A stretch of 46,807 nt of DNA from an uncultured Bacilli bacterium (lineage in GTDB: Bacteria; Bacillota_I; Bacilli_A; RF39; UBA660): the NCBI GenBank assembly GCA_944329445.1, contig CALVIH010000005.1, positions 1 through 46,807 on the forward strand. The letters run 5' to 3'. A model generated the notes under the pieces. It did no database searches. It saw only the letters and a program-made list of their open reading frames with translations, and was not told the origin of the DNA. Position numbers and translations under genes: made by a program. Shown here in pieces: positions 1 to 46,807 of this stretch. Every line of letters starts with the position of its first letter. The first letter of the stretch is position 1.

Positions 1-10
1 ATTTTTTCAC

Positions 11-38
11 AAAAAAAGAATTTTTGTTATACAAAAAT
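11..38 (-). terminator. Intrinsic terminator of the HAD gene
   Basis: Read on the minus strand, a 7-bp stem (ATTTTTG / CAAAAAT, plus-strand arms 20-26 and 32-38) is followed by a run of seven T. It lies about 45 bases past the stop of the HAD phosphatase and would end the ATPase-HAD transcript. The stem is A+T-rich and moderate in strength. Confidence 0.55.
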
Positions 39-84
39 CCTCTTTTCTTTCATATTTTTTTACTATTTTCTTTTTTTAGTTAAA

Positions 85-894
85 TTATATTTTTTTATCA
101 ATAATTTTTTCTAAAACCATAGCAACACCATCATTATCACATGATGCCGTTATAAAATCCGCTTTATTTTTTAAATCAGGTATGGCATTTTCCACCGCAA
201 CGTTTAACCCTTCCTCTAAAAACATGGGTAAATCATTTAAGTCATCACCTATTCTTACCGTATCATTTAAAGAAACGTTTAAGTATTCTGCTAATTTTTT
301 TATTGCGATACCCTTACTAACGTTTTTTGGTGCTATGTCTATCCATATGTTACCACCATCTTCAAATGATTCATCATACAAGGAACGGTGTCTGTTTATT
401 ATTTCTATTTCTGAAAACTTTTGTACCTCATTTATAACTTCATGCATTACGTTTTTATCAGGATGAGATATCGTTACTTGAGTTATAGGGTTTTCCTCAT
501 ATATTGTTTTAGTAAAATCAGAAATAATGGTTTCTCTTTGCGGATATTTTATTTTGTTAACAAACGTGGTATTAACTCCACCTATAATTATTCTTAAGTC
601 TTTTTCACAAGCAAGATTATATAGTTTTTCTACAACTTTAAAAGGAATTGTTAACTTATATATAACCTTATTGTTGGCATAATCATAAACGACTCCTCCA
701 TTGGTACATATAACATATTTACTTGCCTTTATTTTTTTTGACAAAGACGAAACATATGGTATAACCCTACCACTTACCAGCACAAAAAGATTTCCTAATT
801 CTTGGTATTTTTTTATTGCGTCAATGTTTTTTTCTGACACGAATTCTTTTATTGCAAGTGTTCTATCAATGTCAGAGAATACTATTTTTTTCAT
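85..894 (-). CDS. Cof-type HAD-IIB phosphatase
   Basis: This is a soluble haloacid-dehalogenase-superfamily phosphatase of the Cof/YidA type, which dephosphorylates sugar phosphates, nucleotides or flavin precursors; the substrate cannot be told from sequence. The nucleophile motif is near the N-terminus (SDIDRTLA, the two Asp at residues 8 and 10). Motif IV is near the C-terminus (RIGDDLNDLPMF), and between them is the insert expected of the type IIB cap. At 269 residues it has the usual family length. The ATG is preceded by AAAGGAG at good spacing. It starts 12 bases after the P-type ATPase stop, so the two are probably co-transcribed. Confidence 0.9.
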   Translation of the reverse strand: MKKIVFSDIDRTLAIKEFVSEKNIDAIKKYQELGNLFVLVSGRVIPYVSSLSKKIKASKYVICTNGGVVYDYANNKVIYKLTIPFKVVEKLYNLACEKDLRIIIGGVNTTFVNKIKYPQRETIISDFTKTIYEENPITQVTISHPDKNVMHEVINEVQKFSEIEIINRHRSLYDESFEDGGNIWIDIAPKNVSKGIAIKKLAEYLNVSLNDTVRIGDDLNDLPMFLEEGLNVAVENAIPDLKNKADFITASCDNDGVAMVLEKIIDKKI

Positions 895-906
895 AACTAC
901 TCCTTT

Positions 907-3240
907 TTAAATAAACCAATTACTTTTCTTTTTTATTATCATAGAAAGTAAATTACTTAACAATTTAAATAACCTGGTTGATACGTACATAAGTGGTAAT
1001 AAAATAAGCAATGAATTAGGTGTTAACCAAACAAGTGAAAATACGCTTCTTCCAACAGGAGTTAAAATCATTAAAAGAAGAATAAGGGTTATTAAAATTA
1101 AAAGAGATTTTCTAAGTAAGTTAAGTGGTTTACTTATCCTATATATTAACAGAATCGCTGTATACGCGGTAATTATTACTGCAATGGTTGAAGTTTGTTC
1201 ATTTGGAATATTAAGAATGCTTGCAACAAACACAAGGATCAAAATATTAACAACGGTTGTTATTCCACTAGGAATGGCCTTGCTTATTACGTTTATAAAA
1301 AACTTTCCTTTAACCCTCGAACGATTTGGTTCTAATGCTAATACAAAAGCTGGTATACCTATTGTTAAACTATTTATCAAAGTCATTTGTATTGGAATAA
1401 AAGGATACGTATAATTAATGAATAAGAAAAGTAATGCCAAAAGTGATGCGTATATCGTTTTAGATAAGAATAACGTGGCAGATCTTTCAACGTTATTAAT
1501 TGTCCTTCTTCCCTCACCAACTATCTTAGGCATAGAATCAAAATTCGAATCCAAAAGCACTATCTCTGCTACGTTTCTTGCAGCATCAGCACCATCGTTC
1601 ATGACAACACCACAATCAGATTCTTTCAAAGCTAATACATCATTTACCCCATCACCAGTCATCGCTACCACGTGGCCATTATGTTTAAGACTACTTATAA
1701 GCATTCTTTTTTGGTCAGGCTTAACACGCCCAAAAATAGTGTTTTCCTCGACCACTAAATTAAGGTCCGTTTCCTCATTTATTTCTCTTGCGTCAAACAC
1801 ACCATTAACCTTAATACCAACTGCTTTTGCAACATTTCTTACGGTGGATACACTATCACCTGATATTACTTTTACGTCGACGTCATTGTCCATGAAATAT
1901 CGAAGCGTTTTTACTGCTTCTTTCCTTAGCTTATCACGTATTAATATAAATGCTAAAGGTTCAACGTTTTGCGGCAAAACGTTTTTCTTTATTGTACTAG
2001 TTTTAATAAGCACTAAAACCCGGTTCTCTATTGATAGTTCATCTATTTGTTTGCTGTAATCATTAATTTTATCACCCAGTATAAACTCTGGTGCTCCCAT
2101 TACGTAAGATTCGTTTTTTAACGTTACACCAGAATATTTTCTATCTGATGAAAATGGTATTGTTTTTATTGCTTTAATATTAGAAGTATTACCATATTTC
2201 TCATTTATTGCTTTAAAGGTAGGGTTCTTATCATTAAGGTTCGTAGATATAATTTCTAACGCGTTATCAACCTCATTAACCACATGACCATTAATCGGTA
2301 AAACGTCTACCACTTCCATTTTCCCTTCCGTAATCGTACCCGTTTTATCCAAGCATAAAGTATCTACCCTGGCAAGTGTTTCAAGTGAATATAAATCCTG
2401 AACCAAAACGTTATATTTTGAAAGCCTTAAAACGCTAATTGCAAGCACGGTAGAAACAAGAAGTATTAAACCCTCTGGAATCATCGCAATTAAAGCTGCA
2501 ACTACGCTTGTAACCGCATTTTGAGTTGTGTTACCATCTATAGAAAACTGCCTTAATAAAAGAAGTAAACCGATTGGTACCAAAGCAATTGATACGTATT
2601 TTACAATTTTATTCAAAGAGCGCATTATCTCGGAATTTACCTCTTTTTTCATTTGCTTAGCATCGTGTGATATAACCGACGTATAATTATCTAAGCCAAC
2701 GTGAATTACCTTTGCCTTAACGTTTCCACTTACTATGAAACTTCCAGAAAGAAGTGTATCTCCTTCTTTTTTAAAAATCGTCTTAGCTTCTCCGGTGATA
2801 AATGATTCGTTAACCTCACATTCTCCACTTACTATTTTAGAATCTGCTACTATCTGATTACCTAATTCATAAATTATTAAATCATCTAAAACTATGTTAT
2901 CAATGTGTATTTCGGTTTCTTTTCCGTCACGAATAACCTTTGCTTTAGAAGAAGATATAACCGATAGTTTATCAACGATTTTTTTTGCTCTTATCTCTTG
3001 AACAGTACTAATTAAAGTATTACATATTACAACTCCTAAAAACAAAAGATTTTTATAAGAACCAACTACGATTATGGCAATACCTAAAACGATGTTTATA
3101 AAGTTAAATAAGGTACACGTATTTTCAACTAAAATCTGCTTGATACTCTTACTCGGTGTCGTTGTATCATAATTTACTTTACCTTCTTTAATTCTTTGTT
3201 TAACTTCACTATTTGATAACCCGTTTTCTTTCAATATCAT
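907..3240 (-). CDS. P-type cation-translocating ATPase (Ca2+-type subgroup)
   Basis: This integral membrane ion pump forms an aspartyl-phosphate during transport. The sequence shows the actuator TGE motif (residues about 150-152), a PEGL motif in TM4 (about 256-259), the phosphorylation motif DKTGT (Asp about 299), the hinge TGDGVND, and a C-terminal block of about six membrane segments. PEGL is typical of P2-type Ca2+/Mg2+/Na+ pumps and argues against a heavy-metal (CPx) pump; no N-terminal metal-binding CxxC is seen. The length (777 residues) is short for a Ca2+ ATPase but fits the streptococcal Exp7-like group. The exact ion is inferred only. Start choice is uncertain: ATG at 3240, or a TTG two codons later with a GTGATG-like site. 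It is the first gene of an operon with the HAD phosphatase. Confidence 0.88.
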   Translation of the reverse strand: MILKENGLSNSEVKQRIKEGKVNYDTTTPSKSIKQILVENTCTLFNFINIVLGIAIIVVGSYKNLLFLGVVICNTLISTVQEIRAKKIVDKLSVISSSKAKVIRDGKETEIHIDNIVLDDLIIYELGNQIVADSKIVSGECEVNESFITGEAKTIFKKEGDTLLSGSFIVSGNVKAKVIHVGLDNYTSVISHDAKQMKKEVNSEIMRSLNKIVKYVSIALVPIGLLLLLRQFSIDGNTTQNAVTSVVAALIAMIPEGLILLVSTVLAISVLRLSKYNVLVQDLYSLETLARVDTLCLDKTGTITEGKMEVVDVLPINGHVVNEVDNALEIISTNLNDKNPTFKAINEKYGNTSNIKAIKTIPFSSDRKYSGVTLKNESYVMGAPEFILGDKINDYSKQIDELSIENRVLVLIKTSTIKKNVLPQNVEPLAFILIRDKLRKEAVKTLRYFMDNDVDVKVISGDSVSTVRNVAKAVGIKVNGVFDAREINEETDLNLVVEENTIFGRVKPDQKRMLISSLKHNGHVVAMTGDGVNDVLALKESDCGVVMNDGADAARNVAEIVLLDSNFDSMPKIVGEGRRTINNVERSATLFLSKTIYASLLALLFLFINYTYPFIPIQMTLINSLTIGIPAFVLALEPNRSRVKGKFFINVISKAIPSGITTVVNILILVFVASILNIPNEQTSTIAVIITAYTAILLIYRISKPLNLLRKSLLILITLILLLMILTPVGRSVFSLVWLTPNSLLILLPLMYVSTRLFKLLSNLLSMIIKKKSNWFI

Positions 3241-3265
3241 CACTTGCTTTCTATCATATACTCAT

Positions 3266-3274
3266 ATTATACCA
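3266..3274 (-). promoter_or_regulatory. Extended -10 promoter of the ATPase-HAD operon
   Basis: Minus-strand TGGTATAAT is an extended -10 (TGn plus consensus TATAAT) about 25 bases before the ATPase start. No good -35 is seen 17 bases further upstream, as is common for extended -10 promoters. Confidence 0.6.
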
Positions 3275-3302
3275 TTTTTTACCAAGTTTAAATAAATTAA
3301 AC

Positions 3303-3332
3303 AAAAAAAGACAATATGATTTACATATTACC
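3303..3332 (-). terminator. Intrinsic terminator of rpoD
   Basis: On the minus strand a 9-bp stem (GGTAATATG / CATATTGTC with two G-U pairs, 5-base loop) is followed by TTTTTTT. It lies 25 bases after the sigma-factor stop and separates it from the ATPase promoter. Confidence 0.65.
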
Positions 3333-3356
3333 TTTTTATTATTATAAAATTTTATT

Positions 3357-5585
3357 TTAATCTAACTTATATGAAGGTTCCTTTTTAACATCTTCATCAC
3401 TAATTTCAAAAGCCTCTTTAATCATGTTATTCATAACGTTTATTAATTCGGTAGCGCCATATTCAAGCGATTTTCTTATGTTTTCTTCACTAACGTCAGT
3501 GAACGAAGAAAGCTCTTTAATTGATTTATTAGGATAATTTATTTTTAAAAATAAAATTTGGTAATCTCTTGGATCTATTTTTTCAATCAACCGCACGAAG
3601 TATGGCATGTTAATTAGCTCGTATAATTTCAGATACGTTTCATTATCATCTATTTTTTTTGCGCTATTCTTTTTAGTTTCTTTTGTTTCAGACACTTCCG
3701 ATGGTAATGAAACCTTTTTTATCTCTGGTTTTGTTTCATTTATCACTTGTTTTACTTTTTCTTGTGATTGATTTATATTGGCATCATCACTTATTTTTTT
3801 AGTTTTCTTATTGCTTTTTCTTCCCGGTCCATTTACAAGTATGTTTTTTATTTTCTTTACCGCAAAAGAATACGCCTGGTTTTCGTTGGTGTTAAAACCT
3901 CCGCGCATTTTAATTCCTTTTTTAGGATCTCCATTCCATTTTTTTAATAATGCATTTCTTTGAATTTCACTTAAATAGTTTTCTATTATCTCATCAACTT
4001 GTTCCACGGTTGCATCAAACATTGAATAAAATCCATTTTCTCTTACGTTATCCATTTTAATACTCTTCCTTTCTTTAAACTTTCCATTAATACTGTTATC
4101 ATGGTTTTGAGCGATTACATGAACTCCAGTATAAAAACTACTTTCTTTAGGTTTATTAGCCTCTTTTTCTTTCTTTAACTTTTCTTTTTCTATTTTAAAT
4201 TCTTCATATTGTTTTTTGATTATTTCATTATCCATGTCTTCTTTATTTAAAATGACCGTCGCGTTTTCAGAAAACCAAACACCCATTGAAGTATTATCAC
4301 TAAACTTAGGATAAATTTTACTTGGATCGAATTTATTTAAATCTTTGCAAGCCTCAAATTCTGATAGTTTAACCGTATCAACTTCTTTTATAGTTCGATA
4401 ATTTCCCTCAACGATAACGTTATCTTTTAAAAGTACTTTTTTTAATTTTTTCAGGGCGTTTGCTTCTATTTGTCTTATCCATTCCCTGGTAACTCCAAAC
4501 TCTTTACTAACTTCTTCTAAGCTACGAAAAACATCATCATTAACTCCATAACGTAACGTAATTACCCTTTTTTCTTTTTCTTTTAAATTTGCATTTTTTA
4601 TTAGGTTTTTTATCTCTTCTGAAGATAAATCGTTAAGTGCCTCTTCTTCTAAGTTATTTTTTTCGTCAGGTATAAAGTCTAGAAGTTCACTGTCTTCATC
4701 ATTAGCAATTAAAGAATGAATACTTTTAACATTAGCATTTTCATAATCAATCATCATTCTTTCTAATTTCTCTTCTGAAACATCGATTTGTTTAGCAAGT
4801 TCAGCGTTAGTGGGCTCTCTTCCTAATTTTAAATACAATTCTTTTTTTGCCTTTATTACCTCATTCATTTTTCCTTGTATATGAACCGGAATTCTTATCA
4901 TTTTACCAGAATTTGCAATCGAACGTGTTATTGCTTGCCTTATCCACCACATTGCATAGGTAGAAAACTTAAATCCCTTAGATAAATCAAACTTATCTAC
5001 CGCTTTCATAAGCCCAAGGTTCCCTTCTTGAATAAGGTCCAAAAAAGAAATTCCATGGCCAAGATATCTATTTGCTACCGATACAACCAATCTTAAGTTG
5101 GATAAAATTATCTTTTCTTTAGCTTTATCATCACCACTTAAAAACCTTTCGAATAACTCTTTTTCTTCTTCTGGTTTTAAAACGGAATATCTTCCCATTT
5201 CTCTTAAGTATATTTTTACGTTGTTATCTATGTTTTCGTTAAAAAAAAGTGCATTATAATCAGTATCATCCAAAGTAAACTTAACATCATTATCATCAGA
5301 ATAAAGCTCAAAAATCAAAATAAACGTATCAGTTTTATAATCATCGTTTACTTTGGTTATATCAATTTCATTTTCTTTTACACATGAGTTTAAAGTTTTA
5401 TTTATCTTTTCGTTTTGTAACAACGTTTTAACAGCAGAGAAAACATCATTAAAGTTATATTCATCAATTAAGCAGCTTACTTTATATAAAAATAGATACT
5501 TATTTTTTCTGCTTATATTGTTAACACGTTTGATAATTTCTTCGATTCGTTCAGAAGTTGTTTTTTCCTTAGTCTCCATAACCAT
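3357..5585 (-). CDS. rpoD: Principal RNA polymerase sigma-70 factor with long C-terminal extension
   Basis: This is the primary sigma factor that directs RNA polymerase to -35/-10 promoters. Region 1.2 is near residues 123-150 (IYLREMGRYSVL). Region 2 spans about 154-223 and includes NLRLVVSVANRYL, LIQEGNLGLMKAVDKFD and the -10-melting FSTYAMWWIRQAI. Region 3 is about 235-300. Region 4 spans about 325-385, with the -35-binding helix around VSKEFGVTREWIRQIEANALKKL. Primary sigma factors normally end there. This one continues for about 350 residues: a Lys/Glu-rich linker plus two patches (about 525-585 and 650-725) that look like degenerate helix-turn-helix or sigma-4-like segments. The N-terminal 120 residues do not match region 1.1 clearly. 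ATG at 5585 is favoured by a GGTG site 5 bases before it. Identification is certain; the role of the extension is unknown. Confidence 0.92.
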   Translation of the reverse strand: MVMETKEKTTSERIEEIIKRVNNISRKNKYLFLYKVSCLIDEYNFNDVFSAVKTLLQNEKINKTLNSCVKENEIDITKVNDDYKTDTFILIFELYSDDNDVKFTLDDTDYNALFFNENIDNNVKIYLREMGRYSVLKPEEEKELFERFLSGDDKAKEKIILSNLRLVVSVANRYLGHGISFLDLIQEGNLGLMKAVDKFDLSKGFKFSTYAMWWIRQAITRSIANSGKMIRIPVHIQGKMNEVIKAKKELYLKLGREPTNAELAKQIDVSEEKLERMMIDYENANVKSIHSLIANDEDSELLDFIPDEKNNLEEEALNDLSSEEIKNLIKNANLKEKEKRVITLRYGVNDDVFRSLEEVSKEFGVTREWIRQIEANALKKLKKVLLKDNVIVEGNYRTIKEVDTVKLSEFEACKDLNKFDPSKIYPKFSDNTSMGVWFSENATVILNKEDMDNEIIKKQYEEFKIEKEKLKKEKEANKPKESSFYTGVHVIAQNHDNSINGKFKERKSIKMDNVRENGFYSMFDATVEQVDEIIENYLSEIQRNALLKKWNGDPKKGIKMRGGFNTNENQAYSFAVKKIKNILVNGPGRKSNKKTKKISDDANINQSQEKVKQVINETKPEIKKVSLPSEVSETKETKKNSAKKIDDNETYLKLYELINMPYFVRLIEKIDPRDYQILFLKINYPNKSIKELSSFTDVSEENIRKSLEYGATELINVMNNMIKEAFEISDEDVKKEPSYKLD

Positions 5586-5614
5586 TACCCCACCAAAAAA
5601 GAATTCACTATGTT

Positions 5615-5641
5615 GATAATATCATATCCCCCCCCGGTCAA
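5615..5641 (-). promoter_or_regulatory. Possible rpoD promoter with a G8 tract in the spacer
   Basis: The minus strand reads TTGACC, then eight G (plus-strand C run 5628-5635), then ATATGATATTATCAA. TTGACC matches the -35 consensus at 5 of 6. The best -10 word (TATTAT) is only 14 bases away, whereas TATCAA sits at 17. A homopolymer in a promoter spacer can change length, so the present allele may not be at optimal spacing. Confidence 0.4.
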
Positions 5642-5660
5642 GTTTATGTATGAATTGTCG

Positions 5661-5693
5661 ATAAAAAAAACAAGTTATTTCCATAACCTGTTT
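5661..5693 (-). terminator. Intrinsic terminator of the HD-kinase gene
   Basis: On the minus strand an 11-bp stem (AAACAGGTTAT / ATAACTTGTTT, one G-U pair) closed by a GGAA tetraloop is followed by eight T. It lies between the HD-kinase stop and the rpoD promoter region. Confidence 0.8.
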
Positions 5694-5738
5694 AATTTAT
5701 TGCAATTATTAATTTTATGTATTTAAAATAAAGCTTTT

Positions 5739-7064
5739 TTAATTATCTTTATTTGACTTATATATTTTTTCTGCTTTCTTTATAATATAATTTGTTACTT
5801 TAATAGTTGTGCTATTTATATCCTCAGAATTTGTATCATTATATAAAACATTATCATTACTATCCCTAAAAACAGGTAGTAAAGCGCACATCGCTTCATT
5901 ATAAGATTCAACGTTTTTACCGCCTAAAAATCTTCTTTTTTCCAAAGCCATATGGCAATTATAGTCCCTTGATAAAACGGTTTCAACATCAGCGTAATTT
6001 AAGATTAAAACATCAATTAGATCTTTAGCATCTTTTAAATAATTATTCATAAAATCACCATGCTGGTTTTCATCAACAAACCCTAGGTTTAAAGCTCTTT
6101 GCATCCATATCAACCTATCGTATATTCCACGATCAAAAAGAATAATGTCCGAATTACTATTTAGTTCTTCTTTTGCAGTATTAATAATTTGTTTTATTAT
6201 CTCTACGTTCAAATCAAACAGTTTTAAATGTTTGTTATTAGGATAAAACTCTTTTTTATAATAATCTGAAGTTGTAAACTCAGGAATTATTTTGATATCA
6301 AATCCTCCTTTAGAGAAAAAATCTAATATGTCGTGTAACATTGTGGTTTTCCCCGTTCTTGGAGTACCAGAAAACTCTATAAAAATAGGTTTATTAATCT
6401 TTGTATTTTCCTTTAATTCAAACAGTTTGTACTTTAACACATGTAACTTTCTTAATTCATTAAACCTTTCTTTATCTTCTAAAAATATCTGATTTTCAAG
6501 TTCCTTTTGATACTCTATTTCCGTATGTAGATTTTCAATAGCATTTTTTAAACGCTTAAATATTTCTGTTTGATCATCTTCATTATAAACAATGCTTTTA
6601 TAAATGTTTTCAAAATACCATAACTGGCTTTCGTATCCTCTGTTAAAACAATCAAAAACACTCATGCCCTTAACTTTTAATAATTCTGTTAAAGACTCTA
6701 TATTATTTATTTTATCCGCACAAACAATAAGTTTGTTTCTAAAAGATTTATCTTTTATCTCATTAATAGTGTGTTTTTTTCTTTCTTCCCAAGAAAGACT
6801 CTTATCCGGTTCCGATGCGGTATCAACCAAATTAGCAACATCACTACCAAAGATTTTTTCTAAATTTTCTAAAGTATACTTAGTATCTTCAACAACATCA
6901 TGCAAATAACCAGCCGCAACAACATTATCATCATAACCGTATTCTTCTAAAATTTTAGCTACTGCTATAGGATGGATGATCATTGGTTTATCCGGCTCAC
7001 TTTTTCTTACTTGATTAGCATGTGCCTTTATCGCAAACTCTCTAGCTTTACTTTTTATATCCAT
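5739..7064 (-). CDS. Fusion of RelA/SpoT-type HD hydrolase domain and P-loop (deoxy)nucleoside kinase-like domain
   Basis: Residues 1 to about 180 carry an HD domain of the SpoT/MESH1 kind: HPIAVAKIL near 31, the HD pair in LHDVVEDT near 55, and ADKINN near 116. Such domains hydrolyse (p)ppGpp or related nucleotides. No synthetase domain is present. After a short coiled linker, residues from about 225 form a P-loop domain: Walker A GTPRTGKTT near 233, FDRGIYDR near 310 (like the DRS/ERS motif of deoxynucleoside kinases), and a basic LID-like RDYNCHMALEKRR. The combined protein of 441 residues would be cytosolic. Function is inferred from domains only: a nucleotide kinase paired with a nucleotide hydrolase. 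ATG at 7064 has a GGTGAT site 6 bases upstream; an in-frame TTG at 7076 overlaps that site and is rejected. It is monocistronic, with its own promoter and terminator. Confidence 0.8.
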   Translation of the reverse strand: MDIKSKAREFAIKAHANQVRKSEPDKPMIIHPIAVAKILEEYGYDDNVVAAGYLHDVVEDTKYTLENLEKIFGSDVANLVDTASEPDKSLSWEERKKHTINEIKDKSFRNKLIVCADKINNIESLTELLKVKGMSVFDCFNRGYESQLWYFENIYKSIVYNEDDQTEIFKRLKNAIENLHTEIEYQKELENQIFLEDKERFNELRKLHVLKYKLFELKENTKINKPIFIEFSGTPRTGKTTMLHDILDFFSKGGFDIKIIPEFTTSDYYKKEFYPNNKHLKLFDLNVEIIKQIINTAKEELNSNSDIILFDRGIYDRLIWMQRALNLGFVDENQHGDFMNNYLKDAKDLIDVLILNYADVETVLSRDYNCHMALEKRRFLGGKNVESYNEAMCALLPVFRDSNDNVLYNDTNSEDINSTTIKVTNYIIKKAEKIYKSNKDN

Positions 7065-7080
7065 ACTTATCACCAAAAAT

Positions 7081-7089
7081 ATTATAGCA
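7081..7089 (-). promoter_or_regulatory. Extended -10 promoter of the HD-kinase gene
   Basis: Minus-strand TGCTATAAT, an extended -10 with a perfect TATAAT hexamer, ends about 16 bases before the start codon and gives a very short leader. No clear -35 is visible. Confidence 0.6.
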
Positions 7090-7117
7090 TAAATTCTTAT
7101 AATAAAAAATAACGATA

Positions 7118-8254
7118 TTACTCGTTATCTTTTACATATTTCTCATATAAATCAAAATCACTTGTTTTTAAATTTGTTTTATTTAAATCTTCTAATATCT
7201 TCTTTTGCTTTCTATCTAACTTAGTTGGCGTTATAACTTTTAATATTACGTATAAATCTCCGGTTCCACGCCTTGCCGGACTCTTAAGACCCTTTCCTTT
7301 AATTCTGTGTCTTTCTCCGGTTTGACTACCTGCAGGTACACTTAATATTACGTTACCATCAAGTGTTGGAACTTCCTTTTTGCATCCTAAAACTGCTTCT
7401 GTAATAGTAAGTGGTAAAGTAATAAATAAATCGCTGTTATCTCTTCTAAATAATGGATGGTCTTTTACTTTTATTTCGATATATACATCACCATTAGGGC
7501 CTCCATTTTCACCAGCAGGACCTTTTCCAGCTACTCTTAAGTGATCTCCTGTATCAACACCTGCTGGAACTTTTACGATGATGTTTTTCTTAACTTTCTT
7601 CTTACCGGTTCCTTTACAAGCCGAACACTTCGTGGTATATACCTCACCAGTACCATTACACCTTGGACAAGTTCTTTGGGTAATGAACGAGCCAAGTAAA
7701 CTTCTTTGTTGCTCTTTTATGTATCCAGAACCATTACAATCAGGACATGATTTAATTCCGGTACCACCATGGCCGTCACATTCCTCACATTTATCCATTA
7801 TGTCAAGAGCAATCGTAGTTTGGGTTCCAAAAGCTGCTTCCTCAAAACTCATTTCGAAAACAACGTTTAAATCTGGCCCCTTTTCTTTTCTGGTGGTTTT
7901 TCTTCCACCACCACCAAAGAATGATGAACCACCACCAAAGCCAAATCCAGCGCCAAAGATATCCCTTAGAATATCAGATGCATCAAAGTCTTCAAAACCA
8001 GAGAATCCACCGGCTCCACCAAAGCCACCATTTTGATCAAAAGCAGCGTGTCCAAACTGATCATACCTACTTCTTTTTTCTTTATCTGATAACACCGCAT
8101 ACGCTTCTTGAGCCTCTTTAAACTTTTCAGCCGCATCAGGTTCTTTTGAAACGTCAGGGTGATATTTTTTAGCTAACTTTCTAAAAGCACTTTTAATTTC
8201 GGCATCAGTAGCATTTTTAGAAACACCAAGTACCTCATAATAGTCTTTCTTCAT
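7118..8254 (-). CDS. dnaJ: Hsp40 co-chaperone DnaJ
   Basis: DnaJ delivers unfolded substrates to DnaK and stimulates its ATPase. The J domain is residues 4-66, with HPD in [10 protein letters not shown]. It is followed by a Gly/Phe-rich stretch (about 75-115) and a zinc region with four CxxCxGxG repeats ([32 protein letters not shown]). The C-terminal substrate-binding domains end the protein; the 378-residue length is typical. ATG is preceded by AGGAGG at 8 bases, and this site overlaps the end of pepF, so translation of dnaJ follows pepF on one transcript. It is the last gene of the hrcA operon here. Confidence 0.97.
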
Positions 8255-8266
8255 GCTTCATACCTC

Positions 8267-10069
8267 CTAACTATTATATATTACCATAAATTCATCTAGA
8301 AGTTCATCAAAATATTGAATACCCTCTTCTATTATCTTAGTATCATTAAGATCAAAACCTATGGTTTTTAACTCATCAAGTGGCATCATTGACCCACCAA
8401 GTTTAAGAAAGTTTAAATATTTTTTTAAAAAATCTTTATCACCATTTATTATTTTCTTTGCAACGTAACATGCCCCACATGCACCTACCGAGTATTTATA
8501 ATAATAAAATGGTGTATAAAAATGTGGGATCCTGCACCAATTATATTTTAAATAAGGAGAATCATTTACTAGGGATCCATTGTGTTTTTTAACAATCTTA
8601 CCATATATATCATTAAAGTCATCTTCACTTAAAGTCTCTCCATCAAATGCTTTTTCATGAACTATTTTCTCAAATACTGAGCCTAGTGATAAAGTTCCAA
8701 AAAAGTTATCCGCAAAAACTTCTATTATATTATTTAAAGCATGTAACTTAAGATCCTTATCATCGGTGTTATTGATAACGTAATTAGACAAAAGCATTTC
8801 GTTGGTAAGTGACGCTACCTCCGCAACTAATAGCGTGTATTCTGATAAATGAGGTTTATTATTTTTCTTAGAATAATAAGAATGCATTGCGTGTCCTAAC
8901 TCATGGGCAATCGACGATACAGAGTTAAAGTCATCATTGTAATTTCCTAGCACGATGATATCTTTATATGAATCATTTTGGTAATAACCAACCCTTTTAC
9001 CTTTATTAGGGTAAAAATCTATGTTCCTATTTTCAAAGAACGTTTTTATTTGGTTAGTATATTCATCACCATAAACTTTAAGTGCTTTACAAATTAATTC
9101 CTTAGCATCCTCTGGTTTGTACACCTTATTATAATCCTTAACTAATGGTGCTGATAAATCATAAGGTTCTAAACTATCTAACTTCAAAATGTCTTTTCTC
9201 ATTTTGAAATATTTATGCAGAATTTTTAAATTATCATCTGATACCTTAAGTAAATTATCATAAATTTTTTTGGTTACCCCATCGCTAAATAAATACATAT
9301 CCATCGTGGAATCATATTTCTTTGCCTTAGCTATCATTGCACTTGCTTTAATATATGCTTCGTAATCTGTTGATATTAAATTAGAAAACTTCGTATAAGC
9401 TTTTTCTCTTGATTCAAAGACCTCTTTTCTAACTTCTCGGTTACTAGACTTTATGTATTTAGAGTAGTTTCCGTTAGTAAGTTTGACCTTATTACCTTCC
9501 TCATCTTTTATGTATCCAAAATCAACCAACGTATTATTTATAATGTTAAAATTATTTTTAAACTTCATTGATAAATCTGATAAGTTAGACACTAACTTCT
9601 CTTCTGTTTCACTTAAAACGTGTGGTTGGTAGCGGTATATTTCTTCTAAATCAAAAGCGTATTCTTTTAAATCATCATTTTCTTTTATGTATTTTTTTAT
9701 CACTTCATAATCGGTTTTTAATAACTCTGGCATAGCAAATGATGATATTTCATCATACTTAGATAATAAATTTAATACTATGTTGTATTTCTTTTGTGAT
9801 TCTTTATTTTCTAAATCCTCATCGTTTTTACAGCTTGCATAAACATATAGGTTTGTAAAAATTACATCTATTTCTTCTTCTAACTTTAAATAGTTATACA
9901 AAGTTTTTGCGTCCTTAGTAATAATTTCTTTGTAATCTTTTACTATTTCCATCAAATTATTTAATTTATCACAGTCCGAATTAAACTCATCATCATCTTT
10001 GTACATCCTTGATAAATCCCATTTGTAATTTTCGTCTATTTCACTACGCGTTTTTTCTTCTTTAGCCAT
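8267..10069 (-). CDS. pepF: Oligoendopeptidase F (M3B metallopeptidase)
   Basis: This is a cytosolic zinc endopeptidase that cuts short peptides. The catalytic HExxH is in AHELGHAMHS, with the downstream Glu in VAEVASLTNEM, both characteristic of PepF in family M3B. The full length of 600 residues matches the family. It sits between dnaK and dnaJ, where other Firmicutes have no peptidase, and is only 12 bases before dnaJ. It is therefore likely under the heat-shock promoter and may clear peptides made during stress; that link is inferred from position. SD AAGGAG lies 4 bases before ATG. Confidence 0.93.
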   Translation of the reverse strand: MAKEEKTRSEIDENYKWDLSRMYKDDDEFNSDCDKLNNLMEIVKDYKEIITKDAKTLYNYLKLEEEIDVIFTNLYVYASCKNDEDLENKESQKKYNIVLNLLSKYDEISSFAMPELLKTDYEVIKKYIKENDDLKEYAFDLEEIYRYQPHVLSETEEKLVSNLSDLSMKFKNNFNIINNTLVDFGYIKDEEGNKVKLTNGNYSKYIKSSNREVRKEVFESREKAYTKFSNLISTDYEAYIKASAMIAKAKKYDSTMDMYLFSDGVTKKIYDNLLKVSDDNLKILHKYFKMRKDILKLDSLEPYDLSAPLVKDYNKVYKPEDAKELICKALKVYGDEYTNQIKTFFENRNIDFYPNKGKRVGYYQNDSYKDIIVLGNYNDDFNSVSSIAHELGHAMHSYYSKKNNKPHLSEYTLLVAEVASLTNEMLLSNYVINNTDDKDLKLHALNNIIEVFADNFFGTLSLGSVFEKIVHEKAFDGETLSEDDFNDIYGKIVKKHNGSLVNDSPYLKYNWCRIPHFYTPFYYYKYSVGACGACYVAKKIINGDKDFLKKYLNFLKLGGSMMPLDELKTIGFDLNDTKIIEEGIQYFDELLDEFMVIYNS

Positions 10070-10088
10070 GTGTCTCCTTATTCAAGCA

Positions 10089-10116
10089 TAAAGTTCTAGA
10101 CATTGCTAGAACTTTA
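10089..10116 (-). other. 11-bp hairpin in the dnaK-pepF intergenic region
   Basis: A perfect 11-bp inverted repeat (arms TAAAGTTCTAG / CTAGAACTTTA, 6-base loop) follows dnaK. On the minus strand no T run follows it, so it is not a classical terminator of dnaK. It could act as an mRNA 3'-end stabiliser or processing site that lets dnaK accumulate over pepF and dnaJ. On the plus strand it is followed by a T-rich stretch, but no plus-strand gene ends there. Confidence 0.5.
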
Positions 10117-10130
10117 CTGCTTTTTTTATT

Positions 10131-11960
<1,830 letters not shown>

Positions 11961-11973
11961 TTATCATCCTTTC

Positions 11974-12513
11974 CTATTTTTTATTTACCTTAACCATCGC
12001 TGGTCTTATAACTTTATCTTTTAGAGTATAACCCTTTTGAAGTACTTCTAATACAGCATCTTCATCGGCTTTTTCATCACATTCCGTTATAACAGCATGG
12101 TGTAAATTTGCATCAAACTTCTTGCCTAAGCATTCAATTTCTTTAACACCATACTTTTCTAAAGTATTAATTAATGATGTATAAACCATTTTCATACCAT
12201 CCAATAATTTTTGATCGGTACTTTCAACCTTTAAGGCCCTTTCGAAATTATCAAGGGTTGGTAATATTTCTAATACTATTCCTTCATTAGCAAACTTAAG
12301 CAATTTTTCTACTTCTTCGTCTTTTCTTTTACGATAATTAATTAAATCTGCTTTAGCCCTTAAGGCCTCTTCTTGAGCGTCTTTCATTTGTTTATTTATC
12401 GCTTCTATTTCTTCGTTGGTAATTTTAACCTCTTGTTTTTCTTCTTGTTTTATTTCTTCTTTTTTATCTTTATGTTCTTTTTTCTCAGTTTTATTCTTAA
12501 TTTCTTCTTCCAT
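11974..12513 (-). CDS. grpE: DnaK nucleotide-exchange factor GrpE
   Basis: GrpE releases ADP from DnaK as a dimer. The first 30 residues are Lys/Glu low complexity, followed by the long dimerising helix (about 30-100, with ALRAKADLINYRKRKDEEVE) and the C-terminal beta domain (VLEVLQKGYTLKDKVIRPAMVKV, a family signature). The length of 179 residues is normal. It begins three bases after the hrcA stop and ends 16 bases before dnaK, a tight operon. Confidence 0.96.
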   Translation of the reverse strand: MEEEIKNKTEKKEHKDKKEEIKQEEKQEVKITNEEIEAINKQMKDAQEEALRAKADLINYRKRKDEEVEKLLKFANEGIVLEILPTLDNFERALKVESTDQKLLDGMKMVYTSLINTLEKYGVKEIECLGKKFDANLHHAVITECDEKADEDAVLEVLQKGYTLKDKVIRPAMVKVNKK

Positions 12514-12516
12514 AAT

Positions 12517-13506
12517 CTACCTTTCTATGTTATGTTTTAAAAAGTCAAGTAACGTAACAACCCTTTCGTAATCCATCCTTTTAGGTCCTACGATTGCAAT
12601 TGTTCCTTCCTCACCATTAACAACATACCTTGTTTTTATTACCGAAACATCATCATCAAAGTTGTTCTCATGACCAATGTAAACGCTAATATCATTGTTA
12701 TCAGCTTCAATTTTCTTTACCATTGATTCATCATCAAACTTATTTAATATTTCTTTTACCTTCGCAACGTTATCAAATTCTCTATAATCTAACAATTTAG
12801 TTCTTCCGGCCATGTGCATATGACTCTTATAGGAGAATTCGTTAAACGCATTATAAAATGCTTGATACAAAGCCTCATGAGACTTAACATAGTTTCCAAT
12901 TATCGGTTTAATCTCAAATTCTAGTTTGCTTGATACCTCATCTAGAGGTGTTCCAACAAGAAGTTTGTTAATTAATTCAACTACCTTTTTAACTTCAGAA
13001 GGTAAAACGTTATCTCCTACGTTTAGTTCCTTGTGTTCGACATGACCTTTATCGGTTATCACAATAGCAACAACCCTTTTATCATCAAGTGGAACAACCT
13101 GAACTTCCTTTAGTTTATTCTCACTACTAGATGCGCCCAACACAACCGACGTACAATTTGTTATTTCTGATATTATTTCCATGCTTTTGGTTATTGCATC
13201 AGATAATACCAGCTGTTTATTATCAAATATTCTTTGTAACTTAAGCACGTCTTCGCCAGTCATTTCTTTAGGCTTCATCAAGGTATCAACGTAATAACGA
13301 TAACCTTTCTCACTAGGCACTCGTCCACTAGAAGTGTGAGTCTTTTCCAAAAAGCCAATTTCTTCCAAACTTGCCATCTCGTTTCTAATCGTTGCAGAAG
13401 AACAATTTAACTTATCACACAATCCTGATGATCCAACTGGATTAGCGGTTTTTATATATTCTTCTACAATAAGTTTTAGAAGTTCTTGTTTTCTTTCACT
13501 TAACAA
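12517..13506 (-). CDS. hrcA: Heat-shock repressor HrcA
   Basis: HrcA binds the CIRCE inverted repeat and represses chaperone operons; its activity depends on GroEL in Bacillus. The N-terminal winged helix is seen in ERKQELLKLIVEEYIKTANPVGS and SSATIRNEMASLEEIGFLEKTHTSSGRVPS. A GAF-like middle and a C-terminal dimer region follow, giving 329 residues. I place the start at TTG 13506, because GGTGATACAT gives ideal spacing and the protein then begins MLSERKQ like other HrcA proteins. The GTG at 13515 lies inside that ribosome-binding site. It is first in the hrcA-grpE-dnaK-pepF-dnaJ operon and is autoregulated through the CIRCE overlapping its promoter. Confidence 0.95.
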   Translation of the reverse strand: MLSERKQELLKLIVEEYIKTANPVGSSGLCDKLNCSSATIRNEMASLEEIGFLEKTHTSSGRVPSEKGYRYYVDTLMKPKEMTGEDVLKLQRIFDNKQLVLSDAITKSMEIISEITNCTSVVLGASSSENKLKEVQVVPLDDKRVVAIVITDKGHVEHKELNVGDNVLPSEVKKVVELINKLLVGTPLDEVSSKLEFEIKPIIGNYVKSHEALYQAFYNAFNEFSYKSHMHMAGRTKLLDYREFDNVAKVKEILNKFDDESMVKKIEADNNDISVYIGHENNFDDDVSVIKTRYVVNGEEGTIAIVGPKRMDYERVVTLLDFLKHNIER

Positions 13507-13538
13507 ATGTATCACCTTCTTTTTTGTAGCCTACCAAC

Positions 13539-13567
13539 ATTATAATATGTTATTTTAGCAGTGTCAA
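13539..13567 (-). promoter_or_regulatory. Consensus promoter of the hrcA operon
   Basis: The minus strand carries TTGACA (complement of 13562-13567), a 17-base spacer and TATAAT (complement of 13539-13544), a full consensus housekeeping promoter. The -35 element lies within the CIRCE inverted repeat, so HrcA binding would block RNA polymerase. Confidence 0.88.
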
Positions 13568-13581
13568 TACATAAGTGCTAA
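13555..13581 (-). promoter_or_regulatory. CIRCE operator (HrcA binding site)
   Basis: Minus-strand arms TTAGCACTT and CACTGCTAA are separated by nine bases, against the consensus TTAGCACTC-N9-GAGTGCTAA. The first arm matches 8 of 9 and the second 7 of 9. The mismatches in the second arm coincide with the TTGACA -35 hexamer, which shares those bases. Confidence 0.9.
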
Positions 13582-13600
13582 TAATTTATTAAAAATAATT

Positions 13601-13629
13601 AAAAAAGAAACTTAACTAAGTAAGTTTCT
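13601..13629 (-). terminator. Terminator of the 31-residue-repeat gene, overlapping its stop
   Basis: The minus strand has GAAACTTA / TAAGTTTC (8 bp, 6-base loop) followed by TTTTTT. The stem begins inside the TAG stop codon of the upstream gene. Confidence 0.8.
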
Positions 13630-14866
13630 AATTATTATTATTGTTTTTCTTTTTCTTTGACATTTTTACATAAGTATTACCTTTAATGTCTATCCCTGGA
13701 AATTCTTTATCAAGCTCCAAAGCACCTTTTATAGCACTTTCATCCGAGTATGCATAAAGTTCATTAAATTTCTCATAATTGTTAGTTGATCTTAATATTT
13801 TAACTAAACTTTCGGTAGGATTTTTACTTAATTCATAATTACCCGTTACAAGCAAATCTATAACAGCATCAAAATTATTAGGATTTATTTTTGATTTAAA
13901 TACATCCATTAAACAGATTAAAACTTCTAAAAAACCAGATATTACCAATTTATACATTCCATATAAGTTGTTAGGGTTAGTATTTGCAAATAAAGTTGCT
14001 ATTTCTATTATTTTATTTGATTTTATAACATCAGTATTTTGAATTATGTCGCAAGTAAATTCAGCATTTTTTTTCGTTTTAGCATTTGCTACTATTTTTG
14101 TTAATTCTATAGCAGTTTCACTTTGAAATTTTTCGAAGTTTTTTGCAACTATATATGCTTGAAAAGAATTTTTAGCATTTGCTACTATTTTTGTCAATTC
14201 TACTACATTTTTACATTCTAATTTACTTAAAACACATGCCACTTCAGCTGTTATAGGCGGTTTTGTTGCATCTGCTACTATTTTTGTTAATTCTACAACG
14301 TATATACTTTGTAACACATTTTCATTCACTGCAACAGAAGATGCACTTATTGGATTGTTAGAATTCGCTACTATTTTTGTTAATTCTACTAAGTGTCCTC
14401 TTTTTTTTACTTCATTATTGGAAGCAACATTATATGCCTCCCTACAATTGCACGATGATTTACTATTTAATAGAATTTCAAAAATTTCTTTTTTATCGGA
14501 AAAATTTATATTCGATGTAGAATTAAAAAATTTTATAGCTAATTCAACTTTTTCAGGTTCTATACATTTACAATTATATATACTTTTTAATATTTTTTTT
14601 GCATCTTTAGGTTCGGAACTTTTTAAAAGACTAAATATTTTTTCAAATTGACCTTCGTCATTTTCAAAAATCATAACCTGAGTTTCATAATCATAATCAT
14701 TAAATAGTGGTAGATAAAAATATTTTTCTAATTTATCTAATTCTATTTTATTATCCATAATGTACTTTATCAATCTAGTATCAGCCATTAATAGTTTTTG
14801 CATCAATCCTGGTTTGATACATAAATTGATTTTTTTGCATAATTTTACAATCATATCTGCTTGCAT
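13628..14866 (-). CDS. Uncharacterised helical repeat protein with 31-residue ELTKIVA repeats
   Basis: I do not recognise this family. The 412-residue protein has no signal peptide or membrane segment. Residues about 159-285 contain four consecutive units that start with [LVA][VI]ELTKIVA[ND]; three are exactly 31 residues and the fourth is 34. A fifth, degenerate unit follows (IIEIATLFANTNPNN). The alternating hydrophobic pattern suggests paired alpha-helices stacking into a solenoid, which usually binds protein. Earlier sequence (KVELAIKFFNS) may be a worn-down unit. The C-terminus is basic with a run of Asn. SD GGGAGG lies 7 bases before ATG. It sits between hrcA and hemW, genes adjacent in Bacillus, so it is an insertion with its own promoter and terminator. 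Confidence 0.75.
   Translation of the reverse strand: MQADMIVKLCKKINLCIKPGLMQKLLMADTRLIKYIMDNKIELDKLEKYFYLPLFNDYDYETQVMIFENDEGQFEKIFSLLKSSEPKDAKKILKSIYNCKCIEPEKVELAIKFFNSTSNINFSDKKEIFEILLNSKSSCNCREAYNVASNNEVKKRGHLVELTKIVANSNNPISASSVAVNENVLQSIYVVELTKIVADATKPPITAEVACVLSKLECKNVVELTKIVANAKNSFQAYIVAKNFEKFQSETAIELTKIVANAKTKKNAEFTCDIIQNTDVIKSNKIIEIATLFANTNPNNLYGMYKLVISGFLEVLICLMDVFKSKINPNNFDAVIDLLVTGNYELSKNPTESLVKILRSTNNYEKFNELYAYSDESAIKGALELDKEFPGIDIKGNTYVKMSKKKKNNNNN
14021..14392 (-). repeat. 93-bp in-frame tandem repeats
   Basis: A nearly invariant 23-base block (plus strand GCTACTATTTTTGTTAATTC and following bases) recurs at 14088, 14181, 14274 and 14367, exactly 93 bases apart. It encodes the ELTKIVA core of the repeat protein. 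The bases between blocks have diverged, so it is coding tandem duplication and not CRISPR. Confidence 0.9.
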
Positions 14867-14893
14867 TTTAAAACCTCCCTTGTCTCTTTTATT

Positions 14894-14922
14894 ATTTTAG
14901 CATACAACCATTTTACAATCAA
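14894..14922 (-). promoter_or_regulatory. Promoter of the repeat-protein gene
   Basis: Minus strand TTGATT (complement of 14917-14922), 17-base spacer, TAAAAT (complement of 14894-14899). It lies just after the terminator of the preceding gene. Confidence 0.6.
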
Positions 14923-14926
14923 TAAA

Positions 14927-14953
14927 AATATAGCAACAAAATGTTGCTATATT
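14927..14953 (-). terminator. Terminator of the acidic tail-anchored protein gene
   Basis: A perfect 12-bp stem (AATATAGCAACA / TGTTGCTATATT, 3-base loop) is followed on the minus strand by a T-rich stretch (TTTATT). It contains part of the stop codon of the upstream gene. Confidence 0.85.
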
Positions 14954-15341
14954 ACTTTATAAAACTAAATACTTTATCTATTCCAATTATATATATTACT
15001 AGTGCTGCTATATCTAAAACCAAAAGAATAGATAACAAAATAATTAATGGTGCTTTATTTTTCTTTTTTTCTGGTTCGGTTGAATCAGTGTCATTATTTT
15101 CTTCCGGTGTTTCTTCTTTACTTTCTTCTGAGGTATTATCCTTTACTTCTTCTGTTTCAACTTCCGTTTTATCTTGATTGTTTTCGTTGTTAGTCTCTTC
15201 ATTTTCTTTAGGTGTTTCATCAACTGGTAAAACATCCTCCATTACTACGTCTTCTATTTTATTTGTAGCAGGTTTCTCTTCTGGTGCTGGAACCTCTTCT
15301 ATATCCTCAATTTCTTCTATTATTTCTTCTTTAGTATCCAT
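14952..15341 (-). CDS. Acidic low-complexity protein with C-terminal membrane anchor
   Basis: I do not recognise a family. Residues 1-95 are almost entirely Glu, Asp, Thr, Asn, Pro and Lys and probably disordered. A KKKNK basic patch is followed by one membrane helix (about residues 100-122, PLIILLSILLVLDIAALVIY) and a short FSFIK tail. This is a tail-anchored topology with the acidic part in the cytoplasm, the basic patch being at the inner face. SD GGAGGTAGG is strong. It is preceded by a structured leader of about 120 nt with its own consensus-like promoter and an internal terminator, so expression may be conditional. Confidence 0.65.
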   Translation of the reverse strand: MDTKEEIIEEIEDIEEVPAPEEKPATNKIEDVVMEDVLPVDETPKENEETNNENNQDKTEVETEEVKDNTSEESKEETPEENNDTDSTEPEKKKNKAPLIILLSILLVLDIAALVIYIIGIDKVFSFIK

Positions 15342-15365
15342 AACCTACCTCCGTATCATAGGACA

Positions 15366-15482
15366 AAAGAATAAAGCAAACTTTATTCTAGTCAGTCGTT
15401 ACCTTCTAACATTCCTGCTTCACAGATAAAGCAACCTTTATTCTCCACAGGCTTAAATTCCGATAGTCGCTACCGTACTTAT
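15366..15482 (-). ncRNA. Candidate structured leader RNA or small RNA with paired hairpins
   Basis: Downstream of a good promoter lies about 117 nt of non-coding, unusually G+C-containing sequence that ends in an intrinsic terminator (AGAATAAAG / CTTTATTCT, plus-strand 15368-15389, then TTTTG). An earlier hairpin uses the same arms (ATAAAG / CTTTAT, plus 15426-15441). The first 5' arm AGAATAAAG can pair perfectly over 9 bp with the 3' arm of the terminator, so two exclusive folds are possible. The decamer GGTARCGACT occurs near both ends (complement of 15465-15474 and 15394-15403). I do not recognise a known riboswitch or 6S/SRP/T-box signature. It precedes the acidic membrane protein gene by 25 bases. 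Confidence 0.55.
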
Positions 15483-15488
15483 ATTTAC

Positions 15489-15517
15489 ATTATAACCCAA
15501 CTCAAATTATATATCAA
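15489..15517 (-). promoter_or_regulatory. Promoter of the leader RNA / acidic protein
   Basis: Minus strand TTGATA (complement of 15512-15517), 17-base spacer, TATAAT (complement of 15489-15494). It lies directly after the hemW stop, so the leader is transcribed independently of hemW. Confidence 0.75.
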
Positions 15518-15522
15518 GAACT

Positions 15523-16650
15523 TTAAATTATATTTTCAAGTAACATTATGATTATTTCATTAGATATAAAAAGTTTATTTTCTGGTATAAAAACATTTGC
15601 TTCATTTTCGTTTAGATATCCTTTTAGCTTTAAATCTTTATAGTTAAATGCTTTATCAAATGAAATATTATATTTATTTTTAAAGGTTTCTTTATTTATT
15701 CCGCTTGTTTTTCTTAGATTAAGCATTACCTCATCTTTCATAAGCGTTTTTTTATCTAGTATTTCCTCATATACGATAGTTTTACCACTTATGTAGTTTT
15801 TAATACTTTTAGTGTTATCATATCTTTTATTCTCAACAAAACCTGATGCTCCCGCTCCAAATCCGTAATAACGTTCGTTATTCCAATAAGTTAAATTATG
15901 CTTAGATTCATATCCCGTTTTAGCAAAATTACTGATTTCGTAATGTTCGTATCCGTTTTTTGACAATTCTTTTATTATTTCATAATACATTTCATTTTGA
16001 AGATCTTCATTTGTTTCTTTTATCTTGTCTATTTTTAACTTGGTATGATCCTCAACTATTAGCGCATAAGTACTAACGTGAGCAACATCTAATTTAACTA
16101 TAACCATTAAATCTTCTTTTAAATCATTTATGCTTTCATTTGGTAAGGCATACATTAAATCAACGTTTACGTTATCAAAGTATGATTTAGATAAGCTAAC
16201 ATTCTTTATTATCTTTTCTTTATCTATTATTCTGTTTAATACTTTTTCGTACTTTTTATTAAAACTTTGGATTCCTATACTTAACCTGTTAACTCTGTTT
16301 TCTTTTAAAAATGATAGTAACTCTTCAGTTATATCCTCAAAGTTACATTCGAAAGTAAATTCATAATCTTTTGATAACTTAAGAGTTCTTAATATTTTAA
16401 AAAGTTCTTTTAAGTTATCCCGTGAAAGACAGCTAGGTGTTCCACCACCTATGTATAACGTGTTTAAAACCTCACCCTTATAATTATTTTTTATTTCTAT
16501 TTTTAAAGCATCTAAATAATTACTTACAACCTGCTCATCATAATAATTTTTACAAAAATCGCAATAAGAACATACTTTCTTACAAAAAGGAACATGAACG
16601 TAACAACTTTTTATTTTACAATCTTTTCTTGGAACCACTAAACTTACCAT
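15523..16650 (-). CDS. hemW: Radical-SAM heme chaperone HemW (HemN-like)
   Basis: HemW-type proteins bind S-adenosylmethionine and a 4Fe-4S cluster and are thought to insert heme; they were long annotated as oxygen-independent coproporphyrinogen oxidase. The cluster motif CxxxCxxC is in HVPFCKKVCSYCDFC, followed by LYIGGGTPS and the family motif GIQSFN. The length of 375 residues fits. HemN-type CPO has an extra cysteine directly after the cluster (CxxxCxxCxC). Here the residues after CSYC are DFC, giving CxxxCxxCxxC, which fits HemW better. The start ATG at 16650 has AGGA 5 bases upstream and overlaps the preceding SpoIIID-like gene by 35 bases. The neighbour lepA is as in Bacillus. Confidence 0.92.
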   Translation of the reverse strand: MVSLVVPRKDCKIKSCYVHVPFCKKVCSYCDFCKNYYDEQVVSNYLDALKIEIKNNYKGEVLNTLYIGGGTPSCLSRDNLKELFKILRTLKLSKDYEFTFECNFEDITEELLSFLKENRVNRLSIGIQSFNKKYEKVLNRIIDKEKIIKNVSLSKSYFDNVNVDLMYALPNESINDLKEDLMVIVKLDVAHVSTYALIVEDHTKLKIDKIKETNEDLQNEMYYEIIKELSKNGYEHYEISNFAKTGYESKHNLTYWNNERYYGFGAGASGFVENKRYDNTKSIKNYISGKTIVYEEILDKKTLMKDEVMLNLRKTSGINKETFKNKYNISFDKAFNYKDLKLKGYLNENEANVFIPENKLFISNEIIIMLLENII

Positions 16651-16939
16651 CAGTATCCTTTGTGTATTCGTTTAGAATACTTGATATTTTACCTCCTAAA
16701 ACATTACCGTTCATTTTATTTCTTTGGTTGTAAATTTTTATTTCTTCAATCACAAAATCCGCATTCGCTCCATATATTTCTCTTATTACTTCCTCGTTAT
16801 TCAAAAGTCTTCCAACCGTTGAAGATGGTATTTGGTATTTTGCCGCGATTTGACTTTGATTTAACCCTTCCCACAACAATGCTTCAACACATATTTTTGT
16901 CCTAGCTTTTCTTTCTTCTATTTGTTTTTCACTTAACAT
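16616..16939 (-). CDS. Small SpoIIID-like helix-turn-helix regulator
   Basis: This 107-residue protein has a helix-turn-helix at about residues 25-50 (LNQSQIAAKYQIPSSTVGRLL). It is followed by an Asn/Glu/Lys helix and a basic tail with LGGKISSI. The layout and spacing resemble SpoIIID, the mother-cell sporulation regulator (RTIKIGKYI…VIAKEFGVSKSTVHKDL…HLRGGEATK). Similarity is partial, so the family call is tentative, but nearby spoIIP, yqxA and gpr support it. SD AGGAGAG precedes ATG. It overlaps hemW by 35 bases and starts 14 bases after lepA, so it probably belongs to the lepA-hemW transcript. Confidence 0.6.
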   Translation of the reverse strand: MLSEKQIEERKARTKICVEALLWEGLNQSQIAAKYQIPSSTVGRLLNNEEVIREIYGANADFVIEEIKIYNQRNKMNGNVLGGKISSILNEYTKDTDGKFSGSKKRL

Positions 16940-16953
16940 AATAAACTCTCCTT

Positions 16954-18747
16954 TTATTCATCTACTTTTAAAACTGATAAGAACGCTTCTTGTGGTACGT
17001 CTACGTTTCCAACTCTCTTCATTCTTTTCTTACCTTCTTTTTGCTTTTCTAATAATTTTCTTTTACGACTTACGTCTCCCCCATAACATTTTGCAAGTAC
17101 GTTTTTCTTTAACGCTTTAATATCGCTTCTTGCAATTACCTTAGTGCCTATTACCGCTTGGATTGGAACTTCAAAAAGTTGTCTTGGAATAAGTTTCTTT
17201 AAGTTCTCAACGATCATTTTACCTCGCTCGTAGGCAAAATCCTTATGTGTTATGGTAGATAAAGCATCAACCGCATCACCATTAATTAAAATATCCATTT
17301 TAACCAAATTACTAGGTTTATAACCCGTTACCTCATAATCGAACGATGCATAACCTTTGGTGTAACTTTTTAATTTATCGAAGAAATCATAAACCACTTC
17401 TGATAAAGGGAGTTCATAATGAATATTTACCCTGGTACTATTAATGTAATCCATGTTTAAGTAATTACCACGCTTATCCTGACACAACTCCATAACGGAG
17501 CCAATGTAATCACCCGGAACAAATATATTGGTTTTGATATAAGGTTCCCTTATCTCTTTTATCTTTGCTCTATCTGGCATTTCGTTTGGATTATCAACCA
17601 GTATTTCCTCACCATCAGTCTTGGTTACTTCGTAAACAACGGACGGGCTAGTCGCAATAATATCAATCCCAAATTCCCTTTCGATTCTTTCTTCCGTAAC
17701 GTCCATATGAAGCATTCCTAAAAAGCCACACCTAAATCCAAAACCTAAAGCCGTTGATGTTTCTGGTTCAAAAGATAAGGCAGCGTCATTTAGTTTTAGT
17801 TTTTCTAAAGCATCACGTAAGTCCGTGTATTTATTTGATTCTATTGGATATAACCCACAAAAAACCATTGGTTTCATTGGTTTATACCCTGGAAGTAAAG
17901 TCCCTGGATTCTTTACGCTTGTTATCGTGTCACCAACCTTTATGTCACTAACACTTTTAATCGAAGCACATAAATATCCGACTTCACCAGCAGAAAGCAT
18001 TTTTACCTTTTTTTCCTTTGGATCATGTTTCCCTAGCTCGGTAACTTCGTATTCAGCACCAGAAGAAACCATCTTTATTTTATCACCAACACATACCTTA
18101 CCATTAACTATTCTGGTCCATATAATCGCTCCACGATATGATTCGTAAAAGCTATCAAAAATAAGGGCCTGTAAAGGGGCTTTATCGTCACCAGTTGGAG
18201 CCGGAATTCTTTTTACTATCGCGTCTAATAATTCATCTATTCCATAGCCAGTTTTTGCACTGGTTAAAATTATTTCTTCTTCTTTAAAACCGAAGGTATC
18301 GATTATTTCTTTTTTTACTTTTATAACGTCCGCATTAGGTAAATCTATTTTATTAATTATCGGAATTATCGTTAAATTGTTTTCAAGCGCCAAGTAAAGG
18401 TTTGCAAGTGTTTGGGCCTCTATTCCTTGAGCTGCATCAACAACTAAAATAGCTCCCTCACAAGCCGCTAGACTCCTTGAAACCTCGTAAGAAAAATCTA
18501 CGTGACCTGGTGTATCAATCAAATGAAACAAATAATCTTCACCATCTTTTTTGTATGATAACTCAACGGCGTTTAACTTTATTGTTATTCCACGTTCACG
18601 TTCTAAGTCCATTGAATCTAAAAGCTGTTCTTTAAGTTCTCTTTTAGTTACCGCTTCTGTTTTCTCCATTATTCTATCAGCTAGCGTAGACTTCCCATGA
18701 TCTATGTGTGCAATAATACTAAAGTTTCTTATGTTATTCATATTCAT
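16954..18747 (-). CDS. lepA: Ribosome back-translocating GTPase LepA (EF-4)
   Basis: EF-4 binds stalled ribosomes and can reverse translocation. The G domain shows [10 protein letters not shown], the switch region [16 protein letters not shown] and NKIDLP. The EF-G-like domains and the LepA-specific C-terminus ([23 protein letters not shown]) follow. The 597-residue length is normal. I choose ATG 18747, with AGGTGA 6 bases upstream; the GTG at 18756 is part of that site. It has an extended -10 promoter just upstream. Together with hemW, spoIIP and gpr it keeps Bacillus gene order. Confidence 0.96.
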
Positions 18748-18765
18748 AAACTTCACCTAGTAAGT

Positions 18766-18774
18766 ATTATATCA
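18766..18774 (-). promoter_or_regulatory. Extended -10 promoter of lepA
   Basis: Minus strand TGATATAAT, an extended -10 with a perfect TATAAT, 19 bases before the start. It lies between the trpS terminator and lepA, and no clear -35 is seen. Confidence 0.6.
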
Positions 18775-18781
18775 AATAAAT

Positions 18782-18812
18782 AAAAAAAAGTCTTATTTAA
18801 CTTAAGACTTTT
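18782..18812 (-). terminator. Intrinsic terminator of trpS
   Basis: The minus strand has AAAAGTCTTA / TAAGACTTTT (10 bp with 7-base loop) followed by eight T. It begins directly after the trpS stop codon. Confidence 0.85.
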
Positions 18813-19856
18813 CTATTCAAAATAATTAAGCATCATAGCCTTTTTAACTTCTTTTAATGTTTCACTAGCTTTTTTTCTTGCTTTTAAAGTTCCCTTTCTT
18901 AGTATTTCATATACTTTTTCAGGTTCTTTAGCAAGTTCTTCTCTTCTTTGTCTTATTGGTCTTAATTCTTCTTGTAATACATCATTTAAGAACCTTTTTA
19001 TTTTCATATCACCTAAACCACCACGTCTATAGTGATCCTTTAACTCGTCTAAGTTTTTATATTCAGGTAAGAATTTTTCAAAAGAATCTTCTTTACAAAA
19101 TATATCTAAATAAGTAAATACCACGTTACCTTCTACTTTACCTGGATCTTCTACTTTAATATGATTTGGGTCAGTATACATACTGAAAACTTTTTTCTTA
19201 ACTTCTTCTTCAGAATCTTTTAGATATATACAATTACCAAGTGATTTGCTCATCTTAGCATTACCATCAATTCCAATTAATCTTCTAGCGCTTTCATTTT
19301 CAGGTAACACAGCTTCTGGTTCAACTAAAGTATCTCCATAAATAGAATTAAACTTCCTTACTATTTCTCTTGCTTGTTCTAGCATTGGTAATTGATCATC
19401 ACCAACTGGAACAATATTTGCTTTGAAAGCCGTTATATCAGCCGTTTGAGAAACAGGATAAGTAAAGAAACCGGCTGGAATGCTTTCTTCAAAACCTCTC
19501 ATTTTTATTTCTTCTTTTACCGTTGGATTTCTATGTAATCTTGCAACAGTGACTAAATTCATGTAATAAAACGTTAACTCTGTTAATTCAGAAACTTCAG
19601 ATTGAATAAAAATATTTACTTTTTCTGGATTAAGCCCACAAGCTAAGTAATCTAATGCTACTTCAAATACGTTATCTTTTACTTTCTTTGGATTATCAAA
19701 ATTATCTGTTAGAGCTTGGGCATCTGCTAAAAAGACGTACATTTCATCATAATTTCCTTCGTTTTGTAATTTTACTCTGTTTTTTAGTGATCCAACATAA
19801 TGGCCAATATGTAAAGGACCTGTTGGTCTATCTCCTGTTAATATAATATTTTTCAT
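18813..19856 (-). CDS. trpS: Tryptophanyl-tRNA synthetase
   Basis: This class I aminoacyl-tRNA synthetase charges tRNA-Trp. The HIGH signature is at [11 protein letters not shown] near the N-terminus and KMSKS is at [10 protein letters not shown]. The Trp-binding segments ([22 protein letters not shown]) agree with the bacterial family, as does the 347-residue length. ATG 19856 is chosen because AGGAAGG lies about 9 bases upstream; ATG 19865 directly abuts that site. The gene is controlled by a T-box riboswitch in its 5' leader and is a single transcription unit inserted between lepA and the yqxA-spoIIP pair. Confidence 0.96.
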
Positions 19857-19950
19857 AATTATCATCCTTCCTTTTTATATATTATTTATTTTTTAATTTA
19901 AATATAAATACACCATCGTTTGTATAACATTTCTATCAACTCCTTATATT

Positions 19951-20187
19951 TAAAAAACTCCTATCCCATAACTAGGATAAGAGTTTTATTCTTACTTTTA
20001 ATGCCACCTAAATACGTACTAACATACATATGTTACAAGGTAACGGGTAACAACCGTGATAGCCTACTTATTTTTTCAGTATCCACTTGCAAGTCCATTT
20101 ACTAAAACTCATATATGATTTTACATCAACCAATCACTTTCTTTAATACTTGTTTTAGCTACTACTCTTGCGCATTGCTTTAAATAT
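19951..20187 (-). promoter_or_regulatory. tRNA-Trp T-box riboswitch upstream of trpS
   Basis: This about 240-nt untranslated leader senses uncharged tRNA-Trp and switches a terminator. Stem I is closed by GCAAG / CTTGC. It contains the AGAGTAGTA-type motif, the distal GATTGGTTGATG loop, and the specifier TGG (complement of 20095-20097) followed by A. The antiterminator bulge reads AGGTGGCA; its UGGC (complement of 20003-20006) complements the GCCA 3' end of tRNA-Trp. The terminator is a 13-bp stem (AAAACTCTTATCC / GGATAGGAGTTTT, plus 19954-19987) followed by T. Specifier and discriminator complementarity agree on Trp, matching the downstream gene. Confidence 0.93.
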
Positions 20188-20193
20188 ATTTAA

Positions 20194-20222
20194 ATTATAT
20201 ATGAATTAAATTACTTTGTCAA
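20194..20222 (-). promoter_or_regulatory. Full-consensus promoter of the T-box/trpS unit
   Basis: Minus strand TTGACA (complement of 20217-20222), exactly 17 bases, TATAAT (complement of 20194-20199). The -35 hexamer lies inside the last codons of the upstream nucleoside deoxyribosyltransferase gene. Confidence 0.9.
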
Positions 20223-20681
20223 ATCATGTTTTAAACGTTTTACGCAAGCGTCAAAATCGCCTTCTACTATGTTAACGGATTCCGCAATCATTAGGTTTAT
20301 TGGTTTACCAAAATCTTCTACGTTATATCCATCGCTATCTTTATAGCCAATTTTTTCTATCATACTTCTGGCATCATCTATGTACCCATATAAAATTTTA
20401 CCGCTAGCATAACCATAACCTAGTTCAAAAGCGGTTCCATCATCCATTGTTTGACCTCTAAAGTTATTTAGGTTTGCAACTATTATATCACTTTCATTTA
20501 TTAATCCTACGTTACCTTTAAATATCAAATCTGATCTACTAAATGTGTTATCCAAAGGATAAAGACCAACAAATCCATATAACTTACAAATCTCTTTATA
20601 TTTATTTCCAACATCGATTGCGTCATCTTTAAACACATCGAATCCTGCAATATAAATTTTTTGGTTTTGATTATTAGCCAT
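20211..20681 (-). CDS. Nucleoside 2-deoxyribosyltransferase
   Basis: This enzyme swaps the base on 2'-deoxyribonucleosides (purine and pyrimidine salvage). The N-terminal IYIAGFDVF strand, the NESDIIVANLNNFRG segment and the catalytic Glu in MDDGTAFELGYGYASGK are hallmarks of the family. The length of 156 residues is typical. ATG 20681 is taken, with GAGGTG about 9 bases upstream; the GTG at 20693 belongs to that site. It is monocistronic from an extended -10 promoter. It lies between yqxA and trpS, where Bacillus has no such gene. Confidence 0.92.
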   Translation of the reverse strand: MANNQNQKIYIAGFDVFKDDAIDVGNKYKEICKLYGFVGLYPLDNTFSRSDLIFKGNVGLINESDIIVANLNNFRGQTMDDGTAFELGYGYASGKILYGYIDDARSMIEKIGYKDSDGYNVEDFGKPINLMIAESVNIVEGDFDACVKRLKHDLTK

Positions 20682-20709
20682 AACTTTATACACCTCTTTT
20701 TATACTTAC

Positions 20710-20718
20710 ATTATAACA
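20710..20718 (-). promoter_or_regulatory. Extended -10 promoter of the deoxyribosyltransferase gene
   Basis: Minus strand TGTTATAAT, an extended -10 about 30 bases before the start codon. Confidence 0.55.
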
Positions 20719-20735
20719 TTGTTTTTAAAGAAATT

Positions 20736-21062
20736 CTATTCATTCATAACCTTGTCAATTCCGCCAAACACCTTGTTCATGGTCCATTTAAAACCTTGTG
20801 CAAATGCTTTAGAGGTAAAAAGTCCAAATGAAGATACAGTATTATCATAATCTTTTTGCATGTTAACAACGTAATTTTCAACCTTTATTTCTTTTCCATT
20901 TTTTACATCTTCTTCAAATTTTTCTATGCTTTCTTCTGTAAGTGAAGTTTTTTTGTTGTTCAAATCCTCATAGTAGCCTCCAGCTTGGGCAAAATATAAT
21001 ACTAAAAAAGCGAAAAACAAAAACCAAATAAAACCATGAAATATTTTTTTATAACTAATCAT
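20736..21062 (-). CDS. YqxA-like (DUF3679-type) small membrane protein
   Basis: A 108-residue protein with one N-terminal membrane segment (about residues 9-27, FHGFIWFLFFAFLVLYFAQAG), a charged middle (EESIEKFEEDVKNGKEIKVEN) and an amphipathic C-terminal helix (SKAFAQGFKWTMNKVFGGIDKVM). It overlaps the end of spoIIP by ATGA (stop TGA and start ATG shared), so it is translationally coupled. In Bacillus the gene in this position is yqxA, also a short membrane protein. The assignment rests mainly on synteny and general similarity. A role in sporulation engulfment alongside SpoIIP is inference. Confidence 0.65.
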   Translation of the reverse strand: MISYKKIFHGFIWFLFFAFLVLYFAQAGGYYEDLNNKKTSLTEESIEKFEEDVKNGKEIKVENYVVNMQKDYDNTVSSFGLFTSKAFAQGFKWTMNKVFGGIDKVMNE

Positions 21063-21985
21063 ATGATACCTCTTACGTACTCGATTATCGATTCATGTAT
21101 TACGTTTATCGTGTTTAGCACCTCTTCTTTGGTATTGTCTTTTCCGCCGACCTCAATTAAAAATACATTTTCAGAAACATCCTGGTTATAAACTCCGTTG
21201 TATCCTTTTCCACCATGTAAGGCAAGTCCTCTTGAGATTCCAGGAACCTTACTTTTTATTATTTCATTTAGTTTTTCTGCGTTTTTCTTATTATTTTGAT
21301 TACCAGGATTATCCGTTCCAACAACAAATAATACCTTAGCATAATTTTTACCTCCGTATGTTAAAGTACTTATTTCTTTCGATACCGAGTCTCTATGAAT
21401 ATCAAAGAAATAAGTTATGTTTGGATACTTGCCTCGTGCTTCATCTAAATATTTTCTGGAAGCTACGTATGACTTATAATACTTTAAGTTATTTGTATCC
21501 AAAAACGTCTTGATACTTTGTTCTTCAAGGTAAGTACTAAACCCTGAATTATTTAACTTGTCCGTTAAAACCTTAGCAGCGTCATAAATACTATAATTAT
21601 CATAAGCTTCAGTTTGGTGTGTGTTATAAACGTAAATGATTGGATTATTAAGATCAACCGAAGTCTTTTCTTCCGTATTTTTGGTTTGGTTAACTTGTTT
21701 TACATCAGCTTTGGTCTCACTTTTTTCACTACTTACACTTTTTACGTTTTCGTTTAATAAACTAACTGGATTATTAATTATCTTATCAACTTTTTTAACA
21801 ATTTCTTTTTTCATGTTAAAATCAATGTAGTTAACGTCTTCTTGTAAAATGGTATTTTTTAACTGATTATCTTTCAAATACTTAACCATGAACATGTACG
21901 CGAAAAAGAAAAAGAACGTAAAAAGAAATAACCTAACCTTCTTTCTGTTTTTTTTAGACGTTTTTTTAGCTTTAAATGCCTTCAT
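21059..21985 (-). CDS. spoIIP: Stage II sporulation protein P (cell-wall amidase)
   Basis: SpoIIP is a membrane-anchored amidase/endopeptidase that thins septal peptidoglycan during engulfment with SpoIID and SpoIIM. Here a basic N-terminus and one membrane segment (about 18-37) precede a low-complexity linker and the catalytic domain from about residue 115. That domain shows IIYVYNTHQTEAYDNYSIYDAA, FFDIHRDS, and YNQDVSENVFLIEVGGKDNTKEE, all hallmarks of the family including the metal-binding His and Glu. The 308-residue length is slightly short. ATG has a GGTGAT site. It ends in TGA, the only TGA stop among the confident genes, overlapping yqxA. Confidence 0.92.
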   Translation of the reverse strand: MKAFKAKKTSKKNRKKVRLFLFTFFFFFAYMFMVKYLKDNQLKNTILQEDVNYIDFNMKKEIVKKVDKIINNPVSLLNENVKSVSSEKSETKADVKQVNQTKNTEEKTSVDLNNPIIYVYNTHQTEAYDNYSIYDAAKVLTDKLNNSGFSTYLEEQSIKTFLDTNNLKYYKSYVASRKYLDEARGKYPNITYFFDIHRDSVSKEISTLTYGGKNYAKVLFVVGTDNPGNQNNKKNAEKLNEIIKSKVPGISRGLALHGGKGYNGVYNQDVSENVFLIEVGGKDNTKEEVLNTINVIHESIIEYVRGII

Positions 21986-22034
21986 ATTATCACCGAGTTT
22001 AAAATAACATAATTAGTCCGTTATAATTGTCGAA

Positions 22035-22067
22035 GCAAAGAAAAAACACTTCAAATTAAGTGCTTTT
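22035..22067 (-). terminator. Terminator of the 217-residue gene, overlapping its stop
   Basis: Minus strand AAAAGCACTT / AAGTGTTTTT (10 bp, one G-U pair, 6-base loop) followed by TTTTTTC. The stem starts within the TAA stop codon. Confidence 0.8.
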
Positions 22068-22719
22068 ATAAACCAAACGAAATATTTTTTACGCGACTAA
22101 CAGTTTCATCATAAACTTTATCAAGCTTACAATTATCGGCATAGTTAAGCTTACCCATTAGTCTTAGTATATCTTCGGACGTAGCTTTTTCACCTAATTC
22201 CGTAATTGCTCTTAAATAAAGGATGCTAGTTTGATTATCAAATAGTTTTCTATGGTTGTTATAGCATTTACTATCGATTTCGAATATTGGGCATTCACCT
22301 ATTGATATTGCATCGCCTATTTTTATTTTATCGCCTTTTTCTATTCTTAACGGATAAACACTATCTTTTTGACAATTTAACGCAAAAAGTCCACCACAAT
22401 TCACACACTTATAAACCGATAATTCATAAGTATTCTCCCTCATTAATTGTACTCTTTTTAGTTTTTCACTTTGTAGGTTAGAATACAATACTGGATTATC
22501 AGAAACTAGTACGTGAGCGCAATTAGAATCAGCACCACTTTTAAAAGAAGTTTCCAAGTCAGCGTCATTTCTTAACCTATTTTGAATATCATTTAGCTCT
22601 TCTTTTATTTTTTCCTCTTCTAGAATGCTTAGACAAGGCCCACCAGAAAATCTATCAAGTTTATTTTTTAAATCTTCCGCTTTCTTTAATCTTTCTATGT
22701 TTTCTTTTGTTGCAAACAT
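22066..22719 (-). CDS. Uncharacterised protein with a possible zinc ribbon
   Basis: I do not recognise this 217-residue soluble protein. The first 60 residues are charged and helical (ENIERLKKAEDLKNKL, KIKEELNDIQNRLRND), probably a coiled coil. Around residues 104-115, YKCVNCGGLFALNC gives CxxC plus a third Cys, and an earlier CAHV supplies Cys and His, consistent with a small zinc site. The C-terminal third is helical. ATG 22719 has GAGGTGG upstream; a longer frame start at 22752 would run through the promoter. It sits between spoIIP and gpr, adjacent in Bacillus, with its own promoter and terminator. Confidence 0.75.
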   Translation of the reverse strand: MFATKENIERLKKAEDLKNKLDRFSGGPCLSILEEEKIKEELNDIQNRLRNDADLETSFKSGADSNCAHVLVSDNPVLYSNLQSEKLKRVQLMRENTYELSVYKCVNCGGLFALNCQKDSVYPLRIEKGDKIKIGDAISIGECPIFEIDSKCYNNHRKLFDNQTSILYLRAITELGEKATSEDILRLMGKLNYADNCKLDKVYDETVSRVKNISFGL

Positions 22720-22743
22720 CAAAACCACCTCTTTTACAAGAGT

Positions 22744-22772
22744 ATTATACATTAATCTATATGTTGTGTAAA
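22744..22772 (-). promoter_or_regulatory. Promoter of the 217-residue gene
   Basis: Minus strand TTTACA (complement of 22767-22772), 17-base spacer, TATAAT (complement of 22744-22749). The -35 lies in the last codons of gpr. Confidence 0.7.
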
Positions 22773-23764
22773 CTATGATTTACCGCATAACTTATTATGT
22801 CACTTAATTTTTCAACTACAAAATCAACTTCCTTTGGAGTTACCATAAGATTATATCCAATTGGTGTTAATACTTCGTAAGTTAAGTTCTTTAATTCTTC
22901 TTCACTTAGGGTACCAACAAGACCAAGGAGCGTTTTTTTATCTTCGTTACTTACCTTGACTTCTTCTTTTAAATAATTTACCGGATGATTTATAAACTTA
23001 GATACCTTCTTTTTTGAAAAATTTTTATTATATGTATAATTTTTTATCATATAATTAATTGTATCCGCGACAATAACAACCGCATCAACCACCGTTGGAA
23101 CCCCAATGGCAAGAACGGGAATACCGAGCGTTTCTTTTGATATTTCTTTTCTTTTGTTTCCAATTCCACTTCCTGGTGTTATACCGGCATTCGAAACCTG
23201 AATGCTTTTATTTACTCTTGATATCGAACTGGATGCTAAAGCATCTACCAAAATAACCAAATCTGGCCTTACTTTTTCAACTACTCCTTTTATGTAGTCT
23301 AGTGTTTCTATTCCGGTTGTACCAGTTACGCCAGGGTAAAAAGCCGAAACGCAAGAAAGATTATCATCAACGTCAACTCCCATATCATAAAAATGATTGG
23401 TAACAATTATCTTGTCGGTTACGAATGGGCCTAAGGCATCAGGAGTGGATTTTACGTTACCTAAACCTATTACCATCGTTTTATAACATTTTTTATATCC
23501 TACTTTTTTAAGCATCTTTTGAAACTCAACGGTAAACACATTTGCTACTTCTTTTTTAGCATCATCATCCGTTATATCACTAAATTCAAGGGTCAAATAA
23601 GTACCTGGTTTTTTGCCGATGACGTTTTTTTCATCTAGTTCCGTCCAAGAGATTTTAACATTACCAGAATTGTAAGTATCACTTTTTAAACTTTTTTCAT
23701 TTTCGGTTAGATCAATAACCATGTCCGTTCTTATTTCATAATTTTTCAAGTCTATTTTATGCAT
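22757..23764 (-). CDS. gpr: Spore germination protease GPR
   Basis: GPR is the A25-family protease that degrades small acid-soluble spore proteins during germination, made as a zymogen in the forespore. The propeptide-region motif IRTDMVIDL lies at residues 12-20. Conserved blocks follow: GLGNVKSTPDALGPFV, PGVTGTTGIETLDYIKGV, LVDALASSSISRVNKSIQ, GSGIGNKRKEISKETLG, and IPVLAIGVPTVVDAV. The length of 335 residues is shorter than in Bacillus (about 370). ATG is preceded by AGGTGAT. It is divergent from rpsT, as in Bacillus. Its presence implies that the organism makes, or recently made, endospores with SASPs. Confidence 0.96.
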   Translation of the reverse strand: MHKIDLKNYEIRTDMVIDLTENEKSLKSDTYNSGNVKISWTELDEKNVIGKKPGTYLTLEFSDITDDDAKKEVANVFTVEFQKMLKKVGYKKCYKTMVIGLGNVKSTPDALGPFVTDKIIVTNHFYDMGVDVDDNLSCVSAFYPGVTGTTGIETLDYIKGVVEKVRPDLVILVDALASSSISRVNKSIQVSNAGITPGSGIGNKRKEISKETLGIPVLAIGVPTVVDAVVIVADTINYMIKNYTYNKNFSKKKVSKFINHPVNYLKEEVKVSNEDKKTLLGLVGTLSEEELKNLTYEVLTPIGYNLMVTPKEVDFVVEKLSDIISYAVNHSLHNI

Positions 23765-23871
23765 AAAATTATCACCTAGTTATATTTTTACCAAAAATAG
23801 TAATTATTATTGATTTTTTATATTTTTTTTGATAAACTATAAGAAGTTATACGACGCCAGGAGGTGAAAAA

Positions 23872-24114
23872 ATGCCAAATATTAAAAGCGCTAAAAAAAG
23901 GGTTAAGGTAACCGAAACAAAGCATGAATCAAACATCGGACCTAAGGGTGCTATGAAAAAAGCCGTTAAAAAAGTAGAAAAAGATGCAAGCGTAGAAAAC
24001 CTAAAAACCGCTAACAAAAGAATTGATAAAGCGTGCAACAAAGGAATTATAACTAGCAACAAAGCGTCTCGTTTAAAATCAAGATTAGCTAAAAAAGTAA
24101 ATGAAACGAAGTAA
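23872..24114 (+). CDS. rpsT: Ribosomal protein S20
   Basis: S20 is an early-binding 30S protein. The start MPNIKSAKKRVKVTE, the body of basic helices and the ending NKASRLKSRLAKKVNET are characteristic; 80 residues is typical. The ribosome-binding site AGGAGGTG is strong. It is divergent from gpr and ends in an intrinsic terminator. A minus-strand frame over the same bases is a shadow. Confidence 0.97.
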   Translation: MPNIKSAKKRVKVTETKHESNIGPKGAMKKAVKKVEKDASVENLKTANKRIDKACNKGIITSNKASRLKSRLAKKVNETK

Positions 24115-24131
24115 TTATACTTCTTTTTTTT
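24108..24131 (+). terminator. Terminator of rpsT, containing its stop
   Basis: GAAGTA / TACTTC with an ATTA loop followed by eight T. The TAA stop of rpsT lies within the 5' arm and loop. Confidence 0.85.
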
Positions 24132-24140
24132 ATGCATTAT

Positions 24141-24149
24141 TGGTATAAT
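24141..24149 (+). promoter_or_regulatory. Extended -10 promoter of the transglutaminase-like gene
   Basis: TGGTATAAT, an extended -10 with perfect TATAAT, 16 bases before the start codon and directly after the rpsT terminator. Confidence 0.65.
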
Positions 24150-24164
24150 AATTATGGTGATGAT

Positions 24165-25097
24165 ATGAATATTAAAAAACTTATAAAAATAGCAATAACG
24201 GTTATTATCATAGTCATATTATTTCTTTTGGTAAAAGATAATTACTACTTAATAACAAATAAAATAGAATACCTATATGCTAAATATATAGGGCCTGACA
24301 TTAGGCAAACCTTAACTGATAACGAATATCGAAAAAAAGAAAATTATGAATACGTAAAAATAGATACTGATACAACCATAAAAAGTAAAAACGAAGCAAA
24401 AAACATGCTATATACGTTTTTAGATGCAGGATGGCAAGAGTACATGGTAAAGTGTGATCCCGATTACTTAACTTGCGTTGATGATATAAAGCAAATGGTT
24501 CAAAATAACACTTATTTAACAGATTTAGGTAACTACGTACACCCGTTCAATACGTTTGAAAGTGTAAACACCACCTTTACTTCTAGTGGTAAAGTAACCC
24601 TAAAGAAAGAAAATAGGTATTCAGATGAACAAATAGAAGAACTTAATAAAAAAGTGGAGCAAATATTTAGCGAAAACTATGACAAGAGCAAAAACATCCG
24701 TGAAAACATAAAGATATTTCATGACTACATAATAAACCATACTAAGTATGACACAAATAACACTACTGGTGTTTCTGACATAAACTCAAGCACGGCCTAT
24801 GGTGTGTTATTCGAAGGCGTTGGAATATGTAGTGGTTATACTGATGCTATGCAACTTTTCCTAGAAAAATTAAACGTTAAGAACTATCGTATATCATCAA
24901 GTACCCACATTTGGAACTTGGTTTACGTTGAAGGAAAGTGGCTTCACCTAGACTTAACGTGGGATGATCCAATAATGAGTGATGGTTCTGACGCATTAGA
25001 AGATGATTATTTCCTAATAGACACAAACACCCTACTTTCAAAGGAAGATAACGAGCATAACTTTGATGAAAACATATACATAGAAGCAAAAAAATAA
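24165..25097 (+). CDS. Membrane-anchored transglutaminase-like protein
   Basis: A 310-residue protein with an N-terminal membrane segment (about residues 5-25, IKIAITVIIIVILFLLV) and an extracytoplasmic transglutaminase-core domain. The Cys-His-Asp triad is visible in VGICSGYTDAMQLFL (Cys), SSSTHIWNLV (His) and LHLDLTWDDP (Asp). These bacterial domains act as cysteine proteases or cross-linkers, often on surface proteins; the substrate is unknown. ATG 24165 has GGTGAT 5 bases upstream, and an earlier ATG at 24132 would place the promoter inside the gene. It is convergent with a TasA-like surface protein gene and shares its terminator. Confidence 0.85.
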   Translation: MNIKKLIKIAITVIIIVILFLLVKDNYYLITNKIEYLYAKYIGPDIRQTLTDNEYRKKENYEYVKIDTDTTIKSKNEAKNMLYTFLDAGWQEYMVKCDPDYLTCVDDIKQMVQNNTYLTDLGNYVHPFNTFESVNTTFTSSGKVTLKKENRYSDEQIEELNKKVEQIFSENYDKSKNIRENIKIFHDYIINHTKYDTNNTTGVSDINSSTAYGVLFEGVGICSGYTDAMQLFLEKLNVKNYRISSSTHIWNLVYVEGKWLHLDLTWDDPIMSDGSDALEDDYFLIDTNTLLSKEDNEHNFDENIYIEAKK

Positions 25098-25119
25098 ACC
25101 ATTTTTATCGGTTTATTTT
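25091..25119. terminator. Bidirectional terminator between convergent genes
   Basis: A 10-bp stem (AAAATAAACC / GGTTTATTTT, 9-base loop) with A and T runs on both sides serves the transglutaminase-like gene (plus) and the surface-protein gene (minus). It contains the plus gene's stop codon. Confidence 0.85.
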
Positions 25120-25120
25120 T

Positions 25121-26752
25121 TTATTTACTAACTATTTTCCAAGGTTTAGCATAGGTCCCATCTGTTTCATCAGTAATCGTTGTATCAATTGTTACACCAG
25201 TATCTAATTCTATTATTGGTCTTATAAAATGTGTTTTTTGATTATATTTAACCTCGTTACGATTATCCGTACCATCTTCATTTATAATAATTGCACCATA
25301 ATTAGTATTTGTATAAGGGTAATTGTCATACGTTATGTTATTTGTTGCACTAGGATTACAATATGCCATCGTAAACCATGCATTACTATCACTGGAGTTA
25401 TAACGTACAACCCTTGAAGCTATCCAATAAGTATTTTGAGGATAATTACCTTTATCTTCTCCAGTAGATCCTAAAATAAGTTCTTTAATAGTCGCATTAC
25501 TTGTATAATCAGAAATGTTATAAGAATAAGAGTTATCAGTTACTCCTAAAGAAGAATTTGCTTTAACAACCGTAACTCCATAACCAGTAATGGTTTTGGA
25601 TGTTCCTGCCGTTGTTAGATTCCAACTTGTCGTATAATTATTAGAAGTGTTAACACCAGCTGTACTCCTTGAGAAACCATCGGTCTTAACCGTGTCAGTA
25701 TCTATCGCTGAACCATTATCATCAACGTATCTTATGGGATAATAAAGTAAATTACTTGAAGTTATTTTATAAAACTTAGGCTCTGGCTCAGTATATCCAA
25801 CCAAGTCATTAATATCTTTAAGGTTTATGCTTCTTGCTTTTCCAACACCATCTATGCTATACAAACTATCACATAATCTGTTTAATATTTCTACTCCATT
25901 GTTATACAATTGTTGTCCTTTTAATAATAACCTACCTGTACTATCTTCTCCCGCCGATAGTCTTCCTGCAGGGTTTGATGCGGTAGCGCTAACTAACGTT
26001 ATTTTATCACCATTTATTTTTAAGACTCTCCATCCGCCACTATTTGTACCGATGTCCCTACTAATACCCATGGTAGCATAACCTGATTCATCTTCGTGCC
26101 AATAAGTAGTAGTTCCTGACGTGCTAACATAATCCACGTAATCTCCTACTTTTAATTCTGCTACCTCGGTATCTTGACCATCATCTTCAGAGGTACCTTC
26201 TTTATCCGTCTGCACGAAATTTAACTTATATGATAAATTTATTTCTTGTGGTTCACTTGGCAAATCACTTTCTGTTATATCTTTGTCAAATTCTATTTTA
26301 ATTGTTAATTTTTTTCTCGTATCTTTATTTAAAATATCTCCTTGCCTTACTTCCGTGCCATCTTCGTACTTTACTTCAAAGTTTATGTACCTTTCCTGCT
26401 CTTCTGTTAATGAAGGCGTTTCTATGCTATATATTTCAGCATTTATCGTTCCTTCGTTTACTAAGTCCACCTTATACGTAACAGTATCTCCGGGCGTTGA
26501 TAAAGATACGTTTATTTTATTTATGGTTACTAAGTCATCTTCTATTATTGCCGTATCATTCATACTGGCATCACCAGTTGTTTCACCATCACTTAAGTTT
26601 TCAAATTTTATTCCCCATTTTGCCGCATCTAGTGTGGCTGCTCCGTTTATTCTAAGCGTTGTGCTTAACGCTGCGAACGCAATTGTTAATCCTATTATTG
26701 CTATTATAAGTGCTACTAAACTTAGCGTTTTTATTCTTCTTTCTCGTTCCAT
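25121..26752 (-). CDS. Exported TasA-like surface protein
   Basis: A 543-residue exported protein. The N-terminus is ERERRIKTLSLVA followed by a hydrophobic stretch (about 8-30, IIAIIGLTIAFAAL) and STTLRINGAATLDAAKW. This arrangement resembles TasA/camelysin-type proteins processed by SipW-like signal peptidase. Residues about 60-190 look like an Ig-type beta-sandwich of that group (SLSTPGDTVTYKVDLVNEG). The remainder is Asn/Thr/Tyr-rich with GWRVLKINGDKITLVSA and NTYWIASRVV, a layout common in exported proteins of gut Firmicutes, ending in HFIRPIIELDTGV. It has no LPxTG. The function is unknown, perhaps fibre or surface display. SD GAGG lies 6 bases before ATG. The C-terminal half and its exact family are uncertain. 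Confidence 0.75.
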   Translation of the reverse strand: MERERRIKTLSLVALIIAIIGLTIAFAALSTTLRINGAATLDAAKWGIKFENLSDGETTGDASMNDTAIIEDDLVTINKINVSLSTPGDTVTYKVDLVNEGTINAEIYSIETPSLTEEQERYINFEVKYEDGTEVRQGDILNKDTRKKLTIKIEFDKDITESDLPSEPQEINLSYKLNFVQTDKEGTSEDDGQDTEVAELKVGDYVDYVSTSGTTTYWHEDESGYATMGISRDIGTNSGGWRVLKINGDKITLVSATASNPAGRLSAGEDSTGRLLLKGQQLYNNGVEILNRLCDSLYSIDGVGKARSINLKDINDLVGYTEPEPKFYKITSSNLLYYPIRYVDDNGSAIDTDTVKTDGFSRSTAGVNTSNNYTTSWNLTTAGTSKTITGYGVTVVKANSSLGVTDNSYSYNISDYTSNATIKELILGSTGEDKGNYPQNTYWIASRVVRYNSSDSNAWFTMAYCNPSATNNITYDNYPYTNTNYGAIIINEDGTDNRNEVKYNQKTHFIRPIIELDTGVTIDTTITDETDGTYAKPWKIVSK

Positions 26753-26834
26753 ATAATACCTCTTATTTCCTTTGTTTCTTATTTTATATCAACCTTTTTA
26801 GTTTAACCTCTATTACATTTACTATTTATAAAAA

Positions 26835-26860
26835 TGAAAAAAATCAGTAAAAGCTGACTT
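26835..26860 (-). terminator. Terminator of the 60-residue membrane protein gene
   Basis: Minus strand AGTCAG / CTGATT (6 bp, 6-base loop) followed by TTTTT, 8 bases past the stop codon. Confidence 0.65.
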
Positions 26861-26867
26861 CTAACAA

Positions 26868-27050
26868 TTAATTAAATAAGTTTGCAATTGACGCCTTAAG
26901 CGCATCATAAGTATCAGGACTAATAATTGTTAACGCCGTAAGCGATAATAATAAAAGTAATATAACAACAACTATTATAAAACTTATATTAGCTGCTTTC
27001 ATGGTGTCTTTATCTAATTTTGAAGGTCTTCCAACTTTACTTTTTGCCAT
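26868..27050 (-). CDS. Small single-pass membrane protein
   Basis: I do not recognise a family. The 60-residue protein begins with a basic stretch containing GRPSKL (an AT-hook-like tripeptide) and then has one strong membrane segment (about 22-45, ISFIIVVVILLLLLSLTALTII). The C-terminal tail is SPDTYDALKASIANLFN. The AAGGACGTGATGAT region before ATG serves as the ribosome site. It lies downstream of miaA with a 35-base gap and has a terminator after it. Coding is supported by the SD, terminator and composition. Confidence 0.65.
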   Translation of the reverse strand: MAKSKVGRPSKLDKDTMKAANISFIIVVVILLLLLSLTALTIISPDTYDALKASIANLFN

Positions 27051-27085
27051 ATCATCACGTCCTTACTATTATTATGATACAAAAT

Positions 27086-27952
27086 TTACGAATTATTTTC
27101 AATATAATTAATTACTTCATTAATCGTTTTTGTAAAGTTATTTACGTTTACATTAAACCATTTTACGTTCATTTGATTATTAAACCAGGTGTATTGCCTT
27201 TTTGCATAATTACGTGATCTTTTCTTTATTAAATCAACCGCCTCTTGTAAGGTTATTTTACCATCAAAATGCATGTATAATTCTTTATAAGCAATAGCAG
27301 TATTAATGGCCTTGGATTTTATTTTGTTATCATAAAACACTCTAGCTTCTTTTATTAAACCATTTTCAATCATTTCATCTACCCTTTTATTTATGGTATC
27401 ATAAAGCTCATCTCTTGGTCTTGTAAGGCCAATTATCTTTGCGTCATATAACATCTTATTTGAAACGACCTTATCATCTTTATCATGATTATTTAAAAAA
27501 CTTTCTAACCTTTGCCTGTTATTAATATGTATTTTAGTTTCATTATCTATTTGCTTTACCATATTATATAATTCTTCATTAGTGTAACTTGAAAAATCTT
27601 TTTTATTATTATTTTCTTTAAATTCATAATTATAAAGTAACGCTTTTAAATAAAGCCCTGTTCCACCTACGATAATAACATTTTTATTATCATCTAGTAA
27701 CTTATCAAGTATTTTCCTAGCATCTTTTTGATAATCAAATACCGAATAATCTTCACTCACATCTTTTATATCTATCATGTGATGTATTACACCATCCATT
27801 TCCTTTTTAGTTACCTTTGCTGTTCCTATATCCATTTTTTTATATATTTGCATACTATCACAAGATATAACCTCAGCATTATATCGTTTAGCAAGTTCTA
27901 TAGACATTTTTGTTTTACCAACACCAGTTGGACCTACTACCACTACTATCAT
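27086..27952 (-). CDS. miaA: tRNA dimethylallyltransferase MiaA
   Basis: MiaA adds the isopentenyl group to A37 of tRNAs that read codons starting with U. The P-loop is VVGPTGVGKTKMSIELA, followed by ISCDSMQIYKKMDIGTAK, the substrate motif HHMIDI, and IIVGGTGLYLKALLY. The C-terminal TIAYKELYMHFDGK-like segment reads NTAIAYKELY. The length of 288 residues is slightly short. ATG 27952 is chosen, with AGGAG 6 bases upstream; ATG 27958 abuts the site. It forms a run with the kinase-like gene 9 bases upstream. Confidence 0.95.
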   Translation of the reverse strand: MIVVVVGPTGVGKTKMSIELAKRYNAEVISCDSMQIYKKMDIGTAKVTKKEMDGVIHHMIDIKDVSEDYSVFDYQKDARKILDKLLDDNKNVIIVGGTGLYLKALLYNYEFKENNNKKDFSSYTNEELYNMVKQIDNETKIHINNRQRLESFLNNHDKDDKVVSNKMLYDAKIIGLTRPRDELYDTINKRVDEMIENGLIKEARVFYDNKIKSKAINTAIAYKELYMHFDGKITLQEAVDLIKKRSRNYAKRQYTWFNNQMNVKWFNVNVNNFTKTINEVINYIENNS

Positions 27953-27961
27953 ACACATCTC

Positions 27962-28669
27962 CTACCTTCTTAATAGTTCCCCTAAAGTTTTAGTATCACG
28001 GGACGTATTTTTAACTATTTCCTCTAATAAATCATCTACGTAATTTGCACTTATAACCGTTTTGACAACATCAGTAATAAAATGTTTTCTTGGTATCTTC
28101 AAATCATCCATAACATCTTTTAAAAAAGTTTCAAAGGTATAATTTAAAAACCATTCATTATTTATAGCTACCCTTGCATAATCATCAGAAATTTTTTTAA
28201 AAAAATCAACGTCGTATATTCCCATTCCAAGATTATTTGTTATACAACAATTATCAGGCTTTAAATCCCAAATCATAACGTTGTTTTCAGCTACTTCCAA
28301 AACTTTTTCCTTAGCCTTATGATAATTTTTTGATAAGTCATTAAGTGTTAGGTCGTTTTTTCCCGATTTTATTTGTTTTAAAAGCAAGTTATAACTCGTG
28401 CCATTTATGATTGGCATCGTATATGCAAAAAAGCACTCGTTATCATCTTGGGTAACATCCAAAGGAAATGATACGTCATCTACCTTTGTACCTAATAAAT
28501 CATTTACCCGCGATTTTATCATTTTATAATGTTGTTTTGCCTTTTGTGTATCATATATTACTTTTATAAGCGTGTTATCATCATAATTCCTAACACTTCC
28601 AAATTTACCTGATAAACCATTTTTTATTGGTTTTAAGTTTAATATTTGCTCCTTGGTTAAATATATCAT
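27962..28669 (-). CDS. Protein-kinase-like protein
   Basis: This 235-residue soluble protein has the landmarks of the eukaryotic-type kinase fold. A Gly-rich loop occurs at about residues 18-24 (GLSGKFGSV), followed by a Lys in TLIKVIY. A catalytic loop IWDLKPDNCCI follows (DLKPxN, Asp about 134), and then YDVDFFKKI stands where DFG is expected (second Asp of DVD). The lobes are compact and no sensor or membrane segment is present. It could be a small-molecule phosphotransferase or a protein kinase; the substrate is unknown. SD AAGGAG precedes ATG. It lies between mutL and miaA, with about 30 bases to mutL, so it is probably in their operon. Confidence 0.7.
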   Translation of the reverse strand: MIYLTKEQILNLKPIKNGLSGKFGSVRNYDDNTLIKVIYDTQKAKQHYKMIKSRVNDLLGTKVDDVSFPLDVTQDDNECFFAYTMPIINGTSYNLLLKQIKSGKNDLTLNDLSKNYHKAKEKVLEVAENNVMIWDLKPDNCCITNNLGMGIYDVDFFKKISDDYARVAINNEWFLNYTFETFLKDVMDDLKIPRKHFITDVVKTVISANYVDDLLEEIVKNTSRDTKTLGELLRR

Positions 28670-28699
28670 TACCTCTCCTTAATTAAAAGCAACGTCAAA

Positions 28700-30475
28700 C
28701 TACATGGCTCTTTTAAACATCTTTTCTAATTCATAATTACTATAAAATATCGTTGTTGGTCTTCCATGAGGACAAGTATATGGATTTTCACACTTTCTTA
28801 AATCATTAATTAATGCTTCCATTTCCTCCATACTTATATTCATATTAGCTTTTATAGCCATTTTACAACTTAACATAATAGCTGCTTTTTCCCTAAATTT
28901 TTCAATCGTAAAATTCTTTTCTTCGCTTATTAATACTTCTAGTATTTTCTTAATGCTATCTTCTTCATAACCTTCCTTAAGCCACGTCGGATGCTCCTTG
29001 ATAACAAACGAGTTAATTCCAGATTCTTCTATATCAAAGTGCATGTCTTTTAATACGTCTATGTTTTGTTTAATTATTATAAATTCGTTTGAAGGAAACT
29101 CTAAAGTAAGTGGAACAAGCATCTTGATACTACTTTGATTAGGATTTCCAAACGCTTTTAAATAACCTTCGTAATTAATACGTTCTTTAGCGGCGTGTTG
29201 GTCAATCATGTAAATTCCAAGTTCATTATGACAGATTATATAAGTACCTTTAGCAAGCCCTACCGGGTACATTTCGGGCATAATAACTTTTTTTGTTTCC
29301 TCATCAAGCTTTACGTCATCTTCCTCATTATAATTAGCAATGTCTTCGTTTACTTCCATAACTGGTTCGTCAAACAAAGAATAATCAATCGTATCTCCTT
29401 CAATTACTTTCTCCCGTTCAAGGTTTAATTGCTGTAATTCTACTCTAGGCCTTTCAACTACTTCTTCTTTTTTTTCAATTTTTGGAATTAGTAAAGCTTT
29501 ATCTAATACTTCTTTTATACCCTTTTTAATTAGTTCTTTTAAATCCTCAAAGTTACTAAATTTTACATCTAGTTTTGAAGGATGAATGTTAACGTCAACA
29601 AGCGATGGGTCGGTGTTGATATTAAGAACAACGATTGGGTACCTAGTTTCTGGTTTATACGTATGATAAGCGTCATTTATTACCCTGTTTAGTTCTATGT
29701 TTCTAACCACCCGGTTGTTAACAAGTGTAATCATATGGCTCCTGGTTGATCTTGTTACTTCCGGAAGAGAAATAAAACCATCAACGTCATAATCATCATT
29801 AAACACTGATATTTTTCTCATTTTTCTAGCGACATCCGAACCGTATATTTCCTTAATAACCTTAAGTAAGTTACCTGACCCGTCGGTGTTTAAAATAACT
29901 TTGTCATCACTTATCAAGGTAAATTTTTTATCAGGATATGATAATGCCATTTTATTAACGTACTCACAAACGTTAGCAAGTTCACTATAAATACTATTTA
30001 AGTACTTAAGTCTTGCCGGAGTATTATAAAACAAGTTTTTAACTATTATTTCAGTACCACGCCTAGCATCGGTTTTTTCATCACTTATTAATCGTCCACC
30101 CTTAACTTCTAGCTTTGTACCAACGTCTCCGGTTGATGTTTTTAAAGTTACTTCTGATACTGACGCGATTGAAGGAAGGGCCTCTCCTCTAAAACCTAAC
30201 GACGAAATCCTAAATAATCCCATCTCATCTAAAAGTTTGCTTGTGGCATGTCTTTGAAAAGCCATGATTGCATCATCATGATCCATTCCAGTTCCGTTAT
30301 CAATTACCTTTATAAGCTTAGTACCCGCTTCAACAACTTCTATTTTAATTTCATCAGCCTTGGCATCAACACTATTTTCAACTAATTCTTTTACAACTGA
30401 TACGCATTTTTCTACAACTTCTCCCGCCGCTATTTTATTTGCTAGTATATCATCCATTACCTTTATTTTACTCAT
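28700..30475 (-). CDS. mutL: DNA mismatch repair protein MutL
   Basis: MutL couples mismatch recognition by MutS to strand removal. The GHKL ATPase N-terminus shows NKIAAGEVVEKCVSVVKELVENS-type motifs, VIDNGTGMD and FRISSLGFRGEALPSIASV. The C-terminal dimerisation domain carries the endonuclease metal motif DQHAAKERINYE plus CKMAIKAN and CPHGRPT, so it is the nicking type found outside MutH bacteria. ATG 30475 is chosen, with GGTG 6 bases upstream; two earlier ATGs lie before that site. No mutS is adjacent. It may share a transcript with the two genes upstream, although a TATAAT lies just before it. Confidence 0.96.
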   Translation of the reverse strand: MSKIKVMDDILANKIAAGEVVEKCVSVVKELVENSVDAKADEIKIEVVEAGTKLIKVIDNGTGMDHDDAIMAFQRHATSKLLDEMGLFRISSLGFRGEALPSIASVSEVTLKTSTGDVGTKLEVKGGRLISDEKTDARRGTEIIVKNLFYNTPARLKYLNSIYSELANVCEYVNKMALSYPDKKFTLISDDKVILNTDGSGNLLKVIKEIYGSDVARKMRKISVFNDDYDVDGFISLPEVTRSTRSHMITLVNNRVVRNIELNRVINDAYHTYKPETRYPIVVLNINTDPSLVDVNIHPSKLDVKFSNFEDLKELIKKGIKEVLDKALLIPKIEKKEEVVERPRVELQQLNLEREKVIEGDTIDYSLFDEPVMEVNEDIANYNEEDDVKLDEETKKVIMPEMYPVGLAKGTYIICHNELGIYMIDQHAAKERINYEGYLKAFGNPNQSSIKMLVPLTLEFPSNEFIIIKQNIDVLKDMHFDIEESGINSFVIKEHPTWLKEGYEEDSIKKILEVLISEEKNFTIEKFREKAAIMLSCKMAIKANMNISMEEMEALINDLRKCENPYTCPHGRPTTIFYSNYELEKMFKRAM

Positions 30476-30506
30476 TAATACCACCACCATCATCTATTTA
30501 AACATT

Positions 30507-30512
30507 ATTATA
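30507..30512 (-). promoter_or_regulatory. Possible -10 of mutL
   Basis: Minus-strand TATAAT overlaps the end of the 90-residue gene, about 30 bases before mutL. The -35 is poor, so this is only a possible internal promoter. Confidence 0.35.
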
Positions 30513-30780
30513 TTTCTTTTGTTTTTTCAATAAACGTAAGAATATCTTTTCTTATATATATTAAATTTTCATATATGTAAGCATATTGCAAAGATTCTTC
30601 TGCTGGATTAATCAATTTAGTGTTAATGGAATCTATAGCACTTGGCATTCTTTTTATACCATTTTCTTCGTGAAATGCTTTTAATAATTCACTTAATTGT
30701 TGTAATTCATAATATATATATTTTATTTGTTCTTGCTTGTCTAGCTTTGAAAACGAAATAATTAATTCTTGTTCAACCAT
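30508..30780 (-). CDS. Small uncharacterised helical protein
   Basis: I do not recognise this 90-residue protein. It is predominantly alpha-helical and charged (ISFSKLDKQEQIKYIYYELQQLSELL at the start, ENLIYIRKDILTFIEKTKEI at the end), with no Cys, no signal peptide and no membrane segment. ATG has AGGA about 9 bases upstream, overlapping the end of the 992-residue gene only 6 bases away. The two are almost certainly co-translated, and it may be that protein's partner. Confidence 0.6.
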   Translation of the reverse strand: MVEQELIISFSKLDKQEQIKYIYYELQQLSELLKAFHEENGIKRMPSAIDSINTKLINPAEESLQYAYIYENLIYIRKDILTFIEKTKEI

Positions 30781-30786
30781 ACAATT

Positions 30787-33765
30787 TTATCCTACTTTCT
30801 TACTATGTTTTTTTAACGCATCTAATTCTTGTAATTCTTTTTCTTCTAATTCTTTTCTAAGTAATAAAAATCTTTCTTGCACATCTTGTTTTGATAAATC
30901 TTTCTTTGAATTTTCAGCTATATTAGATTTTATTTTATCTTTTAAATTATTAATCATATCTTCATATTCTATATCATAATAATTCTCTCTTTCATTAATA
31001 TCCTCTTCTTCATATTTACTTGCCTCATCTTGTAAAACGTTAATAAATTCATTCATGCAAGAAATAATATTAGGATTTTCTAAATTATTAATAATTATAT
31101 TATATATTGAATTTATGTTTTCTTGTCTTATTTCTTTAGAATAGTATTTTTCAACAAGATCAGGCCTAGACATTCTTAAACCAGATCTATTATTTTCCTG
31201 CCCAACTATTATTTTTGAAATCAGCGATGAATCAAGACTTTGCCCAAAACTTCTTAAGTTTTCTTTTATATTGTTATAGTTTTTTAAAGCAATTTTATTT
31301 CTATCTATAAACAAAATTGGAATTCCAAATTGATTTGCGGTTTTTTTGCTTTTCTCATTTATATTATCAAAGCAAATTATATAAGATGGTTGTATTTTCT
31401 CATCAGAATATTCACCCATCATTCTTCTTATGGTAAGTTCATTATGAGTATGCCTTGTTTTATTTTCTAATTCTTCCGGGCTCATAAAATTACAACCCTT
31501 TATAGCTTTAAAATTTTTTGATATTAAATCTGTATTTGACATTAATTCAAGAAAGTCATTTGGCAGATTATTAAAACCTAATATTACTGAATCTTCAGAA
31601 CATTTAGCAATTCCCATATTGTTATTTGTAATATAACTTGTACATATGGATACATTATCATTTTTTTCTTTAGTATTCCAAGAACTATAAACATCTCCTG
31701 GTGGCAATGACCCATACGCTCCTAAAACATGAACAATTAAACCAAAGTTGTTTTCAGTAATATCTACTATACCATTTTGATCAGTAGTTATCAAAGTATT
31801 ATTTATCATTTCTCCATATTCTTTTTTTATTTTTTTGATTAAACGATTAAAGTCTGCAAACGTAAAATGAAAATTATTTTGATTCAAGTTTTGATCAATG
31901 ATATTTAACTCTTCCATGGTATCACTTTCAACTATCTTTTTAAGTTGGTCTTTTATAATTTCTAATTCTGGCATTTGATTATAAATTTGACTTGCAGAAG
32001 AAAAATAAGAATGATAAATAAGTTTTGCATATTCTAAATTAATATTAAAATATTTTAATAAAATCAAACTTTTTTTAGCACTAATTTCATTAAACGTAAA
32101 ATCATCTTTATCATTTAAGGTTGATTCAATATAAGTAGTATCAAACTTATTACAACAATACCTTTCAAATGATGTCATTTGCCTTTTATCCGAAAGAGAA
32201 GAAATTACTTTATTAATAATAGCATCAATCTCATTTAAATCATTTAAAGAGCTGATTTTATAAACATAATTTGCGCATGAGAAAACATAAGTATATAAAT
32301 TTAATAAGATTTTGCTATCCAATTTTTCAATATCAGAATTTATAAGAAGATTAAGCAAATTTTCATCTTCATAAATCATGTTTATAAATTGTATTGTTTC
32401 ATATGGATTACCACTGATTACTTTATACTTTAAAAATACATCATTTAACAGTGACAATGTTTTATTATCACTTGAAAAAACTTCAGAATTACCAATTAAT
32501 TTAATATAACTTTTATCGAAACTATTAACATCCAAATTTTCTATAAATCTTCCGTATTTAGAGCCACGTAAATCATTGTTATCAAAAAGTTCAAATAACT
32601 CCGATAGTTTTCCACTTTTAATTCCAATTAATAAATTATAGATATTAAAAAATACCATGTCATTTTGTTTTACAACCAAATCATCATTAAAATTTTTATA
32701 ATAATCATTAATATCATTAATCCATAATTTAACATTTTCCCAATTTTTCGCTACCTGATCATATATGTATTCTTTTTTTAAATTCATATCAAATGCATTT
32801 GATAAAATATACAATCTTTCGCTAAGTAATTCGGGAGTATCTATTTTATTGAATGTTATAGTACTAGTACTATCAATCGCTTTAAATAATTTATTTTTCT
32901 TAGGGCTCAACGCAAAGGAAAACTTATTTAAATCCTTTAAATGCTTATAATCTATAGAAGAAGGACTATATAATACTAAATTTTTCCAGTCTTCGTAGTC
33001 CAATTTTACGAAGCAATTTTTTTCAAATTCTAATCTATTAAATACTAAACGAGAATAAACTTCCTGACTAAAAGTATTTATAATTACTTTTTTCACTTCT
33101 TTATTTCTTAATCTATCTAGGCCTAAATCTGATAAATTCCAAACATTATTTTTACCTAACAAAGAAATGATTTCACACAAAAAATCGGTGTCATTCATCA
33201 TTTTATCAGGCATATAAGAAATTAAATATGGGTTACTCCTAAAAAATTTTTTCAACTCTTCTTTTGATACATTTAAAAAATCAGCATTTAAAATATAAGT
33301 TATTGGTGAAAACTCTTTAGTTTTTGATAAAAAGGTTTTATCTTTTAAAAGTTTATCTCCCAAATTATCAAAAACTAAGTCATCAAGCACTTTATAAATA
33401 GCAATATGATTTATCCAAACAGCTGCTTTATCTTCTTTATACACACTTTTTAAATACGTGTTAGCTAATAATTCAACAAAATTACCATCATTTTTTATTT
33501 CTTCATTTGCTTCAATAAATATATCAACACCAGTACGTACTCTAGCAAAAGCTAAAAGAACAATTTTTTGAATATTTGAATCAAAATCAGAAAAATGATC
33601 TATTAATAGATTATTAAAAGTTTCAATAAAGTTATCATTTTCTGCTAGTTTTTGAAAAAGTTCTTCATTTTTTACACATTGTATTAATAAGCTTTTACTG
33701 TATTGTTCATTATCATTTATATTATCAATATTTAATATTTCATTATAAAGTTTTTCGCTACCCAT
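30787..33765 (-). CDS. Large uncharacterised protein with a Cys/His-containing C-terminal module
   Basis: I do not recognise a named family. The 992-residue protein has no signal peptide. Residues 1 to about 620 are helical, Asn/Lys/Leu-rich and repeat-like. From about residue 660 a compact module begins: VHVLGAYGSLPPGDVYSSW, then SICTSYITNNNMGIAKC, LGFNNLP, MSPEEL, TRHTHNELTIRRM, and IQPSYIICFD followed by FGIPILFIDRNK. The order Cys…HTHNE…PSYIICFD…GIPILFIDR recurs, as far as I recall, in uncharacterised gut-Firmicutes proteins. The C-terminus is a long acidic/Lys coiled coil ending in LEEKELQELDALKKH. ATG 33765 has GGTG 6 bases upstream. It appears to lead an operon with the 90-residue gene. 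Confidence 0.7.
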   Translation of the reverse strand: MGSEKLYNEILNIDNINDNEQYSKSLLIQCVKNEELFQKLAENDNFIETFNNLLIDHFSDFDSNIQKIVLLAFARVRTGVDIFIEANEEIKNDGNFVELLANTYLKSVYKEDKAAVWINHIAIYKVLDDLVFDNLGDKLLKDKTFLSKTKEFSPITYILNADFLNVSKEELKKFFRSNPYLISYMPDKMMNDTDFLCEIISLLGKNNVWNLSDLGLDRLRNKEVKKVIINTFSQEVYSRLVFNRLEFEKNCFVKLDYEDWKNLVLYSPSSIDYKHLKDLNKFSFALSPKKNKLFKAIDSTSTITFNKIDTPELLSERLYILSNAFDMNLKKEYIYDQVAKNWENVKLWINDINDYYKNFNDDLVVKQNDMVFFNIYNLLIGIKSGKLSELFELFDNNDLRGSKYGRFIENLDVNSFDKSYIKLIGNSEVFSSDNKTLSLLNDVFLKYKVISGNPYETIQFINMIYEDENLLNLLINSDIEKLDSKILLNLYTYVFSCANYVYKISSLNDLNEIDAIINKVISSLSDKRQMTSFERYCCNKFDTTYIESTLNDKDDFTFNEISAKKSLILLKYFNINLEYAKLIYHSYFSSASQIYNQMPELEIIKDQLKKIVESDTMEELNIIDQNLNQNNFHFTFADFNRLIKKIKKEYGEMINNTLITTDQNGIVDITENNFGLIVHVLGAYGSLPPGDVYSSWNTKEKNDNVSICTSYITNNNMGIAKCSEDSVILGFNNLPNDFLELMSNTDLISKNFKAIKGCNFMSPEELENKTRHTHNELTIRRMMGEYSDEKIQPSYIICFDNINEKSKKTANQFGIPILFIDRNKIALKNYNNIKENLRSFGQSLDSSLISKIIVGQENNRSGLRMSRPDLVEKYYSKEIRQENINSIYNIIINNLENPNIISCMNEFINVLQDEASKYEEEDINERENYYDIEYEDMINNLKDKIKSNIAENSKKDLSKQDVQERFLLLRKELEEKELQELDALKKHSKKVG

Positions 33766-33783
33766 AAATTTCACCACCAAAAA

Positions 33784-33825
33784 ATTCGCATTTATGCTAT
33801 AAATAATTATAACACATATGCGAAT
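33784..33825 (-). promoter_or_regulatory. Promoter of the 992-residue gene flanked by an inverted repeat
   Basis: Minus strand TGTTATAAT (extended -10; TATAAT is the complement of 33806-33811). It is bracketed by a perfect 8-bp inverted repeat, ATTCGCAT at 33784-33791 and ATGCGAAT at 33818-33825. One arm falls in the spacer between -35 and -10 and the other just past the likely start of transcription, the geometry of an operator. Confidence 0.5.
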
Positions 33826-33836
33826 ATTAAGTAATA

Positions 33837-34902
33837 TTATTTGGCACTTAATTGTTTAGCAACACCATATATTCTTTGCTCTTTTTCGTGTTCTTCAATT
33901 ATCGAATCACATAAAGACTTTCTTTCGTCCGGACTAAATCTTTCAAAAATAGTATTATGATAATCACCCTCTAAGTTAGCGTCTTTATATCTTGTTATTC
34001 TTTTTTTAGCTTCTTGTATCATACCATCAAGACCGGCATTATCAGTTTGAAACTCAGATCCTTTAAAATACATTCTGTTTCCTTGAATCTCATTTGTCAA
34101 ACTATTCATGGCAATATCAGTTAATATGTCATAACCCTTTTTATTAACGTGAAAGTCCAAACCACCCTTGGCACAGTAAGAGCTTATTGGTTCAATATCA
34201 ACGTAGTTTGCCGCGTACTTAAACGATAAATCCTTTACGTACTCATTAAATCGTTTAATAAAATCATTCATTTTTCTAAAACCTTCACTTTTGTTTCCTA
34301 AAATAGCAAACGCCTTTGGAATGTATAAACCCATAATTTGCAAATTAGCATCGTCTTTTATTGTTAGGATATTATAAATGTTTTTCTCCATACCATTAAT
34401 AACACTTTTTATAATATCATCATTTTCCATTAATCCAATTGCTCGATTACGCATTTTCTTATCGAATAAACCAGCGAGAGGATTTCCTTGTAATTCATAC
34501 ATAATGTTATTCGATCCACTTTGATAAAACATAATTAACTCATCTGATTTTTTCATCATGTCGGTTATCCTCTTTTCACTATCTCCCGGAAGGACCGGAT
34601 CCAACAAAGAAAGATCCTTTGGGTAGGCAACCTTACACAATAAGTCTTCACCATTAACATTAATGCACGCTTTTTTCATGTTCTTAAGTTCTTCTAAAGT
34701 TAGATTATGCTTTAAAATTTCGTCAATGTTCCAACTTTTATTTACGAACATATTAAACATGTCAATTACCTCTACTTGGTTTTCATCGTTTGAAACAAGG
34801 TCTTTAATGACGTTTAAAAAACTTTTTTTTGTTTTTATCATGAACGGCACAAGGAACTCCAATTGATTCGTTTCCACCCATTATTAAAATATTTTTTTTC
34901 AT
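33837..34902 (-). pseudogene. SGNH/GDSL-type hydrolase gene split by a +1 frameshift in an A8 run
   Basis: The main frame (from GTG 34877, 346 residues) ends like an SGNH esterase: block III is seen as YQSGSNNIMYEL and the catalytic Asp-His block as GGLDFHVNKKGYDIL, with IMGLYIPKAF before it. The true N-terminus lies in another frame: ATG 34902 with AGGGTGG upstream encodes KKNILIMGGNESIGVPCAVHD and stops at 34804. It contains the expected first strand and Ser motif. The frames meet at eight A (plus-strand T run 34823-34830). Removing one A gives a single 354-residue frame. So the gene is frameshifted, slippage-controlled, or carries a sequencing error. It has a consensus-like promoter and no apparent partner genes. 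Confidence 0.8.
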
Positions 34903-34928
34903 AAATAGCCACCCTTTAAATGTCTAAT

Positions 34929-34957
34929 ATAATATCACTTTTTTATATGTATGTCAA
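34929..34957 (-). promoter_or_regulatory. Promoter of the SGNH hydrolase gene
   Basis: Minus strand TTGACA (complement of 34952-34957), 17-base spacer, TATTAT (complement of 34929-34934), 26 bases before ATG 34902. This supports 34902 as the original start. Confidence 0.8.
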
Positions 34958-34990
34958 AATATTACAAATGTCATAATTACTTATTTAACA

Positions 34991-34996
34991 TATAAT
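34991..34996 (+). promoter_or_regulatory. -10 element of the small Pro/Tyr-rich gene
   Basis: TATAAT 19 bases before the start codon; no convincing -35 at 17 bases. A different sigma factor, for example a sporulation one, is possible. Confidence 0.45.
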
Positions 34997-35015
34997 ATGA
35001 CAAGGAGGTAAGAAT

Positions 35016-35273
35016 ATGAATCAAAGTTATAATGCATCAAATATGATTCCATCCGGAAGTGCAAACTACGGATACTACGTACCAAATGCTATAAGTTATC
35101 AAACTAGTCAAAACGCAAACGACGAAAGGTTAGCTGGAGGGTTCGTATTTCCATTTTTATTAGGTGGTGTAACGGGAGCGGCTTTAGCACCTGCTTTTTG
35201 GCGCCCAAATTATAACAGACCAGTATATTATCCATACCCACCAGCACCATATCCACCTAGAAGATGGTTTTAA
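35016..35273 (+). CDS. Small Pro/Tyr-rich coat-like protein
   Basis: An 85-residue protein: a polar, Asn/Ser/Tyr-rich N-terminus, a short hydrophobic Gly-rich stretch (GGFVFPFLLGGVTGAALAPAF) and a Pro/Tyr/Arg tail (RPVYYPYPPAPYPPRRWF). Similar layouts are common in short spore-coat or exosporium-associated proteins of Firmicutes, and spore genes are present in this window, but no specific family is identified. Coding is supported by AGGAGGTAAGAAT before ATG, a -10 element upstream and a strong terminator. Confidence 0.65.
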   Translation: MNQSYNASNMIPSGSANYGYYVPNAISYQTSQNANDERLAGGFVFPFLLGGVTGAALAPAFWRPNYNRPVYYPYPPAPYPPRRWF

Positions 35274-35279
35274 TAAAAG

Positions 35280-35310
35280 ACTAACCAGGTTTTCCCTTGG
35301 TTAGTTTTTT
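35280..35310 (+). terminator. Terminator of the Pro/Tyr-rich gene
   Basis: ACTAACCA / TGGTTAGT (8 bp, 10-base loop) followed by TTTTTT on the plus strand. On the minus strand a shorter T stretch follows, so it may also serve nothing there, because the GH25 gene ends 9 bases further on and faces it. Confidence 0.8.
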
Positions 35311-35318
35311 ATTAACTA

Positions 35319-36545
35319 CTATAGTATATAACTAATATCAACGTTACCTTCTATTCCGGGAACACGTCCTTTAGACGTGTATTGCCACATTGAGTAAGGC
35401 TCATCATACTTACAAGTACTATTATATTCGGCAACCCAATCGACGTATTTTTTAGAAACACTACCTAATCTGTTCATGGCGTACCATCTTCCCGAATAAA
35501 CCTTTACTTTATACTTATACGATACATGATTACTAACACTATTCACGTACAACTGGACTATCTCATCATACCTGGATTTAGTAATTCCATTCGAACTACT
35601 ATTTTTAGTACTCCAACTTTCAATGTCATAATATATTCCAAGGGTAGGATTTAAATCATATTTATCAATCATGTTATTAGTAAAATCACTTTCTGTTTTC
35701 GCCCCGTTTAAAGTGGTTGAATAGCTGAATAAATATATACCATAAGGTATGTTTAACCGTTTTAACTCACTTATGTTTCTCTCAAACTTTTTATCAAGTG
35801 TTTTCCAATATCCCAATCTTAGTATAACCCCATAGCAATCACTTTCAGACGCAAACCTATCCCAGTCTATGTCTTTTTGGTAGTAACTAACATCTATTAC
35901 CTTAATGTTATTGGTACCTAAATACTTTCCTGATGGTGAAAAATAATTATTAACACCATTTATACTTTTTAATCCCGTTACTTTAATATCATTTTCATAA
36001 TAATACGTGGTTTCATTTTCCGTTACAAAACCATTTTTTAAAACTGGTGCTTGTTCATTTGTTGGTTCTTTACTTTCTTCTACGTTACTATTATCGACCT
36101 TTATTTCTTCTGTAATATCGATAGCTTCACCACTTTCTTCTTGCTTTTCACCATCTGAGTTATCATTACTTTCTTGAACCGTTTCTTCTTCAGGATTAAC
36201 TTCGATTACGTTTTTAACCGGTTCTTTTTCGCCCTCATCTTTTGTAATGTTATCCTGCTTATCTACCTCTTCGTTATTCTTGTTTTCTTCTTCAATAACC
36301 TCTACGCCATTATCTACCATTTCTTGTAAAGCGACACCTACATCATTGTTTACCACGTTACTAACACCAATAGTATATTCTTGATTAACCTTAGGTACGT
36401 TTTGAACATAGTATTTCTTTTTAGTTTGTTCAACGATACTTACTTCTTGTTTCGCTACTTTCTTTTGCTCTTTCCTACTAGATAATAATATCCCGGTTAC
36501 TGCAAACATTAAAATCATACAACCAATAATAATTTTTTTTACCAT
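35319..36545 (-). CDS. Secreted GH25 muramidase (lysozyme)
   Basis: This cell-wall hydrolase cuts MurNAc-GlcNAc bonds. The N-terminus is a signal or anchor (about residues 4-23, KIIIGCMILMFAVTGILLSS). It is followed by a long Glu/Asn/Val acidic linker (about 70-170), a single short wall-binding-like repeat (TTYYYENDIKVTGLKSINGVNNYF, about 183-207) and a GH25 domain from about residue 218. GH25 landmarks are IDVSYYQKDIDW, IYLFSYST, the catalytic pair in YYDIESW, and MWQYTSKGRVPGIEGNVD at the end. The length of 408 residues suits a surface autolysin. SD AAAGGAGG lies 5 bases before ATG. Confidence 0.92.
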   Translation of the reverse strand: MVKKIIIGCMILMFAVTGILLSSRKEQKKVAKQEVSIVEQTKKKYYVQNVPKVNQEYTIGVSNVVNNDVGVALQEMVDNGVEVIEEENKNNEEVDKQDNITKDEGEKEPVKNVIEVNPEEETVQESNDNSDGEKQEESGEAIDITEEIKVDNSNVEESKEPTNEQAPVLKNGFVTENETTYYYENDIKVTGLKSINGVNNYFSPSGKYLGTNNIKVIDVSYYQKDIDWDRFASESDCYGVILRLGYWKTLDKKFERNISELKRLNIPYGIYLFSYSTTLNGAKTESDFTNNMIDKYDLNPTLGIYYDIESWSTKNSSSNGITKSRYDEIVQLYVNSVSNHVSYKYKVKVYSGRWYAMNRLGSVSKKYVDWVAEYNSTCKYDEPYSMWQYTSKGRVPGIEGNVDISYIL

Positions 36546-36560
36546 ATAACCTCCTTTTGA

Positions 36561-36589
36561 TTTACATATTTTTATTATTAATGTATAAT
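36561..36589 (+). promoter_or_regulatory. Promoter of a candidate small RNA
   Basis: TTTACA (36561-36566), 17-base spacer, TATAAT (36584-36589) on the plus strand, where no protein-coding gene follows. Confidence 0.6.
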
Positions 36590-36595
36590 ATATAT

Positions 36596-36677
36596 GAAGG
36601 AAGCAGCTTAACTAGTTGTTTTCCAATGTTTTTTTGGTTGAAAAACAAGGCTGGTTAACTAACCTTGTTTTTCTTTT
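36596..36677 (+). ncRNA. Candidate small RNA with alternative hairpins
   Basis: From the plus-strand promoter a transcript of about 80 nt would end at a strong intrinsic terminator (AAAAACAAGG / CCTTGTTTTT, then CTTTT). Its 5' half (CTAGTTGTTTTCCAA) can instead pair with TTGAAAAACAAGGCTGG, capturing the 5' arm of the terminator. There is no open frame with a ribosome site. The terminator is symmetrical, so it could also end the minus-strand 29-residue gene. It resembles no RNA family I know. Confidence 0.45.
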
Positions 36678-36765
36678 AATAATTTATAATAACAATCACT
36701 GCTATTACAAGCATTAAAACGATAATTAATTTGATGTTAAACTTTATTTCAAATCTAAATCTCAT
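36676..36765 (-). CDS. 29-residue membrane peptide
   Basis: A short frame encodes a peptide that starts MRFRFEIKFNIK and ends in one hydrophobic helix (LIIVLMLVIAVIVIINY). A GTGATAG stretch lies upstream, and a bidirectional hairpin terminator follows within 10 bases. Size and layout fit small membrane peptides or toxin-like peptides, and the plus-strand candidate RNA ends over its 3' end. Being so short, coding is uncertain. Confidence 0.4.
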   Translation of the reverse strand: MRFRFEIKFNIKLIIVLMLVIAVIVIINY

Positions 36766-36884
36766 AACTATCACATCCCTTCTTATTCAAAAAGAAACGG
36801 AAAACTTTCGATTAGTTCTTTTTACTACCTCCTCATGCTTATAGTTAGACATTTTTCTTAAAATACCCCTGAAAAATACTTAAA

Positions 36885-36912
36885 AAAGAAAAAAATTAGG
36901 AAAAAACCTAAT
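36885..36912 (-). terminator. Terminator of uvrC, overlapping its stop
   Basis: Minus strand ATTAGG / CCTAAT with a T6 loop followed by seven T. The TAG stop of uvrC lies in the 5' arm. The surrounding stretch 36766-36884 has no supported gene. Confidence 0.85.
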
Positions 36913-38674
36913 CTTTTTTATATTCTTTTAGAAAATCATATAAGTCTTGAGCAACCTTACTAGGCAAAGTTTCTTCTAATTCTTCTTTGGTCAAACTTTT
37001 TAGTTTAGTAATTGTTTTATACTTTTTAAGCAATTCTTTTTTTCTTTTATTACCTATTCCTGGCACGTTATCTAATATACTAGATAAACTTCCTTTACTC
37101 CTAATGTCTTTATGATAATTAATGGTGTACCTATGAACCTCGTCTTGCATTCTGGTTAACAGGTGAAACACGTCTGAGGTTTTATCTATTTCGTACTCTT
37201 TTTCACTGCTGATAAGTGCCGTTGTTGTGTGCTTATCATTTTTTTTAAGACCGAGAACCGGGATGTCTAAATATAGACTATCTAATATTTCTTTTGCAGC
37301 GTTAACCTGAATTATACCTCCATCAACGATTATTAAATCGGGTTTTTCTAGTTTATCGTGAAGTACCCGGTAATACCTTCTATAAATAACCTCTTGCATG
37401 GTATGGTAATCATCCTTAGAACCAGAATCTATTTTATATTTACGATACTCTTTTTTATCAGGTTTACCATTTGTAAAAACAACCATACCACTTACCGTAT
37501 AAGTCCCAAATAAATGAGCGTTATCAAATGCTTCTATCCTTTTTAAATTTGGTATTCCAATTAGTTTTCCAAGCTTTTCGTTAGCTCCAAAAGTACGCTC
37601 CTCATCCCTTATAATAAGTTCAAAACGTTCATCTAAAACTATCTTTGCGTTCTCATAAGCCATGTCAACCAATTTTTTCTTAAGTCCTCTTTGAGGGATT
37701 AAAACCTTTGTTTCTAACGCACTTTGTAAAAGTTCGACGTCAAATGAATCACTTACTAAAATCTCCTTCGGTAATTCATTTTTATCATAAAAGCTCATAA
37801 CAAAATATGATAATGTATCTTTTACGTCATCAATTAAAGGAAATACTTCCTTATCCCGCATGTTTATTCTTCCGTCTCTTAAATGAAGTACCTGAAATGA
37901 TATATAATCATTTTTAACATAATAATTTATTACGTCTCTTGTTACGTTATCATTCAAACTAATCTTTTGTTTTTCCAATACCTTATCAATGTATTCTAAC
38001 ATTTCTTTGTATTCTATGGCCCTTTCAAAGTTTAAACTGTTTGAGGCCTCAAGCATTAAATTGTTTATTTTTTTTCTTACCTCGTCATAATTACCCTTTA
38101 AGAAACTGGTAACCTCACTAATCATGTTATTAATTACTTGTTTGTCAATCTTTTTTTCACAGTAGCCTAAACATTGCCCAATATGATAATATAAGCAAAC
38201 TTTCTTATCCATCGTGTGACACTTTCTAAACGGATATATTCTGTTTAATAATTGTACCGTTTTTCTAGCGGCATAGGCATTGGGGTACGGGCCGAATAAT
38301 TTTCCTTTATGTCCTTTTATTTTTCTTGGCCTTGAAATGATAAGCCTTGGGTACTTATCATTAGTTATTTCAATGTATGGATATGATTTGTTATCCTTAA
38401 GTAAAATGTTATACTTAGGTGAATATTTTTTTATTAAGTTTATTTCTAATAATAATGATTCTACTTCGCTTTCGGTTACGATGTATTCGAAATCCTTTAT
38501 GTTTTCTACTAATGCCTTGGTTTTACCCGTATGTTCTCTGTTAAAGTAAGAAGATACCCTTCTTTTTAGATTCTTTGCTTTACCAACGTATATTACCTGA
38601 TCATTTTCGTTTTTCATTAAATAACAACCAGGTTCGGTTGTTAAAAGCTTTAGTTTTTCTTTAATTTTATCCAT
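36908..38674 (-). CDS. uvrC: Excinuclease ABC subunit C
   Basis: UvrC makes the two incisions in nucleotide-excision repair. The N-terminal GIY-YIG nuclease has CYLMKNENDQVIYVGKAKNLKRRVSSYF, followed by the Cys cluster CLYYHIGQCLGYC and the UVR motif around LNFERAIEYKEMLEYI. The RNase H-like 5' nuclease has FDNAHLFGTYTVSGMVVF and LIIVDGGIIQVNAA. A C-terminal helix-hairpin-helix (LDNVPGIGNKRKKELL) ends it. The 588-residue length is typical. AGGTGAT precedes ATG. uvrA and uvrB are not in the window. Confidence 0.96.
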   Translation of the reverse strand: MDKIKEKLKLLTTEPGCYLMKNENDQVIYVGKAKNLKRRVSSYFNREHTGKTKALVENIKDFEYIVTESEVESLLLEINLIKKYSPKYNILLKDNKSYPYIEITNDKYPRLIISRPRKIKGHKGKLFGPYPNAYAARKTVQLLNRIYPFRKCHTMDKKVCLYYHIGQCLGYCEKKIDKQVINNMISEVTSFLKGNYDEVRKKINNLMLEASNSLNFERAIEYKEMLEYIDKVLEKQKISLNDNVTRDVINYYVKNDYISFQVLHLRDGRINMRDKEVFPLIDDVKDTLSYFVMSFYDKNELPKEILVSDSFDVELLQSALETKVLIPQRGLKKKLVDMAYENAKIVLDERFELIIRDEERTFGANEKLGKLIGIPNLKRIEAFDNAHLFGTYTVSGMVVFTNGKPDKKEYRKYKIDSGSKDDYHTMQEVIYRRYYRVLHDKLEKPDLIIVDGGIIQVNAAKEILDSLYLDIPVLGLKKNDKHTTTALISSEKEYEIDKTSDVFHLLTRMQDEVHRYTINYHKDIRSKGSLSSILDNVPGIGNKRKKELLKKYKTITKLKSLTKEELEETLPSKVAQDLYDFLKEYKKD

Positions 38675-38703
38675 AAATAAATCACCTACACGTATTATAC
38701 CAC

Positions 38704-38739
38704 AAAAAAGCCATACCTTTATCTTCTTGGGGCATAGCC
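38704..38739 (-). terminator. Terminator of the divergent sigma gene, overlapping its 3' end
   Basis: Minus strand GGCTATGCC pairs with GGTATGGCT (9 bp with G-U pairs, 13-base loop) and is followed by TTTTT. The 5' arm lies in the last codons of the gene. Confidence 0.65.
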
Positions 38740-39573
38740 ATAATTAATACCAGTTTCAGACATTTCTTTTACCATGTCTACATTTATAATAATGTTATAC
38801 AATTTACCAATTACTTTGTAATAAGAAAGTATTTCTTCTTCACTTAAGTATATGTCTTCGAAATTCGACATTAAAGAAAAATCGTTTGACCATACCTTTT
38901 TTAAAAGGTTTATCTCATCTTTGCTCAAGTGCTTTTTAATAACGTTTCTTCCTATTTCTTCAGACACTCCTAAATAACTGAATAAATCAAAATGGTATGG
39001 TTTATCATCTTCTATCTTCTTAGATGAAATAGCACCTCTTAACTTACCTTTAGACTCAATGAATTTAATATAAAAATTATCAGGTGAACAACCAAAAGCC
39101 CTGCCAAGCTCTACGTCCGATAAAATCCGGTTATTAATAAGCCCTAATTTAGCCATTAAAACGTTTTTTTGCATAAAAGTAAAATAATCCGTACCAATTA
39201 TAAATTTTTTTATTTGATTAACTAACTCTTTATTTTCTAAAGCTGAAACAAAATCAAACCAATCACTTTTCAAAACAATCTTGGATACTTCGCGATTGGT
39301 ATTATAACTCTGAATAATTTTCTTCATTTTATATCTCATTTTTTTATGTAAATAATTATTTAGACTTTCGTTTCTATTCTTTGATAAATACTCGTTTATA
39401 GAGTCAATTATAAATAAATAACCATCTTGTAATATATCTTCTTTATTCTCTTTAGAATAATTAAACTTATTAAGGTACGACTCGGCCAAATACAAATTAT
39501 TTTTAACTAATTCATTAAAGGCGTTTTTATCACCATTCTTTATTTTTTCAATAAGACGTGTATCTTCAGTCAT
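38719..39573 (-). CDS. Divergent sigma-70-family factor
   Basis: The first 100 residues match sigma region 2: TRLIEKIKNGDKNAFNELVKNN, YLAESYLNKF, and DILQDGYLFIIDSINEYL, then a weak -10-melting segment (KKMRYKMKKIIQSY). Residues about 135-185 look like region 4 (FMQKNVLMAKLGLINN…LSDVELGRAFGCSPDNFYIKFIESKGKLR). A further 100 residues contain another degenerate helical block (LSKDEINLLKKVW). At 284 residues it is too long for a simple ECF factor and has no region 3 or anti-sigma neighbour. It could recognise a special promoter class; spore or stress promoters are possible. ATG is preceded by GGGGGA. Confidence 0.72.
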   Translation of the reverse strand: MTEDTRLIEKIKNGDKNAFNELVKNNLYLAESYLNKFNYSKENKEDILQDGYLFIIDSINEYLSKNRNESLNNYLHKKMRYKMKKIIQSYNTNREVSKIVLKSDWFDFVSALENKELVNQIKKFIIGTDYFTFMQKNVLMAKLGLINNRILSDVELGRAFGCSPDNFYIKFIESKGKLRGAISSKKIEDDKPYHFDLFSYLGVSEEIGRNVIKKHLSKDEINLLKKVWSNDFSLMSNFEDIYLSEEEILSYYKVIGKLYNIIINVDMVKEMSETGINYGYAPRR

Positions 39574-39603
39574 AAAAAATCCCCCTTTTTCTCTTAGTGA
39601 CTT

Positions 39604-39632
39604 ATACTATCACATTAAAATTATTTTGTCAA
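39604..39632 (-). promoter_or_regulatory. Promoter of the divergent sigma gene
   Basis: Minus strand TTGACA (complement of 39627-39632), 17-base spacer, TAGTAT (complement of 39604-39609). The -35 overlaps the T run of the pyrH terminator. Confidence 0.65.
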
Positions 39633-39657
39633 AAAAAGAACTATTTAATAATAGTTC
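39631..39657 (-). terminator. Terminator of pyrH, containing its stop
   Basis: Minus strand GAACTATT / AATAGTTC (8 bp, 4-base loop) followed by seven T. The pyrH stop codon is inside the stem. Confidence 0.88.
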
Positions 39658-40345
39658 CAACTTTTTTTCCGGAAATAACCCTTTTTAAATCATCTTTGTT
39701 ATTTATATTAACAACGATTATTGGTATTTCGTTATCCATGCACATGGTAGTAGAAGTTGAATCCATTACCTTTAGTTTTTTATTTAATACTTCTAAATAA
39801 GATATTTCATCATACTTTTTAGCAGCCTTATTCTTTTTTGGATCACTATCATAAACGCCATCAACGTTGGTTGCCTTAATTAGTGCATCAGCATGAATTT
39901 CTGCCGCCTTTAAAGCTGCGGCCGTATCAGTTGTAAAAAACGGACTACCAGTACCACAACCAAAGATAACTATTCTTTTTTTATCTAAATGCTTGTGTGC
40001 TCTTCCTTTTATGTAAAACTCTGCTACCTGTCTCATTTCTATCGCCGTTTGAACCCTTGATTCAACACCAATCTGCCTAAAAGCATCGTTTAGTGTTAAA
40101 GCGTTCATCGTGGTAGCAAGCATTCCGATATAATCTGCGGTAGCATGGTCAAAGTCTTCGTTTTGCCTACCTCTCCAAAAGTTACCACCACCTACTACTA
40201 TACCTATTTCTACACCCATGTCATACACATCTTTTATTTTTTTACATATGTCTAAAACGGTTTCGTAACAAACTCCTGTTTTTTTACTACCCGCAAGTGC
40301 CTCTCCACTTAGTTTAATTAGTATTCTTTTGTATTTTGCGCCCAT
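39641..40345 (-). CDS. pyrH: Uridylate kinase PyrH
   Basis: PyrH phosphorylates UMP to UDP in pyrimidine synthesis. The amino-acid-kinase fold is evident in RILIKLSGEALAG, VVGGGNFWRGRQ, YIGMLATTMNALTL, and IFGCGTGSPFFTTDTAAALKA; 234 residues is normal. In most Firmicutes pyrH is followed by frr (ribosome recycling factor), but here a terminator and a sigma-like gene follow. SD GGAGG precedes ATG. murE lies upstream. Confidence 0.96.
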   Translation of the reverse strand: MGAKYKRILIKLSGEALAGSKKTGVCYETVLDICKKIKDVYDMGVEIGIVVGGGNFWRGRQNEDFDHATADYIGMLATTMNALTLNDAFRQIGVESRVQTAIEMRQVAEFYIKGRAHKHLDKKRIVIFGCGTGSPFFTTDTAAALKAAEIHADALIKATNVDGVYDSDPKKNKAAKKYDEISYLEVLNKKLKVMDSTSTTMCMDNEIPIIVVNINNKDDLKRVISGKKVGTIIK

Positions 40346-40366
40346 GTTTATACCTCCTTTTACGCA

Positions 40367-40403
40367 TAAAAAGACAGACGATTAAATTAATCATCTATCT
40401 TTT
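40367..40403 (-). terminator. Terminator after murE, containing its last codons
   Basis: Minus strand: a 16-bp stem with G-U pairs (arms complementary to 40369-40384 and 40388-40403, 3-base loop) followed by TTTTT. The murE stop and final Asp codons lie within it. pyrH follows on the same strand. Confidence 0.85.
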
Positions 40404-41784
40404 CTATCCTAATTACTTTATTACTTTCTAAATATTCAAGAACCGTCTTTTTATCATTAAAAGGGATTCTCTCATTATTTTTAACAATCATAACCTCTTC
40501 ATGGCCCTTTCCCAAAATTAAAAGAGCGTCGTTAGTAGTTAAAAGGTTAATTCCTTTTATTATGGCTTTCTTTCTGTCTAACTCGATTTCGTAGTTTGTA
40601 TTTTTTAAGCCTTTTATCATGTCATCCACGATTCTATTCGGATCTTCATTATGTACGTCATCACAAGTAATGATGGCTCTATCACTTAGGTCGGTAACTA
40701 TTTTAGTCATGATCGGCCTTTTTGTTCTATCACGGTCTCCAGTGCAGCCAAAAACCGTATAAATCTTACCATCACAAACTTCTTTTACCGTACTTATAAC
40801 GTTTAATACCGCATCAGGAGTGTGTGCATAATCAATTATTATTCTGTTATTTTTATACTCAACCATGTCCATTCTACCCGCTGGGGAATTAACATTAAGC
40901 AAAACATCATATATTTCTGAATAAGTAAAACCAAGCTCATATAAGATAATAATCGTGGTTAATACGTTATATATATTATATTTACCAATTAAAGGAACCT
41001 TGATGTTTTGTTTTACACCATCGCTTATAAAGGTAAAACTAGTACCCATGATACTCATCTGATAATCACTTACCCGGTAATCACCACCGGTAAAACCATA
41101 CGTAATATTCTCGTTATAATCAAGCATAAAAATGTTTTTGTTAGGATCATCAAAGTTTATTACGGCTTTACCACCCGGCCTAATTTGGTTAAATAACTTC
41201 TGTTTACACAACGCATAGTTTGCCATGGTTCCATGAATATTTAAATGATCCTGAGTTAAATTAGTGAAAATAGCATATTCAAAAGGAACGTTTTCTAATC
41301 TTCTGTGAAGAAGTCCCTCACTTGAGGCCTCTATAACCCCATACCTATACCCTTCATCATACGCCGCTATTAACATGTCATATATTTCGGTTACCTCAGG
41401 AGTTGTGTTTGGCATATCAAATATTTTTTTCTCCCTAAAATAACCAATCGTACCAATGTAACAACATTTCTTATCAAGCTTGTTTAAGGTATCATAAATA
41501 AGATAAGCAGCGGTTGACTTTCCGTTGGTACCAGTAACCCCTATCAAATGCATTTCGTTTAAATACTTATTATAATGCTCTCTTAAATAATCATTTAAAT
41601 ATTTTCTAGAGTCACTTACTATTTCATAAGGAACCGAATATTCACCCTCTTCGGCAATTATTTTGGATGCTCCATTTTCAATTGCTTTTGGAATAAACGT
41701 GTGACCATCACCAACAATACCACGAAGAGCAACAAATATATCACCTTTTTTAACTTTTCTAGAATCTGTTTTTATATTAATCAC
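40387..41784 (-). CDS. murE: UDP-MurNAc-tripeptide synthetase MurE
   Basis: MurE adds the third residue of the peptidoglycan stem peptide. Visible are SDSRKVKKGDIFVALRG at the start, the ATP loop GVTGTNGKSTA (Lys 89), NTTPEV, LTQDHLNIHG, and CKQKLF in place of the carbamyl-Lys helix. The C-terminal domain starts DYAHTPDAV. The third-residue pocket motif reads DDVHNEDP (about 375-382), not the DNPR of meso-diaminopimelate enzymes, so the diamino acid may not be DAP. The length of 465 residues is slightly short. The start is GTG 41784, with GGTGATATC upstream. It is divergent from yigZ. Confidence 0.93.
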   Translation of the reverse strand: MINIKTDSRKVKKGDIFVALRGIVGDGHTFIPKAIENGASKIIAEEGEYSVPYEIVSDSRKYLNDYLREHYNKYLNEMHLIGVTGTNGKSTAAYLIYDTLNKLDKKCCYIGTIGYFREKKIFDMPNTTPEVTEIYDMLIAAYDEGYRYGVIEASSEGLLHRRLENVPFEYAIFTNLTQDHLNIHGTMANYALCKQKLFNQIRPGGKAVINFDDPNKNIFMLDYNENITYGFTGGDYRVSDYQMSIMGTSFTFISDGVKQNIKVPLIGKYNIYNVLTTIIILYELGFTYSEIYDVLLNVNSPAGRMDMVEYKNNRIIIDYAHTPDAVLNVISTVKEVCDGKIYTVFGCTGDRDRTKRPIMTKIVTDLSDRAIITCDDVHNEDPNRIVDDMIKGLKNTNYEIELDRKKAIIKGINLLTTNDALLILGKGHEEVMIVKNNERIPFNDKKTVLEYLESNKVIRIEKIDD

Positions 41785-41824
41785 GATATCACCATTTTCT
41801 TCTTATTAACATTATATAATAAAT

Positions 41825-41853
41825 TTGATTAAAATGAAATAATCATTTATAAT
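41825..41853 (+). promoter_or_regulatory. Promoter of yigZ
   Basis: TTGATT (41825-41830), 17-base spacer, TATAAT (41848-41853), 17 bases before the start codon. A minus-strand TATAAT for murE (complement of 41811-41816) lies beside it. Confidence 0.75.
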
Positions 41854-41870
41854 GTTTTTGGTGATTTAAC

Positions 41871-42422
41871 ATGTATACCATAAAAGAAAACGTAAAAAAC
41901 GAAATAATAATTAATAAATCAAGATTCATCACTCACCTATTTAAAATAGAAAAAGAAAAAGACGTAGAACTAATTTTAGAAAAACTAAAAAAAGAATATA
42001 AAGACGCAACACATTATTGTTACGCTTACATAGTTGGTAACACAAAGAGGTTTAACGATGACGGTGAACCAAGTCATACCGCTGGAATGCCAATTTTAAA
42101 CGTGTTAGAAAATAAAGAACTAAATAACGTACTAGCAGTCGTTATTAGATACTTTGGAGGTATAAAACTAGGTGCCGGAGGATTAGTTAGAGCATATACT
42201 AACTCGGTAGCTAAAAGCATCTTAGATGATAACGTAACCCCAATAACAAGAAAACATAAAATTAAAATAGAATTTGATTATAAAGATATTAATAACGTTA
42301 ATTATATTTTAAAAGATTATAAAATCACCTATAAAGAATTTGATGAAAACGTTATATATGAATTTATTTATGAAGAAGGTAAATACCCAGAAGAACTTGA
42401 TAAATACATAATAAAAACCTAA
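41871..42422 (+). CDS. YigZ/IMPACT-family protein
   Basis: This cytosolic protein of the YigZ/UPF0029 family is linked to ribosome-associated stress in eukaryotic IMPACT; the bacterial role is unclear. The family core is evident: KSRFITHLFKIEKE, DATHYCYAYIVGN, FNDDGEPSHTAGMPIL, and VVIRYFGGIKLGAGGLVRAY. The C-terminal EF-G domain IV-like part is short, so the protein has 183 residues against about 200-215 usual. ATG is preceded by GGTGATTTAAC. It is divergent from murE and convergent with the prepilin gene, whose stop it overlaps. Confidence 0.93.
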   Translation: MYTIKENVKNEIIINKSRFITHLFKIEKEKDVELILEKLKKEYKDATHYCYAYIVGNTKRFNDDGEPSHTAGMPILNVLENKELNNVLAVVIRYFGGIKLGAGGLVRAYTNSVAKSILDDNVTPITRKHKIKIEFDYKDINNVNYILKDYKITYKEFDENVIYEFIYEEGKYPEELDKYIIKT

Positions 42423-42440
42423 TCTATTGAGATTAGGTTT
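42415..42440 (-). terminator. Terminator shared by the ends of yigZ and the prepilin gene
   Basis: An 11-bp perfect stem (AAACCTAATCT / AGATTAGGTTT, ATTG loop) contains the overlapping stop codons of the two convergent genes. On the minus strand TTTTT follows, so it terminates the prepilin transcript. On the plus strand the T run is poor. Confidence 0.85.
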
Positions 42441-43003
42441 CCTTCTTCATCATACTCCTCTTCACATAATTCGTTTGAGGCTCCTTGAGATTGAGCACTA
42501 CACCCACAATCAGTATACTTTATAGCTTTATCAGGATCAGCTTCTTCTCCACTATTTGGATTTTCTTCATAATACCAATAAATATATACTAACTTGTTTT
42601 GATTATCCTCCCATCTTCCAGTAGATGAGCAAGATCTTATGGCAATGGTTCTATTGTCTCCACCACCATAGTATATTAAATCTTTATATTTATTTTGGTC
42701 AAAATCAACGTAATTCCCATCTAATAATTCCTCTATAGATACATAAACAACATTATAGCCGTTCTCATTATTGGGATCACTCTTCTCATCGTAAACAACA
42801 CTTAAATTAGAAATAGCTTCCGGATGCTCTGATACGTATTTTTTCGCACCAGTTAGTATGCTACTTATTATATTTTGAACGTTTTCTTTTTCTTGTTTCT
42901 TTCTTATGTTATTAACCGCAACAACACTAATTGCCAAAAGAATTCCAAGTATTACGATTACCGCTAGTAATTCTATTAAAGTAAAACCTTTGTTTTTTTT
43001 CAT
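42419..43003 (-). CDS. Type IV / competence-type prepilin (class III signal)
   Basis: A pseudopilin whose leader is cut by a PilD/ComC-type peptidase. The motif KKNKGFTLIELLAVIVILGIL has the Gly-Phe cleavage site, the Glu at +5 and a following hydrophobic helix. The 130-residue C-terminal domain is acidic with six or so Cys (RSCSSTG, TDCGCSAQ, LCEEEYDEE). No ComG ATPase or other pilin genes are in the window. ATG 43003 is chosen because it overlaps the thioredoxin stop (TAATG) and has GGTGA 7 bases upstream, giving translational coupling; a GTG at 43018 is the alternative. Confidence 0.87.
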   Translation of the reverse strand: MKKNKGFTLIELLAVIVILGILLAISVVAVNNIRKKQEKENVQNIISSILTGAKKYVSEHPEAISNLSVVYDEKSDPNNENGYNVVYVSIEELLDGNYVDFDQNKYKDLIYYGGGDNRTIAIRSCSSTGRWEDNQNKLVYIYWYYEENPNSGEEADPDKAIKYTDCGCSAQSQGASNELCEEEYDEEGNLISID

Positions 43004-43302
43004 TACTCGTTCACCCACTTTTCGAGTTCATCTTCACTCATGAAACCAGATATTCTTTTTATCTCTTTTCCGTTTTCGAAAATTATTAAAGTAGGTACGG
43101 AAAAGATTTTATATTCTTCTGCTAAATTATTTTCCTCATCAATATCAACCTTAATGATTGGGATAGCACCCTTTTTATCAAATTTTTCCATTACTAAAGA
43201 AAGCATCTTACATGGTCCGCACCAAGTTGCAAAAAAGTCAACCAATACTCTCTTACCATTAATCGTTTCATTAAATTCCTTTTCGTTTACATGTTTTATC
43301 AT
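43003..43302 (-). CDS. trxA: Thioredoxin
   Basis: This 99-residue cytosolic thioredoxin has the active site ATWCGPCKML and the cis-Pro segment SVPTLIIFENG. Without signal or membrane segment, it reduces cytoplasmic disulfides. Its TAA stop overlaps the ATG of the prepilin gene. It lies just after cvpA with a 17-base gap, so cvpA-trxA-prepilin form an operon. In Bacillus cvpA (yshB), rnhC and trxA are also near one another. Confidence 0.92.
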   Translation of the reverse strand: MIKHVNEKEFNETINGKRVLVDFFATWCGPCKMLSLVMEKFDKKGAIPIIKVDIDEENNLAEEYKIFSVPTLIIFENGKEIKRISGFMSEDELEKWVNE

Positions 43303-43319
43303 ATTATCAATTCCTTTCC

Positions 43320-44069
43320 TTAATTTTTATCATTAGTTGGTTTAGTTAAATCAGTTTCTTCAATTATTTCATCCGCGACTGTTTTTCTTTTTCCAACTAA
43401 TTTATCTTTTTTATTTAATACTTCAACCTTATTATTTGAAATCAAATCAGCTTTTACCATGTATTTTACAATATCATTATTAACGTTTTTAAATTTAGCA
43501 TCGGTGTTATCTTTTTTGTTAATGCGCTCAATCGTATAGGTTTCACTTTTATAAAGAGCATTATTCTGACTTGATAAGATAGGCATTTTTTCCATTATAA
43601 TGGTTGCAAACCTTGAATCCATTATACCAGTTAAATTAAAGCACGGAATCAAAAGTAGCAATAAACCGTTAAACGTTATAACAAACGAAAGCAGAATTGA
43701 TACTACTACACCTAAAATTTTTGATATCAAATTAGCTTCAACCATACTATCACTAATTTTCTGCTTTAACTTAGTTTTCTTAAGTATCTTATTAATAATC
43801 ATTATTATAATCAAAAGAATGATAACGTATATAATTAATTGCCATACGATTATGTTAATTGATTTTAATCCCTTTGTCTTTCCAAAAAAGTTAAAAAATG
43901 GTAAGTATTGGTATAATAAATTAAATAAAACATTACTAATTAGTTTTGATAAGATGGAACTTATAAATAAAGTTATAACGTCACTAATCATCTTAAATAC
44001 CCCGTATCTGTATCCAAAAACAGCCACAATAACAAACACTAGTATAATTATAATATCAAAAATCGCCAT
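43320..44069 (-). CDS. CvpA-family membrane protein
   Basis: CvpA-type proteins are inner-membrane proteins with about four membrane helices, linked to colicin V production in E. coli and to envelope functions. Here hydrophobic segments span about residues 4-22, 28-50, 75-95 and 115-140 (AIFDIIIILVFVIVAVFGYRYG at the start, GVVVSILLSFVITFNGLLLLL later). The last 90 residues are hydrophilic and Lys/Asn-rich. The family call rests on the first 150 residues and on its position divergent from rnhC. ATG has AGGAGG upstream, and the thioredoxin gene follows after 17 bases. Confidence 0.8.
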   Translation of the reverse strand: MAIFDIIIILVFVIVAVFGYRYGVFKMISDVITLFISSILSKLISNVLFNLLYQYLPFFNFFGKTKGLKSINIIVWQLIIYVIILLIIIMIINKILKKTKLKQKISDSMVEANLISKILGVVVSILLSFVITFNGLLLLLIPCFNLTGIMDSRFATIIMEKMPILSSQNNALYKSETYTIERINKKDNTDAKFKNVNNDIVKYMVKADLISNNKVEVLNKKDKLVGKRKTVADEIIEETDLTKPTNDKN

Positions 44070-44213
44070 ACTAACCTCCTACCATTACTATACAAACATA
44101 TTATATAATATTTTTCAACAAAAATACATCTTCAATAACATAAATTTACATTAAAATGTATACTTTGTTTAAAGTGTTTTTTATGATAGAATATTTATAA
44201 GGAAGTGGTTTAA

Positions 44214-45161
44214 ATGGTAATAGTATTTAAAATAAGTGATAATACCAAGAAAAAAATGATTGATTATTACGCTGATAAATTAAGGGATAAAACACCACCA
44301 TACGCTGTTTTTCAAGCAGAAGAAGGAGGAACCATCATTACCCTTTATGAATCTGGAAAAGCAATGTTTCAAGGGATTAGTGCCGACGTTGACGCTAACA
44401 TGTGGCGTGATATGGAAGCACATTTAAATAACGGAAAAGCACCCGTTGAAAACAAAAAGAAAGAAAAAGAAAAGAAAAGTCAAGAAGAATTATACGAAGA
44501 AAGAAAAAAATACTATTACATTAACTCGGTGGGTTCTGATGAAGTTGGAACTGGTGATTACTTTGGTCCAATTGTCGTTACGGCAAGTTTCGTATCAAAA
44601 GATAACATACCATTTCTTGAGGAACTAGGTGTAAAAGACTCGAAGAAACTAACCGACGCAAAGATTCTTGACGTTGTTCCAAAAATAATTAAAAAAGTTC
44701 CTTACGAAACTCTTATTTATACAAATGAAGAATATAATAATCATCCAGAATACAACATGAATAAAGTAAAAGCAATTTTACATAATAAAGCATTACTTAT
44801 CCTAATGAAAAAAGATAACTATAACTATGATAAGGTTGTTGTAGACCAATTCTGTTATCCTAAAAACTATTTTGGTTATCTTAATGAGTCAGAAAACGTG
44901 TTTAGAAAAATTGATTTTACTACTAAAGCAGAAGACAAATGTTTATCAGTTGCATGTTCATCACTAATAAGTAGGTATGTATTTATAAAAGAGATGGACA
45001 AGATTTCTAAAACTTTAGGTAAAACAGTTCCAAAAGGAGCTGGAGAAGAAGTTGATAAGTTTGGTAAGGAAATGATTAAAAAACATGGCGAAGATGTATT
45101 AAGAAGATTTGCTAAGTTAAATTTTAAGAATACAGATAAAATACTAAAGGAGGAAAAATAA
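44214..45161 (+). CDS. rnhC: Ribonuclease HIII
   Basis: RNase HIII removes RNA from RNA-DNA hybrids. The N-terminal TBP-like domain (FKISDNTKKKMIDYY…PPYAVFQAEEGGTIITLYESGK) is specific for HIII. After a Lys/Glu linker comes the catalytic domain: NSVGSDEVGTGDYFGPIVV (first Asp and Glu), VDQF (third acidic residue) and KAEDKCLSVACSSLISRY. The length of 315 residues is typical. GGAAGTGG precedes ATG. It is divergent from the cvpA gene and convergent with the surface-protein gene. Confidence 0.95.
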   Translation: MVIVFKISDNTKKKMIDYYADKLRDKTPPYAVFQAEEGGTIITLYESGKAMFQGISADVDANMWRDMEAHLNNGKAPVENKKKEKEKKSQEELYEERKKYYYINSVGSDEVGTGDYFGPIVVTASFVSKDNIPFLEELGVKDSKKLTDAKILDVVPKIIKKVPYETLIYTNEEYNNHPEYNMNKVKAILHNKALLILMKKDNYNYDKVVVDQFCYPKNYFGYLNESENVFRKIDFTTKAEDKCLSVACSSLISRYVFIKEMDKISKTLGKTVPKGAGEEVDKFGKEMIKKHGEDVLRRFAKLNFKNTDKILKEEK

Positions 45162-45174
45162 TTTTTCCTCCTTT
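45146..45174. terminator. Near-palindromic terminator at the end of rnhC
   Basis: A long stem (AAAGGAGGAAAA / TTTTCCTCCTTT) separated by only a few bases, with the rnhC TAA stop at its centre. It may also serve the convergent surface-protein gene. The stem includes AGGAGG, but no start codon follows. Confidence 0.75.
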
Positions 45175-45178
45175 TAAA

Positions 45179-46807
45179 TTATATACTTTCTGGAATAATA
45201 ACGTTAGCATCAGATTTACTATTTAATATTACTTCTTTTGCTGCCCCATCTTTTACATAAATTGTAATATTACTAGGAGTTCCATCCAAACCTATTGAAT
45301 TGACGTTTGTAAAATCAAAATTTCTTATATCTAGGTTTAATAAACTACTGCAACCGTAAAACATACGATTCATATCCGTGGCGCTATTTGTACTCCAACC
45401 ACTTAGATTTAATGTTATTAAACTTGTACATCCACTAAACATATTAGAAAATGATTTAACATTTGACACATCCCAGTTACTTAAATCTAATGATATTAAT
45501 GATGAACAATTAGTAAACAAACCATCCCAATCAGTATTATCACCAACAAAAGTTGTTATTTTTGATGTATTAAAATTAGATACATCAAGTTCTACCAATG
45601 ATGAACAATTTCTAAACATATCTTTAATATTTGTTAAATTAGGAGTTGAAAAATTACTTAAATCTAATGTTTTTAATGACACACAATTATAAAACATATG
45701 ATTCATGCTAGTCACTTTTTGAGTGTTAAAAGTACTTATATTCAGTCTTTTTAATTTTGAACAATTATTAAACATATTTGCCATATTTGTTACATACGGG
45801 GTATTAAAAGTTGATAAATCTAATTCAATTAAATTTTCACAACCATAAAACATACGATTCATATTCGTGGCACTATTTGTACTCCAACCACTTAGATTTA
45901 ATGTTATTAAACTTGTACATCCACTAAACATATTAGAAAATGATTTAATATTTGACACATCCCAATTACTTAAATCCAATGATATTAATGATGAACAATT
46001 AGTAAACAAACCATCCCAATCTGCACTATTACCAGCAAAAGTTGTTATTTTTGATGTATTAAAATTAGATACATCAAGTTCTACCAATGATGAACAATTT
46101 CTAAACATATTACTCATTGACTTTAAATTATCTGTGTTAAAATATGATAAATCTAGAGATATTAATGAAGAACATCCATTAAACATACCACCGCTATTTT
46201 CATATGAAGGTGACCCATAACCATATCCCATAGTTTCAACGTTTTCTGTATTAAAATCAGATAAATCAATACTTGTTAAACTTGAGCAATAATAAAACAT
46301 CGCAGACATATTAGTTACGTTTTGAGTATTAAAATAATCATTAAAAGTAATAGAAGTTACATTACTAAAATTTCTAAATAAACTACTAGAATCAATTGGA
46401 GCCTCAACTTCTCCAATACCTCCTATATAAAGTTCATATAAATCATTATTATCACTATCTGTATACCATGCTATTACCGTTCCATCTTTATTATATGATG
46501 CATCCCATGAACCTATCGTTTCTTCTCCTACTTCTAACGTTGGTAAAAACTCTATACTCTCTACACTCTCTTTTGTTATTAGCCCGTTATAAAAAGTTGT
46601 TGTTGCATCACCATTACTTCCTTGTGCTAATATTGATACCGGTTTTACGAAATCAAATCTTAACATGGTATCTAGATTTATGTCTTCTGGTAATGTTATT
46701 CCTTCTTTATATTTTATCGTTAATTTAAAGTCTTTTGTTTCTCCTGGATTTATTAACTCTTTTATTCCTATTCCTTCTAATACGTATTCCATGTTTGTAT
46801 TATTATT
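45179..46807 (-). CDS. BspA-like leucine-rich surface protein (5' end outside the window)
   Basis: The frame is open to the window edge, and the Met at 46792 has no ribosome site, so the gene continues beyond. What is visible starts with a beta-sandwich-like part (INPGETKDFKLTIKYKEG) like the exported TasA-like protein earlier. About 15 LRRs of the BspA/DUF285 type follow, with units such as MFYGCSSLTSIDLSDFNTENV. The last residues are IYVKDGAAKEVILN…. No LPxTG or membrane anchor is seen at the C-terminus. Such proteins are surface-exposed, often in host-associated bacteria. Adhesion is family inference. Confidence 0.85.
   Translation of the reverse strand, partial: NNNTNMEYVLEGIGIKELINPGETKDFKLTIKYKEGITLPEDINLDTMLRFDFVKPVSILAQGSNGDATTTFYNGLITKESVESIEFLPTLEVGEETIGSWDASYNKDGTVIAWYTDSDNNDLYELYIGGIGEVEAPIDSSSLFRNFSNVTSITFNDYFNTQNVTNMSAMFYYCSSLTSIDLSDFNTENVETMGYGYGSPSYENSGGMFNGCSSLISLDLSYFNTDNLKSMSNMFRNCSSLVELDVSNFNTSKITTFAGNSADWDGLFTNCSSLISLDLSNWDVSNIKSFSNMFSGCTSLITLNLSGWSTNSATNMNRMFYGCENLIELDLSTFNTPYVTNMANMFNNCSKLKRLNISTFNTQKVTSMNHMFYNCVSLKTLDLSNFSTPNLTNIKDMFRNCSSLVELDVSNFNTSKITTFVGDNTDWDGLFTNCSSLISLDLSNWDVSNVKSFSNMFSGCTSLITLNLSGWSTNSATDMNRMFYGCSSLLNLDIRNFDFTNVNSIGLDGTPSNITIYVKDGAAKEVILNSKSDANVIIPESI
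45351..45621 (-). repeat. 271-bp in-frame direct repeat, copy 1
   Basis: Almost identical to 45840-46110, 489 bases apart (163 codons), within the leucine-rich gene. Differences are scattered point changes, so the duplication is recent. Confidence 0.9.
45840..46110 (-). repeat. 271-bp in-frame direct repeat, copy 2
   Basis: Second copy of the repeat at 45351-45621. Recombination between the two would remove or add 163 codons of leucine-rich repeats without breaking the frame. Confidence 0.9.

Follow-up and report, generated by a model that had tools for sequence, protein, structure and literature searches.

A probable tnpB-less guide-RNA scaffold of an IS200/IS605-type element in the leader of an acidic protein gene of an uncultured gut Bacilli bacterium

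In the ISDra2 system the guide of TnpB is the flanking DNA next to the 3' end of the RNA scaffold (PMC8612924). The segment considered here, positions 15478-15361 on the minus strand of the window (the whole 46,807-nt stretch of DNA that was analysed), resembles the reRNA or omegaRNA of IS200/IS605 TnpBs such as ISDra2 (PMC8612924, PMC10097598) in its right-end scaffold of about 116-118 nt, its several hairpins and a guide in the 3' flank, and its homologues likewise lie directly 3' of an IS200/IS605-type tnpB. Unlike those systems it has no adjoining tnpB, its neighbour being hemW, and no left end, which marks it as a solo degenerate copy and not an intact system. We consider it very probable, from comparison with related genomes, that the segment is what remains, without tnpB, of an IS200/IS605-type element inserted in the leader of a gene for an acidic protein, namely the guide-RNA scaffold that forms the element's right end. 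The kind of RNA is thus most likely already known, and what is new is a copy without tnpB in the leader of a host gene. The likeness to the ISDra2 RNA is one of layout and of the linked TnpB, not of RNA sequence comparison, and by analogy with ISDra2 (PMC10097598) the terminal GUYC may form a pseudoknot with the conserved GGA that follows hairpin 1.

Three further systems invite comparison. RAGATH-18 (RF03064) is the scaffold of IS607-type TnpB guide RNAs (PMC11061315), and the window shares with it the outer motif CCUGUGGAG ... UGAAGCAGGAA, the ends that bear a kink-turn in RAGATH-18. However, the inner hairpin of the window RNA is much shorter, and RAGATH-18 is linked to IS607 whereas the homologues of the window RNA are linked to IS200/IS605-type TnpBs. 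A sensitive scan over 261 nt gave 23.8 bits for the window, and locus L048 reached 24.7; the gathering score of 44.9 was passed by no relative locus, and RAGATH-18 was rejected as a family label, being under the cut-off and of the wrong TnpB type. No Rfam family matched in the window at gathering scores. The guide RNAs of TldRs, the nuclease-dead TnpB repressors (PMC13418256), are alike in being TnpB-type guide RNAs near a host promoter, but at the window no tldR gene was found, the RuvC motifs of the TnpBs in relatives look intact from their sequences, and the guide matches its own locus only. A tnpB-less internal deletion in a related genome (G020:C10, L044) also has guide RNA and right end without tnpB; it keeps left-end-like sequence and the start of tnpB, and the window copy keeps neither.

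The segment lies between hemW (15523-16650, minus strand), encoding the radical SAM haem chaperone (TIGR00539 above cut-off), and a gene on the same strand (14952-15341) whose acidic, weakly CD1107-like product has a membrane segment at its C-terminus; this gene comes after hemW throughout the genus. Among the orthologues of this protein the C-terminal membrane segment is conserved genus-wide and the acidic part is free to vary. The promoter named in an earlier note on this DNA, TTGATA (15517-15512) and TATAAT (15494-15489) separated by 17 nt, is present at 15489-15517 on the minus strand with 11 of 12 consensus matches, and was the top promoter-like site of the region in a scan of both strands. 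The non-coding stretch that follows, put there at some 117 nt, measures about 117-120 nt up to the ribosome-binding site and ATG (15341) of the acidic gene. Between the acidic gene and hrcA is a 412-aa ORF (13628-14866, minus strand) with internal VELTKIVANAKN-like repeats and no match in Pfam or NCBIfam; in most congeners hrcA is directly next, without this ORF, and one congener (L055) has a similar ORF.

The scaffold is delimited at 15361-15478 (minus strand, as are all the features below) by a covariance model, R1, and by tnpB-adjoining homologues, with homology reaching a few bases further 5', to about 15486. Hairpin 1 (15461-15475, CGGTAG-CGA-CTATCG) is 100% paired in eight sequences, among which an A-U to G-C double change occurs. 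Hairpin 2 (15414-15451) has an outer stem CCTGT/GCAGG with the RAGATH-18-like ends and an inner stem at 15443-15425. Hairpin 3 (15391-15410, GTTAG...CTGAC) is closed by a GUAA tetraloop, where the alignment shows GUGA/GUAA-type loops in other copies, and carries double changes at two pairs. Hairpin 4 (15368-15389), which the earlier note had read as a terminator, is the right-end hairpin of the element; its sequence differs in other copies with the pairing kept, and four of its pairs show double changes. The right end itself, TTTTGTCC (15361-15368), reads TTTTGTTC in most copies of the alignment, and in the copies inspected homology stops there, at TTTTGTYC; the flanking DNA that follows in the window corresponds to the leader which the gene has where the site is empty. 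The first 16 nt of that DNA, TATGATACGGAGGTAG (15345-15360), form the would-be guide and are at the same time the ribosome-binding region of the downstream gene. The decamer GGTARCGACT does recur as had been noted, as GGTAGCGACT at 15474-15465 in hairpin 1 and GGTAACGACT at 15403-15394 in hairpin 3. As a functional repeat it was rejected: the copies sit in unlike structural places, across the loop of hairpin 1 and at the GNRA loop of hairpin 3, and in the alignment their resemblance is lost in other copy groups.

Among 99 related genomes, BLAST found homologues with E-values to 6e-29. Model R1, built from 12 copies elsewhere with the window left out, finds 15478-15361 (minus strand) at full length with 90.6 bits (E 3.7e-16), which is level with a copy beside a tnpB pseudogene (G007:C16, 90.8 bits), the training copies scoring 106-125. 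It matched in 11 of 98 related genomes, with up to three copies each and three in several genomes, the spotty, multi-copy pattern of a mobile element. Covariation was examined in eight copies from one genus over 33 named pairs, with the structure drawn from the window copy. These pairs were 93% paired across the eight copies and 10 of them had changed on both sides, the observed covariation score was reached by none of 500 shuffles, and pairing fell to 31-55% when the structure was slid by 1-3 columns. The pairing of the window at all 33 positions is no evidence in itself, as it is partly so by construction; the double changes are. The fold of the whole stretch is only slightly better than that of shuffled sequences (z -1.37, 16/200), and it is conservation in other genomes, not the window fold alone, that is far beyond chance. 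An RNA from the plus strand was discarded, its z-score being weak alike and that strand having no comparable promoter. The proposal of an undescribed structured RNA thus holds as far as structure and its conservation in relatives go, but the RNA is a segment of TnpB guide-RNA and right-end type and not a new class of leader or sRNA. A distant, short, guide-RNA-like match of 42.6 bits (L137, G082:C1:957296-957398) lies in another family of the class. Within one genome, three loci (G007:C14, G007:C25 and G007:C23; L050, L142 and L149) make up a diverged group of solo copies, of which L050 again lies immediately before a ribosome-binding site.

The link with TnpB comes from these homologues. In three copies (G005, G041 and G051) an intact TnpB frame of roughly 374-407 codons stops immediately 5' of the RNA. 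In four other genomes (G009, G016, G020 and G042) the contig breaks within the C-terminus of tnpB just 5' of the RNA homologue, as expected since multi-copy elements collapse in assembly. The linked proteins have OrfB_IS605 and Cas12f1-like TNB domains, match the ISDra2 TnpB structure 8bf8 (E 3.6e-64) and best fit the IS200/IS605 TnpB model, one of them above cut-off; the IS607 model fits far worse. No trace of tnpB was found near the window RNA, a fossil between hemW and the RNA included, and no left-end motif is recognisable there, so the boundaries of the element at the window rest on its homologues. Loss of this kind is seen elsewhere, as pseudogene pieces of tnpB at G007:C16 and G016:C27, and at G020:C10 left-end-like sequence, the start of tnpB, the RNA and the right end are left without the body of the gene. 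In the left flank, where a TAM or target motif would lie, left ends elsewhere are preceded by TATACTA or TATAATA; the window has TATAATG, its left end being lost. A family of TnpB elements is thereby documented in gut Bacilli of the Candidatus Aphodocola type, with a guide RNA that Rfam does not recognise and with solo copies. A limited literature search found no direct precedent for solo TnpB guide RNAs.

The site itself is informative when read in other genomes. The window genome falls among uncultured gut Bacilli that include Candidatus Aphodocola, and in 16 congeners the site between hemW and the acidic gene could be read. All 16 have hemW, a TTGA-type -35, a TATAAT in the same position with respect to the end of hemW, a Shine-Dalgarno sequence and the orthologous acidic gene, and none has the RNA between the two genes. 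Where the window reads TATAATG, then the RNA, then TATGATACGGAGG, congener L055 reads TATAATGTTACTATGATATGGAGG, and the guide TATGATACGGAGGTAG has its counterpart in the leaders at the empty sites. Because the congeners keep promoter and gene without the RNA, what lies between the -10 box and the Shine-Dalgarno sequence is an insertion and the promoter belongs to the gene, not to the RNA. A TTGATA at the 3' end of tnpB in other copies had seemed a source of the -35 box in the window, a reading given up in view of the native -35 of the congeners. A switch would call for the RNA upstream of the orthologous gene, and by this test the reading fails. Once its nuclease gene is gone, and where Rfam is without the family, the scaffold of a TnpB guide RNA can be mistaken for a promising orphan leader, and it is the orthologous site in congeners that settles the question between the two.

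By this comparison the element was inserted between the promoter of the acidic gene and its ribosome-binding site, just 3' of the -10 box. The left end and tnpB might later have been lost, or might never have arrived, with only the RNA segment remaining; deletion between short repeats is a possible route of loss, since the G009 copies carry TTATAAATG immediately 5' of the RNA, which is similar to the TTATAATG found at the -10 box in the window. Transcription from the native promoter of the gene should now run through the RNA, which would lengthen the mRNA leader by 120 nt. Were this RNA loaded by a TnpB from another locus of the genome, the 16 nt that follow TTTTGTCC, the gene's own leader, would serve as its guide, and by analogy with the ISDra2 TnpB (PMC8612924) it would recognise the empty version of the site and not its own locus. 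The latter would be spared because the bases before the guide are scaffold and not a TAM, again judging from the ISDra2 TnpB. At present the RNA is most likely a remnant that is structurally intact but not autonomous, and any effect that it has on the downstream gene would be incidental.

The possibility that the solo RNA still works is an extension of this explanation into function and leaves the identity of the RNA unchanged. A TnpB acting in trans would load the RNA and either cut empty promoter sites between hemW and the acidic gene, and so hold its place in the manner of a tiny homing element, or lower expression by binding there. TnpB elements do seem to be at hand in this genome: contigs C46 and C43 each have, at one end, a left end that shares 87-88% identity with the G005 element, and C39 starts with a right-end half that shares 99% with a G009 copy. 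With left and right ends thus sitting at contig ends a trans-acting TnpB is plausible, and full elements are probably present but collapsed in the assembly. The scaffold is also well kept, 49 of the 54 columns that are invariant in mobile copies being unchanged in it, and in the TldR systems a locus with a broken tldR may still supply guide RNAs in trans (PMC13418256). Against this, no TnpB was found in the assembly of this genome, the window RNA differs by 24-28% from presumably active copies in the genus, and with up to two mismatches the guide matches a single place in the genome, its own locus. Moreover, conservation in one genome is indistinguishable from recent arrival. We therefore regard a working solo RNA as unlikely, and as still less probable its full form, in which a guide RNA outlives its nuclease gene, captures a host promoter, is co-transcribed as a leader, is loaded by TnpB in trans and guards its position by cleaving empty alleles. 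Function of a solo copy in trans could be the surprising part of this locus if it were true, and the full form would amount to an RNA-only homing element of 120 nt.

A cis-acting switch or attenuator of the acidic membrane protein, working through exchange of hairpin arms as the earlier note suggested, is highly improbable. The RNA does lie within the leader of the gene, and the exchange can be computed, its pairing probability ranging from 0.09 to 0.86 with the 3' end chosen, so that for some ends it is favourable; yet the favoured fold flips with that choice. The two hairpins are there, but they share exactly only the 5' arm AGAATAAAG, the 3' arm of hairpin 1 reading CTTTATCT and not CTTTATTCT as had been claimed. 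A repeated 9-mer occurred in 33 of 2000 dinucleotide shuffles as against 103 of 792 real stretches, each of 118 nt, taken from this AT-rich contig, and since repeated 9-mers are common in real stretches the arm repeat is unremarkable. The arms common to hairpins 1 and 4 are absent from all 14 other copies, and the orthologous gene has a short and plain leader elsewhere, with the RNA missing in every one of the 16 congeners. Judged by these sites the RNA is not a conserved regulatory switch. Least probable of all is a stand-alone regulatory sRNA unrelated to TnpB, for which the good promoter and terminator-like end might speak, but the promoter is that of the downstream gene in all congeners, the homologues lie at the 3' ends of tnpB, and hairpin 4, a perfect 9-bp stem followed by TTTT-GTCC, would be a weak terminator and was missed by a terminator scan (2 G-C pairs, 4 T).

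Two observations were made on the elements in the related genomes. At six loci (L038, L039, L040, L046, L119 and L120) the left end GGAAAGT comes after a T tract like that of an intrinsic terminator and after TATACTA or TATAATA, which suggests, from these sequences, that -10 boxes or the stretch right after a terminator may be the target of the element. Genome G051 holds a second type of TnpB element (L048, 3640-3738, and L049) whose left end reads ATCCCATTAAC and whose right end reads GTTCAC; its guide RNA is shorter, and it is the hairpin ends of this RNA that give L048 its 24.7-bit match to RAGATH-18.
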